Shown here: piece after piece, positions 1 through 48,624 of the stretch
Layout: every line of letters starts with the position of its first letter
Position numbering within the stretch: position 1 is the stretch's first letter
Assembly: GCA_029245725.1 (NCBI GenBank)
Contig: JAQWOT010000061.1
Span: forward strand, 1-48,624
Source: SAR324 cluster bacterium
Lineage (GTDB): Bacteria; SAR324; NAC60-12
Direction: 5' to 3'
Length of the DNA stretch: 48,624 bases
Position numbers and translations under genes: made by a program
Notes under the pieces: model-generated
Told to the model about the DNA's origin: nothing
What the model saw: only the letters and a program-made list of their open reading frames with translations
The model's database searches: none

Positions 1-1
1 A

Positions 2-727
2 CTAGGTTCCTTGGGCTGGCGGGTTGTCGTTATGCAATACCGCAATTGTGGAGAAAAACCGTACCGTCTTGCGCAAAGCTATCATGCGATGCGCTGGCAG
101 GAGTTAGACTGGACCGTTGAAGTTCTTCAGGGGCGCTTTCCAGAAGCACCGATTGGAGTCGTAGGTTTTTCCATTGGCGGTAGTATTCTGCTCAACTGGC
201 TTGGTCAGAATGAGGCTAGAAGCATTGTGGCAGCGTGTGCTATCTCCGTTCCCTACAAACTATCGCCCTGCGCTGATCGACTCAATCAAGGTTTTTCAAA
301 AATCTATCAGCAATATTTGATGGGACGGCTGAAACGCTCTGCAGTGCGAAAGTGGGCCTTGTTGAAAGATGCATTGGGGCTATCTGACCTTTCGCAGATC
401 AATGAGTTAAAGACACTCTGGGAATTTGATGATTTACTGACAGCTCCCTTGCACGGCTTCAAGAATGTCCATAATTACTATGAAAAAGCCAGCTGTCGTC
501 AGTATCTTAAAAGCATTCAAGTACCAACCTTACTGGTGCACGCTCTGGATGATCCTTTCATGGTTCCTGAAGTTGTTCCACAGGCAACTGAATTGTCAGA
601 TCTGATTCAGACGGCTTTCGTTCCAGTAGGAGGTCATGTGGGCTTTGTGTCAGGTTCCTTTCCAGGGAAAGAGTGGTCTTGGCTTTCTCGGATTGTCCAC
701 AGCTTCTTTGAAACAAATTTTCACTGA
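2..727 (+). CDS. alpha/beta hydrolase, YheT family (5' end outside the window)
   Basis: The frame is open to the left edge, so the protein is N-terminally truncated; a TTG at 11 could be read as a start but the family sequence clearly continues upstream. The visible part resembles the YheT/ABHD-type hydrolases (UPF0017): the block MQYRNCG followed by LAQSYH matches the family's R-G-C-G and A-Y-H region, GFSIGGS is the nucleophile elbow, HALDDPF carries the acid, and GGHVGF carries the catalytic histidine. About 240 residues are seen of a usual 320 or so. Substrate is unknown; the family contains esterase-like enzymes. It converges on rpoD with a hairpin between them. Confidence 0.85.
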   Translation, partial: LGSLGWRVVVMQYRNCGEKPYRLAQSYHAMRWQELDWTVEVLQGRFPEAPIGVVGFSIGGSILLNWLGQNEARSIVAACAISVPYKLSPCADRLNQGFSKIYQQYLMGRLKRSAVRKWALLKDALGLSDLSQINELKTLWEFDDLLTAPLHGFKNVHNYYEKASCRQYLKSIQVPTLLVHALDDPFMVPEVVPQATELSDLIQTAFVPVGGHVGFVSGSFPGKEWSWLSRIVHSFFETNFH

Positions 728-787
728 TGATTTCTGATTAGGGGGCTGGAAGGATTTCAGAGGTTGTTCGCAAATTCGGAGAGTTTA

Positions 788-825
788 CTGATGTCTCTGG
801 GAGAAGAAAGTTCCAGAGACATCAG
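788..825. terminator. perfect 13-bp hairpin between convergent genes
   Basis: Bases 788-800 (CTGATGTCTCTGG) are the exact reverse complement of 813-825, with a 12-base loop. It lies between the stop of the hydrolase gene and the stop of rpoD, which face each other, so it could end transcription in both directions. There is no clear T-run on either side, so factor-independent termination is not certain. Confidence 0.6.
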
Positions 826-849
826 AGACAGGCTTAATCCAACAGATAC

Positions 850-2637
850 TCACTCATCATAGTAAGAGCGCAGAGGTCCACTCCGACTTGGATGTCGGAG
901 CCGACGCAAAGCTTTAGCCTCAATTTGGCGGATACGCTCACGGGTAACATCGAAATTTAGACCTATCTCTTCCAAAGTATACTCCTTCACCTCATCGACT
1001 CCAAAGCGCATTTTGACAACTTTTTCCTCTCTCTCACTCAATGTTCCCAGGTAGTGACGGATCGTCTCTTCAAGATATTTCGTAGTTGTTTTGGCAGCGG
1101 GATCCAAAGCATTCTGATCAGGAATAAAATCTTTTAACTGCGAATCTTCATCATCCCCAATCGGAGAATCGAGTGAAACTGGATCTCGGGAAATACGAAT
1201 GGCATCGCGAACCTTATCCAAAGGCATACCGAGATGTTCTTCCAGTTCATCAATACTAGGCTCTCTTCCATGCTGATTCGTGAGTTGCTTTGATACCTGG
1301 TATAGCTTGTTGAGAGTCTCAATCATATGAACAGGAATACGAATCGTCCTCGCCTGGTCAATGATCGCTCTTGTGATTGACTGCCGAATCCACCACGTGG
1401 CGTAGGTAGAAAATTTGTAGCCTCTTCGATATTCAAATTTGTCAACAGCTCGAATCAGCCCTAAATTTCCCTCTTGAATCAAATCCAAGAATTGCAGTCC
1501 CCGATTCGTGTGCTTCTTGGCAATACTAATCACAAGGCGCAGATTGGCCTCAATCAGTTTACTCTTGGCATGTTTTACTTGAAGTTCTGCTTTTTTCAGA
1601 TGTTCAATTTCAGTATCAAAGTCATACCAATTGTCTCCGGCTTGCTGCTGAAGCATATCGATACGTCGACGACACAACTGCCATTTTTCAAAGATCCTTC
1701 GGGCCACAGGGAAGCGCATACCTGTTCCTTTTTCGAACTTTCTCTCATAGTAGCGCTCACACCTTCGCTCTCCCTGGGCTTTCTTCCATTTCTCTAACCA
1801 ACGTGAGGCGTCCTTTGGAGCAATCTGCAGTTGCATCTCATAAATCTGCACTCTTCGTTTTAATGTCCGAATCTTCGAGTGGTGCTGAAGCATTGTAGAG
1901 CAGAGGGCTTCCAATTGACGAGAATTGAAGTTTGCTTTCTCAAGTCTGTTGAGGATTTTTTTCTGCAGAGATTCCAGTTCTGATTTGTCAAATTTCTTGG
2001 CAGTCGGATCGGTTTCTAACTGCAACATTTGTTGGCGGAGCTCATCTATCTGAGCCAAGACATCTTGGAGTTTCTTTGATGCTCGCTCATCATCCTCAAT
2101 AACATTGTCATCTTCGTCCAAGCCAGCAATTAAGTTCTTGGCACGAACATGACCCTCTTTCAGCTTCCTTTTCAATTGACTCAGATTCTCCAGAACCAAA
2201 ATTGAACGAGCAAAAATCTGAAGCAGAGCGTAATTCCCTTCCTCAATTGATTGGGCGATCTGTAACTCCTCATCTCTGGTGAGCAAACTGATGCACCCCA
2301 TCTTTCGGAGATAAAGTTGAACAGGATCATTGTTAATCGCTGCTAAGTCCGCACTGCTTAAGGAATCATCGATTTCTAATTCGTCACTATCCTTAAGGGC
2401 AATTTTTTCTTCAGAATCCTCATCTTCCAATACTTCAATCCCAGCACCTGTTAGAGCGTTAAAGATCTGCTCCATCTGGCTATTATCTGCCTTGGCTCCG
2501 CCATTTTGTTCGCTGAGGTGGCTATTGATGTCGTCTAAAGTCAAATAGCCTTTCGCTTTGCCATCGTCCAAAAGACTTTTCATCACTTTTGATTTTAGGC
2601 TCTGTGTTCTGGCACTTTCCCTATCTTCGGTCATCAT
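850..2637 (-). CDS. rpoD: RNA polymerase primary sigma factor RpoD (sigma-70)
   Basis: Directs core RNA polymerase to housekeeping promoters. Seen in order: an acidic N-terminal region 1.1; region 1.2 beginning [11 protein letters not shown]; a charged non-conserved stretch rich in K/E/Q; region 2 with [12 protein letters not shown], the [11 protein letters not shown] helix and the -10 recognition part [13 protein letters not shown]; region 3 with [12 protein letters not shown]; and region 4 with [15 protein letters not shown] and [18 protein letters not shown]. The open frame reaches a TTG at 2673, but the ATG pair at 2637/2634 is preceded by GGAG about five bases away, so I place the start at 2637 (595 residues). 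A candidate promoter lies at 2711-2739. It stands alone, with no dnaG or rpsU beside it in the window. Confidence 0.97.
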
Positions 2638-2710
2638 GGCGACTCCGTTTTTGGGTATTGGGAGGGGAAGCAAGTGAGGATGAATATATTAAACACTGTT
2701 GCTGATTTAG

Positions 2711-2739
2711 ATGATCTCATTTTCATTGATCGCAGTCAA
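2711..2739 (-). promoter_or_regulatory. candidate sigma-70 promoter for rpoD
   Basis: On the minus strand TTGACT (2739-2734) is followed after 17 bases by GATCAT (2716-2711). The -35 matches consensus at 5 of 6 positions and the -10 at 4 of 6. It lies about 75 bases upstream of the chosen rpoD start, in an AT-rich stretch. Prediction by eye only. Confidence 0.3.
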
Positions 2740-3051
2740 TAATTTCGTATATACAAAATAAATTTTTTCTGTTGATTGAATAATCTGATGAAAAATTAAC
2801 ATATTTAACTGAATTTATGATTTATTTTTTCATTAATTGAATATAGAAGGCGCGGTAAAGCTTTAAACCTCAACAAAACTTAGCAAAATTACGTGGGGAA
2901 TTGGAATCAACAAGAATTCTGGAGGCCAAGAGTGCCAATGGGATAATTGAACTATAGATAGGGAGAGTCGTTTGGGCGAATCAAGTTTCATTGAACTGGA
3001 ATCGAGAAAGCCTGATATCTACTTAAGTAGTACCAGTATAATGGTCAACCA
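2740..3051. other. AT-rich intergenic region upstream of rpoD
   Basis: This non-coding stretch lies between rpoD and the epimerase gene, both on the minus strand. The part nearest rpoD (about 2740-2860) is strongly AT-rich with A/T runs, typical of promoter-upstream DNA. I found no convincing small gene, RNA gene, long inverted repeat or direct repeat in the remainder. Confidence 0.5.
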
Positions 3052-4068
3052 TTAGGAAACTGGAATCTTGTAGTAATCTCGGTACCAAGCGACGAACCGC
3101 TGAATTCCCTCTTCAATTGGCGTATTTGGACGAAAGTCTACATCTTTCTCTAGTGCTTCCACATTCGCATACGTCGCAGGAACATCACCAGGTTGAATAG
3201 ATAAAAATTCTTTTTGAGCTTCTTGCCCTAAAGCTTTTTCGAGTACTTCAATGAAATGGAGTAGTTCAACTGGTTTGTGGTTACCAATGTTGTAAATTCG
3301 ATAGGGTGCTTTGCTAGTAGCCGAGTCGGGCTTATCCCCACTCCAATTGTCATTTCCTGCTGGAATTTTGTCCGTGACTCGTATTACGCCCTCTACAATG
3401 TCATCTACATAGGTAAAATCTCTACGCATCTTGCCATGATTGAAAACTTGGATAGGTTCACTGTTCAGGATTGCTTTGGTAAATAAAAACAGAGCCATGT
3501 CCGGACGACCCCATGGTCCATAGACTGTAAAAAACCGGAGGCCTGTGGTTGGTAACCCAAACAAATGGCTGTAAGTGTGAGCCATCAACTCATTGGATTT
3601 CTTGCTTGCGGCATAGAGACTCACTGGGTGGTCTACGTTTTGGTGAACACTGAAGGGCATTTTCGTGTTGGCTCCATATACCGAACTACTAGAAGCATAT
3701 ACCAAATGTGAAACCTCATAATGGCGGCAATTTTCAAGGATGTTCAGAAAACCTACGATATTCGCATCGATGTAAGCCCTGGGATTTTCTAAACTGTAGC
3801 GAACCCCTGCCTGTGCTGCGAGATTCACGACTCGGTCAAAAGCATGCTGATCAAAAACATTCTGAATGGAATTGGAATCTTCGAGGTTAGCTTCAATGAA
3901 ATTAAAGTTTTTTTCCTGTTCCAGCAGCATGAGACGATCTCGCTTAAGCCTCACGTCGTAGTAGCTATTTAGGTTGTCCAACCCGACGACAGTATCTCCT
4001 CGGTCGAGTAACCGACGAGTCAGATGGAACCCGATGAAACCGGCGGCTCCAGTTACTAAAATATTCAT
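3052..4068 (-). CDS. NAD-dependent epimerase, UDP-glucuronate 4-epimerase-like
   Basis: Extended short-chain dehydrogenase/reductase acting on a nucleotide sugar, most likely converting UDP-glucuronate to UDP-galacturonate for surface polysaccharide. The start at 4068 puts the protein directly at MNILVTG; the frame continues to an ATG at 4146 but those 26 residues do not look like family sequence. Visible: the Rossmann motif GAAGFIG (residues 7-13), DNLNSYYD as in CapI/LpsL-type epimerases, the catalytic S-x(n)-YAASK with Tyr152 and Lys156, and [15 protein letters not shown], typical of the uronate epimerases. Length 338 residues is normal. No other polysaccharide gene is adjacent, and substrate assignment is by similarity of motifs only. 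Confidence 0.85.
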
Positions 4069-4240
4069 GTTTCTAACTGATGGATCAGCAAAATAGGGGA
4101 GTAAATAATTTTTAAGCTGGCTCGAAATCAAGTCATTATGGGCCACATTTTTAGACGTGTCTTGGTAGGAACTATTGTTTTTCTTGCAAGCACTTTAGTA
4201 GCATTCTCTATCGTTTGAGATAGGTACAAGCATTTTTGCT

Positions 4241-5200
4241 TCAGCTGGCAAAAGCCAGTTCCGAGTCAGAAACCTTCCAGCTGGCTATCTCACGCATCTG
4301 GTTGAGAAAATCTTCTTCACGCTCACAGGTCATCAATTGCTTGCGCTGCTCCTTCGCATGCCGAAATCCCTGAATATATTCTCCAAGGTATTTTCTAAAT
4401 TCTCTTAACGCCCTGTGCTCTGTCTGGAATTCTCGTAAGAGTTCATAGTGGCGTATGGCAGTTTCAACTCTCTCGGACAAGGATGGACTAGATCGCTCGT
4501 TTGGATTGCAGAAGACCCAGGGATTTCCAATTGCACTCCGCCCAATCATGAAGCCATCCAGGTTTTTGGTTTTCTTGATGCCGTCTGAATAATCCTGAAC
4601 ATCCCCATTGCCCACAACTGGAATGGATAAGTTTCGTTCCAGTTCATAAATGGGTTCCCAATTCGCGTCTCCCTTGAACGCCTGCCGATAAGTGCGTCCG
4701 TGAATCGTTACCAGAGAAGTTCCGGCAGCTTCCAAAGATTTTGCAAAAGGAATCAAGTTGTCAGCATTTTCCCACCCAAGCCTTGTCTTTACGGAAACTT
4801 CAAGATTGCAGGCACTACGGATCGCTTCGATGATTCTGCAAGCACCATCCACATCTTTCATCAAAGCGCTACCGTGTTGAGAATTCACAATTTTTTTGGA
4901 TGGGCATCCCATGTTGATATCAACCCCTAGAATTCCACGATCTTCGACCATTTTGGAGACTTCTGCAAAGGCTTGAGGATCGTTTCCAAATAATTGCATG
5001 AAGAATGGATGCTCACTTGGGTGATAGCCCATTCTCTCTCGGAGTCGCTCGCTCCGTAGCAAGCCGTCTACACTGGTGAACTCACTAAAAAGAAGGGTAC
5101 GCTTGCTTAAGCTACGAACTATTCTGCGATAAGCTGTGTTTGTGATCCCATCCATTGGAGCCAAGCATACGAGGGGGCGAGGGAAATCTTTCCAAGTCAT
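4241..5200 (-). CDS. dusB: tRNA-dihydrouridine synthase (DusB-like)
   Basis: FMN enzyme that reduces uridines in the tRNA D-loop with NADPH. The TIM barrel begins LAPMDGITNTAYR; the catalytic block is DINMGCPSKKIV with the active cysteine in GCP; VKTRLGW, TIHGRTYRQAFKG and the phosphate-binding NGDV and IGRSAIGNPWVF follow. The open frame runs to a TTG at 5251, but the ATG at 5200 (MTWKDFPRP) fits the family better, giving 319 residues. It is divergent from phaR across about 150 bases. Two small hairpins lie at the end: CTGGC-AAAA-GCCAG inside the last codons (4245-4258) and CTATC/GATAG at 4208-4223. The exact Dus subfamily is uncertain. Confidence 0.93.
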   Translation of the reverse strand: MTWKDFPRPLVCLAPMDGITNTAYRRIVRSLSKRTLLFSEFTSVDGLLRSERLRERMGYHPSEHPFFMQLFGNDPQAFAEVSKMVEDRGILGVDINMGCPSKKIVNSQHGSALMKDVDGACRIIEAIRSACNLEVSVKTRLGWENADNLIPFAKSLEAAGTSLVTIHGRTYRQAFKGDANWEPIYELERNLSIPVVGNGDVQDYSDGIKKTKNLDGFMIGRSAIGNPWVFCNPNERSSPSLSERVETAIRHYELLREFQTEHRALREFRKYLGEYIQGFRHAKEQRKQLMTCEREEDFLNQMREIASWKVSDSELAFAS

Positions 5201-5286
5201 TGAGGATATTGTGGATGAAGTAAATTTTAAAATTGTATCTGAATTTTTCAAAAATATTGAGTGATGATTCCTTTACCTAAATTAAC

Positions 5287-5315
5287 TTGAGCCTGTTGGC
5301 GTCCTGCTCTACATT
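5287..5315 (+). promoter_or_regulatory. candidate sigma-70 promoter for the phaR-gatB-ccm-ntrY run
   Basis: TTGAGC (5287-5292) and TACATT (5310-5315) are separated by exactly 17 bases, each matching consensus at 4 of 6 positions. A start near 5322 would give a leader of about 30 bases before phaR. Prediction by eye. Confidence 0.35.
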
Positions 5316-5351
5316 TAGATATCTGTTTCAACAAAGAATTTTTGGAGAAGC

Positions 5352-5894
5352 ATGGGGGGAAAAGTATCGTACAATACAGTAATCACAATAAAGAAGTATT
5401 CGAATCGGCGGCTCTATGACATGGCACATAGTCGCTACTTGACCATTGAAGAGTTGGGAGAGTTGATTCAACAAGGCTTCGATGTACAGGTGGTCGATTC
5501 CAAAACAAAAGAAGATATCACTCAGGCCATTTTGACCCAAATCGTCATGGAGCGTGATGGCATCTATCTATTCTCTACGTCTTTTCTTCACCAAGTCATT
5601 CGTAATCGTGAGGGAATCCTTGGCGAATTTTTCACAGACTTTGTGCCAAAAATGTTGGATTCTTATTTGTACACTCGCGATGCGATGCAACGACAACTTT
5701 CAAGTTTCACGAATCCCTGGTTGATGGGTGGTGAAATGAAGATGCCTTTCTTCAATCCATTTCTTGATTCAAAACCAAAAGCGTCAACCAGAACAAGAAC
5801 GTCAGAATCCTCTAAAAACAAAGAACAAGAACGTCAGCGCATACAGGCCCAGGTACGTGAACTTCAAGCAAGATTAGAGGAACTCAAGGACTGA
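5352..5894 (+). CDS. phaR: polyhydroxyalkanoate synthesis regulator PhaR
   Basis: DNA- and PHA-granule-binding repressor family. The N-terminal domain (about residues 8-70) carries the family hallmark IKKYSNRRLYD, then SRYLTIEELGELI, VQVVDSKTKEDIT and LTQIVMERDG, as in the PHB_acc_N domain. The second part (about 75-120) has EFFTDFVPKMLDSYL, followed by a charged C-terminal helix rich in Q, R and E, probably coiled coil. A ribosome site GGAG sits seven bases before the ATG. No phaC, phaP or phasin gene is present in the window, so whether it regulates PHA here is unknown. It is first of the plus-strand run and ends 42 bases before gatB. Confidence 0.85.
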   Translation: MGGKVSYNTVITIKKYSNRRLYDMAHSRYLTIEELGELIQQGFDVQVVDSKTKEDITQAILTQIVMERDGIYLFSTSFLHQVIRNREGILGEFFTDFVPKMLDSYLYTRDAMQRQLSSFTNPWLMGGEMKMPFFNPFLDSKPKASTRTRTSESSKNKEQERQRIQAQVRELQARLEELKD

Positions 5895-5936
5895 GAACCA
5901 CTTCCCGCTCATACGTCAAACTTTCTCCGCACCAAC

Positions 5937-7367
5937 ATGCAATTTCAACCAGTAATTGGGCTAGAAATCCACGCCCAACTTGCCACACAATCCAAAATAT
6001 TTTGTTCCTGCTCAACCCAATTTGGCAAGCCCCCCAATGAAAGCACCTGCCCCGTCTGTCTTGGATTACCCGGGGCACTGCCAGTTTTGAACCGTCGTGT
6101 TGTAGAATTTGCCATTAGACTGGGCTTGGCGACTCACTGCACCATTCGATTGGATTCACAGTTTGCCCGCAAAAACTACTTCTATCCTGACCTGCCGAAA
6201 GCCTACCAGATCTCTCAATTTGACCGTCCCATCTGTGAAAATGGCTGGCTAGACATTGAGGTGGATGGGCAAACTCGCAGAATCAGTATCACACGCATTC
6301 ATATGGAAGAAGATGCTGGGAAACTGGTTCATGAGGAAGATGGTGACTCCAGTTTTGTCGATCTGAACCGGGCTGGAGTACCACTTCTGGAAATTGTCAG
6401 TGAACCAGACCTCCGTACTCCCGAGGAAGCAAAAGCCTACATGGAGAAGATGCATTCCATCGTCACGTATCTCGGAATCAGCGAAGGAGATATGGAAAAG
6501 GGTCATTTTCGCTGTGATGCCAATGTCTCACTACGACCTATGGGGCAAGAAAAATTTGGGACCCGTACGGAAACCAAAAACCTCAACTCCTTTCGCTTTG
6601 TTCAACAGGCTATCACCTATGAAATTGCTCGCCAAACAGAAGATCTTCTAGATGGCAAGCGAATCGTCCAAGAAACCAGGTTGTGGGATTCAGTAAAGAA
6701 GAACACCTACAGTATGCGCTCCAAGGAGGAAGCACATGACTACAGATATTTCCCAGATCCTGATTTGCCTGTTGTCAGAATATCCTCAGATTTTGTTGAG
6801 CAGATCCGCAATCAACTCCCAGAATTGCCAGACGCCAAAAAACAGCGTTTCATGGAGTCATTTGGACTGAGCACCTACGATGCTGAAGTGCTAGTCGCAG
6901 ACAAACAGGTCGCAGAATTCTTTGAGGAAGTAGTTGCAGCCAAAGCTGATCCCAAATTGGTTTGTAACTGGATCAGTGGTGAACTGATGCGACTAATGAA
7001 TGAAAACAAGGTGGATATCAGCAATGTTGGCATTCCCGCCGAAAGCCTCGCTAGTCTGATTCAATTTTTGCAGGAAGGTTCGATTAGTGGAAAAATTGCC
7101 AAGACTGTTTTCGATGAGATGGTGCAGTCTGGTAAAGATCCGGCTACAATCATTGAATTTCGTGGATTGAAACAAGTTTCTGACAAGGGTGCCCTACGAG
7201 TTTTGCTAGAGAAATTGTTAACAGACAATCCAAAGCAGGTTGAACAATACCGAGTTGGCAAAACCCAAATTAAGGGATTTTTTGTTGGTCAGGTGATGAA
7301 GGAAACCAAGGGACAAGCAAACCCACAGGTTGTGAATCAGCTTCTAGAGGAACTACTCAATGGATAG
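5937..7367 (+). CDS. gatB: aspartyl/glutamyl-tRNA(Asn/Gln) amidotransferase subunit B
   Basis: Subunit of GatCAB, which amidates Glu-tRNA(Gln) and/or Asp-tRNA(Asn). It opens with [11 protein letters not shown], then the zinc-type cysteines in FCSCSTQFG and [57 protein letters not shown] and [10 protein letters not shown]-like [10 protein letters not shown], with the C-terminal YqeY/GatB tail domain (about 330-476) that contacts tRNA. Length 476 is normal. gatA and gatC are not nearby, so the complex is split across the genome. Its stop overlaps the ccmC start by eight bases, implying translational coupling with a functionally unrelated gene. Confidence 0.97.
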
Positions 7368-8058
7368 TGCCGCTCGCTGGACAGCCCGGCTAGAAATCAT
7401 CGCACCACTAACACTATTCGCATGTGGCCTCTGGGTATTTGTCTTCACTCCCACAGAGACCGAGCAGGGTTTTGTCCAAAAAATTATGTACATTCATGTA
7501 CCCTCTGTCATCGTCACCTACTTAGCCTTCTTTGTGACTTTTGCCTTCGGAATAGCCTATTTGTGGAAACGCCTTCTTGTCTTTGATCGGATCGCCAAGG
7601 TCTCCGCTGAAATCGGCCTGATTTTCTGCGCAATGGTTTTGCTTTCGGGGGCAGTCTGGGGTCGTCCGACCTGGGGAACTTATTGGGTGTGGGATGCCCG
7701 CCTTACCACCACCTTGCTGTTGTTTCTGATTTTTCTCGGCTACTTCCTTCTGCGACTTTCCGTTCAAGATCGTGAGAAAGAGGCCCGATTTGCCTCGGTG
7801 CTAGGTATTATCGGCTTTCTTGACATCCCAATTGTACATAAATCGGTGGAGTGGTGGCGCACCTTGCACCAGCCTTCTACACTCTTCAAAGTACAGGAAG
7901 GGGCCGCCAAACCTGCTATGCCTCCAGAATTACTTTATCCTCTATTGGCAAGCATGTTTGCCATGCTGCTATTTTATGGATACTTGCTGCTGCTAAGATG
8001 GCAAATGGAAGAAAACCAGGACCAACTTCATGAAGCACTTGCCCAAGAGGTCAACTGA
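7360..8058 (+). CDS. ccmC: haem exporter / haem-handling membrane protein CcmC
   Basis: Inner-membrane protein of cytochrome c maturation system I that presents haem to CcmE. Six hydrophobic segments are visible. The periplasmic tryptophan-rich WWD motif is at residues 100-116 ([17 protein letters not shown]), flanked by the two expected haem-ligand histidines, His46 in YIHVPS and His160 in [11 protein letters not shown]. Length 232 residues is typical. It overlaps gatB by eight bases and its TGA shares ATGA with ccmD. ccmA, ccmB, ccmF, ccmG and ccmH are not in the window. Confidence 0.96.
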
Positions 8059-8201
8059 TGCCCATGAATCTGGAATATGTGCTAATCAGCTATGGACTCT
8101 GGGTTTTGGCTTTCGTGATTTACATCCCTTGGATCAAACAGAAACGTAAGGTGTTCCAACAGTCTTTGAAAACCCTTAAGGAAACCCAACGCCAGAAATG
8201 A
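8058..8201 (+). CDS. ccmD: haem exporter small membrane subunit CcmD
   Basis: A 47-codon gene nested between ccmC and ccmE, joined to both by ATGA overlaps. I read [19 protein letters not shown], a hydrophobic segment (about residues 5-25), then a basic tail with IKQKRKVFQ and a Q/K-rich end. This matches CcmD: one transmembrane helix followed by a positively charged cytoplasmic tail, and the position between ccmC and ccmE is the conserved one. In E. coli CcmD is needed for release of holo-CcmE from CcmABCD. Identification rests on position, size and topology, as CcmD sequences are weakly conserved. Confidence 0.85.
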   Translation: MPMNLEYVLISYGLWVLAFVIYIPWIKQKRKVFQQSLKTLKETQRQK

Positions 8202-8632
8202 AGACTCGTCACAAATTCGTAATTGGAGGTGCTGTTATCTTTGGTGTTTTAGCGGCCTTATCTGTGCAGGGGCTACAAGAGATGACGGTCTACTTCTACA
8301 CACCCCAGGAAGTTCTGGCGGCACCCACCGATTTTCAAGAAAAAACCATTCGAATCGGTGCTCTTGTTCAACCAGGTACTGTCAAATGGGATGCACGTAG
8401 TATTCGACTGGCATTTCACATCACCGAAGACTCCATGCACTCCATTCCAGTGATATATGAGGGTGTGAAACCGGATATGTTCCGAGAGGGCCAGGGAGTG
8501 GTGGTCGAAGGTCGGATGCAGAACGGAATCTTTGAAGCACAACAGTTGCTCGTCAAACACAGTGAGGAATACAAAGTAGACCACAACCAAGTGGCCTCCA
8601 AGGAAGATTACTACAAGTCCGTCATTCAATAA
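8198..8632 (+). CDS. ccmE: cytochrome c-type biogenesis haem chaperone CcmE
   Basis: Periplasmic, membrane-anchored chaperone that binds haem covalently and passes it to apocytochromes. An N-terminal anchor (about residues 6-27) is followed by the OB-fold domain with YFYTPQEVL, IRIGALVQPGTV, and VIYEGVKPDMFREGQGVVVEG. The haem-attachment site is VKHSEEY, with His121 as the covalent ligand and Tyr125 as the axial ligand of the family's H-x-x-x-Y motif. Length 144 residues is normal. It starts by ATGA overlap with ccmD and ends six bases before the NtrY-like kinase gene. Confidence 0.96.
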   Translation: MKTRHKFVIGGAVIFGVLAALSVQGLQEMTVYFYTPQEVLAAPTDFQEKTIRIGALVQPGTVKWDARSIRLAFHITEDSMHSIPVIYEGVKPDMFREGQGVVVEGRMQNGIFEAQQLLVKHSEEYKVDHNQVASKEDYYKSVIQ

Positions 8633-8638
8633 GTTGCC

Positions 8639-10888
8639 ATGCGTCTCCGCCTCGCCGAAGCGCGGGCGGGCCTCACCACACTTCTCGAGGCCGACCCTCG
8701 CATCCACCACAGGTTGTTGGCCACCACCATCCTCCTGCTACTGATTGTTTTTCTCGTCTACTTCAATACTCGCCAAGGCCTGCCTGACACAGGTAGCATA
8801 AATTCCCGCCTGATCCTCTTTGTAGCAATCAACATCAACATCGTCTTGTTGGCGGTTGTCTTCTACATGATCGCCAAAAACCTGCTGAAGCTTGTCGTTG
8901 AGCGGCACAAGCAGGTGCTAGGTGTTACTCTGAAGACTAAGTTGATTGCGGCATTCACGCTTCTTTCCTTGCCAGCGATGGCCTTCCATCTCTTTGCGAG
9001 TAGTTTCATCTCTACTACGTTGGAATCCTGGTTGACTGGACAGCATGAGTCAGTAGTTGATAACGCACGCCAGGTCTCTGAGGTTTACCATCGTGACTTG
9101 AAAGAGATGCTCGCATTGGAAAGCTGGGTTCTCCGGCAGACCCTTCAGCAGAACCCCGACCTCTTCGCAAATCTAGAAGAACTGGATGAGCGACTCGGAA
9201 GATCCTTGGGTGATGGACTCACGATCTATAATCCTCAGGGAGAAATTATCCACCAAAAAATTCGTACCGAAGAAGCCAAGCGCTCTTGGAAAGCACCGAG
9301 TACCGCTGAGTGGTACCAAGTTCTCCAACATGAAGAGTCATGGCTTGTGGAAGAGCAACAAAATCGTTTTCTCTATCGATCTTTGCACAAACTGAAAGCT
9401 CCTCAAGATCAGGAGTTATTGCTCGAACTCTTCCATCCAGCATCTCAACCGATTACTCAAGCAATCAACGGAATCATCGAACAGGAGAGAAATTCAAGAT
9501 TCTTTACAGAGTCCGAGGACTTGTTGCGTCGGTATTATCTAGTGATCTTTCTGCTGATGACGCTCTGTATAGTCTTTGTTGCGACGTGGCTGGCTTTTTA
9601 TTTTGCACGTGGATTTGTTCAGCCAATTGAAGATCTAGCTCAAGCCACTCAAAGAGTTGCTGATGGGGAATTAGGGTATCAGGTCAAACCCAAGTCCACC
9701 TTGGACAAGGACTTTGGTTTGTTGGTTCGAGCCTTCAATTCGATGAGTCAAGATCTAGAAATTAATCAGATCGCCCTTGAGCGTACAACGGAGCACCTTC
9801 AACAAAGCCATCAAGCTTTGGAAGAACAGCACCGACTATTGGAATTAGTCTTGGAGAATATCAGTACTGGGGTAGTCCTGCTGGATCCGGAGGGTAGGCT
9901 CCGTCGTGTAAATCGAGCTGCTAACCAATTGCTGCCCTGGCGAGAAGGCAAGGTTAGTGAAAATAATCGTATTGATGAAATGCTATCAGAGGACGCACTA
10001 CCAGCATTTATCGAAATGTGGGGACAATTGCAGGAGCATCAGGCTCAGAGTGTCTATCGTCATTTGACTTTGATTCACCAACAACAGCCTATCCAGGTTG
10101 CAGTTACTCTACTGACACTACAGAATCGAGATAATGAACCTATCGGAGTGATTGCTGTCTACAACAACATCACAGAAATTCATCGTCTACAGCGTTCCCA
10201 AGCATGGCGTGAAGTTGCCCGGCGGATTGCGCATGAAATTAAGAACCCATTGACCCCGATTCAACTCTCTGCAGAGCGAATTCGTCGAAAGTATGCAAAC
10301 AAAGTTGATGACCCAAAACCACTCCAGCAGGCCACCCAGACAATCATCAACGAGGTGGAACAACTAAAACGAATGGTTAGCGAATTCTCACAGTTCGCCA
10401 GAATTCCAGAATCTCACTTACGACCTACGGATCTCCATGGTGTGCTATCAGAGGTGGTGGATCTTTATGAAGGGAACCTGCCCACTCGCATTCAGTTGGT
10501 GGCTGATTTTTGTGCGGACATGCCTAAATTGTCCATTGATGCAGAGCAAATGAAGCGCGTGGTGGTCAACCTAGTAGATAATGCAGTTACAGCTGTTGAG
10601 AATAAAGGCAGGCTATCACGTCTGCTAAGACAAGGTACTGTTCAAATCAAGACAAGTTTCGCTGAGGAGTTGCGTATCGCTAGAATTGAAGTCTCAGATA
10701 ACGGCACTGGAATCGAACCAGAAATCATTAATCGATTGTTCGAACCTTATGCGACCACCAAGAAGGATGGAACTGGCTTGGGGCTGACAATCATTCATCA
10801 GACGATTTCAGACCACAACGGATTTGTGCGCTTCAAGAACCTAGAGGACGGAGGGGCAAGTTTCACGATTGAGTTGCCGATCGGATAG
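8639..10888 (+). CDS. NtrY-type membrane sensor histidine kinase
   Basis: Two-component kinase of the NtrY family, which in other bacteria works with the NtrX regulator in nitrogen or redox-related control. About four membrane segments are seen: two near the N-terminus, one near residue 100, and one at about 300-322 just after a periplasmic region. They are followed by a HAMP domain (QPIEDLAQATQRVADGELGY), a PAS domain (about 400-510, ending GVIAVYNNITEI), the dimerisation box RRIAHEIKNPLTPIQLSAER with phosphorylatable His532, and an HATPase domain with NLVDNAVTA, DNGTGIEP and GTGLGLTI. Length 749 is typical of NtrY. No ntrX follows; the next gene is cheB on the other strand, so the partner is elsewhere. 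Confidence 0.9.
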   Translation: MRLRLAEARAGLTTLLEADPRIHHRLLATTILLLLIVFLVYFNTRQGLPDTGSINSRLILFVAININIVLLAVVFYMIAKNLLKLVVERHKQVLGVTLKTKLIAAFTLLSLPAMAFHLFASSFISTTLESWLTGQHESVVDNARQVSEVYHRDLKEMLALESWVLRQTLQQNPDLFANLEELDERLGRSLGDGLTIYNPQGEIIHQKIRTEEAKRSWKAPSTAEWYQVLQHEESWLVEEQQNRFLYRSLHKLKAPQDQELLLELFHPASQPITQAINGIIEQERNSRFFTESEDLLRRYYLVIFLLMTLCIVFVATWLAFYFARGFVQPIEDLAQATQRVADGELGYQVKPKSTLDKDFGLLVRAFNSMSQDLEINQIALERTTEHLQQSHQALEEQHRLLELVLENISTGVVLLDPEGRLRRVNRAANQLLPWREGKVSENNRIDEMLSEDALPAFIEMWGQLQEHQAQSVYRHLTLIHQQQPIQVAVTLLTLQNRDNEPIGVIAVYNNITEIHRLQRSQAWREVARRIAHEIKNPLTPIQLSAERIRRKYANKVDDPKPLQQATQTIINEVEQLKRMVSEFSQFARIPESHLRPTDLHGVLSEVVDLYEGNLPTRIQLVADFCADMPKLSIDAEQMKRVVVNLVDNAVTAVENKGRLSRLLRQGTVQIKTSFAEELRIARIEVSDNGTGIEPEIINRLFEPYATTKKDGTGLGLTIIHQTISDHNGFVRFKNLEDGGASFTIELPIG

Positions 10889-10903
10889 TGAATGCTACCA
10901 AGG

Positions 10904-11950
10904 CTAGACTAAACTCATCAACTTACTGGCAATATCAGAAAGTGGCACAGCGGTTTCTGCACCACCGTTATTCAGCACCTCATGGGGCATACCAAACACT
11001 ACACAAGTTTCCTCACTTTGTGCGATAGTCCGGGCACCTCGTTCTCTCATGGACAGCATCCCCTTGGCCCCATCGTTCCCCATGCCGGTCAACATCACAC
11101 CCACCCCCTCAGCACCAGCAGTATCTGCCACAGACTGCATCAGTACATCTACCGAGGGACGATGACGTGAAACGAGCGGTCCCTTGACGATATCCACGAC
11201 ATACTTTCCATTCTTGTTTTTCAATCGCATGTGATGATCCCCTGGAGCTAAAAGCGCTCTACCCGGATAAACCTCATCCCCATCTTCTGCTTCCTTCACC
11301 TCAATCTGTGACATCTGATCAAGTCGCTGCGCAAAGGAATGTGTGAAGTGCTCCGGCATGTGCTGGACAATCAATATACCCGGCGTCATTGGGGGTAACA
11401 GTGGAATAATATTTCGCAAAGCCTCCGCCCCACCTGTCGAAGCACCAATTGCAATTATTTTGTCTGCAGCCCTTGCTAAAGAAGGGGATTTCAGAGGACT
11501 TGGTTTGCTCTGGATCTTTTTTTTCTGCAACAACTCGTTCATGTCAATCTTCGCTGCCCAGACAAGAGTATCTGTCAAGCGGGCCAACATTGCCTTGAAG
11601 GCCACAGGATCTTCTGGGTTGGGTTTTGCGAACACTTCAATAGCCCCTAACTCGAGGGCTCTTAGAGCTTGATCCCAGTGATCATCGACGATTGAACTCA
11701 GCACAATGATCGGCATGGGCCAGTGTTTCATCAAGACCTCCATGAATTCCAAGCCATCCATTCTTGGCATCAGCAGGTCAAGGGAGATCACGTCAGGATT
11801 CCTTTCAATGATCATATCCCTAGCTTGGTAAGCATCCTCAGCAGCACCAACGACTTCAATACGTGAATCACGACTGAGTTCTTTTGTGAGTACATTTCTT
11901 ACAATAGGTGCGTCATCCACGATCAGCACTTTGACTGGCCCACCTGTCAT
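10904..11950 (-). CDS. cheB: chemotaxis protein-glutamate methylesterase CheB
   Basis: Demethylates and deamidates receptor glutamates for adaptation. Receiver domain (about residues 6-125) with acidic VDDAP, phospho-acceptor Asp58 in SLDLLMPRMDG and conserved Lys109 in AKP. A linker rich in K, S and P follows, then the methylesterase domain (about 163-348) with catalytic Ser171 in IGASTGG, His197 in VQHMPEHF and Asp293 in GMGNDGAKGM. Length 348 is normal. Last gene of the ten-gene minus-strand operon, 45 bases after cheR. It ends 15 bases from the convergent NtrY-like gene. Confidence 0.97.
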   Translation of the reverse strand: MTGGPVKVLIVDDAPIVRNVLTKELSRDSRIEVVGAAEDAYQARDMIIERNPDVISLDLLMPRMDGLEFMEVLMKHWPMPIIVLSSIVDDHWDQALRALELGAIEVFAKPNPEDPVAFKAMLARLTDTLVWAAKIDMNELLQKKKIQSKPSPLKSPSLARAADKIIAIGASTGGAEALRNIIPLLPPMTPGILIVQHMPEHFTHSFAQRLDQMSQIEVKEAEDGDEVYPGRALLAPGDHHMRLKNKNGKYVVDIVKGPLVSRHRPSVDVLMQSVADTAGAEGVGVMLTGMGNDGAKGMLSMRERGARTIAQSEETCVVFGMPHEVLNNGGAETAVPLSDIASKLMSLV

Positions 11951-11995
11951 TTCATTTGCCTCTGAATTTTGGATAAAGAGTTGGATTCATCCCTG

Positions 11996-12814
11996 TTAGA
12001 TCCGTTGGTAAATGGAGCTTTGTACATACTTCAAGGAATTCTGGAGACCAATTAAACTTTCCGAGTGACCCACAAAGAGATATCCACCAGGTTTGATATA
12101 GCCACTCAAACGTTCAATCAATTTTTCTTGGTCACCACGGTCGAAATATATCATGACATTTCGACACAGGATGCAATCAAACTGGGTCCGTAACGGATAT
12201 TCCTGAATTAGGTTCAAGCGGCGAAATCGAATCAACGCCTTCAATTGACTACTAACCTGAAACATTTCTCCATTAGTTTCTGGGAGAATCTTACAATAAC
12301 GATTGCGCAAGACTTCCGGTATTAATTGCAACTGATTGACTGGATAGCGACCTAGTTCTGCCTGATCCAGCATGTGAGTCGAGATATCAGTAGCTAGAAT
12401 CTTTGCATCTCGACCACCTAATACTCCACCAAACGCATTGAGCAACGTCATTGCAATGGTGTAGGCTTCTTCACCACTTGAACAGGCACAACTCCATATC
12501 CGGATTGTTTGCTGTTTTTGGAGGTGGGGGTAAACCTCATTCTTTAAAAAAGTGAAATGATCACTTTCCCGAAAGAAATCCGTCTTGTTCGTAGAAACAG
12601 CGTTTAACAACAAAACCATTTCTGAACCAGTTTCATCATTCAGGACGTGCGCCCAATACTCTCCGTATGAGTTGATTCCAAGTTGATACATCCGGCGGTA
12701 TAGCCGAGTCATCAACAACTGCTTTTTCTGTAGTGACAGGCTAATACCGATACTTTCATGTATCAGTTTTCGGAAGTCTTCAAACTCCGAATCATCCATT
12801 TGAGGAAGTAACAT
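11996..12814 (-). CDS. cheR: chemotaxis protein methyltransferase CheR
   Basis: S-adenosylmethionine-dependent methylation of receptor glutamates. N-terminal helical domain (DSEFEDFRKLIHESIGISL, with TRLYRRM and NKTDFFRE), then the Rossmann methyltransferase with IRIWSCACSSGEEAYTIAM, ATDIS, and CRNVMIYFDRGDQEKLI, ending with GGYLFVGHSESL. The frame extends to a TTG at 12820, but the ATG at 12814 is the likelier start (272 residues); it begins just after the TGA of the upstream receptor gene, whose final codons supply a GGTGG sequence. Operon member between the haem-motif receptor and cheB. Confidence 0.96.
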   Translation of the reverse strand: MLLPQMDDSEFEDFRKLIHESIGISLSLQKKQLLMTRLYRRMYQLGINSYGEYWAHVLNDETGSEMVLLLNAVSTNKTDFFRESDHFTFLKNEVYPHLQKQQTIRIWSCACSSGEEAYTIAMTLLNAFGGVLGGRDAKILATDISTHMLDQAELGRYPVNQLQLIPEVLRNRYCKILPETNGEMFQVSSQLKALIRFRRLNLIQEYPLRTQFDCILCRNVMIYFDRGDQEKLIERLSGYIKPGGYLFVGHSESLIGLQNSLKYVQSSIYQRI

Positions 12815-12823
12815 CTGCAAAGT

Positions 12824-14551
12824 TCAACCACCCAAATTTTTTGTATTTGAAGGTAACTGCAGACGTTCTAATTTGCTCTGATTATTCAGCCTGTTTTTCG
12901 AAATTTGGGTTGAATTTTCATCACCTGAGATTAACCCTTCAATCTCTTTGATCAGTCCTAGCAGATGTAAATTTCCTTCATGTAGCTGATGGGCTTCAAT
13001 CAAGGTCTTATCTGTGAAGTTCTTGTTTTGGTGTTCATTTTCATCCATCTGCTGAAGAAGACAGAGCAGACCTTCTGTTTCCTTTGATTGGGACAGTGAC
13101 AACTCACTCACTTTAGAAGCTCGACCGTTGATGTCAGTGACATTGTCGCTATTTAGAAGAACAGACTTTGCCAAGTCTTCTACAAAATCTGAAAGAGCTT
13201 CAAATTTATTCTCTAATTGCTTCAGTGATTGATTTCCTCTATCAGCCAACTCTCCTATTTGCATACCTTGCTGTGCTGAATCTGAGATCAGTTTTGAAAT
13301 CTGATGAGTTGCAAGCTTTGAGTTTTCAGCGAGTTTAGCGACCTCATTTGCCACTACTCCAAACCCTTTTCCATGCTCACCTGCCCTAGCTGCTTCAATC
13401 GCAGCATTTGTAGCCAACATTTTTGTCTGCTGAGTAATACTATTCAGGGACTCCAAAATTTTGTTGATGAGTAAGCCACTATCTCTGACATCAAGTAACA
13501 CACTCATAATATTTACCATTGATTCAGAACCCTCTTTGATAGAATTTCTCATACCTGAAACAGCCTGCTCTGTGGATTGGGATTGAGCAATGATCTGTTG
13601 AAACGAGTCGTTCAATTGATCAGTGGAATTTATGTTCAATTGGGCCTTGTCTTGATTTTCCAGAGCGTGTGTTCCAAGTTCCTTAGTCTTTTCCATCACC
13701 TTCAGAAGCTGAGCAGCTTGGTTCTCATTCGACAAAGCCACGCTATTACTATTTTGCCTAACCTGTTCAGCGATTATTACCTTATTGTGGGCCATTTGAT
13801 GCAGTCGAATGACAAAACTTTTTAGTCGTCTCAAGATCGAATGAGTGACCATAAATGCTATCGCCAGCCCAAAACAAAGCACGATTAGACTCACCAAGAG
13901 GAGTCTTGGTATGGTTTCTTGGAAAAGATCCGAAATAAGTTGAAGATCTACAATCACAGCAAAGGCTCCTGGGATTTCTCCAACTTTCCACCCACGCAAT
14001 TCATTCTTTAATGATGGATCCTGCTCTAGACTTTCATTGGCACCATGGCAAACTAAGCATTCCTGACCCACTCGAATGGGACTGATATAGCGGACAACAT
14101 TCTGTTTTGCATCTACTTGAAATAGTTCATTGGGCTCATTCTCACGCATTTGATTGAGGACATCCAAATCTGTGAGCACAGCTTCATTTGAGGTGTTTTC
14201 TCGAATTACTCGTAAATTGTAGTACTCACTTTTCAATCCTTGCTGAGCGACTTCCTGGGCGAAATGAATGGGTATTACGCTAGGGGAAAGGCTTTTAATA
14301 CTGCTTATATTCTGACTGATTAATTGCTCCTTCTCTCCCAATTTCCCAAGGTGCTTAGCATGAATCTGAGCACTTTGTTTCAAGACAATATGAGCCTGCT
14401 GTGTCACTGCTATGGATTCAGATAGAATCTCCTCCATCACCTGATCTTCAATCAAAACCCAATTGACACCTAATCGTAGTAGAGCAAGCACAATTATTAC
14501 AAAACTACTGGCAAGCAGAATTCGGGACATTAGCCCCCATCGAAACACCAT
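12824..14551 (-). CDS. methyl-accepting chemotaxis protein with periplasmic c-type haem motif
   Basis: Membrane receptor of 575 residues. First membrane helix about 10-34, second about 213-236. The periplasmic part (about 35-212) resembles the Tll0287-like/DUF3365 haem-sensor domain: a helical N-part, then [16 protein letters not shown] with a CxxCH motif at Cys165, Cys168, His169, followed by [17 protein letters not shown]. The cytoplasmic signalling domain has the conserved hairpin tip around 378-412 ([20 protein letters not shown]). The CxxCH motif in an exported domain predicts covalent haem attachment by the Ccm system, three components of which lie 5 kb away. Likely a sensor of redox state, oxygen, NO or CO; which one is not shown by sequence. 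Confidence 0.9.
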
Positions 14552-14595
14552 AAGAAGATTGCTCGCTTTGGAGAGAAACCCTGCAAAGAAATTTC

Positions 14596-16005
14596 TCAGA
14601 ATTCTGAGAAGTCTTCCCGCATGGGAATGATATCGGAGGGCTTGCTTTGAGGATCAGGTTTTGGTTTGGACAGATTGGATTGATTGATATTTAAAGTCGA
14701 AGTTTTCATTGCCAGTGGGCGTTTCATCTCTGGATTAAACTTGGGGCCTGACTTTTTTGATGGAGCAGGCAGTAAGCGAGCATTGTTGACAGCTTCCTTT
14801 TTGGGCTTCGGAGCTTGCATTGGTGCTACCTGAGATTTTTTGGAGGTGCCAATCTGGGAAGCGAGGCGATCTACCAAGTCACTCAAGATATGAACTTGTG
14901 CAAAAAGTTGTTCTGCTGCAACGGTTCCAGAATCGGCGTTCATTGCTGATTTCTGAGCAACTTTGATCATGTCCTGAATAGCGGTTGCCAACTCAGGAGT
15001 GTGCTTATTTTGATCTGTTGAAGCCTGTTTGATTTCAATGATAAGCCTCTCAGCTTCTCTCATTTTATCTGTTTGCTCAGAGGCAGAAAGGGCAACATCA
15101 CTTACGAGGTCCACAACTTCAACCACAGTTTGCAGGATATTTTGAAGGGCTGCTTCTCCATCGGCAGCAAGCTTTCCCCCATCTCTAGCTTTGGAAACGC
15201 TTTCTCTAATCAGCTCACCAATCTCACGGGCTGCCTTTTTGGAATTTTCTGCCAACTTGGACACCTCATCAGCAACTACCGCAAAACCTTTCCCCTGCTC
15301 ACCAGCCCGGGCTGCCTCAATCGCTGCATTTGTTGCAAGCATCTTAGTCTGGTGGGTAATCGTATCAATTACCTCGATGATATCTGTAATACGAGTACTT
15401 CCTTCCTGCACACCTCGCATCGCGCTGCTAATCTCACTCATTGCCTGAACCCCACTCTCTGCCGCTGCCCGGGCTTCTGCGGAGAGTTCTAAGGTACGCC
15501 TTGTATTCTCTTCAACAGAGCGAGCAAGGGCATTGATATCCTCAATCTGCTCTGCCACTTGGATAGAACTTGAGGAAAAGACAGCAATCGAAGGCAAAGC
15601 AATTTCGTGCATCACATTAGAAGCCAATTCTCCACTGGTTGCTTGTTGCAGAGAATCGTTAGAAAGCTCAGCAGAATTTTTTGCGACTTGCTCAGAAGCT
15701 TTACGAAGTTGTGAAGAAGCCGTCATCAATTCCTCAACCATCTTTTTCAGGTGTCTGATACTGGCACTTCCTGTATTCCAAAAAATTAATACTGACAGCA
15801 GTGCGAGGATTCCCGCAAGTACTATGAGCCACAGTTCGTGTGTTGCCGAGAGTCCATGCAGCGTTTCTAAAGTCGCTTCATCAAGTGAGGAAGCTTCGAG
15901 CGACAGCAACATTTCTCTCCTGAGAAACAACTCCCCCCCAAGTAGAATCAGCAAAGCTAATACACAGAACCCACAATTGATTAGCCCTCGCATGGAAACA
16001 GTCAT
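14596..16005 (-). CDS. methyl-accepting chemotaxis protein with minimal periplasmic loop
   Basis: Receptor of 469 residues with membrane helices at about 10-28 and 58-76 and only about 30 residues between them, too little for a folded periplasmic sensor. Signal may therefore come from the membrane, or through partner proteins. No clear HAMP domain is seen after the second helix; a helical stretch rich in S, A and Q leads to the signalling tip at about 221-255 ([20 protein letters not shown], then [15 protein letters not shown]). After the bundle comes a flexible tail of about 90 residues rich in P, K and S, ending DFSEF, which fits the loose aromatic pentapeptide that tethers CheR or CheB. 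Starts by ATGA overlap with cheW. Confidence 0.9.
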
Positions 16006-16487
16006 AATGCGATCTCAGGTTGATTTTTTGGGATACTTACCATTGCCTTTGCAGACAAAACATTTTTTAGTTCAAGAACAATCACTACCCTATCCTCCAA
16101 TTTGGCCATTCCTGAAATGAACTCGGCTCTAATGTTAGCGCTCATCTGTGGAGTCTCTTCAAAGCTGACCTCTTCAATCCGGGTTACCCCAATCAAAAAA
16201 TCTACAATGATTCCCGTGAAGGCGTTCCCAAAATCAACAACAATAATGCAGGTTTCATTGGTCGGTGCCGCCTGAGGCATCTTGAACTTGGTCCGCAAAT
16301 CAATCACTGGGATGATCTTTCCACGAAGATTGATCACCCCTTTCATGAAATCGGAGGTATGCGGGACAGGATCAATGTGCATCATGCCCACAACTTCACG
16401 AGCCTCAAGAATTTTGATGCCATATTCCTGGTTTCCTAGCAGGAAAGTCAGTAACTTCCCTTCCGAATTTTCAAATAGATCATTCAT
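16002..16487 (-). CDS. cheW: chemotaxis coupling protein CheW
   Basis: Adaptor linking receptors to CheA. The SH3-like double barrel covers most of the 161 residues: [24 protein letters not shown], the hallmark [18 protein letters not shown], then [21 protein letters not shown] and [15 protein letters not shown] lies about seven bases before the ATG. It lies 28 bases after cheA and overlaps the next receptor gene by four bases (ATGA), so array components are co-translated. Confidence 0.97.
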
Positions 16488-16515
16488 CAGTTTTACCTCG
16501 GCTGATCTTGACTGC

Positions 16516-18714
16516 TCAATTGATCGTCATATTGATGTTGTGTGAGCGATGAATCAGCGTCTCTGGATCTAGAATCAACCCGACTCTCCCATCACCAAGA
16601 ATTGTTCCCCCTGTGATTCCAGGCAGGTTGACAAAGGTTTCTCCAAGATTCTTTACCACAATTTGTTGCCGGTGCAGCAGTTCATCGACCATCAGTCCAT
16701 ATTTTTTCTCACCGTACTTGACAACTACAATGATTGCTTCCTCTGGGACCATCACATCAGCCTCAACATCAAAAAACTCATGAAGCCGCATGATTGGAAT
16801 GACTTCTCCAGCCAGAATCAAACACTCACTTTCTCGATCTTGAACGTCATACAATTGATCCTTTTTTGGAATCAGCGTCAGATGTACATCAAGAATGGGT
16901 AAAACAAAGCAATTTTCGCCCAAACGCACCACCAACCCTTCAATGATTGAGGTCGTCAAGGGCAATTTGATTAGGAAAGCAGTGCCCTTTCCTGTCTCAG
17001 TCTCCACGCTGATTTTACCACGAAGTTTCTCAACCTCTTTCTTCACGACATCCATGCCGACCCCACGGCCAGAAATGTCAGTCACTTCCTTTGCTGTGGA
17101 AACACCACTCGTGAAGATGAACATGAAGATTTGTTGATCAGTGAGGTTTTCTCGCTCATTGATCAAGCCACGCTCCAGGGCTTTTGTAAGCAGTTTCTGA
17201 CGATCCAATCCACGCCCATCATCACGCACCTCAATCAGAATGGAATCACCCAAGTGATGTGCGGAAAGTTTGACGGTTCCCTCTGAGGACTTACCCACTG
17301 CTGTTCGTTCCTCAGGAGTTTCAATTCCATGATCAACCGTATTTCGCATGATGTGCATCAGGGGGGCGTAGATGCTATCTATGATCGTCTTATCAACTAA
17401 TGTTTCATCTCCCTGAATAGTGAGCTTGACCTGCTTACCAGATTTTTTTGAGAGATCCCGCATCTGCCTTGTTAGCTTTGAAAAGACGTTCTTGACCGGA
17501 AACATGCGAATACTGAGAATCCGATCCCGAAGTTGCTCTGTAATCTTGTTCAACTGATCTAATCGGTCATGTAATTCGCGATCTTCCAGATTGGCAATCG
17601 TTGGGTTCTGGGATAAAACCGAGAGTGCAACCACCATTTCACCAATGAACTCAGACAACTCATCAAGTTTAAATGCTGGAATCTTCAGCATATCCATGAC
17701 TTGAGTTGCTGCCACGTTCTCATTCGTTTTTGAAACCTCAGTGGTGGGAGACTTCGAAGTGTTCGTTGAAATCTGGCTCGCTTCAGTGTGAGCTTCCGTC
17801 AGAGTTTTTTGATCTTCAAAGTGAGGTAGTGGGGCTGCACTGATAATTTCAGGAGTAGGATTTTCTGAAGCTGGGATGGATTTAGATACCTCATCACTTA
17901 GCAAATAATCCAAAAGTTGATAAGCCTCTCGAAGATCCACCGACTCTGAACTCATTCCTGCAATCATAGCCTTCATTTGACTAATCAACTTGGATAAACC
18001 ATCTGTAGCACACAGGATTGCGTTTAGGATCTCCAATGTGATTTCGCGTTCTCCCTCGTTGACCTGAACCATCAAGTCCTCTGTCCGATGGGCCAAGCTT
18101 CCCAGATCCGTCAAACCTAAAAATCCAGCAGTCCCTTTGATTGTATGAAAGACACGGAAGATACTAGAGATCGCTTTTTGATCCTCAAAATCTTCTTCCA
18201 ATCTAAGTAGAGTCTCCTCAGTATTCTGTAGCCCTTCCTCAGTCTCACTAATGAACTCCACAAGGGTTTCATCCCCTTTCATCTCTTCGGTACAATTCTG
18301 GAAAATCTCTGCGTAGTCACTGTAGTGATCTTGTGATGCTAAACTCTTCACAGCCTTTGATTTACTATCCAATGCACGGATCAGAATCTTATCGGCGTCT
18401 TCTTGATCTCCCGCGTAAAGGAGTTCTAATGCATTATCAAACTGCTCATGAAGTTGCTGAAATTCTTCCAGACCAGATTCGTATGGAGACAACTCTGCCA
18501 CAATTTGGCCAAGCTTATGCCCCAATTCTCTCAAAACCTTGCTGAATTGAGGCTGCTCCAGTCTATCCATCAATGATGTGAATTCTTCCAGTTCTGAGAG
18601 GATTGCGCCAACATGAGCCAAATCCTGAAAATGCTCTGGCTTCAGAGACATCACATTCATGTTCAGTGCATCACGTTTGATTTGAATTTGATTTTGTTGC
18701 TCAGCGTTCATCAT
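16516..18714 (-). CDS. cheA: chemotaxis histidine kinase CheA
   Basis: Array kinase of 732 residues. The first 145 or so residues form an extra helical region with no motif I recognise. Then comes the P1 phosphotransfer domain with His190 in FRVFHTIKGTAGFLG, a low-complexity S/T/P/E linker (about 275-335) where a P2 domain would be expected but is not obvious, the P3 dimerisation helices (about 343-410), the P4 ATP domain with HIMRNTVDHGIE (454-465), DDGRGLD (498-504) and GRGVGMDVVKKEV (549-561), and the CheW-like P5 domain (about 590-732). Operon position just after the membrane histidine kinase gene. Lack of a clear P2 may affect how response regulators are docked. Confidence 0.96.
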   Translation of the reverse strand: MMNAEQQNQIQIKRDALNMNVMSLKPEHFQDLAHVGAILSELEEFTSLMDRLEQPQFSKVLRELGHKLGQIVAELSPYESGLEEFQQLHEQFDNALELLYAGDQEDADKILIRALDSKSKAVKSLASQDHYSDYAEIFQNCTEEMKGDETLVEFISETEEGLQNTEETLLRLEEDFEDQKAISSIFRVFHTIKGTAGFLGLTDLGSLAHRTEDLMVQVNEGEREITLEILNAILCATDGLSKLISQMKAMIAGMSSESVDLREAYQLLDYLLSDEVSKSIPASENPTPEIISAAPLPHFEDQKTLTEAHTEASQISTNTSKSPTTEVSKTNENVAATQVMDMLKIPAFKLDELSEFIGEMVVALSVLSQNPTIANLEDRELHDRLDQLNKITEQLRDRILSIRMFPVKNVFSKLTRQMRDLSKKSGKQVKLTIQGDETLVDKTIIDSIYAPLMHIMRNTVDHGIETPEERTAVGKSSEGTVKLSAHHLGDSILIEVRDDGRGLDRQKLLTKALERGLINERENLTDQQIFMFIFTSGVSTAKEVTDISGRGVGMDVVKKEVEKLRGKISVETETGKGTAFLIKLPLTTSIIEGLVVRLGENCFVLPILDVHLTLIPKKDQLYDVQDRESECLILAGEVIPIMRLHEFFDVEADVMVPEEAIIVVVKYGEKKYGLMVDELLHRQQIVVKNLGETFVNLPGITGGTILGDGRVGLILDPETLIHRSHNINMTIN

Positions 18715-18780
18715 GAACTGATTACCTATCTGTCCACATCTATTGATTTCTGGAATTGAAGAACAAAAGCAACGAAGATT

Positions 18781-20784
18781 CTAGGCCTCTTGTTCTTCTT
18801 TTTCGTTCTTTGATTTGGTGATTGGCAGAGTGAAAGTGATCTTTGCCCCCTTGCCAATGCCCTCGGATGTCAACTCAACAATACCCTTGTGAAAACGGAT
18901 AAAATTTGCGCAGTCGTGCAAACCAAACCCAGAACCACGCTTTTTGGTTGAATATCCAAATTCAAAGGCCCGCTTCAGGGACTCTGGTTCAGCACCTTGG
19001 CCATTATCTTCAACATACATCTGAAGTTGGTCACTTCTCAGTATCGTGGCTCCCACTCTGACCCTCCCCTGATACCCATCTTTGGAGGCACGCAGACTCT
19101 GATCGATGCTCTCGATGCTGTTCTTGAATAAATTCATAAAGATCTGAACGAGCTTGTTTGGATCATTTTGAATTTTTGGTAGTTCTGGTTGAACTTCTTC
19201 GATAACCATAATGTTTCGCTTATCGAACGCTGGCTTCATCATTTCCATCGCATCATCGATCACCTGTTCAATCTGAACCTCTTCAGTATTCGACTGCTGT
19301 GTCGCGTACTTCTGCTGTAACGCAATAATTTCCGTGATGTGATCAAGCTGATGTGCCATCACATCCATCGACTTAAGTTCATCCTCTTCCTGTTGGTCAG
19401 AGGTTTGGGTGAGTTGCTTGAGGAATGGTAGAAACTGTTGACCACGGGGAGAACTGAAAAAATCTCCCAAGTCACCCTGGTGCTGTTCCAACAAACTATA
19501 CAACTGTTGGAGATAGCTGGAAAACTGTGATTCTACTTTGTTCTGATGAAGCTTTTGGAGTCGGACTACAAGGGGGGTGATGGCGTTCCCAATGTTGTGC
19601 AGAACACTGATTGCGTGTTCAACAATACCGGCGTTGTATGCCTGCTGTACCTGCTTCTTCTTTTCCTCATCCAGCAGACGCATAGTTTCACGAAGTTGTA
19701 GATTTTTTTCATTCAATTCCAAGGTTCGCTGGGAAACTCGCTCTTCAAGGTAACGGTTGTAGGTTTCCAAGCTATTCGCCATATCCGTAAAAGCTCGATG
19801 GAGTTTCTTGATCTCCACCAATTGACTTTCCTTCGGACGCGAAGTGAAATCTCCATCTGCCACCTGGTTAACAATACCGACGAGTTCATGAATAGGCTGC
19901 ATCAAGTGACGACTTAGAAAACGAACTCCCAACAGTGAAATTCCAATGATGATTCCGAAGATCAGAGTCACTAATAACGGCAAACGCACCCCAAGCTTAC
20001 CAATAGCGATTTCCCGGTCGACTTCTACGATTAGACAAGCATTTGGGTAGCCTAGCCAGCGATAAGCCGTCACTACATCATCACCAAAATCATTAACCAC
20101 AACCCCAGATCCTGTAACCTCTTCACGACAATTTCCAATCAGCTGCCAAGTTTCGTCAGACAGGCTTCTATCAGGCATGAACGAGAGTACATTCCCCGCT
20201 GAATCGGCAAAGAATCCTCTGCTTTGTCCGTCCTGATTTCTGTCTGTAAACAACTCCGTCATTGATTGACTGCTGAGCAAAGCTAGCAATTTCGAATTGG
20301 TCCGATCTCGGCCAACCAGTTCCTCATTAGCTACATCTACCCGAATCGGCAGCACAATTGTTCCTGATTTGAGCAACTGCAGAGAGCCAAGTTCGGATTG
20401 ATTGAATTCCTTGAGAGTTTCCCATCTCGTTTCTTCGGGCAATTCACCTGACTTGATCGTTTGCAGCAACTGGCCTTCAGAGTTCAGTTGCCAGATCCCA
20501 GCATAGTGATCGGGTTCAAAAAGGCTTCTCTGCGCAAATGCTTCCGCCTTCCAGAGATTGGGGGCATTAGCTAACTGGCGAATATCCTTTGCCGCATTTT
20601 GATACCACTGATCAGATGCCAGCGCCCATAGTTCTGCTATATGTTCCAGATTTTGTTGCGCTTCCTTCTCCATCATGTTCTGAAAATAAATCAGAGTCAC
20701 TGCGCCTCCAATGAGGCTTGGGAACATGGCGAGTAGGATAAAAGAAATTACAATCTCGTTCTGTAGGCTTCGAACAAACTTCAT
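18781..20784 (-). CDS. membrane sensor histidine kinase with periplasmic domain and HAMP
   Basis: A 667-residue kinase. One membrane helix at about 12-34, a large periplasmic domain (about 35-262, probably Cache-like by layout), and a second helix at about 265-288. Then HAMP (HLMQPIHELVGIVNQVADGDFTSRP begins it), a long coiled coil, and a phospho-acceptor box VEHAISVLHNIGNAITPLV with His396 in the H-N-I-G-N form rather than the common H-E-I/L-x-N form. The ATPase domain has NLFKNSIESID, EDNGQGAEP and KRGSGFGLHD. It sits between the receiver-cyclase gene and cheA, 35 and 66 bases from each. A natural partner for one or more of the three receivers beside it; direct link to the CheA array is inference. 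Confidence 0.9.
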   Translation of the reverse strand: MKFVRSLQNEIVISFILLAMFPSLIGGAVTLIYFQNMMEKEAQQNLEHIAELWALASDQWYQNAAKDIRQLANAPNLWKAEAFAQRSLFEPDHYAGIWQLNSEGQLLQTIKSGELPEETRWETLKEFNQSELGSLQLLKSGTIVLPIRVDVANEELVGRDRTNSKLLALLSSQSMTELFTDRNQDGQSRGFFADSAGNVLSFMPDRSLSDETWQLIGNCREEVTGSGVVVNDFGDDVVTAYRWLGYPNACLIVEVDREIAIGKLGVRLPLLVTLIFGIIIGISLLGVRFLSRHLMQPIHELVGIVNQVADGDFTSRPKESQLVEIKKLHRAFTDMANSLETYNRYLEERVSQRTLELNEKNLQLRETMRLLDEEKKKQVQQAYNAGIVEHAISVLHNIGNAITPLVVRLQKLHQNKVESQFSSYLQQLYSLLEQHQGDLGDFFSSPRGQQFLPFLKQLTQTSDQQEEDELKSMDVMAHQLDHITEIIALQQKYATQQSNTEEVQIEQVIDDAMEMMKPAFDKRNIMVIEEVQPELPKIQNDPNKLVQIFMNLFKNSIESIDQSLRASKDGYQGRVRVGATILRSDQLQMYVEDNGQGAEPESLKRAFEFGYSTKKRGSGFGLHDCANFIRFHKGIVELTSEGIGKGAKITFTLPITKSKNEKEEQEA

Positions 20785-20819
20785 CGAGAACTCAGTTGAT
20801 TTAGAAGATTCGGATTGGC

Positions 20820-22169
20820 TTAGAAATGCTCATCAATCGGTGCATCATCACCATATTCAGCAATGTGTTTAAGGCGTTCCAAGTAAAGCTCAACAAGGTT
20901 GTCCTCAACTCCCATTGAAGCCAGACGCTCAAATTGGGAGCGAGCATCGTCAAATTCTGAGGCGTGAAATGATTTCACAGCTAGCTCGAACAGTTCTAAA
21001 TTTTCTTTTTTGAACTCTCGGAGGTCTTCGTACTCCTCGTCAAAAACCTCATAAAGTCTGACCAGCAGACTTCGACCTCTCACCTTGCGCATATCTACTA
21101 AGCGAATCATGTATTGACTCGAGTCTTTCAGACCATCGTACGTACCTTCACTAATCAACAGATCAGTCTTGAAAGGCTTGGTCAGCATTTCAATGCGAGA
21201 AGCCAGATTGACGGCATCACTCACCACAGAGCTCTCCATTCGGTAGTGCTCCCCAATAGTACCCAGCATCACATTTCCACTATGAATACCTATCCCGATT
21301 CGCACCGAAGAATAACCCGCACGTGAACGCCCTTGATTATACCAGCGAAGCGAACGGATCATTTCAAGAGCTCCACGCACGGCATCGTCTGGTTCCACTT
21401 GGAAAAGCGCCATGATTGCATCACCAATAAACTTGTCGATGATGCCTCGATTCCTCCGGATTACCGGCCCCATCAATCCAAGGTAGGAATTGATGAAGCG
21501 AAAATTTTCTGCCGGTGAGAGACGTTCTGAAAGGGATGTGAAGGAGCGAATATCAGAGAAGAGAATGGACATGGGCATTTCGGCGTGATCGCCAATTTGC
21601 ACTTCCAGAATGTTTTCCTTGTTCAACAGTTTTAGGAATTCCTTGGGTACAAAACGCTCATAAGCTCGGTTCAATTGGTCAATTTCTCGTCTGTAGATGA
21701 GAAACTGAGCCATCTGGGTCAATTCGTCGGGATCAAATGGTTTCTTTAGCAGTAGGAACCGGCTGTCACCAAGTTGATCAGCCATGTTCTGACGAGATGT
21801 ATCTGAGTAGGCTGTAACGATCACAATTTCAATAAATGGATCAATCGTGACAAGCCGTTCCGCAGTTTCCAGACCATCAATGCCCGGAGGCATTCGCATA
21901 TCGATGAAAGCAATTGAAAACGGTTGACCGATTTTGTTCGCCCTGACTGCTTCATCCAAGCCCAGCAACCCTTGGTTAACCGTAGTTACTTCAAAGCACT
22001 GACGGACTCTGCCGACACCTTCTTCAGGAGCCACTCGCTGGGTACCAAAGAGCGAATCTGCCATGGCCTGCAATTCCTCTCCTGCCACGTTAGCCTCAGG
22101 CACCAGAACTGAACGGCAGGTCTCCAGAATTTTTGGATCGTCATCAATGACGAGAATGCGATGAGTCAT
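20820..22169 (-). CDS. response regulator fused to class III nucleotide cyclase
   Basis: A 449-residue receiver-cyclase. The receiver (about residues 4-160) has VIDDDPKILETC, phospho-acceptor Asp90 in FIDMRMPPGIDG, a T/S at VTAYSDTS and Lys142-Lys143 in KKPFDPDEL; between the first strand and FEVTTV is an unusually long segment of about 40 residues. The cyclase domain (about 195-370) has the two metal aspartates, Asp206 in FSDIRSFTSLSE and Asp250 in DKFIGDAIM, the purine-contacting Lys246, Ser314 where Asp or Thr is usual, and Asn321/Arg325 in NLASR. Lysine at 246 points to cAMP rather than cGMP. C-terminal helical tail of about 75 residues. Part of the chemosensory operon. Confidence 0.92.
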   Translation of the reverse strand: MTHRILVIDDDPKILETCRSVLVPEANVAGEELQAMADSLFGTQRVAPEEGVGRVRQCFEVTTVNQGLLGLDEAVRANKIGQPFSIAFIDMRMPPGIDGLETAERLVTIDPFIEIVIVTAYSDTSRQNMADQLGDSRFLLLKKPFDPDELTQMAQFLIYRREIDQLNRAYERFVPKEFLKLLNKENILEVQIGDHAEMPMSILFSDIRSFTSLSERLSPAENFRFINSYLGLMGPVIRRNRGIIDKFIGDAIMALFQVEPDDAVRGALEMIRSLRWYNQGRSRAGYSSVRIGIGIHSGNVMLGTIGEHYRMESSVVSDAVNLASRIEMLTKPFKTDLLISEGTYDGLKDSSQYMIRLVDMRKVRGRSLLVRLYEVFDEEYEDLREFKKENLELFELAVKSFHASEFDDARSQFERLASMGVEDNLVELYLERLKHIAEYGDDAPIDEHF

Positions 22170-22226
22170 GAGGGGCTACCTTCGGAGCTGCTATGCATTC
22201 AGAACTTGGGTTTTAGTGAGCAACTT

Positions 22227-22715
22227 TTAATTCTCCAAGATTTCTTTGTCTCTTCGATTTGCCAAAAATTGAACGATCTGCGTTAGTTCGTCTGGATCAA
22301 AAGGCTTTTTCAATAGTAAAAATCGGCCATCACCGAGTTCCTTGGCCATGCTCATTCGTGAGGTGTCAGAGTAAGCTGTCACAATCACAATTTCGATTGA
22401 GGGATCAATCTCAATCAAGCGCTTCGCAGTCTCCAGACCATTGATTCCTGGTGGCATTCGCATGTCAATGGTCGCAATTTGATAGGGGTTGCCATCGCTA
22501 ATTGCGTTACCTGCTTCCTCCAATGCCAACAAACCTTGATTGACGGTAGTCACTTCAAAGTTATTGACCATCTCTTCTACAACTTCCTCCACACTACCGA
22601 AGAGAGCACTAGCCATCATCTGCAAATCCTGTTTTGCACTTTGATCCTCATCTCCAAGAATAAAGCGGCAGGTCTCCAGAATATTAGGATCATCATCAAT
22701 CACTAAGACACGCAT
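22227..22715 (-). CDS. stand-alone response regulator receiver with enlarged first loop
   Basis: A single receiver domain of 162 residues with no output domain. Visible: VIDDDPNILETC, then a segment of about 35 residues with LQMMASALFG, FEVTTVNQG, phospho-acceptor Asp84 in TIDMRMPPGING, VTAYSDTSR and LLLKKPFDPDEL. It is very similar to the receiver half of the next gene, the cyclase fusion, sharing IEIVIVTAYSDTSR almost unchanged, so the two arose by duplication. AGGAG lies about nine bases before the ATG. It could act as a CheY-like diffusible output, a phosphate sink for the kinase, or a partner of the HNIGN-type kinase; the sequence does not decide. Confidence 0.9.
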   Translation of the reverse strand: MRVLVIDDDPNILETCRFILGDEDQSAKQDLQMMASALFGSVEEVVEEMVNNFEVTTVNQGLLALEEAGNAISDGNPYQIATIDMRMPPGINGLETAKRLIEIDPSIEIVIVTAYSDTSRMSMAKELGDGRFLLLKKPFDPDELTQIVQFLANRRDKEILEN

Positions 22716-22750
22716 AGCTGAAAACTCCTAAACATTGTTCATGTTTTTTC

Positions 22751-23263
22751 TCATTTGCTTTGCTCACCTCTGCGCTGATGCATATCCTGTCGATGAGCCA
22801 AGAACTGAGCCATTTGCATCAATTCATCAGGATCAAACGGTTTTTTTAGCAATTGAAAATTACTGACACCCAATTGCTGCGCCATGCTCTGACGAGGAGT
22901 ATCTGAGTATCCAGTCAGAATGATAATTTCCATGTCCGGATCAATACTCAAAATCTGACGAGCGGTTTCAAGACCATCAATTCCGTAAGGCATACGGATA
23001 TCAACAAATGCCATTGTAAAGGGCTGTCCAGCTTGAATAGCTTTACCAACCTCATCAACTCCAATCTTTCCCTCGTTAACTGTCGTTACTTCAAATTTGA
23101 TATTCAAGGTTTCATCTAGACCATTCTCAACATCTTCCTCAAAAAGCTCACCTGCCATAGACTCTAGTTCTTTCCCAGCTTTTGAAATCTCTGGAGCTAG
23201 AATCATCTGACAGGTTTCTAGAATCTTCGGATCATCATCAATCACCAGAATGCGATGGTTCAT
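22751..23263 (-). CDS. stand-alone response regulator receiver, first gene of the chemosensory operon
   Basis: A single receiver domain of 170 residues. VIDDDPKILETC begins it; the extra segment after the first helix contains LESMAGELFE and is acidic; FEVTTVNEG follows, then phospho-acceptor Asp88 in FVDIRMPYGIDG, LTGYSDTPR, and QLLKKPFDPDEL. It is the most diverged of the three related receivers (IIILTGYSDTP against IVIVTAYSDTS in the other two). The short C-terminal tail is rich in Q, R and H. It is divergent from panC across about 245 bases, which must hold the operon's promoter, though I could not pick one with confidence. Confidence 0.9.
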   Translation of the reverse strand: MNHRILVIDDDPKILETCQMILAPEISKAGKELESMAGELFEEDVENGLDETLNIKFEVTTVNEGKIGVDEVGKAIQAGQPFTMAFVDIRMPYGIDGLETARQILSIDPDMEIIILTGYSDTPRQSMAQQLGVSNFQLLKKPFDPDELMQMAQFLAHRQDMHQRRGEQSK

Positions 23264-23509
23264 TGGCCAATCTCGACAAGAAATATTCAGTTAGGTGGAA
23301 TCAACGAATAAATTTAATTTTGCGATATGGTGTTTCGTAACAATTGGTCACAAAATATTCATCAACTGCAACGATCATTTACTACGAATACCCAGATATT
23401 TCAAACCACAAAAGGGGTACGGCTTGCTGTTACCTAACAATCTGCTAGTTCCATTATTGGATTACTTACTAAAGGCTGACACTACCCGATTCCAATTTGC
23501 TTTGGATTA
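23264..23509. promoter_or_regulatory. divergent intergenic region, chemosensory operon / panC
   Basis: About 245 AT-rich bases separate the outward-facing starts of the first receiver gene and panC, so both promoters should lie here. No strong inverted repeat or clear -35/-10 pair stood out. An open frame from a GTG at 23295 runs into the panC start (TAATG) but its sequence looks unlike a protein. Confidence 0.4.
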
Positions 23510-24370
23510 ATGACTTCATCAACTCCACTTGTACCAATCAAAACGTCCAAACATCTTCGTTTACTGAGGCAAGATTGGAGGAATCCCGTTGGCCTAGTTC
23601 CCACAATGGGAGCTCTCCATGAAGGTCATCTTCAATTGATTCGGCATGCTGCCCACTGTGCGGAGGAAGTCGTCGTTTCTATCTTTGTCAATCCCACACA
23701 GTTTTCTGCCAATGAAGACCTCGAAAGTTATCCTAGGAGCTTGGCCAGTGATATTGATATGGCCCAATTAGCTGGAGCAACCCAGATCTTTGCACCCACC
23801 GTAACGGATCTATATCCCAATGGTTTTTCCACTTATGTCGTTCCCAGCGGACCACTAGTTGAAAGATGGGAAGGTAGGAGTCGTCCACATTTTTTTCGTG
23901 GAGTCTGCACTGTCGTCTGTAAGTTATTCCAACTCATTCAACCAACATTCGCAATTTTTGGTCAGAAGGATTTTCAGCAACTTCAAGTAGTCCGTCAAAT
24001 GGTGAGTGACCTTGACTTCCAAATTGAAATTCAAGCATTGCCAACTGTGCGGGAGGAGGATGGATTGGCAATGAGTTCACGCAACACCTATCTTGATCTA
24101 GAAGAGCGAAAAGTAGCCCCGATCCTCTACCAAACATTGCAGCAGACCGCAGCAATCATTCAAAACAAACCAAAGCAAAATCTAGAGGTACTTTCTCAAA
24201 CCCTTACAAGCCAACTGAATGCAGTCCCTCAAATCAAGATCGATTACCTCAGCTTCGTTGATGCAGAATCACTTCAACCCGTTTCACAATTTAACGGAAA
24301 TGTCTGCTTGATGGTTGCAGCGTTTGTAGGTAATACTCGTCTAATCGACAATCTGCTTATTCAAACCTAG
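23510..24370 (+). CDS. panC: pantothenate synthetase
   Basis: ATP-dependent condensation of pantoate with beta-alanine, last step of pantothenate (vitamin B5) synthesis in the cytoplasm. Nucleotidyl-transferase fold with PTMGALHEGH (residues 31-40, the HIGH-like motif), VSIFVNPTQF, HFFRGVCTVVCKLF, FGQKDFQQLQVV, and the KMSKS-like region LAMSSRNTYL. Length 286 is normal. panB and panD are not adjacent in this window. The start at 23510 overlaps the stop of a doubtful upstream frame. Confidence 0.97.
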   Translation: MTSSTPLVPIKTSKHLRLLRQDWRNPVGLVPTMGALHEGHLQLIRHAAHCAEEVVVSIFVNPTQFSANEDLESYPRSLASDIDMAQLAGATQIFAPTVTDLYPNGFSTYVVPSGPLVERWEGRSRPHFFRGVCTVVCKLFQLIQPTFAIFGQKDFQQLQVVRQMVSDLDFQIEIQALPTVREEDGLAMSSRNTYLDLEERKVAPILYQTLQQTAAIIQNKPKQNLEVLSQTLTSQLNAVPQIKIDYLSFVDAESLQPVSQFNGNVCLMVAAFVGNTRLIDNLLIQT

Positions 24371-24448
24371 TGAACCCGCCTCAGGCCCACACCAAATCTG
24401 GTGAAAGCCCTGATTTCTTGTCTTGGCGTTTCGCACATTTAGGAAGCC

Positions 24449-27199
24449 ATGAAACTGATCCAAAAGATCTTCGGTAGTGAAAATGATCGCACCCTCAAAC
24501 GCTACCGCCATCTGGTGGTCCGCATCAATGAACTGGAACCACAGATGGAACAGTTGCAAGATGCTGATTTCCCAAATAAGACCGAGGAATATCAAAAAAG
24601 ACACAAAGATGGAGAAGCACTTGACGACTTGCTCCCAGAAGCCTTTGCCTTGGTCCGTGAAGCAGCCAGGCGAGTCATCGGAGAAAGACACTACGATGTT
24701 CAGTTGATTGGGGGAATTGCCTTACACGAAGGTAATATTTCTGAGATGCAGACTGGAGAAGGAAAAACCCTCGCATCAACCTGCCCTGTTTACTTGAACG
24801 CTTTGACCGGACTTGGGGTGCACGTGATCACGCCGAATGACTACCTTGCACGTCGTGATTCCAACTGGATGGGACAAATTTATCGATTCCTTGGAATGAA
24901 CACAGGCCTGATCCAGCATGGATATAGTGACCAAAGTCGCCGTGACAACTATGGCTGTGACATTACCTACGGAACAAATAACGAATTCGGCTTTGACTAC
25001 CTACGTGACAACATGAAGTTCGCGCTGACAGATTACGTTCAGCGAGGTTTTAATTTTGGAGTTGTCGATGAGGTTGACAGTATTCTGATTGATGAAGCCC
25101 GTACCCCTCTGATCATCAGTGGACCAACAGAAGACAATGTTGAGAAATACTACGTCATCAACAAACTGGTCCATAGACTGAGCCGCGAAATCCGTCGTGA
25201 AGAAGTACCAAAACTACCAACCCATGAACAACACGACATCGATCCCAATTGGCAGGAGAAGGAGGATAATGAGACTGTCCGCGAGGGTGATTATGGATTA
25301 GATGAGCGTTCCCGGGGAATCAACCTCACTGAAAGAGGTTCTGAATTGATGGAGGAGCGTGTGGAGCACTTGCTTCAGCCCAACACCAGCCTCTTCGATT
25401 ATGAGAATATGGAGGTGCTGCACCATATCAACCAGGCACTGAAAGCACATTACGTTTTCCGACGAGACGTCGATTACGTGGTTCAAAAGGGACAGGTTGT
25501 GATCGTGGATGAATTCACTGGTCGCCTGATGCCAGGGCGTCGCTTCAGTGATGGTTTGCACCAAGCCTTGGAAGCCAAGGAAGGAGTTCGGATTGAGCGT
25601 GAAAATCAGACTCTTGCAACCATCACCTTCCAAAATTACTTCCGTCTTTACGACAAACTCTCAGGAATGACAGGAACAGCAGAGACAGAAAAAGACGAGT
25701 TCAAGAAAATTTACAACTTGGGTGTTGTGGTTATTCCAACAAACCGAGTCGTGACGAGAAAAGATCTACCTGATGTGATCTTCAAAACGGTAGATGCGAA
25801 ATATCGTGCAGTGGTCAGTACCATCAAGGAACTCCACGAAAAAGGACAACCCGTATTGGTGGGTACCGTATCCATTGAAGTCTCAGAAGCAATCAGCAAA
25901 CTGCTAAGCCAAGCCAAGATTCCACATGAAGTTTTGAACGCCAAAAATCATGAACGTGAAGCAGAAATCATTGCCAAGGCAGGCCAAGTTAAGTCTGTCA
26001 CCATTGCAACGAATATGGCGGGGCGGGGGACAGATATTAAACCCTCCTTGGAAGCTCTTGAAGAAGGTGGGCTCTTCGTTTTGGGGACTGGGCGTCACGA
26101 CAGTCGAAGGATTGACAACCAATTACGGGGCCGATCTGGACGCCAAGGTGACGCAGGTTCCTCTCAATTCATGCTTTCCCTTGAAGACAATCTGCTCAGG
26201 GTATTCGGAGGTGAACGAATCTCCAAAATGATGGATCGGCTTCAAATTGATGAGGATGAGCAGATTGAGCATGTCTTCATTACCAAGGCCATTGGCAATG
26301 CCCAGAAAAAAGTGGAAGGATATCACTTTGACATCCGAAAACATGTTCTGCAGTTCGACGATGTGATGGAAAAGCAAAGATCCATCATTTACTCGCGCAG
26401 AAGGGAAATCCTGGGAGATTCAGTACAGGAATTGATGCTGGAAATGTCTAGTGATGTCGTGGATGAGTTATTTGATCAACACTGTAGTGAAAAGTACGTA
26501 GATCAGTGGGATGCATCAGGATTTAATCAGGCGTTCACCAATATTTTTGGCAAACTACCCAAGGAAAATTGGCACGAACAAGAGCTTGATGCTGAGGAAT
26601 TCAGAGAACAGTTCCATCAGCAAGTGGAGGATCTTTACCGGGAAAAACTGACGTACTTCCACAACGAACTAGGGCAAAACCTTGCTGCTGAACAAGCCGC
26701 TGCTGGGGTTAACGAAGAAGACAAAGATCAGTCTGCTCGGTTTGATGCGATGGTGGTTGACCTTGAACGTCAGATTCTTCTCAAGATCAATGATGGACTC
26801 TGGAAAGATCACTTGCTTTCAATGGACCACCTCCGAGAGGGCATCAGCCTAGTTGGTTACGCTCAAAAGAAGCCTTTGGATGAATATAAGCGTCAGGCTT
26901 TCGACATGTTCTCAGACCTGATGGCTCGAATCAGCCGAGAAGCAGTCAGCCTCTTCTACAAAATTCAGGTTGGTCCAAGTCCAGTGCGGCCAATTCAGGA
27001 AACTATGCCCGAGCAAAAGATGACAATGGTGCATGGGGAAAGTCCTGATACAAAGCCAGAGGAATTGAAACCAACTCCTATTCAGAAAGTGCACATTGGC
27101 CGGAACGATCCCTGTCCCTGTGGCAGCGGGAAAAAATACAAGCAGTGTCATGGAAAAACCCAGGCTGCTGAAGCCGCTGAAGAAGAGGACAATAACTAG
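24449..27199 (+). CDS. secA: preprotein translocase ATPase SecA
   Basis: Motor that drives unfolded preproteins through SecYEG. Visible: DEAD-like motor domain 1 with the Walker A QTGEGKT (residues 101-107), TPNDYLARRD, VDEVDSILIDEARTPLIISG, then the preprotein cross-linking domain, YFRLYDKLSGMTGTA, motor domain 2 with ATNMAGRGTDI and LRGRSGRQGD, the helical scaffold with LWKDHLLSMDHLREGI, and the zinc tail NDPCPCGSGKKYKQCHG, which binds SecB and ribosome. Length 916 residues is typical. AGGAAG precedes the ATG. Its TAG lies within a CTAG shared with the bolA stop on the other strand. A charged insertion (about 245-280, rich in E, D and R) lies in the cross-linking region. Confidence 0.98.
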   Translation: MKLIQKIFGSENDRTLKRYRHLVVRINELEPQMEQLQDADFPNKTEEYQKRHKDGEALDDLLPEAFALVREAARRVIGERHYDVQLIGGIALHEGNISEMQTGEGKTLASTCPVYLNALTGLGVHVITPNDYLARRDSNWMGQIYRFLGMNTGLIQHGYSDQSRRDNYGCDITYGTNNEFGFDYLRDNMKFALTDYVQRGFNFGVVDEVDSILIDEARTPLIISGPTEDNVEKYYVINKLVHRLSREIRREEVPKLPTHEQHDIDPNWQEKEDNETVREGDYGLDERSRGINLTERGSELMEERVEHLLQPNTSLFDYENMEVLHHINQALKAHYVFRRDVDYVVQKGQVVIVDEFTGRLMPGRRFSDGLHQALEAKEGVRIERENQTLATITFQNYFRLYDKLSGMTGTAETEKDEFKKIYNLGVVVIPTNRVVTRKDLPDVIFKTVDAKYRAVVSTIKELHEKGQPVLVGTVSIEVSEAISKLLSQAKIPHEVLNAKNHEREAEIIAKAGQVKSVTIATNMAGRGTDIKPSLEALEEGGLFVLGTGRHDSRRIDNQLRGRSGRQGDAGSSQFMLSLEDNLLRVFGGERISKMMDRLQIDEDEQIEHVFITKAIGNAQKKVEGYHFDIRKHVLQFDDVMEKQRSIIYSRRREILGDSVQELMLEMSSDVVDELFDQHCSEKYVDQWDASGFNQAFTNIFGKLPKENWHEQELDAEEFREQFHQQVEDLYREKLTYFHNELGQNLAAEQAAAGVNEEDKDQSARFDAMVVDLERQILLKINDGLWKDHLLSMDHLREGISLVGYAQKKPLDEYKRQAFDMFSDLMARISREAVSLFYKIQVGPSPVRPIQETMPEQKMTMVHGESPDTKPEELKPTPIQKVHIGRNDPCPCGSGKKYKQCHGKTQAAEAAEEEDNN

Positions 27200-27510
27200 T
27201 GCCCGCTGCCTCCTCGGCAGTTAGGAGTTAGATGAATCTGTTCGCCTAACTCTGACCACTGGGTTGGAGTATGGCAACGGAGAGAGAGGGCATGAACCTC
27301 GCCTTGCAATTCTTCCTGCAACACACGGTAGACTTGTTGATGCCTTTTGACAGAATTAATTCCTTCAAAAGCAGCAGAGACGATTGTCACCTTAAAATGG
27401 GATTCTGATCCTGAGGGAACATTGTGTTGATGGCTCTCATTCTCCACTTGAAGAAAATCAGGTTCCAATTGATCTTGAAGTTTGTTTTCGATGCTTTGTT
27501 GGATTCGCAT
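27196..27510 (-). CDS. bolA: BolA family protein
   Basis: Small protein that pairs with monothiol glutaredoxins through an iron-sulphur cluster and in some species acts in stress and morphology control. The 104 residues show the class II KH-like fold of BolA: IENKLQDQL, NESHQHNVPSGSESHFKVTIVS with the conserved S-H and F-K-V, FEGINSVKRHQQVYRVLQEEL carrying the R-H-Q/R motif, and VHALSLRCHTPTQW. The C-terminal tail has PNCRGG, as in E. coli-type BolA. It overlaps the end of secA by four bases tail-to-tail and is divergent from aroC. Confidence 0.93.
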   Translation of the reverse strand: MRIQQSIENKLQDQLEPDFLQVENESHQHNVPSGSESHFKVTIVSAAFEGINSVKRHQQVYRVLQEELQGEVHALSLRCHTPTQWSELGEQIHLTPNCRGGSGH

Positions 27511-27596
27511 AGCTCTCTTGAATTGTGAAGTCGAAGGATTACCAATCCATCAGAATATGATTTCCAATAATGCAATAATACCTAAAAGGGATAAAA

Positions 27597-28691
27597 ATGG
27601 GCGATAGTTTTGGTCACACCTTTCGAATAACAACTTGGGGTGAGTCGCATGGTGGAGGCGTGGGGGTTGTGATTGATGGCTGCCCAGCAGGGTTGCATAT
27701 TGATCTGGAAGACATTCAAGGTGAACTGGATCGGAGAAAACCAGGGCAGAGTAAGATTACTACACAGCGTAAGGAATCCGATACTGCTAAAATCCTATCC
27801 GGCATCTTCGAAGGAAAAACTACTGGAACTGCCATCTCCATCATGGTGGATAACCAAGACGCCCGCCCGGAAGCTTATAAACATCTGAAAGAGATTTATC
27901 GTCCAAGCCATGCTGATTTTACCTACGATCAAAAGTATGGTTTCCGGAATTGGCAAGGTGGTGGTCGAGCCAGTGCACGTGAAACAATAGGTCGGGTTGC
28001 AGCCGGTGCTATCGCCCGGAAGCTTCTGCATCAACTGGGAGGTATCGAGACCTTGGCATGGGTTGAACAAATCCATGACATCCGAACCCTTATGGATCCT
28101 ACGAGTGTGACCTTGGAACAAGTCGAAGCCAGTATGGTCCGCTGCCCAGATCAAGAAATCACTGAGCAAATGATCGCTTGTATCGATAAAGCTCGGATGT
28201 CAGGTGATAGCGTCGGTGGCCTGATCCGAGCCCAAGTCAGAAATACTCCTCCTGGTCTAGGTGAGCCTGTTTTTGACAAACTGACTGCAGATCTAGCGAA
28301 AGCATTGATGTCACTACCTGCGACCCGTGGTGTAGAATTTGGCCTTGGCTTCGACTCTGTCTTGATGCGTGGATCAGAACATAATGATCGTTTTCACACA
28401 GAAGATGGGCGTATTCAAACTGATACGAACCGATCTGGTGGTATTCAGGGAGGCATTAGTAATGGAGAAGTCATCGAACTAAGGGTAGCCTTTAAACCCA
28501 CAGCAACGATCAATTTTGCCCAAGAGACTGTTACTCGTGAAGGCGAGAGTACCGAATTGCGAGCAAAAGGCCGGCATGATCCCTGTGTCTTGCCCAGAGC
28601 TGTCCCTATGGTTGAAGCAATGATCAATCTTGTTCTGCTGGACCATTGGTTGCGTAATCGCAATAAAAAACTCGCAGACTTAGAAGGATAA
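27597..28691 (+). CDS. aroC: chorismate synthase
   Basis: Last shikimate-pathway step, 5-enolpyruvylshikimate-3-phosphate to chorismate, needing reduced FMN. Family signatures are all present: [24 protein letters not shown], the arginine-rich [30 protein letters not shown] with [10 protein letters not shown], and [13 protein letters not shown]. An AAAGGG ribosome site lies seven bases before the ATG. Length 364 is typical of bacterial bifunctional-flavin-independent forms. No other aro gene is adjacent; it is divergent from bolA. Confidence 0.98.
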
Positions 28692-28806
28692 AACCTCCAA
28701 AATGCCGGTTCAAAACTCTTGGCTTTTCTTTTGCAGATTTTAACTAAACTGAGTGTGCTAAGACAAACTCACTCGATTTGCAAATAGGATTTGCCAGCAA
28801 GGTCTC

Positions 28807-28995
28807 ATGAATCAGCAAAAAAAGTTTCAGGACACCCACCACTCTTCAGATTCTCTCAGCCAACGGATGATAATCCGTCGTTATCAACCAGCATCACGGC
28901 AGGGCTGGAATCCCTACCAACCGGCGATGTTTGTTGCAATGGGCGTAGTTTGTTTTGCTTGCTCGCTAGCGATACAGATACTCATCCTAAGCTAG
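28807..28995 (+). CDS. small hypothetical membrane protein, C-terminal anchor
   Basis: A 62-codon frame in the 310-base gap between aroC and the DHH gene. The first 40 residues are polar and basic (Q, K, R, S), with RRYQPASRQGWNPYQP just before one hydrophobic segment, MFVAMGVVCFACSLAIQIL, that reaches the C-terminus; this is the layout of a tail-anchored inner-membrane protein. AAGG lies about four bases before the ATG, and its stop is six bases before the next start, which suggests coupling. I recognise no family. It may not be translated. Confidence 0.5.
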   Translation: MNQQKKFQDTHHSSDSLSQRMIIRRYQPASRQGWNPYQPAMFVAMGVVCFACSLAIQILILS

Positions 28996-29001
28996 CAATT
29001 A

Positions 29002-29958
29002 ATGCCTTATGATATCTTCAACGGGGATGCTGACGGGCTCTGCGCCCTGCAGCAGTTGAGGCTTCATCGACCTTTAGAGGACTCTCACTTAGTCACTGGT
29101 CCCAAACGGGAGACCGCTCTTCTTCGCAAGATTCCTTTAGTTGATCCCACGGAAATTACTGTCTTAGATATTTCACTGCGTGCCAATCGTAGTGATGCAG
29201 AACGTCTCCTCCAAGACGGCCATCGACTGACCTACATTGACCATCACAACTCCGGTCCCATTCCTGAGCACAAGAATTTTATTAGCCATATTGATACAGA
29301 TCCTGCTGTCTGCACAAGTGTCATAGTGGATCAAATGCTCGAGGGCAAATACAGAGATTGGGCGATTACAGCAGCCTTCGGAGATAACCTGATAGACACT
29401 GCAAAAACACTAGCACAGAAGACTAATCTAAATTCATCCCAAGTTGGAAAACTTCAGGAGTTGGGAGAACTCCTGAACTACAACGGCTATGGTCGGAAAG
29501 TCGAGGATCTCTGGTTTTCTCCTGAAGAACTGTTTCGGAAAATGCAAGGACACCAGAGTCCACTGGATTTCTACGGGCAGGCTCCAGAATTCTTGACTCT
29601 AAGAGAAGGGTATGCAGAGGACTTACGACACGCTGAAGAAACACAAACCATTTTTGAAAACTCAAATCTACACATCTATCAGTTGCCTGATGCAGCTTGG
29701 AGTCATCGAATCGTGGGTGCATTCAGTAATTTGTTGGCAAGAAATCAACCTGAACAAGCCCAGGTTGTGATGGTGGAAAAACCGGAAAAGACTCAGCTAG
29801 TCAGCGTTCGTTCTCCAAAAAAACACCCTTTTGGAGCTGATGAGATTTGTCTTCTGTTTGAAGGTGGTGGCAGACCAGCCGCTGCTGGAATCAATGACCT
29901 GCCATTGGCAAAATTTGAGGATTTTAAGCAGGCTTTAATCCAGCGATTTTGCGTCTGA
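29002..29958 (+). CDS. DHH-family phosphoesterase-like protein
   Basis: A 318-residue protein with the DHH superfamily metal sites: FNGDADG (Asp9, Asp11), LDIS (Asp55), IDHHNSG (Asp80, His81, His82) and a later DTDPAVCTS stretch, then a C-terminal substrate-binding part ending FEGGGRPAAAGI, which matches the DHHA1 G-G-G-H-x-x-A-A-G motif with Arg-Pro in place of the usual histidine. Relatives include RecJ, nano-RNases and cyclic dinucleotide phosphodiesterases; the substrate here is unknown. Because the window holds a cyclase-containing operon, note that DHH enzymes act on phosphodiesters, but no link is shown. It overlaps the convergent phosphofructokinase gene by 24 bases. Confidence 0.85.
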   Translation: MPYDIFNGDADGLCALQQLRLHRPLEDSHLVTGPKRETALLRKIPLVDPTEITVLDISLRANRSDAERLLQDGHRLTYIDHHNSGPIPEHKNFISHIDTDPAVCTSVIVDQMLEGKYRDWAITAAFGDNLIDTAKTLAQKTNLNSSQVGKLQELGELLNYNGYGRKVEDLWFSPEELFRKMQGHQSPLDFYGQAPEFLTLREGYAEDLRHAEETQTIFENSNLHIYQLPDAAWSHRIVGAFSNLLARNQPEQAQVVMVEKPEKTQLVSVRSPKKHPFGADEICLLFEGGGRPAAAGINDLPLAKFEDFKQALIQRFCV

Positions 29959-31308
29959 TTCTTCAGAGAACTCGTGACACATCCGATTTGGCTGTCCAGT
30001 CGAAAACAGCACCTGTCTCCAGAAATCTCCATTAGGATCAATCCGTTTTTTCTGCTGCACCACAGCTTCCAGCGGAACATGGGTGAAATGACTGTTCCAG
30101 TAACCAATCATAACGTCTGTACGACCAGCCATCCCTGCGTGTACAGCATGATCTGCAAGGTGATAACAGAAAATTGCATCATGTGGATTGGCAGGTAAAG
30201 ATCGAATTAAATAGCTTGGTTCGATCAGTCGAACGCTAACAGGGGCCTTCCCTTCAAAATGCTTCTGAATACTCTCTTTTAGGAATAAGCCAATATCACT
30301 ATAACGAATATTGCCTGAGGGATCTCTCTTTTCTACTCTGTTCGACATCAAGTATTGACCAGCACCCTCTGCAACGACGATCACCGAATGCGGATGCTGT
30401 CCTTTCTTCTGTTTCTCATCAAAACTATTTTTCATGGCCGCCATCATTCCTTCCGGGCCATGCAGGTCAAAGCGAACTTCTGGGATCAGCACAAAATTCA
30501 CATCAGGACAGGCCAAAGAGGTATTTGCTGCAATAAACCCAGAATCACGACCCATCAACTTGATCACAACGACTCCATGGTCAGCCCCATAAGCTTCGAC
30601 ATGTGCTGATTGCACGGCTTCTACTGCCTTAGAAAAAGCAGTTTCAAATCCAAAGGTTTTTGAGCAGTAAGAAATGTCATTGTCGATCGTCTTTGGCACG
30701 CCAATTACAGCAATCTTGAGATCTCTAGCTTTGACTTCCTGGGCAATGGCATGCGCTCCTCTGAGAGTTCCGTCCCCACCAATACAAAACAGGATTTTAA
30801 TTGTGTGCCGATCCAGGCAGTCTACAATCTCTCCGATATCTTGAGGCCCTCTTGAGCTTGAGAGTATACTGCCTCCTTGGTGATGGATGTTCACAACTGA
30901 GTCTGGCATCAATTCCATAATATCATGTCGATATTTTGGAATAAATCCCTGAAAACCATAGCGGAATCCGTAGATTTTACGCACACTATAGTTGTGATAC
31001 ATCTGCATTACCAGAGCTCTGATCACATTATTGATTCCAGGGCATAGCCCTCCACAAGTAACAATGCCCGCCCTGACCTTGGATGCATCAAAAAAAGTCA
31101 TCGCTCTTGGACCAGCAGCTTCAAAGCTTACGGGAGACTCTCCTCCAAATAATTCATGTTGATTAAGATTATTAAAAGTAGCTTGATATAGAACCCTCTG
31201 GGAATCCTCAACAAATCGAAAGTTGTCCTCCTGGGAGCTTGTACTAAGTGGTAAAGGTGATTGGATGCGACAATTACCCAGACTAGGGACAACAAACTGC
31301 TCATTCAT
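29935..31308 (-). CDS. 6-phosphofructokinase, plant-type (ATP-dependent by motif)
   Basis: Phosphorylates fructose 6-phosphate in glycolysis. Visible: an N-terminal extension of about 80 residues, then GIVTCGGLCPGINNVIR, ILSSSRGPQD, CIGGDGTLRGAH, VPKTIDNDI, FGFETAFSKAVEAV, and KLMGRDSGFIA. Glycine in GGDGT is typical of ATP users, whereas lysine in PKTIDND is typical of PPi users; the pairing of both is that of plant and protist group III enzymes. The frame opens at an ATG at 31350, but the ATG at 31308 is preceded by AAGGA six bases away and is preferred (457 residues). It is divergent from glgC-glgA, so sugar phosphate use and storage genes are back to back. Confidence 0.9.
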   Translation of the reverse strand: MNEQFVVPSLGNCRIQSPLPLSTSSQEDNFRFVEDSQRVLYQATFNNLNQHELFGGESPVSFEAAGPRAMTFFDASKVRAGIVTCGGLCPGINNVIRALVMQMYHNYSVRKIYGFRYGFQGFIPKYRHDIMELMPDSVVNIHHQGGSILSSSRGPQDIGEIVDCLDRHTIKILFCIGGDGTLRGAHAIAQEVKARDLKIAVIGVPKTIDNDISYCSKTFGFETAFSKAVEAVQSAHVEAYGADHGVVVIKLMGRDSGFIAANTSLACPDVNFVLIPEVRFDLHGPEGMMAAMKNSFDEKQKKGQHPHSVIVVAEGAGQYLMSNRVEKRDPSGNIRYSDIGLFLKESIQKHFEGKAPVSVRLIEPSYLIRSLPANPHDAIFCYHLADHAVHAGMAGRTDVMIGYWNSHFTHVPLEAVVQQKKRIDPNGDFWRQVLFSTGQPNRMCHEFSEESDAKSLD

Positions 31309-31493
31309 TTCTTTCCTTTTGGTGATCCTGTAAAAGTTTTGGCCATTCATGCCTATCAGTTTATGAACGATTACGCAAAATTATTAGAAATTTCAGATCC
31401 TCCAAGACTACGCTTGTTTGTTTAACTTACTTTTCATAATTATCAGGCTTGCTAAACAGTCCTTAAAAAACTGACTTTTTCTGAGATTACACC

Positions 31494-32723
31494 ATGAGTA
31501 CCAATGTCCTGTCCATGATACTAGCTGGCGGAGAGGGAACTCGATTACATCCTTTGACAGCTGTGCGCGCAAAGCCCTCCGTACCTTTTGGTGGAAACTA
31601 TAGAATCATTGATTTTGTACTGAGCAACTTCATCAATTCTGGACTGATGCAGGTTTTTGTATTAACGCAGTTCAAATCTCACTCGCTGATGGAACACCTG
31701 CGGCAAGGCTGGAGGATTTCGGGTATTCCGAATGTCTTTATTGATCCGATTCCCGCCCAGATGCAAACTGGTATGAAGTGGTATGAAGGAACAGCCGATG
31801 CGATTTACCAGAACCTGAATCTGATTTATGACAGTGATCCTGATCTGGTCTGTGTCTTTGGAGGAGATCACATCTATAAGATGGAAATCAGCCAAATGTT
31901 ACACTTCCACACCAAGCGTCATGCTGAATTAACAGTGGCAGCTATTCCCGTGCCGCTTCACGAAGCAAAACATTTTGGGATCATTGAGGTTGATGATAAA
32001 TGGCGGATGACAGGCTTTGTGGAAAAGCCTATCATCCCTCCAAAGCCGATGCCAAATGATCCTCACCATGTACTTGCCTCGATGGGCAATTACGTGTTTG
32101 AACGAAATGCCTTGGTTAATGAACTCATCTTGGATGCTCAGTTCGCTGACTCCGATCATGATTTTGGAAAAAATATCATCCCAAGAATGTTCCCACGGGG
32201 CCAAGTCTTTGTGTATGACTTTTCTCAAAATAGAGTTCCTGGTGCTGTCGAAGAAGAGGTTGGCTACTGGCGTGACGTAGGAACCTTGGACGCTTATTGG
32301 GAATCAAACATGGATCTGGTCGGTATCAAACCAGAATTCGACCTCTACAACCAGAAGTGGCCAGTTCGAAGCCACACTCCTCCTTTGCCTCCCGCAAAAT
32401 TTGTGCACTTCAGCGATCTGCGTATGGGCCATGCGATCAATGCAATTATTTCTGCTGGATCCATCATCAGTGGCGCCTTAGTGATAAATAGTGTTTTGGG
32501 ATATAACGTCCGAATTCATAGCTACTCCCACATTAGTGAATCTGTCATCATGAATGACGTTGATATTGCCAGAAATTGTCGAATTAAGCGGGCTATCATC
32601 GACAAGCAGGTCAAGATTGGCCCAGATACTGTGCTTGGCTATGATTTAGAAGCTGATCACCAGCGCTACCATGTGACTGACTCTGGGATTGTGGTAATTC
32701 CGAAAGGTTCTACAATCAACTAA
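31494..32723 (+). CDS. glgC: glucose-1-phosphate adenylyltransferase
   Basis: Makes ADP-glucose for glycogen synthesis. N-terminal nucleotidyltransferase with LAGGEGTRLHPLT, RAKPSVPFGGNYRIIDFVLSN, FGGDHIYKM, and FVEKP; then a left-handed beta-helix C-terminal domain with the repeated hexapeptide pattern (about 300-400). It is followed after two bases by glgA, so the two form an operon. The 409-residue length is normal. The enzyme is usually allosterically controlled by glycolytic metabolites; the phosphofructokinase gene alongside fits that setting but no site can be read from sequence alone. Confidence 0.97.
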   Translation: MSTNVLSMILAGGEGTRLHPLTAVRAKPSVPFGGNYRIIDFVLSNFINSGLMQVFVLTQFKSHSLMEHLRQGWRISGIPNVFIDPIPAQMQTGMKWYEGTADAIYQNLNLIYDSDPDLVCVFGGDHIYKMEISQMLHFHTKRHAELTVAAIPVPLHEAKHFGIIEVDDKWRMTGFVEKPIIPPKPMPNDPHHVLASMGNYVFERNALVNELILDAQFADSDHDFGKNIIPRMFPRGQVFVYDFSQNRVPGAVEEEVGYWRDVGTLDAYWESNMDLVGIKPEFDLYNQKWPVRSHTPPLPPAKFVHFSDLRMGHAINAIISAGSIISGALVINSVLGYNVRIHSYSHISESVIMNDVDIARNCRIKRAIIDKQVKIGPDTVLGYDLEADHQRYHVTDSGIVVIPKGSTIN

Positions 32724-32725
32724 GT

Positions 32726-34183
32726 ATGAAAATTCTCTTCTTGTCCTCTGAAGCTACCGGACTCATCAAGACTGGCGGCTTGGCTGATGTTGCTCGAGCT
32801 CTCCCCCTGGCACTTCGTCAGAAAGGCCATGACGTAAGACTTGTTCTTCCCAATTATCTCTCCATAGCAAGAACCAAAAACTACTCAACTGCAGTCTCCT
32901 CACTGGGAGTTCCAATGGGAGACACAGAACTTTTCTGCGCAGTTCAACAGACAGAGCTAGAGCGATTACCTGTTTATCTCATTGAATACAATGATTTTTT
33001 CTTACGTAGTCATCCCTACGAAGATGTAGCTGGCAATCCCCATCCAGATAACGGAGAACGCTTTGGTTTCTTTTGCAAAGCTGCGCTTCAACTCTGTCTA
33101 GCTGAAAGCTTCATTCCAGACATCATTCATGTTAACGACTGGCAAGGAGCGTTAACCTGCCTCTATCTGCACAAGTATCGTACAACCTATCCTGAATTTG
33201 CTAAGACACGCTCTCTGCTGACCATTCACAATGGCGGCTATCAGGGACATTGCTCTGCTTATGCAAGATCATTTCTGGAGATTGGAGATGATTGGTTTCA
33301 TTCAGCAGGATTTGAAGATCATGGACAAATCAATTTTTTGAAAGGCGGGTTGAGGGCTGCAGATCAATTGAATGCAGTGAGTGTTGGTTATGCTGAAGAA
33401 CTAAAAACTCCACTAGGAGGACATGGTCTACATGAGTCTTACGAGGCACGCAAAGATATTTTCAGTGGAATTTTAAATGGCTGTGAATACGAGGTATGGA
33501 ATCCTGCAAACGATCCCTATCTAACTTCCAACTATGATCTAGGGAATTTATCAGGAAAATTTGAATGTAAATCGGCATTGCAAGCTGAGATGGGACTACC
33601 AGTAGCTCCCGAAGTTCCTTTGATTGGTATTGTTAGCAGGTTGACAGGACAAAAGGGATTTGATTTCTCTTTACCAGCGATTGCTAAAGTCCTGAGTGAG
33701 AAAGTTCAGTTTGCAATTCTAGGTAGTGGAGAGCGCTGGATTTTTGAGGAAATCGATAGATTGAGTGAGATGAATCCAGAAAAATTGCAGTTTTATGATG
33801 GTTATAATGAGGCCTTAGCTCATCGCATTGAAGCCGGAAGTGACTTTTTCCTGATGCCGTCGCTCTATGAACCTTGTGGACTCAATCAGATGTATAGTCT
33901 TCGCTATGGCACGCTTCCGATCGTTAGATCCGTGGGTGGCCTCCGAGATACGGTTTGGGAGAAAGACACATTGGGTGAAGATGGAACTGGGTTCGTATTT
34001 ACAGAGCCCAATGCGGATGATACTCTTGCGGCGATAAAGAGAGGGATTGATTGTTTTACCAATGACCCTGCTTCATTCCAAAACAGAATGAACTTGGGAA
34101 TGCGTCAAAGATTTTCCTGGGAAAACACAGCTACCCAATATGAATACATCTATACTAAAGCTCTGAAAAATCCTATCAATTAA
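32726..34183 (+). CDS. glgA: glycogen synthase (ADP-glucose)
   Basis: GT5 glycosyltransferase that lengthens alpha-1,4-glucan from ADP-glucose. The nucleotide-binding KTGGL is at residues 15-19; HVNDWQGAL, LLTIHNGGYQGH, IGIVSRLTGQKGFD and the C-terminal FFLMPSLYEPCGLNQMYSLRYGTLPIVRSVGGL, which carries the catalytic E-x7-E region, are all present. Length 485 is normal. The start is two bases after the glgC stop. The gene ends in a four-base overlap with a small minus-strand gene. glgB and glgP are not in the window. Confidence 0.97.
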   Translation: MKILFLSSEATGLIKTGGLADVARALPLALRQKGHDVRLVLPNYLSIARTKNYSTAVSSLGVPMGDTELFCAVQQTELERLPVYLIEYNDFFLRSHPYEDVAGNPHPDNGERFGFFCKAALQLCLAESFIPDIIHVNDWQGALTCLYLHKYRTTYPEFAKTRSLLTIHNGGYQGHCSAYARSFLEIGDDWFHSAGFEDHGQINFLKGGLRAADQLNAVSVGYAEELKTPLGGHGLHESYEARKDIFSGILNGCEYEVWNPANDPYLTSNYDLGNLSGKFECKSALQAEMGLPVAPEVPLIGIVSRLTGQKGFDFSLPAIAKVLSEKVQFAILGSGERWIFEEIDRLSEMNPEKLQFYDGYNEALAHRIEAGSDFFLMPSLYEPCGLNQMYSLRYGTLPIVRSVGGLRDTVWEKDTLGEDGTGFVFTEPNADDTLAAIKRGIDCFTNDPASFQNRMNLGMRQRFSWENTATQYEYIYTKALKNPIN

Positions 34184-34377
34184 TCCAACTCCCCACGAAA
34201 CAAGTGATCCACCTCATTGTTCCATGACTCCGTTTCATGTGAATTTGGTGGATTTGGACTATCCGGCATCACCAAACCTTCTCGATTTTGAGATTCTAGC
34301 AAACGGCGAATAGCTTTCAGTTCTGAATTGTTTTCCTGTACAGCTTGTAAAAGTGCTTTTAGGAGTTCTACTTCCAT
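34180..34377 (-). CDS. small hypothetical protein with coiled-coil N-terminus
   Basis: A 65-codon frame at the downstream end of the FHA-phosphatase-kinase operon, 35 bases after the fructosamine-kinase-like gene. Residues 1-30 (beginning MEVELLKALLQAVQENNSEL) look like a leucine heptad coiled coil; the rest is polar with P, N and S, and acidic at the end. No ribosome site stands out, and I recognise no family. Codon use looks like its neighbours, which supports it being real. Confidence 0.5.
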   Translation of the reverse strand: MEVELLKALLQAVQENNSELKAIRRLLESQNREGLVMPDSPNPPNSHETESWNNEVDHLFRGELD

Positions 34378-34412
34378 TGAGTGTACTCAGTTACTGTGAC
34401 TTCAAAGAATCA

Positions 34413-35267
34413 TTAACGGGTGATCTCTCTAAGGCAGGATTCGACTGACTGCGTATAACTGTTACCGAAGAGATTGAAGTGATTCAGTAGGTGATAAAGT
34501 TGATAGACTTTTTGTCTTCGGGCAAAGCCTTCGCACTTTGGCCGTATTTCGTGATAGGCTTGATAGAATGAGGTGGGAAATCCTCCGAAAAGATAAGTCA
34601 ACGACAAATCTGCTTCTGCATCACCATAATAGACAGCTGGGTCAATAACAACTGGCTCACCATTGTTGCATACCAAAACATTGCCGCTCCACAGATCTCC
34701 GTGAAGCAAAGAAGCCAACAGTGATGAGCCCTCCAACGGTGCTGGCCAAAGGATCTCCAACTGCTGCCAATGTAGTTTTATTGTGTTTGGGATGCCACGC
34801 AGTAATGCCATTTCCCATTGGGGTAACAGCCTTCTTTGCCAGAAAAACTCTTTCCAACTTCCTGTGCAGTGACTTTTCTGTGGACTCCGGCCAATGAAAT
34901 TATCTTTATGGAATCCAGGAATTTTCTGGGAATAAGCATGTAAATTAGCCAACTGCCAACCCAACTTGGACCAAAAATCTGTAGGGGGATTAATGGCTGT
35001 GGGTATAAATTCTAGAATGAGAAAATCTTCCGTCAGCCTGATGACTTCAGGAACACGGATCTCACCTGATTTTGCTAGCTCATGGAGCCCCCCTGCCTCT
35101 GCTGCAAGCATTCCTGGCAATAAGCCCTTTGACAACTTAACGAATACAGTTTTCTCCGCTGTTCTGACTTGCCATGCATCACTAATACATCCACCCGTTA
35201 CCAGCAATAAGCTCTGAATTGGTCGGCTCAGAACCGCTTGTAGACTTTCACGGAAGCCAACATTCAT
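34413..35267 (-). CDS. fructosamine kinase-family protein (probable ketosamine 3-kinase)
   Basis: Kinase of the fructosamine-3-kinase fold, which phosphorylates sugar-amine adducts on lysines so that they fall off, repairing glycated protein. Visible: VTGGCISDAWQV (glycine-rich loop), VFVKLSKG with the ATP-binding lysine, ANLHAYS, FIGRSPQ, SLLHGDLWSGNVLV (catalytic loop with HGDLW) and VIDPAVYYGDAEADLSL (metal-binding D). The start is taken at 35267, where ATGA overlaps the phosphatase stop, giving 284 residues; the frame extends 11 codons upstream. Bacterial homologues prefer ribulosamines and erythrulosamines and are often next to a low-molecular-weight phosphatase, as here. Confidence 0.9.
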   Translation of the reverse strand: MNVGFRESLQAVLSRPIQSLLLVTGGCISDAWQVRTAEKTVFVKLSKGLLPGMLAAEAGGLHELAKSGEIRVPEVIRLTEDFLILEFIPTAINPPTDFWSKLGWQLANLHAYSQKIPGFHKDNFIGRSPQKSHCTGSWKEFFWQRRLLPQWEMALLRGIPNTIKLHWQQLEILWPAPLEGSSLLASLLHGDLWSGNVLVCNNGEPVVIDPAVYYGDAEADLSLTYLFGGFPTSFYQAYHEIRPKCEGFARRQKVYQLYHLLNHFNLFGNSYTQSVESCLREITR

Positions 35268-35743
35268 TGAGCTTTTAATCTCTCCATCAATCCCACACAA
35301 GCATCTTCCAAAATATCAATCACTAGTTCAAAGCCTGCATCTCCACTATAGTAAGGATCTGGGACTTTATTCGCCTTCATCATTTTGCAGAAATCAGTGA
35401 TCCTTCGGATTTTAGACGCATATTCTCGAGAAGAGTCCAAATCCATTACATCCTGGTAGTTGCGATCATCCATAACCAGAATCCAGTCATAGTAAGGAAA
35501 GTCACTCGCTGGATGAATTTTGCGGGAACGGCTAGGTAAATCATATCCTCGTATCTGAGCATGCTTAAGCATTCTCCAATCAACTGGCTCTCCAACGTGA
35601 TATTCGTGCGTCCCGGCGGAATCACATTCAATCAAATTTTCTAGCCCATTTTTCCTGATCAGGTGGAGCATAATTCCCTCAGCTGTTGGGGAACGACAAA
35701 TATTGCCCATGCACACAAAAAGCAACCGCGACTGCTTCTTCAT
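35264..35743 (-). CDS. low-molecular-weight phosphotyrosine phosphatase family protein
   Basis: A 159-residue enzyme with the P-loop CMGNICRSP, nucleophile Cys11 and Arg17, and general acid Asp129 in DPYY. These make it catalytically complete. The usual role is dephosphorylation of tyrosine in capsule and signalling control, but in several bacteria the phosphatase immediately upstream of a fructosamine-kinase homologue acts on ketosamine phosphates. It is joined by ATGA to the FHA gene before it and to the kinase gene after it, so the three are translationally coupled. Confidence 0.92.
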   Translation of the reverse strand: MKKQSRLLFVCMGNICRSPTAEGIMLHLIRKNGLENLIECDSAGTHEYHVGEPVDWRMLKHAQIRGYDLPSRSRKIHPASDFPYYDWILVMDDRNYQDVMDLDSSREYASKIRRITDFCKMMKANKVPDPYYSGDAGFELVIDILEDACVGLMERLKAQ

Positions 35744-36687
35744 CGTTTCTTTCCACTTTGGAAAATGAACACATAACGTCCCACAGCGATTTCATCTCCA
35801 TCATGAAGTTCTTTTTGCTCAACACGTCTTGAATTAAGATAAGTCCCTTCTGTACTTAGGTTTTGGAGCTTGTAAACTGTCCCCGACCGAAAGATACGTG
35901 CATGTCTGAGGTGAACACTAGAATCCTCAAGTACCATGTCACAAGTCTCAGATCTACCTAGTATCATGATGTTTCGTACTAATGGAAAATCCTGACGGTT
36001 ACCGAGAAAGCGCAAAGAAGCCGTTGAAGATGGTAAGGGGCCTTTCGGAGATAACGATCGTCTTGGATAGAGTAAGGGGTTCCCTTCTTCAGCAGAGGGA
36101 AGCACGAAGGCGGGTAATCGATTTCTGAAAAGCAGAGTTAACTCACCGATATCTAGCACGTCCTCGTTTTGCAGCAAAACTTTGTTCATGCGCCGACGAT
36201 TCACCAGCAAGGCGTTCTTACTATTCCGGTCTTCCAAGTAAAATGAATTCTGTTTTGGAGTCAATGCGACCTTCTCTAAATTCGCAGACAATCTGAGCTT
36301 ATTTTTTGTTTCAATATCGTTCAGATAATCCAAGGTGTAGTTCTTTAGCTCCAAGGGCAGAAATCGATTATTCTCTCCGGGAGTAATGATTTCAAAACCA
36401 AGCTCCACTTCGGTTTTGCGTACAGGTTGGCTGCGCGATCGCCAAAACCAGAAAAGGCAACCAACTAAGGTCAACATTAAACCGATCAGGATTCCAAATT
36501 GTAAGGGATCTATTGGTTCAAGCGGGGGCGCAATTTTGTGGAGATCAACAGAAGATGAGGTGGGTTCGTGCAGAACAAATTGTAAACTTGGGGATTGCGT
36601 GTCCGCATTGGCATGCATTGGCGCCAGCCCCATCACTAGCAACACTCCTATGAGAAGTCGTTGCCAGTTACGAATTGAATCAGGCAT
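35740..36687 (-). CDS. membrane-anchored protein with two FHA-type domains
   Basis: A 315-residue protein. It opens with a likely signal segment (about residues 10-28, ending MHANA) and a second membrane helix (about 62-83); the remainder is cytoplasmic. The first FHA-like region is about 112-188, with SFYLEDRNSKNALLVN and LQNEDVLDIGELTLLF. The second, about 240-311, has ILGRSETCDMVLED, LRHARI and LHDGDEIAVG. In the second, Arg245 is kept but the usual phosphothreonine-contact serine is replaced by His259 in SVHLRHA, and the N of S-x-N-G-T is Glu280. It is joined by ATGA to the phosphatase gene and lies two bases after the preceding gene. Confidence 0.8.
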   Translation of the reverse strand: MPDSIRNWQRLLIGVLLVMGLAPMHANADTQSPSLQFVLHEPTSSSVDLHKIAPPLEPIDPLQFGILIGLMLTLVGCLFWFWRSRSQPVRKTEVELGFEIITPGENNRFLPLELKNYTLDYLNDIETKNKLRLSANLEKVALTPKQNSFYLEDRNSKNALLVNRRRMNKVLLQNEDVLDIGELTLLFRNRLPAFVLPSAEEGNPLLYPRRSLSPKGPLPSSTASLRFLGNRQDFPLVRNIMILGRSETCDMVLEDSSVHLRHARIFRSGTVYKLQNLSTEGTYLNSRRVEQKELHDGDEIAVGRYVFIFQSGKKR

Positions 36688-36689
36688 TG

Positions 36690-37556
36690 CTATTTGTTGA
36701 ACTGCAGCAGCGCCGTTCCGATTTTGATAAGGTCTCCTGATTGGAGTTCTTGCTGCACAACAGGCCTGTAATTCAACAGTACTTCTTGGGAATCACCGTA
36801 GTTCGTTAACAAAATTTGACCCCGATCTCGCTCGATACAAGCTTGTTCTCCACGTACTTCTCGAAAGGGATGTAGGATCAGATTGTTTTGAAGGCTATAC
36901 CCTAGTGAACTATAAAACGGATGGAGCCAGTAAACATGTCCTTCACGCTCCCCGGTTAGTAGATGTAATCGGGAACGATTAGACAGTGCTTCTGGCAGTC
37001 CCAATAACAGGGAAATACCAAAACCTATTGACAACAGCGGAATCCAACTAGCAAATCCTTGAATCAGAAAAACCGACTGCAATGTTGATAAAATATAGAG
37101 AGCTCCACCGCCACCGATAGCCGCTAAGAGCCCAAGTTGTAGGCGGACCTTCCAAGCATTACATCCTCTCGAAGTTAGAATTCCGATGCCACCTCCCAAT
37201 AAAACCGCATAGAGCAGTGTTCCAAATTGGTACTGTGGAAATCTTTCAGAAAATGTCACAGAGAGTAGAGTCACACCTAAGCCTAGTAACAATCCATCAA
37301 ATAAACCTTTTACTCCTTGTTTTACCAAGGATTCAATTTCACATCCTTGAAAGTAGATCTCACGGATTTGGAGTGCCATCCCCAAGCCAGCTCCAAGTAA
37401 TGCTCCTTCCAAAATGTGATGTAATAATGGAAGTATCGTCTCCGGCAAACTAAGAAGGCTCTCAGCGACAATTGAAACAAATTGCGCCACTAGCCAAGCT
37501 AACAGGCTACCAAGCAGCCCAAGACTCAATACACTTGGCAGATATAAATGTCTCAT
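36690..37556 (-). CDS. polytopic membrane protein with degenerate C-terminal FHA-like domain
   Basis: A 288-residue protein with about five to seven hydrophobic segments over residues 5-200, including a glycine-rich GALLGAGLGMAL and GGGIGIL, then a soluble C-terminal part (about 205-288). That tail has the outline of an FHA domain, HVYWLHP, ERDRGQILLTNYG, VLLNYRPVVQQELQSGDLIKIGTALLQF, without the G-R and S-R-x-H signatures. I do not know the family. First gene of the FHA-phosphatase-kinase operon, 113 bases after ftsZ. The pairing with another membrane FHA protein suggests a complex at the membrane. Confidence 0.7.
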   Translation of the reverse strand: MRHLYLPSVLSLGLLGSLLAWLVAQFVSIVAESLLSLPETILPLLHHILEGALLGAGLGMALQIREIYFQGCEIESLVKQGVKGLFDGLLLGLGVTLLSVTFSERFPQYQFGTLLYAVLLGGGIGILTSRGCNAWKVRLQLGLLAAIGGGGALYILSTLQSVFLIQGFASWIPLLSIGFGISLLLGLPEALSNRSRLHLLTGEREGHVYWLHPFYSSLGYSLQNNLILHPFREVRGEQACIERDRGQILLTNYGDSQEVLLNYRPVVQQELQSGDLIKIGTALLQFNK

Positions 37557-37669
37557 TGCAGGATTGAAACGCTGAGGAAAATTGACTTTCAGGGATGCAC
37601 TGAGGGGAGGAGCATCACCTTGTTCAAAAAAAACTGCAAAAGATTTCTTCGGTTGTCAATTTCTTAGGA

Positions 37670-39616
37670 TCAGTTACTTGGCGGTGAGAGTTTTTTACGA
37701 ATGAAAGTCGGAATGTCTAAATTTTTGTGAAAGTCCCTGCGGTTCTGAAACCCCCGAATGGTCGGTTGCGCAGTTAGAGTTGGATTAGCAGTCGAGATCG
37801 TAGTCTTCCCCGTCACATCAACATTATTTACAATGCTTTCAGTAGTTCTGGACATCTCTTTGAGTTCTTGAGATCGCCGCTTATGAGCATCCGTCAACTT
37901 CTTAGCTGCAGACGAGTTAAAAATTTCCTTTGGGGTTGTCTCAGTTTCTACTACTTCTGGTCGCCTTATCCTTGCACCTGAAGCAGTTGCCACTGCAATT
38001 ACTGGTTCCACAGTTTCTACGATAACAGAGTCTTCATTTCTATCCGGTGGAGCATTTGTTTTTTGGATTGTTGGAATTGCTTCAACCTGGCCTACTGCTT
38101 CGTCTGGTTCCTCTAGCGGAACCCTTTCCTCTAGAAAGTGATTTGTTGGTGCGGCAACATATATCACAGGTTCAACCTCTTCATCACCAACTTCACTTCC
38201 GCCTAGAGAATAAAAAGGAGGTTCTTTCGATTCATCATCTGCAACCTCTGGGATTCCTTCCTCTACTGCATCTAGACTTAGAGTAGGAATCGGTTCTGGT
38301 TGAATTTCATTCTTTTCAATTAGATGCTCAGCCTGGTCGGTTTCGGCTACGAAGCTGATTCTAGGCTCTTCCTCTGGTGCAAATGATGATTCCTCTTCTT
38401 CAATCACTTCTGGTTCTAGGGTGAAAACGATCGCTGGGGTATTTGATTCATTTACTTCCTCTACCTCTACTTCTTCCTCTTCTTCAGTCACTAAAGCGAT
38501 CGTGGGTTCTGAAGGCTCAAATCCAACCATCCTCTCCGGCTCAATTTCTACCTCTTTTATATCCGGTATTTGCTCCTCGGCAATTGGCGACTCTGGAACC
38601 TCTTTGATAATTTCTTCAGCAGAACTTTTCGTTGAAACAGATGGTTGATTATCAAATCCTGTTGCAATCACCGTAATCAAAATCTCATCACCCAAGCTTG
38701 GATTAATGGAAGCACCCCAAATGATCACAGCATCTTCATGACCTTGTTCTTCAATAAATGATGACGCCTCATGAACTTCATGTAGTGTCATGGTTTCGCT
38801 GCCGACAACATTCATCAGAATGCCTCGAGCCCCTCTAATATTGCAATCACTTAGAAGTGGACTTTGTATGGCTCGTTCTGCTGCTCTTCTAGCACGCTTG
38901 TCACCGGAGGCTCGGCCTGTCCCCATCACCGCCTTGCCCTTGTTTTCCATGACTGTACGGACATCAGCAAAGTCCAGATTGACAATGCCGTCTAACGTGA
39001 TCAGATCTGAAATTCCTTGAATACCTTGCCGAAGGACATCATCAGCAAAACTGAACGCTTCCATCAAGGAGGTACGTTGATCAATTATTCCCAACAGATT
39101 ATTATTGGGAATGATAATCAGCGTATCGACGTGCTTTTGCAGTTCTTCAATGCCTTCTTCTGCTAAACGACGACGTTTACTCGCTTCAAAATTGAATGGG
39201 AGTGTAACGACACCAACTGTCAGTGCGCGTGATTCCCGGGCTATCCTTGAGATGACTGGGGCTCCACCAGTTCCAGTCCCCCCCCCCATCCCAGCAGTGA
39301 TGAAGACCATATCCGCTCCATCAATACTCTCACGGATCTGGGCTTCGCTTTCCATCGCAGCTGCACGACCCACCTCCGGCTTCGCACCCGCACCAAGTCC
39401 CCTTGTACTGGAACGCCCAAGTTGCAGTTTGAAAGTCGCCTTGGACTTATTAAGATCCTGCAAATCTGTATTAGCAGCGATGAATTCGATACCGCTTACC
39501 CCTGCATCAACCATTCGATTTATAGCATTTCCACCCCCACCACCAATTCCAATTACCTTGATGTTTGGAGTGTCGCTTTGCACCGGTTGGATGTTAGCAA
39601 ATCCTAAATCAAGCAC
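37670..39616 (-). CDS. ftsZ: cell division protein FtsZ with very long C-terminal linker
   Basis: Tubulin-like GTPase forming the Z ring. The GTPase core occupies about residues 17-322, with [10 protein letters not shown], the tubulin signature GGGTGTGG (111-118), NLDFADVR (213-220, T7 loop) and [12 protein letters not shown]. Then comes a linker of about 305 residues, strongly acidic and rich in E, P and V up to about 545, turning basic by 575-590. It ends in a conserved tail [10 protein letters not shown] (633-642), which binds FtsA and ZipA in other bacteria. The start is GTG at 39616, supported by AAGGAG six bases upstream. Total length 648 compares with about 380-400 in E. coli. It lies 52 bases after ftsA. 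Confidence 0.97.
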
Positions 39617-39668
39617 CGTATGCTCCTTCTGATCTTTTCAATCACCCTAGATAGGTGAGGTAATTTGT

Positions 39669-40907
39669 TTAGAAAAATTCATGCAACCATTCCTTCATTC
39701 TTCGGGCGACTTTGTGGAACATATTTGTGTCGTCACCACTGAAGTTCAGTTTTCCTTGATTACTATTGATTCCATAGCGCACCAGGCCGACACTGGTAGC
39801 ATATTTTGGAGAGTAGATTAGTTCCTGTAGACCTGCAACATTCTCTGGGAATCCCACCCTTACTGGAAGATTTAGGACTTGTGAAGCTAGGCCATCTGCC
39901 CCGGGCATGATGCAGGTTCCACCTGTTATCACGACGCCAGATGCCATCACACTGCGATATTCTGATTTCTCAATCTCTTGGGCGATGAATTCGAAGATCT
40001 CACGGAAACGGGCTTCAATGATTTCAGCCAAGACCTGCTTTTGAACGCTACGGTTGTTTCGTCCCCCAACACTCGGGACATGGATTGTTTCTTCACTCCC
40101 TACAAGATCAACCATGGCAACTCCATGCTCATGTTTGATCTCTTCTGCTTCAGCTAGAGGTGTACTTAAGCCTATTGCAATGTCATGGGTGAGATGGTTT
40201 CCTCCTAAGGCTAGCACGGCTGTATGGACGATACTGCCTTCCGAATAGATTGTGATATCGGTTGTGCCACCCCCTATGTCTACCAAAACGACCCCAACTT
40301 CCTGCTCATCTGGACTCAGGACAGCCTGACTGGAAGCCAAGGGCTCTAGCACAATATCATCAACTTCCAAACCAGCCTGATTACAGCATTTTACGATATT
40401 TTGAGCTGAAGTAACAGATCCCGTGACAATATGGACTTTTACTTCAAGTAGGGCTGCTGCCATTTCAAGGGGATTTTGAACCCCATCTTGTTCGTCAACA
40501 ATGAACTCTTGCGGCAAAATATGGAGAACTTCGCGATCGTTTGGAATCAAGACTTGTGCCGCATCAATCACTCTTCGAATATCTTCTTCAGAGACAGTAC
40601 GATTGTGTACCGTAACCATTCCCCGGCTATTTTGTCCCTTGATGTGATGCCCAGCAATTCCAGCATAGACAGAATTGATCTGCTGACCGCACATCAATTC
40701 GCACTCTTCGATAGCTTTCTTGATCGAATTGACAGTCTTTTCAATGTTAACGACGACGCCCTTGCGCAAACCTTCTGATTTGGCAGTTCCTACACCGACA
40801 ACATGTAATTGTTCTTTACTATTGGCATCGACAGCAATTGCGCAAATCTTGGTAGTGCCGATATCTAAACCAACAACCAGATTAGTGCTTTTGCTCTTAG
40901 ATGGCAT
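39669..40907 (-). CDS. ftsA: cell division protein FtsA
   Basis: Actin-like protein that tethers FtsZ filaments to the membrane. Visible: LVVGLDIGTTKICAIAV (phosphate 1), the FtsA-specific 1C region with YAGIAGHHIKG and LPQEFIVD, VVLVDIGGGTTDITIY (phosphate 2), GGTCIMPGADGLA (adenosine motif), and a C-terminal amphipathic helix, NMFHKVARRMKEWLHEFF, that binds the membrane. The frame opens 23 codons earlier, but the ATG at 40907 has GAGGAG five bases before it, giving 412 residues. Upstream lie a lipoprotein and trkA rather than ftsQ and the mur genes. Confidence 0.97.
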   Translation of the reverse strand: MPSKSKSTNLVVGLDIGTTKICAIAVDANSKEQLHVVGVGTAKSEGLRKGVVVNIEKTVNSIKKAIEECELMCGQQINSVYAGIAGHHIKGQNSRGMVTVHNRTVSEEDIRRVIDAAQVLIPNDREVLHILPQEFIVDEQDGVQNPLEMAAALLEVKVHIVTGSVTSAQNIVKCCNQAGLEVDDIVLEPLASSQAVLSPDEQEVGVVLVDIGGGTTDITIYSEGSIVHTAVLALGGNHLTHDIAIGLSTPLAEAEEIKHEHGVAMVDLVGSEETIHVPSVGGRNNRSVQKQVLAEIIEARFREIFEFIAQEIEKSEYRSVMASGVVITGGTCIMPGADGLASQVLNLPVRVGFPENVAGLQELIYSPKYATSVGLVRYGINSNQGKLNFSGDDTNMFHKVARRMKEWLHEFF

Positions 40908-41078
40908 CCATGCTCCTCTCCGGGGGGACCGGTAGTGTAGATAAGGTGACAAGCTGTGTAAACAGCCACTACTCACTCAGTCTTCTTCCATGAAGCTCAA
41001 AGTGTACCGTAGAATAGTGCAAAAACCGTGAAAAGTTCTAAAACCTTTCATTTGAGAAGCCAAAATGATGTGAAGCCC

Positions 41079-41093
41079 ACTCAAAATTTGAGT
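41079..41093. other. short palindrome upstream of ftsA
   Basis: ACTCAAA-A-TTTGAGT is a 15-base palindrome (7-base arms about a single A) in the 128-base gap between the lipoprotein gene and the ftsA frame. It could be an operator or part of a weak hairpin. Only one copy was seen. Confidence 0.3.
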
Positions 41094-41104
41094 TCATTAC
41101 AAAA

Positions 41105-41434
41105 TTATCGAGCAAAGGCACAGGTAGTCCCATTTAAGTTACTGGTTTTTCCTTTCGAGCAAGGGACTTGCCTGTCATCAAAGGCTCCACAGAAATACCC
41201 TCCAGGTGCCAGATCTGTCTGCACTTCTGGCAAGACGCTACTTCCCGCAGCCTGCAATGGAATTACCGCATGCTGATCATTGACCATGAACCGACGAGTG
41301 CCCCGTTGCATCACATGCAAACAGACGTGTTCTAGCTCATTTGAGTAGTCGGAAGGATAGACATAGTACGAATCTGATGCACATGCAGCTAAGCTTGAAG
41401 CTACCAACACGAGGACGACCACCAGTTGTTTCAT
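41105..41434 (-). CDS. small cysteine-containing lipoprotein
   Basis: A 109-residue protein with a lipoprotein signal: VVVLVLVASSLAAC, lipobox LAAC with the lipidated Cys18. After the signal are four further cysteines (in HVCLHV, YFCGAF, VPCSKG and TTCAFA), which could form two disulphides in the periplasm. No family recognised. It starts by ATGA overlap with trkA and so probably depends on its translation; it ends about 200 bases before ftsA. Confidence 0.75.
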   Translation of the reverse strand: MKQLVVVLVLVASSLAACASDSYYVYPSDYSNELEHVCLHVMQRGTRRFMVNDQHAVIPLQAAGSSVLPEVQTDLAPGGYFCGAFDDRQVPCSKGKTSNLNGTTCAFAR

Positions 41435-42813
41435 TGAAACAGTCTACGGACATCGTTCAAATTCAGCGATGGACATACCGCAATCACCCGATCTCCTGGT
41501 TGAATGTGGGTATCACCAACGGCCACCTGCCACTCACCACCTGATTCAACACCTCCAACTAGGATTTTATGATCCTGCATGTAATTCGCTAATTTTCGGA
41601 GAGGTTTTTTAGTAATCAAGGAACCGGATGGGGCGAGCAACTCTACAACTTCAGCATCCACTCCATGCAAGTGTGCCACTGACAACAATTCACTCCGGCG
41701 TATGAATTTTAAGATTTCATTAGCCGCAGAAATTTTGGTATTCAGTGCGATGTCCAAACCAATTGTAGAGGCTAGCACGAGGTAATCCTCCTTATTGACT
41801 AGCGCAATTGTTTTCCCCACACTTCCGTTTGGATCCCGATTCTGCTTATTCATAAGGTGCTTGGATAGAAGACAACTGATGATGTTGGTCTCATTCTCTC
41901 CGGTTGTCGCAATGAAAGTGTCCATTTCATCAAGATTGGCGGTGATCAATGTATTGGCGTCTGTACCATCCCCGTGAATCACCTGAGTATTCCTCAGCAG
42001 CCCTGCCAATTCTTCTGCTGTATGAATATCTTTTTCAACCAGCACCACACTCATTGAACCTTCTAGCAGTTGGGCCACACGACGACCGATCCGGCCACCA
42101 CCTAGAATCATCACTCTTTGAAGAGTCCGCTGCTGCACTCCCATCTCACGCATGATGCGGGGGATGTCTTGTTCAAGAGCAAACAAGAAGACCTGGTCAA
42201 AAGGTCTCACGACCTCATTGGCTCCAGGAATCATCGTAGTGATGCCCCTAGCGATTGCAACCAAGCGAAATGAGAAAGGATAAACAGCAGCTAGTTCTCT
42301 GGGAGTTTTCCAAACGATGGGAGTTTGCTCGGTCACACGTAGACCAAGCACTTTCATTCGTCCCTCGCAGACATCAATCATGTCATTTCCAGCAGCCCTC
42401 AATACTAATCGCTCGATTTCCTTCGCGACCAGTTCCTCTGGGTGAACCATCAGATCAATCTTGAGTTCTTCTGCCGGCAGTAGGCTTCCTTTTTCAAAAT
42501 CCAGCGAACGTACCCGAGCAATCTTCCTTCTGATTCCGTACTTATCCGCAATCAGCCCAGCCATCATGTTTGTGGCGTCATCATTTGTGACAGCTAGCAT
42601 CAAATCCATTTGCTTCGCCCGAGCATGCTCCCAAAGTTGCAATTGCATGGAGTTGCCCGAGACAATCCGAACATCCAGTTGTTCACTGGCTTGACGGAGC
42701 AGATGGGGATCTGTTTCAATCACTGTGACAGCATGTCCTTCGTTACTCAATCTTTTGGTCAGATGCATGCCAACCCCACCTAGCCCAAGAATTAGGACGT
42801 TTTCATTTTCCAT
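41431..42813 (-). CDS. trkA: potassium uptake regulatory protein TrkA
   Basis: Cytoplasmic NAD(H)-binding subunit that gates TrkH/TrkG potassium channels. Two tandem RCK units are visible: the first with ILGLGGVGMHL and VIETD, LAVTNDDATNMMAGLIADK; then a TrkA-C domain (about 145-225); the second with MILGGGRIGRRVAQLL and ATTGENETNII, followed by a second TrkA-C region ending at 460. Length is that of E. coli-type TrkA. No trkH or trkG lies in the window. It starts four bases after the PRPP-synthetase-like gene. Confidence 0.94.
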   Translation of the reverse strand: MENENVLILGLGGVGMHLTKRLSNEGHAVTVIETDPHLLRQASEQLDVRIVSGNSMQLQLWEHARAKQMDLMLAVTNDDATNMMAGLIADKYGIRRKIARVRSLDFEKGSLLPAEELKIDLMVHPEELVAKEIERLVLRAAGNDMIDVCEGRMKVLGLRVTEQTPIVWKTPRELAAVYPFSFRLVAIARGITTMIPGANEVVRPFDQVFLFALEQDIPRIMREMGVQQRTLQRVMILGGGRIGRRVAQLLEGSMSVVLVEKDIHTAEELAGLLRNTQVIHGDGTDANTLITANLDEMDTFIATTGENETNIISCLLSKHLMNKQNRDPNGSVGKTIALVNKEDYLVLASTIGLDIALNTKISAANEILKFIRRSELLSVAHLHGVDAEVVELLAPSGSLITKKPLRKLANYMQDHKILVGGVESGGEWQVAVGDTHIQPGDRVIAVCPSLNLNDVRRLFQ

Positions 42814-42817
42814 GATG

Positions 42818-44056
42818 TCAGATCATCATCTCATATTGACCAAGTTGAGAGCGGTCGGAAATCGGATTCTTGGAAGAAATGTCTACTGCATAGAATCCAT
42901 CCGCATGCCCAACACTAGAAGCATCATAGATTTCATCTGGGTTTTCTCCATACTCCAGGCAATGTTGAACAGCATGCCCAATCCAGGGTTCCAATTTCAG
43001 TACAACAGTCTTTTTGCGCAGTCGACCTTGATCGTCCCGGTTGAGAACATTTGGAATAGTGTTGGTTGTGATGAATTGTGTCAGGTAGGGAGAATTGAGA
43101 TTCTCTCGTGCCTCTGGACAGATGTAGGTGTGGGTGCTGTAGAAGAATATTTTCTCTGGGGCACATGATGGATTTTCGGCCAACATTTTCACACTGGCTG
43201 CAATGGTGCCTCCAGTACGGACCATATCATCTAGAATGAAGACATCCCGATTTTTGAGAAGGCTCACATCATTAGAAGCATCAATCTCCACATCTCGTTG
43301 ACCATGGCGTGTCTTCTTCATCGTGACAAGTAAAGAGTTTCGCAATCCAGAAAATTCCTGAACCTTCCTCACAAAATCAACAGCTCCATCATCTGGGGCA
43401 ACAAAGCCAACATGCTCACCGTAATTCCACAGCCGAACCAATCCGGATCTCAACACATAATTTGCAACAATATGAGCGATATCCAAATTAATATAACGTG
43501 GTTTCCCGGTTGATTGCTCACCTGCAAAAACATTTTGATAAATCTCTTTCACTACCTCTGGCTTGTGATTGTGAACAGTCATCACTAAATCAACTCCAGC
43601 AGCCTTTAGCATCCGTGCGTAGAGTTCTGCAGAACAAGGTTGCCCAACAAATTTCACCTTGGAAGTAAAATCTAAAGCTTGTGGATGGTTACGAGTTCTT
43701 GGTCCTCGGTCTTGGGCTGAATAGAAAAGATCTGGTTCGACCAAGGCAACGAACTCAGCCCCATTTTCTTTGGCAGCTGAAGCGAGTAGACAATTGCGCA
43801 TCGCCAACTCATTGCGAGTGTAGTGTGCGGAACTGGTGGAGAGGATATATACAGACTTGCCTTGAAGCCCAAAGCCAAGATTCTCCTCAGTAGGATCATC
43901 CAGCAGGAAACGAGGACAAAACTCGCTGTTGACGAAGGTTTTTAGGCCAACAATATCAGAGATATCGATTTTTTGAGAGCGGGCGTGGGCGACACCGATT
44001 GCAAATGAGGCGTCACTCACATTTGAGACAAGCAGATAATTGCTGTGATGATCCAT
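42818..44056 (-). CDS. ribose-phosphate pyrophosphokinase-like protein, extended form
   Basis: A 412-residue protein of the PRPP synthetase/phosphoribosyltransferase fold. Visible: an N-terminal part with SVYILSTSSAHYTRNELAM, DLFYSAQDRGPRTRN, resembling the Q-D-R/K catalytic region, VGFVAPDDGAVDFV, and the PRPP-binding loop DVFILDDMVRTGGTI, which matches D-D-x-x-x-T-G-x-T. Normal bacterial Prs is about 315 residues; this one has an extra N-terminal stretch and a long tail after the PRPP loop. Start taken as the ATG at 44056 (a TTG lies one codon earlier). It may be the cell's Prs or a paralogue. Its stop is four bases before trkA. Confidence 0.8.
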   Translation of the reverse strand: MDHHSNYLLVSNVSDASFAIGVAHARSQKIDISDIVGLKTFVNSEFCPRFLLDDPTEENLGFGLQGKSVYILSTSSAHYTRNELAMRNCLLASAAKENGAEFVALVEPDLFYSAQDRGPRTRNHPQALDFTSKVKFVGQPCSAELYARMLKAAGVDLVMTVHNHKPEVVKEIYQNVFAGEQSTGKPRYINLDIAHIVANYVLRSGLVRLWNYGEHVGFVAPDDGAVDFVRKVQEFSGLRNSLLVTMKKTRHGQRDVEIDASNDVSLLKNRDVFILDDMVRTGGTIAASVKMLAENPSCAPEKIFFYSTHTYICPEARENLNSPYLTQFITTNTIPNVLNRDDQGRLRKKTVVLKLEPWIGHAVQHCLEYGENPDEIYDASSVGHADGFYAVDISSKNPISDRSQLGQYEMMI

Positions 44057-44079
44057 CAAAGTTCTTGCTCGCAGAAGTA

Positions 44080-44109
44080 CCTGCCTGATCCCTCACAGAT
44101 CAAGGCAGG
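44080..44109. terminator. hairpin between degP and the PRPP-synthetase-like gene
   Basis: CCTGCCTGATC (44080-44090) pairs with GATCA-A-GGCAGG (44098-44109), an 11-bp stem with one bulged A and a seven-base loop. It lies just after the degP stop and before the next gene on the same strand, so it may end or attenuate the degP message. No T-run follows on the minus strand. Confidence 0.5.
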
Positions 44110-44129
44110 CTAAAAGTTGAAGAACGTGG

Positions 44130-45665
44130 TCAGTCCCCCTGCAAAAAGATATATTGAGAACCTTGTTGAGTTCTCACCAGCAGCAAGATTCCATCTTGCA
44201 GGGAACGTTCACTGCCCACACGCCGAAAATCAGCTAGATTGTCTATATTCTGGCGGTCCATTTCCACCACAAGCATTCCAGCCCTCAGCCCTGCTTCAGA
44301 GGCCGAAGAATCTGGTTCTACTTCAGTAATTACAACACCGCCTTGTAGCTGTGTATAGCCCAGGCGTTCTGCCATCTCTGGAGTCAATTCTTGAACTGAG
44401 AAACCAAGTTGTGGAGTTGGTGTAGGTGGTTCCTGAGGAATTGCCATTCTTGATGGCTGCTTGGGACGCTCATCCAAAGTCACCATCATTCGCATTGGGG
44501 TACCATCGCGAACCAATTCTAATTCAACAGTTGCATCTGCTCGGGCGTCAGCGATCTCGTTTCTGAGGGCATTGCTGTTCTCAACAACTTCACCGTTGAG
44601 TTTCAGAACCACGTCTCCCTTTTGAAGACCTGCTTTTTCGGCGGGTGTCCCGGGCATAACCCCCGTGATCAGTGTCCCTTTGTTATCCTTCAGTCGGAAG
44701 GCCTTGGCTAGCTCAGGGGTAACATCTTGAATCCCAACACCCAACCATCCCCTGGAAACTCGACCCTCATCAATCAGGTCATTCATAATTCGGCGAGCCA
44801 TGTTAATCGGAACCGCAAAGCCAATACCTTGATAGCCTCCGCTTCTGGTGAAGATCGCTGTATTCACTCCGACAATTTTGCCCTCCAAGTTAATCAAGGG
44901 ACCACCACTATTTCCGGGATTGATCGCAGCATCTGTTTGAATGAAATCTTCGTATTCAGTAATTCCTATTCCGGTGCGGCCCTTGGCACTGACAATTCCA
45001 AAAGTCACCGTCTGTGTGAGACCAAATGGATTTCCTACAGCTATGACGGACTCTCCTACCAAAATTTCTTTTGAGTCTCCCATCACCAGTGTGGGCATTC
45101 CTTCCTCATCAACTTTAATAACTGAGATGTCAGACTCGGGATCAGTACCAATTAACTTGGCCTCAAGTTCCCTGCCATCAAACAATTGAACAGTGATCTT
45201 GTCCGCTTCTCCAACAACATGGTGATTGGTGAGAATAAAGCCATCCGAACGGACAATTGAACCAGATCCCATTCCTTCCTGACGGAATCGGTCATTGCCT
45301 CGACCTCTTGGGGGTCGCATACCTGGAAAGAAACGCTCAAAAAATTCATCATTGTAAAGATCACGAGGATTATTCGGAGTATTTCTGCCAGTGTTTGCAA
45401 TCTCCTTCTCAACCTTGATGTGCACAACAGCTTGCTTAACATTCTGTACAAGAGCAGCTCGGGTCTTCGAAGCCCGAATCAAAGCTTGCAGGTCATCTTT
45501 TGACTGAGCATGCACAAACCCTACTGTAACAGCAGCTGTAACAGCAATGATGAGTAAGAGTAAGAAAGTCTTAGGAAGCGAAATGGGGGAGGATGGAAAC
45601 AGTTTCGGATGGGAGTAGCTAATCATTAACGACCTCAAATTGGATGCAGATAGAATGATTTTCAT
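44130..45665 (-). CDS. periplasmic serine protease DegP/HtrA (two PDZ domains)
   Basis: Envelope quality-control protease. A hydrophobic signal or anchor segment (FLLLLIIAVTAAVTVGFVHAQ) is followed by the trypsin-like domain with catalytic His in TNHHVVGEAD, Asp in DPESDISVIKVD and Ser in GNSGGPLINLEG, then two PDZ domains: the first with GWLGVGIQDVTPELAKAF, the second with LGFSVQELTPEMAERLG and LRAGMLVVEMD. The open frame begins inside proS at 45758; ATGs at 45665 or 45626 are more credible, and I give the first. Unusually the second PDZ ends with FRRVGSERSLQDGILLLVR, typical of Do-type proteases. It is downstream of proS, 35 bases or so. Confidence 0.93.
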   Translation of the reverse strand: MKIILSASNLRSLMISYSHPKLFPSSPISLPKTFLLLLIIAVTAAVTVGFVHAQSKDDLQALIRASKTRAALVQNVKQAVVHIKVEKEIANTGRNTPNNPRDLYNDEFFERFFPGMRPPRGRGNDRFRQEGMGSGSIVRSDGFILTNHHVVGEADKITVQLFDGRELEAKLIGTDPESDISVIKVDEEGMPTLVMGDSKEILVGESVIAVGNPFGLTQTVTFGIVSAKGRTGIGITEYEDFIQTDAAINPGNSGGPLINLEGKIVGVNTAIFTRSGGYQGIGFAVPINMARRIMNDLIDEGRVSRGWLGVGIQDVTPELAKAFRLKDNKGTLITGVMPGTPAEKAGLQKGDVVLKLNGEVVENSNALRNEIADARADATVELELVRDGTPMRMMVTLDERPKQPSRMAIPQEPPTPTPQLGFSVQELTPEMAERLGYTQLQGGVVITEVEPDSSASEAGLRAGMLVVEMDRQNIDNLADFRRVGSERSLQDGILLLVRTQQGSQYIFLQGD

Positions 45666-45700
45666 GACACCCAAATATTGTAACTGCTTCTCTTCGGTTG

Positions 45701-47140
45701 TCAGTAGGCAATTGCAAAAATTACTTCTTGCTTGGAGGGTTCCCCAGTCAACATGCACTTACCAGCTCCAGGCTGATCGTTCATAGGGATGCATCGAATC
45801 GTTGCCTTGGTCTCATTTTTGATCTGATCCTCGACTTCTCTCGAACCATTCCAGTGAGCCCTGATAAACCCACCTTCCTGCTCGAGAATCTCTTTGAATT
45901 CTCCATAACTCTTGGCTGTTCGGGTATTTGCCTCACGGAAATCAAGAGCTCGCTGATAAAGATCCTGCTGGATCTGCTGCAACAGCATCATCACGTGATC
46001 TGCAATCTCATCTAAGGGTATCAACTTTTTATCACGCACATCTCTTCGTGCAACCATTGCAGACTGCTGCTTGACATCTCTTGGACCAATTTCCACTCTC
46101 ACTGGCACTCCTTGCTGAATCCAATGGAAGAACTTATCTCCAGGTCGAAGATTGTCTCGATCATCAATTTGAATTCTCAAGTGATCCAAATGTTCTGCTA
46201 AACGTTGCTTGATCTTCTCAGCAAATTCAAGCGTCTGGCTCCGTTCCTGATCGTTTGAAAAGATGGGTACTAGAGCAACTGGCACCGGGGCAATACGTGG
46301 TGGTAGGATAAGTCCATCATCATCAGAGTGGGTCATGATCAGTCCCCCAATCATACGTGCGGAACTCCCCCAACTAGTAGTCCAAGCCAGTGATTGCTGG
46401 TTGTTTCGATCCAAGAACTGAATTTCGAAAGCCTTGGCAAAATTTTGCCCCAGATTATGGGACGTCGCACTCTGAAGAGCTTTACCATCCTGCATCATCG
46501 CTTCCACAGTGTAAGTAGATAGAGCACCAGGAAACTTCTCTGCCTCTGATTTCTTGCCAGGAATTACAGGAATCGCCAGATCGTCCTCCTGAAAGCTTCG
46601 ATACACCTCCAGCATCTTGAGTGTCTCTTCCTGAGCTTCCTCGTAAGTTTCATGGGCGGTGTGTCCCTCTTGCCAAAGGAATTCAGAAGTCCTCAGAAAA
46701 AGTCGGGTTCGCTTTTCCCAACGCATCACATTAGCCCACTGGTTGATCAAAACCGGCAAATCTCGGTAGCTATTGATCCACTGCGCATACATGTGCCCGA
46801 TCACTGTTTCAGAAGTCGGACGAATGACCAATGGTTCTTCCAACTCTTTACCTCCACCAATCGTCACCACCACACACTCTGGGCTGAATCCCTCAACATG
46901 CTCAGCTTCTCGATTCAGGAACTCTTGAGGAATCAACAGCGGGAAATATGCATTTACATGTCCCGTTTCTTTGAACATTCTGTCCAGCCGAGCCTGCATT
47001 GCTTCCCAGATCGCAAATCCGCTCGGGCGAATTACCATGCATCCCTTGACAGGAGCGTAATCAGCCAGCTGACCTGCTTTGATAACATCTAGATACCACT
47101 GGGAGTAGTTTTCACTTCGTGGGGTAATATTCTTGGCCAT
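45701..47140 (-). CDS. proS: prolyl-tRNA synthetase, short form without editing insertion
   Basis: Charges tRNA(Pro). Class II core with GCMVIRPSGFAIWEAMQARL, motif 2 region RWEKRTRLFLRTSEFLWQEGHTAH, and motif 3 GGLIMTHSDDDGLILPPRIAP; then an anticodon domain with VPVALVPIF and FHWIQQGVPVRVEIGPRD, and a C-terminal domain ending in IFAIAY. At 479 residues, with no insertion between motifs 2 and 3, it is the archaeal/eukaryotic-type enzyme, not the 570-residue bacterial type. The terminal tyrosine fits that type, but only two of the four zinc cysteines seem kept (RCIPM and GKCMLTG). Confidence 0.95.
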   Translation of the reverse strand: MAKNITPRSENYSQWYLDVIKAGQLADYAPVKGCMVIRPSGFAIWEAMQARLDRMFKETGHVNAYFPLLIPQEFLNREAEHVEGFSPECVVVTIGGGKELEEPLVIRPTSETVIGHMYAQWINSYRDLPVLINQWANVMRWEKRTRLFLRTSEFLWQEGHTAHETYEEAQEETLKMLEVYRSFQEDDLAIPVIPGKKSEAEKFPGALSTYTVEAMMQDGKALQSATSHNLGQNFAKAFEIQFLDRNNQQSLAWTTSWGSSARMIGGLIMTHSDDDGLILPPRIAPVPVALVPIFSNDQERSQTLEFAEKIKQRLAEHLDHLRIQIDDRDNLRPGDKFFHWIQQGVPVRVEIGPRDVKQQSAMVARRDVRDKKLIPLDEIADHVMMLLQQIQQDLYQRALDFREANTRTAKSYGEFKEILEQEGGFIRAHWNGSREVEDQIKNETKATIRCIPMNDQPGAGKCMLTGEPSKQEVIFAIAY

Positions 47141-47234
47141 GAGATGATTTCTCTATCACTTTATTTACAAATCTTTTTTGAAAACCTTAAGTACCGCATC
47201 TACAGAAGACTAACAAGCACAACTAGGAAAAATG

Positions 47235-48624
47235 TTAGAAGAATCCAATTTGCCAAAGCAGCATTGCCAATAGATAGGAGGCCACCAAACCAATCCCACT
47301 GATCAACGCACCAATTTGCAGAATTTGTCGATTTTCGAGTAGTCCTGTTGCATAAGCCATCGCATTAGGAGTTGTGCTTACTGGTAACGCCATCGCGGGT
47401 GAACAAGAAAAAGTGACCAGAAGAACTAGCAACTTTGAACCGCCAATTTCGCCAAGGATGCTCACTGTTTCCCCAAGAGTTGCCATGATCGGCAGTAGTA
47501 AATTTGCTGTTGCAGTATTGGAGATAAAAGTCGACATCAATAGTCCCATCACTGTTGCCATCACTACGATCATCAGTGGAGGCAATTCAGCGAAAGGAAT
47601 ATTGGTGACGAGAGTTTGGCTGAGTCCTGTTGACTCCAGACCAAGCCCCAGTGCGATTCCTCCAGAAATCAGCCATAAGACATCCCAACTCAAATTTTTG
47701 AGGTCTTGCTCCCCGATTACTCCGCTGACCAGAAAAACAGCTACGGGAATCATCGCGACCACGTAAGAGTTCATCCCATGCAAGGAACCTGTAAGCCAGA
47801 GCAGGATGGTCAGAGCAAAACAAATGTATACGACTCGCGTGCGAAGTTCGGCGAAACTCACTCTCAATTACTAACTTAATCCGATCTTGTTTAGATGGTA
47901 GTAGGGCCACTAACAGGGTCCAAGCAATTGTAAGTAAGCAGATTGAAAAGGGCACCCCAAAAGCCATCCATTCACCAAAACTTATCGCTTGCTCACCTAC
48001 CAGATACTTCATGGCAACCGCATTAGGTGGCGAACCGATAGGTGTTCCAATTCCTCCAATGTTTGCGGCTAAGGGTATGCACAGAACTAGCACTGTCTAC
48101 CCAAGTCATCATTTGGGAACAGTCGGAGAACAGGAGTTACGATCGTGATCATCAAAGCTGTGGTCGCCGTGTTGCTCATGAACATCGAAAAAACCGCTGT
48201 AATGATCATTATTCCAAGCATGACAAATTTTGGAGATTCACCAAAAGGCCTGAGGAATACCAGAGCGAGATTTACGCCCAGATGATACTTTGTCGCAGCC
48301 ATCGCCAAAAAGAAGCCTCCCAAAAAAAGCATGATGATGGGAGAGGCAAATGTTGTGAGTATATCTTAGTAGGGAAGTAACTTTCCCATCTCCTCAATTC
48401 TACTTGGGTCCCTAAAACAGATCGGCCCTTTGTTGCAAATCAACAATAATTCTAGTCCGATCAATAAAACAGAAGTCGCAAAGATTGGGATAGGCTCAAG
48501 TACCCAGCAGAGAACTGCCAGGATGAAGATAGCTGGCATTCTTACTTGTACCACGTCAATTCCTTAAAGCATTTCCATGGGTAACCAGAGTACCAAGAGA
48601 GGCACTGCCACAAAGATCAGCGCT
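47235..48624 (-). pseudogene. SLC13/DASS-family anion symporter, disrupted (5' end beyond window)
   Basis: Pieces of one transporter lie in order but cannot be read as one frame. From the right edge: ALIFVAVPLLVLWLPMEML then an in-frame TAA at 48564-48566; VQVRMPAIFILAVLCW to LLPY then a TAA at 48366-48368 in the same frame; FASPIIMLFLGGFFLAMA, FSMFMSNTATTALMI to NDDLGR; then a frame change near 48090-48105 into LCIPLAANIGGIGTPIGSPPN; then a second change near 47860-47872, back to the first frame, for the C-terminal half with ISGGIALGLGLE, MSTFISNTATANLLLP and LPVSTTPNAMAYATG. The two SNTAT motifs and the GTPIGSPPN loop are family hallmarks. With four lesions it is almost certainly inactive. 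Confidence 0.85.

Follow-up and report, generated by a model that had tools for sequence, protein, structure and literature searches.

The window is the whole stretch of DNA that was analysed (48,624 nucleotides); it is the entire contig C61 of a 4.4 Mb draft genome that is 99% complete. Ten ORFs follow each other on its minus strand, from 23263 down to 10904, and are separated by 35, 57, 35, 66, 28, -4, 44, 3 and 45 bp. The Pfam domains of all ten genes scored above the curated cut-offs and are found in the order REC, REC, REC + Guanylate_cyc, HAMP + HATPase, CheA, CheW, MCP (two genes), CheR and CheB. The coordinates, the order and the gaps of at most 66 bp on a single strand, as given in the first-pass annotation, were confirmed. 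The genes are listed below in the order of the run.

22751..23263, minus strand: stand-alone receiver 1, 170 aa; Pfam REC; phospho-acceptor Asp in FVDIRMP (22988-23008)
22227..22715, minus strand: stand-alone receiver 2, 162 aa; Pfam REC; phospho-acceptor Asp in TIDMRMP (22452-22472)
20820..22169, minus strand: insert-type receiver fused to a class III nucleotide cyclase, 449 aa, predicted adenylate cyclase; Pfam REC + Guanylate_cyc
18781..20784, minus strand: membrane histidine kinase; HAMP + HATPase_c (Pfam); LHNIGN phospho-acceptor box in VLHNIGNAITPL (19570-19605)
16516..18714, minus strand: CheA; Pfam Hpt, H-kinase_dim, HATPase and CheW; P1 His190, P3-P5; HTIKG at 18115-18147
16002..16487, minus strand: CheW; Pfam
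14596..16005, minus strand: receptor (MCP) with no recognised sensor domain; Pfam; C-terminus DFSEF
12824..14551, minus strand: receptor (MCP) with a Tll0287-like sensor; PF11845; CLVCH heme-binding motif at 14045-14059
11996..12820, minus strand: CheR methyltransferase; Pfam
10904..11950, minus strand: CheB methylesterase with a receiver; Pfam

The catalytic motifs had been described as complete, and all of them are present: the acidic pockets and phospho-acceptor Asp of the receivers, HTIKG in CheA, VLHNIGN in the histidine kinase, and FSDIRSFT (21537-21560), DKFIGD (21411-21437) and DAVNLASR (within 21195-21233) in the cyclase. The search of related genomes for the ten-gene order, which had been suggested as a check, found this order, with no gene missing, at locus L056 of G034, another species of the genus. 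Four further members of the genus are consistent with it, their contigs ending inside the run. The ten proteins are 96-99% identical to those of G034, and the comparison of the window with L056 gives dN/dS values of 0.06-0.45 for 10/10 genes. As all ten values are below 0.5, the operon is maintained; as the full order recurs in L056 and is matched at the four loci cut by contig ends, and given these values, it is not a chance assembly. The exact order was also looked for in other lineages and was not found. No full-length fusion of an insert-type receiver to a cyclase was found outside the genus among the matches listed. Promoter and terminator consensus scans gave counts no higher than in shuffled sequence. 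The operon is a composite, made of a two-component module and a complete chemosensory array.

All three operon receivers carry an insert of about 30 residues between helix 1 and strand 2 (alignment). In an AlphaFold2 model of receiver 1 (mean pLDDT 80), the REC fold is kept and extra helices are found at residues 28-41 and 46-53. The insert-type receivers of the window have an RMPxGxxG motif, and the helix 1 of this type reads DDDPxILETC, versus DDSxxIRxxVxxxL in the CheY/CheB/CheA-linked type. Insert-type receivers were found in 7 of the 50 named genomes searched. Their genes adjoin a gene encoding a kinase with an LHN-type box in Pseudomonas, Nitrospira, a gammaproteobacterial MAG and Sphingomonas (one genome, plus one plasmid found separately); none of these loci showed a CheA. 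The box LHN[IV][GR]N is common to the window kinase and to six receiver-adjacent kinases of other phyla (alignment of seven kinases); no publication on the LHNIGN/LHNVGN box was found in the literature searched. These pairs resemble the window in their kinase box and receiver insert but differ from it in that no CheA is seen and in their outputs, e.g. GGDEF-EAL (Sphingomonas) or kinase-like domains. One Nitrospira locus (L220, G092:C30:12001-30000) and one Pseudomonas locus (L218, G081:C5:270001-289000) carry three or four insert-receiver genes and one LHNxxN kinase gene, without CheA; the window likewise has several such receiver genes together. Some insert-receiver loci showed no LHN-type kinase, e.g. 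both Sphaerotilus loci. Since the kinase and the insert-type receiver are paired without CheA elsewhere, the upstream part of the operon corresponds to a two-component module that also occurs independently of chemotaxis.

From its sequence, the fusion protein can be securely assigned to the class III cyclases. Both metal-binding Asp and the transition-state Asn and Arg are kept (FSDIR, KFIGD, DAVNLASR), and the closest solved structures are Cya2 (2w01) and CyaB (3r5g). In class III cyclases, a Lys at the purine position is found in the ATP type and a Glu in the GTP type. This position is a Lys in the DKFIGD motif of the window and a Glu in the guanylate cyclase Cya2. Seven residues before the catalytic Asn, the window cyclase has a Ser (SSVVSDAVN) and not Asp or Thr; the proteins of the two other CheA operons described below (C295 and C315) have a Thr. 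The D of SDAVN was considered as the purine-binding Asp and ruled out, that position being the Ser located seven residues ahead of the Asn. ATP is the likely substrate and cAMP the likely product, but this is not certain because of this Ser.

Nine class III cyclase matches were obtained in this genome. The cyclase tree places that of the window among kinase-receiver-cyclase hybrids and other cyclases (97/82, 100/97) and away from 17 of the 18 CheA-linked cyclases included; the remaining CheA-linked row, L071, is unplaced. The hybrid kinases that bear related cyclases have ordinary HELRTPL boxes and receivers without insert, so that the tree does not single out the LHNxxN kinase. According to the tree, there were most likely at least two origins of receiver-cyclase che operons in this lineage. 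Large genomes of the same family (G028-G032) have 16-32 strong class III cyclase matches each, often in kinase-receiver-cyclase hybrids of 1300-1600 aa.

The window CheA has one Hpt and no receiver (Pfam). It lacks a segment at the P2 position, where the cyclase-linked CheAs of this genome have one, and forms a separate, isolated long branch in the CheA tree. Its N-terminal extension (145 residues, 18280-18714) has no relative in Pfam or the PDB. The DFSEF C-terminus of the receptor encoded by 14596..16005 looks like a CheR-tether pentapeptide, a resemblance only. The other receptor gave a weak match (E=4e-4) to the Tll0287 structure 5b82. Its CLVCH motif was absent from the first-pass annotation; the probable input of this receptor is redox state or a gas, sensed via a c-type heme. 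ORFs resembling the cytochrome c maturation genes ccmC and ccmE (by eye) are found at 7360-8632 in the window, near the operon encoding this CxxCH receptor. A kinase gene separates them from the operon, which is on the opposite strand, so the link may be due to chance.

Three CheAs were found in the genome by PF02895, and 3/3 are encoded with a receiver-cyclase. The C295 operon (L047, G000:C295:4001-22037) encodes STAS, REC-cyclase, CheA, CheW, MCP, CheR and CheB; the C315 operon (L046, G000:C315:1-12126) encodes REC-cyclase, CheA, CheW and CheB. In both, the cyclase gene abuts cheA and the receivers are CheY-like, without insert. The same CheA/receiver-cyclase arrangement was found in other members of the family (G011, G013, G014, G018, G019, G020, G026, G027, G030, G032, G033, G034, G036, G038 and G039). 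In the tree, the CheAs of operons with a CheY-type receiver-cyclase form one clade (13 rows, 100/100) that extends across the bacterial family, and CheAs from this family that have no cyclase gene beside them lie outside it; the rows are part of these CheAs, and L252 was added for its cyclase neighbour and fell in the clade. Chance adjacency of cheA and cyclase genes in cyclase-rich relatives was considered and rejected: of 19 extra CheA loci of large-genome relatives used as a control, one (L252, whose CheA belongs to the cyclase-linked clade) has a cyclase gene directly beside cheA, and these relatives nonetheless gave many cyclase matches. Among the best 80 CheA loci of other lineages, which are a sample, none has a class III cyclase or an insert-type receiver within 9 kb; the same queries recognised the CheA core in 72 of these 80 loci.

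The window operon is not another copy of the C295/C315 type. Both combine a che operon with a receiver-class III cyclase, but they differ in receiver type, cyclase clade, CheA clade and P2 position; furthermore, the C295/C315-type operons have no separate kinase and many of them have a STAS gene. CheA would be the obvious phosphate donor of the C295 and C315 receiver-cyclases, because these operons encode no other kinase and no CheY, and their receivers are CheY-like. To judge from these genes, the C295/C315-type clade would be a better supported case of array-to-cAMP signalling than the window. The idea that receptor input sets a cyclic-nucleotide level, initially put forward for the window operon, is better backed by C295, C315 and the family-wide CheA clade.

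The initial statement that no CheY or flagellar gene lies beside the operon holds locally, but the genome encodes an unlinked CheY (C407, 60% identical to E. coli CheY), flagellins and FliG. A flagellin domain was found in 52/52 genomes of the clade. In this genome, the flagellin N-domain has 20 matches (C105, C125, C290, C293 and others), many of them in tandem, an unusually large set. Four full-length and very similar FliG genes (L162:1885-2892, L163:1067-2074, L164:892-1977, L165:4268-5275) are found among unrelated genes; L162 contains, in addition, a FliN-type gene whose sequence begins with MADMSQDDLDSIF. Deducing an alternative output from the lack of a flagellum is ruled out, the clade being flagellated and an unlinked CheY being present. 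For the same reasons, some array may also serve taxis.

In the proposed mechanism, the membrane LHNxxN kinase would phosphorylate the receiver of the cyclase and thereby set cAMP synthesis, and the two free receivers would share or buffer the phosphate of this kinase. The array (heme-type receptor, second receptor, CheW, CheA, CheR and CheB) would be co-expressed with this two-component module and would adapt through CheR/CheB. It may influence the receivers of that module through cross-phosphorylation, or work via another regulator. We infer the phosphate flow, the cAMP product and the receptor ligand from the sequence. A probability of about 0.6 is given to the receiver-cyclase being driven by the LHNxxN kinase rather than by CheA. 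The first-pass annotation had named either the array or the co-encoded kinase as the source of phosphate. Of these, the kinase gains from the receiver type, from the kinases paired with such receivers in other phyla and from the cyclase tree; CheA is less favoured.

Some features nevertheless argue against the kinase as donor: CheA and all three receivers are encoded by one operon, CheB is the only other CheA target encoded there, and coupling of CheA to a receiver-cyclase does occur in the genome's two other che operons. With the conservation of cheA and the cyclase gene together across the genus, and with the two other cheA genes that abut receiver-cyclase genes belonging to one clade family-wide, they would suit CheA as the main phosphate donor, receptor occupancy then directly setting cAMP. 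This is unlikely, as the receivers of these two operons are CheY-like, devoid of insert and associated with other CheA and cyclase clades, the insert-type receiver is paired elsewhere with LHNxxN kinases and not with CheA, and no class III cyclase or insert-type receiver was found near the best 80 CheAs of other lineages. A convergence of the two kinases, in which CheA would phosphorylate one or both free receivers and these would compete with or relay to the kinase/cyclase pair, is doubtful. Two kinases and two extra free receivers do occur in one operon, and there is a precedent in the Che3 system of Rhodospirillum centenum, where CheY3 is phosphorylated by CheS3 alone and CheA3 acts on CheS3 (PMC3868531); however, the window kinase has no receiver domain (Pfam) on which CheA could act. 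Moreover, several insert-type receivers are encoded beside one LHNxxN kinase without CheA in Nitrospira and Pseudomonas, so that extra receivers do not require CheA.

That the array serves the flagellum via the unlinked CheY, its co-expression with the cyclase module being incidental, is quite improbable. The CheY-like gene of C407, the flagellins and FliG would be compatible with it, as would the lack of a classical cheY in the CheA operons (0/3), but three CheAs compete for this role, the window CheA has no segment at the P2 position and the composite gene order is conserved in the genus.

The window operon appears to be a variant of the known alternative-output chemosensory systems. The core array genes of ACF systems (cheA, cheW, mcp, cheR and cheB) are all in the operon (Pfam). 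In the available part of a survey of CheR-TPR clusters (PMC3447774), the ACF criterion is a multidomain response regulator in the cluster, which in the window is the REC-cyclase, and "mononucleotidyl cyclase" is already among the receiver-fused output domains. As in the ACF systems of this part of the survey, including Wsp and CheR-TPR clusters, a receiver fused to an output enzyme is encoded in the che cluster; the window differs by its receiver, which is of the type paired with LHNxxN kinases, and by its separate kinase, and no cyclase cluster is analysed in that part (PMC3447774).

As the Che3 system of R. centenum illustrates, the kinase that acts on the response regulator of a che operon need not be CheA but can be a second one (PMC3868531). 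Like the window, this system includes a CheA, a second non-CheA kinase and a free receiver, and its output is not flagellar taxis. Both of its kinases, however, are receiver-containing hybrids, and its response regulator is not a cyclase (PMC3868531); the window CheA and kinase have no receivers. In R. centenum, cGMP enters via a separate CgrA/gcy pathway (PMC4681086). The Pil-Chp/CyaB system of Pseudomonas aeruginosa shares with the window a chemosensory array, a class III cyclase and, probably, cAMP, but Chp is described as acting on CyaB only indirectly, perhaps by way of FimL (PMC3019171), whereas the window cyclase is itself an operon-encoded response regulator. ChpA is a multi-Hpt hybrid CheA beside free receivers, unlike the window CheA with its single Hpt and no receiver. 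Neither the composite operon nor the CheA-cyclase clade was found to be described in the literature searched, which lies largely outside subscription journals.

Only two proteins with a cNMP-binding domain were found in the genome. One has a metallo-beta-lactamase fold, the other is a cNMP-binding REC-GGDEF protein, and Pfam recognises a DNA-binding domain in neither. The cNMP-REC-GGDEF protein (L054:7578-9014, G000:C290) is matched in 29/31 genomes of the family; in the sister family, the match is restricted to its REC-GGDEF part. As a candidate reader of cAMP, it would relay this signal to c-di-GMP. For the whole family, a tentative scheme, possible but leaning towards doubt, is that an adenylate cyclase acts as the dedicated response regulator of CheA, that the cNMP-REC-GGDEF protein turns cAMP into c-di-GMP, and that the genus independently added the operon combining an array and an LHNxxN kinase, with the same messenger. 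If a cyclase is indeed the response regulator of CheA, this would be a minimal and directly testable array-to-cAMP route, the Pseudomonas link being indirect. The CheA clade predicts which genomes carry the CheA-cyclase design. The window operon calls for caution, since a cyclase gene in the same operon as cheA need not have CheA as its kinase.

Elsewhere in the window, at 37670-39616, an apparent FtsZ ORF of 648 aa, much longer than usual, lies beside an apparent FtsA (by eye).
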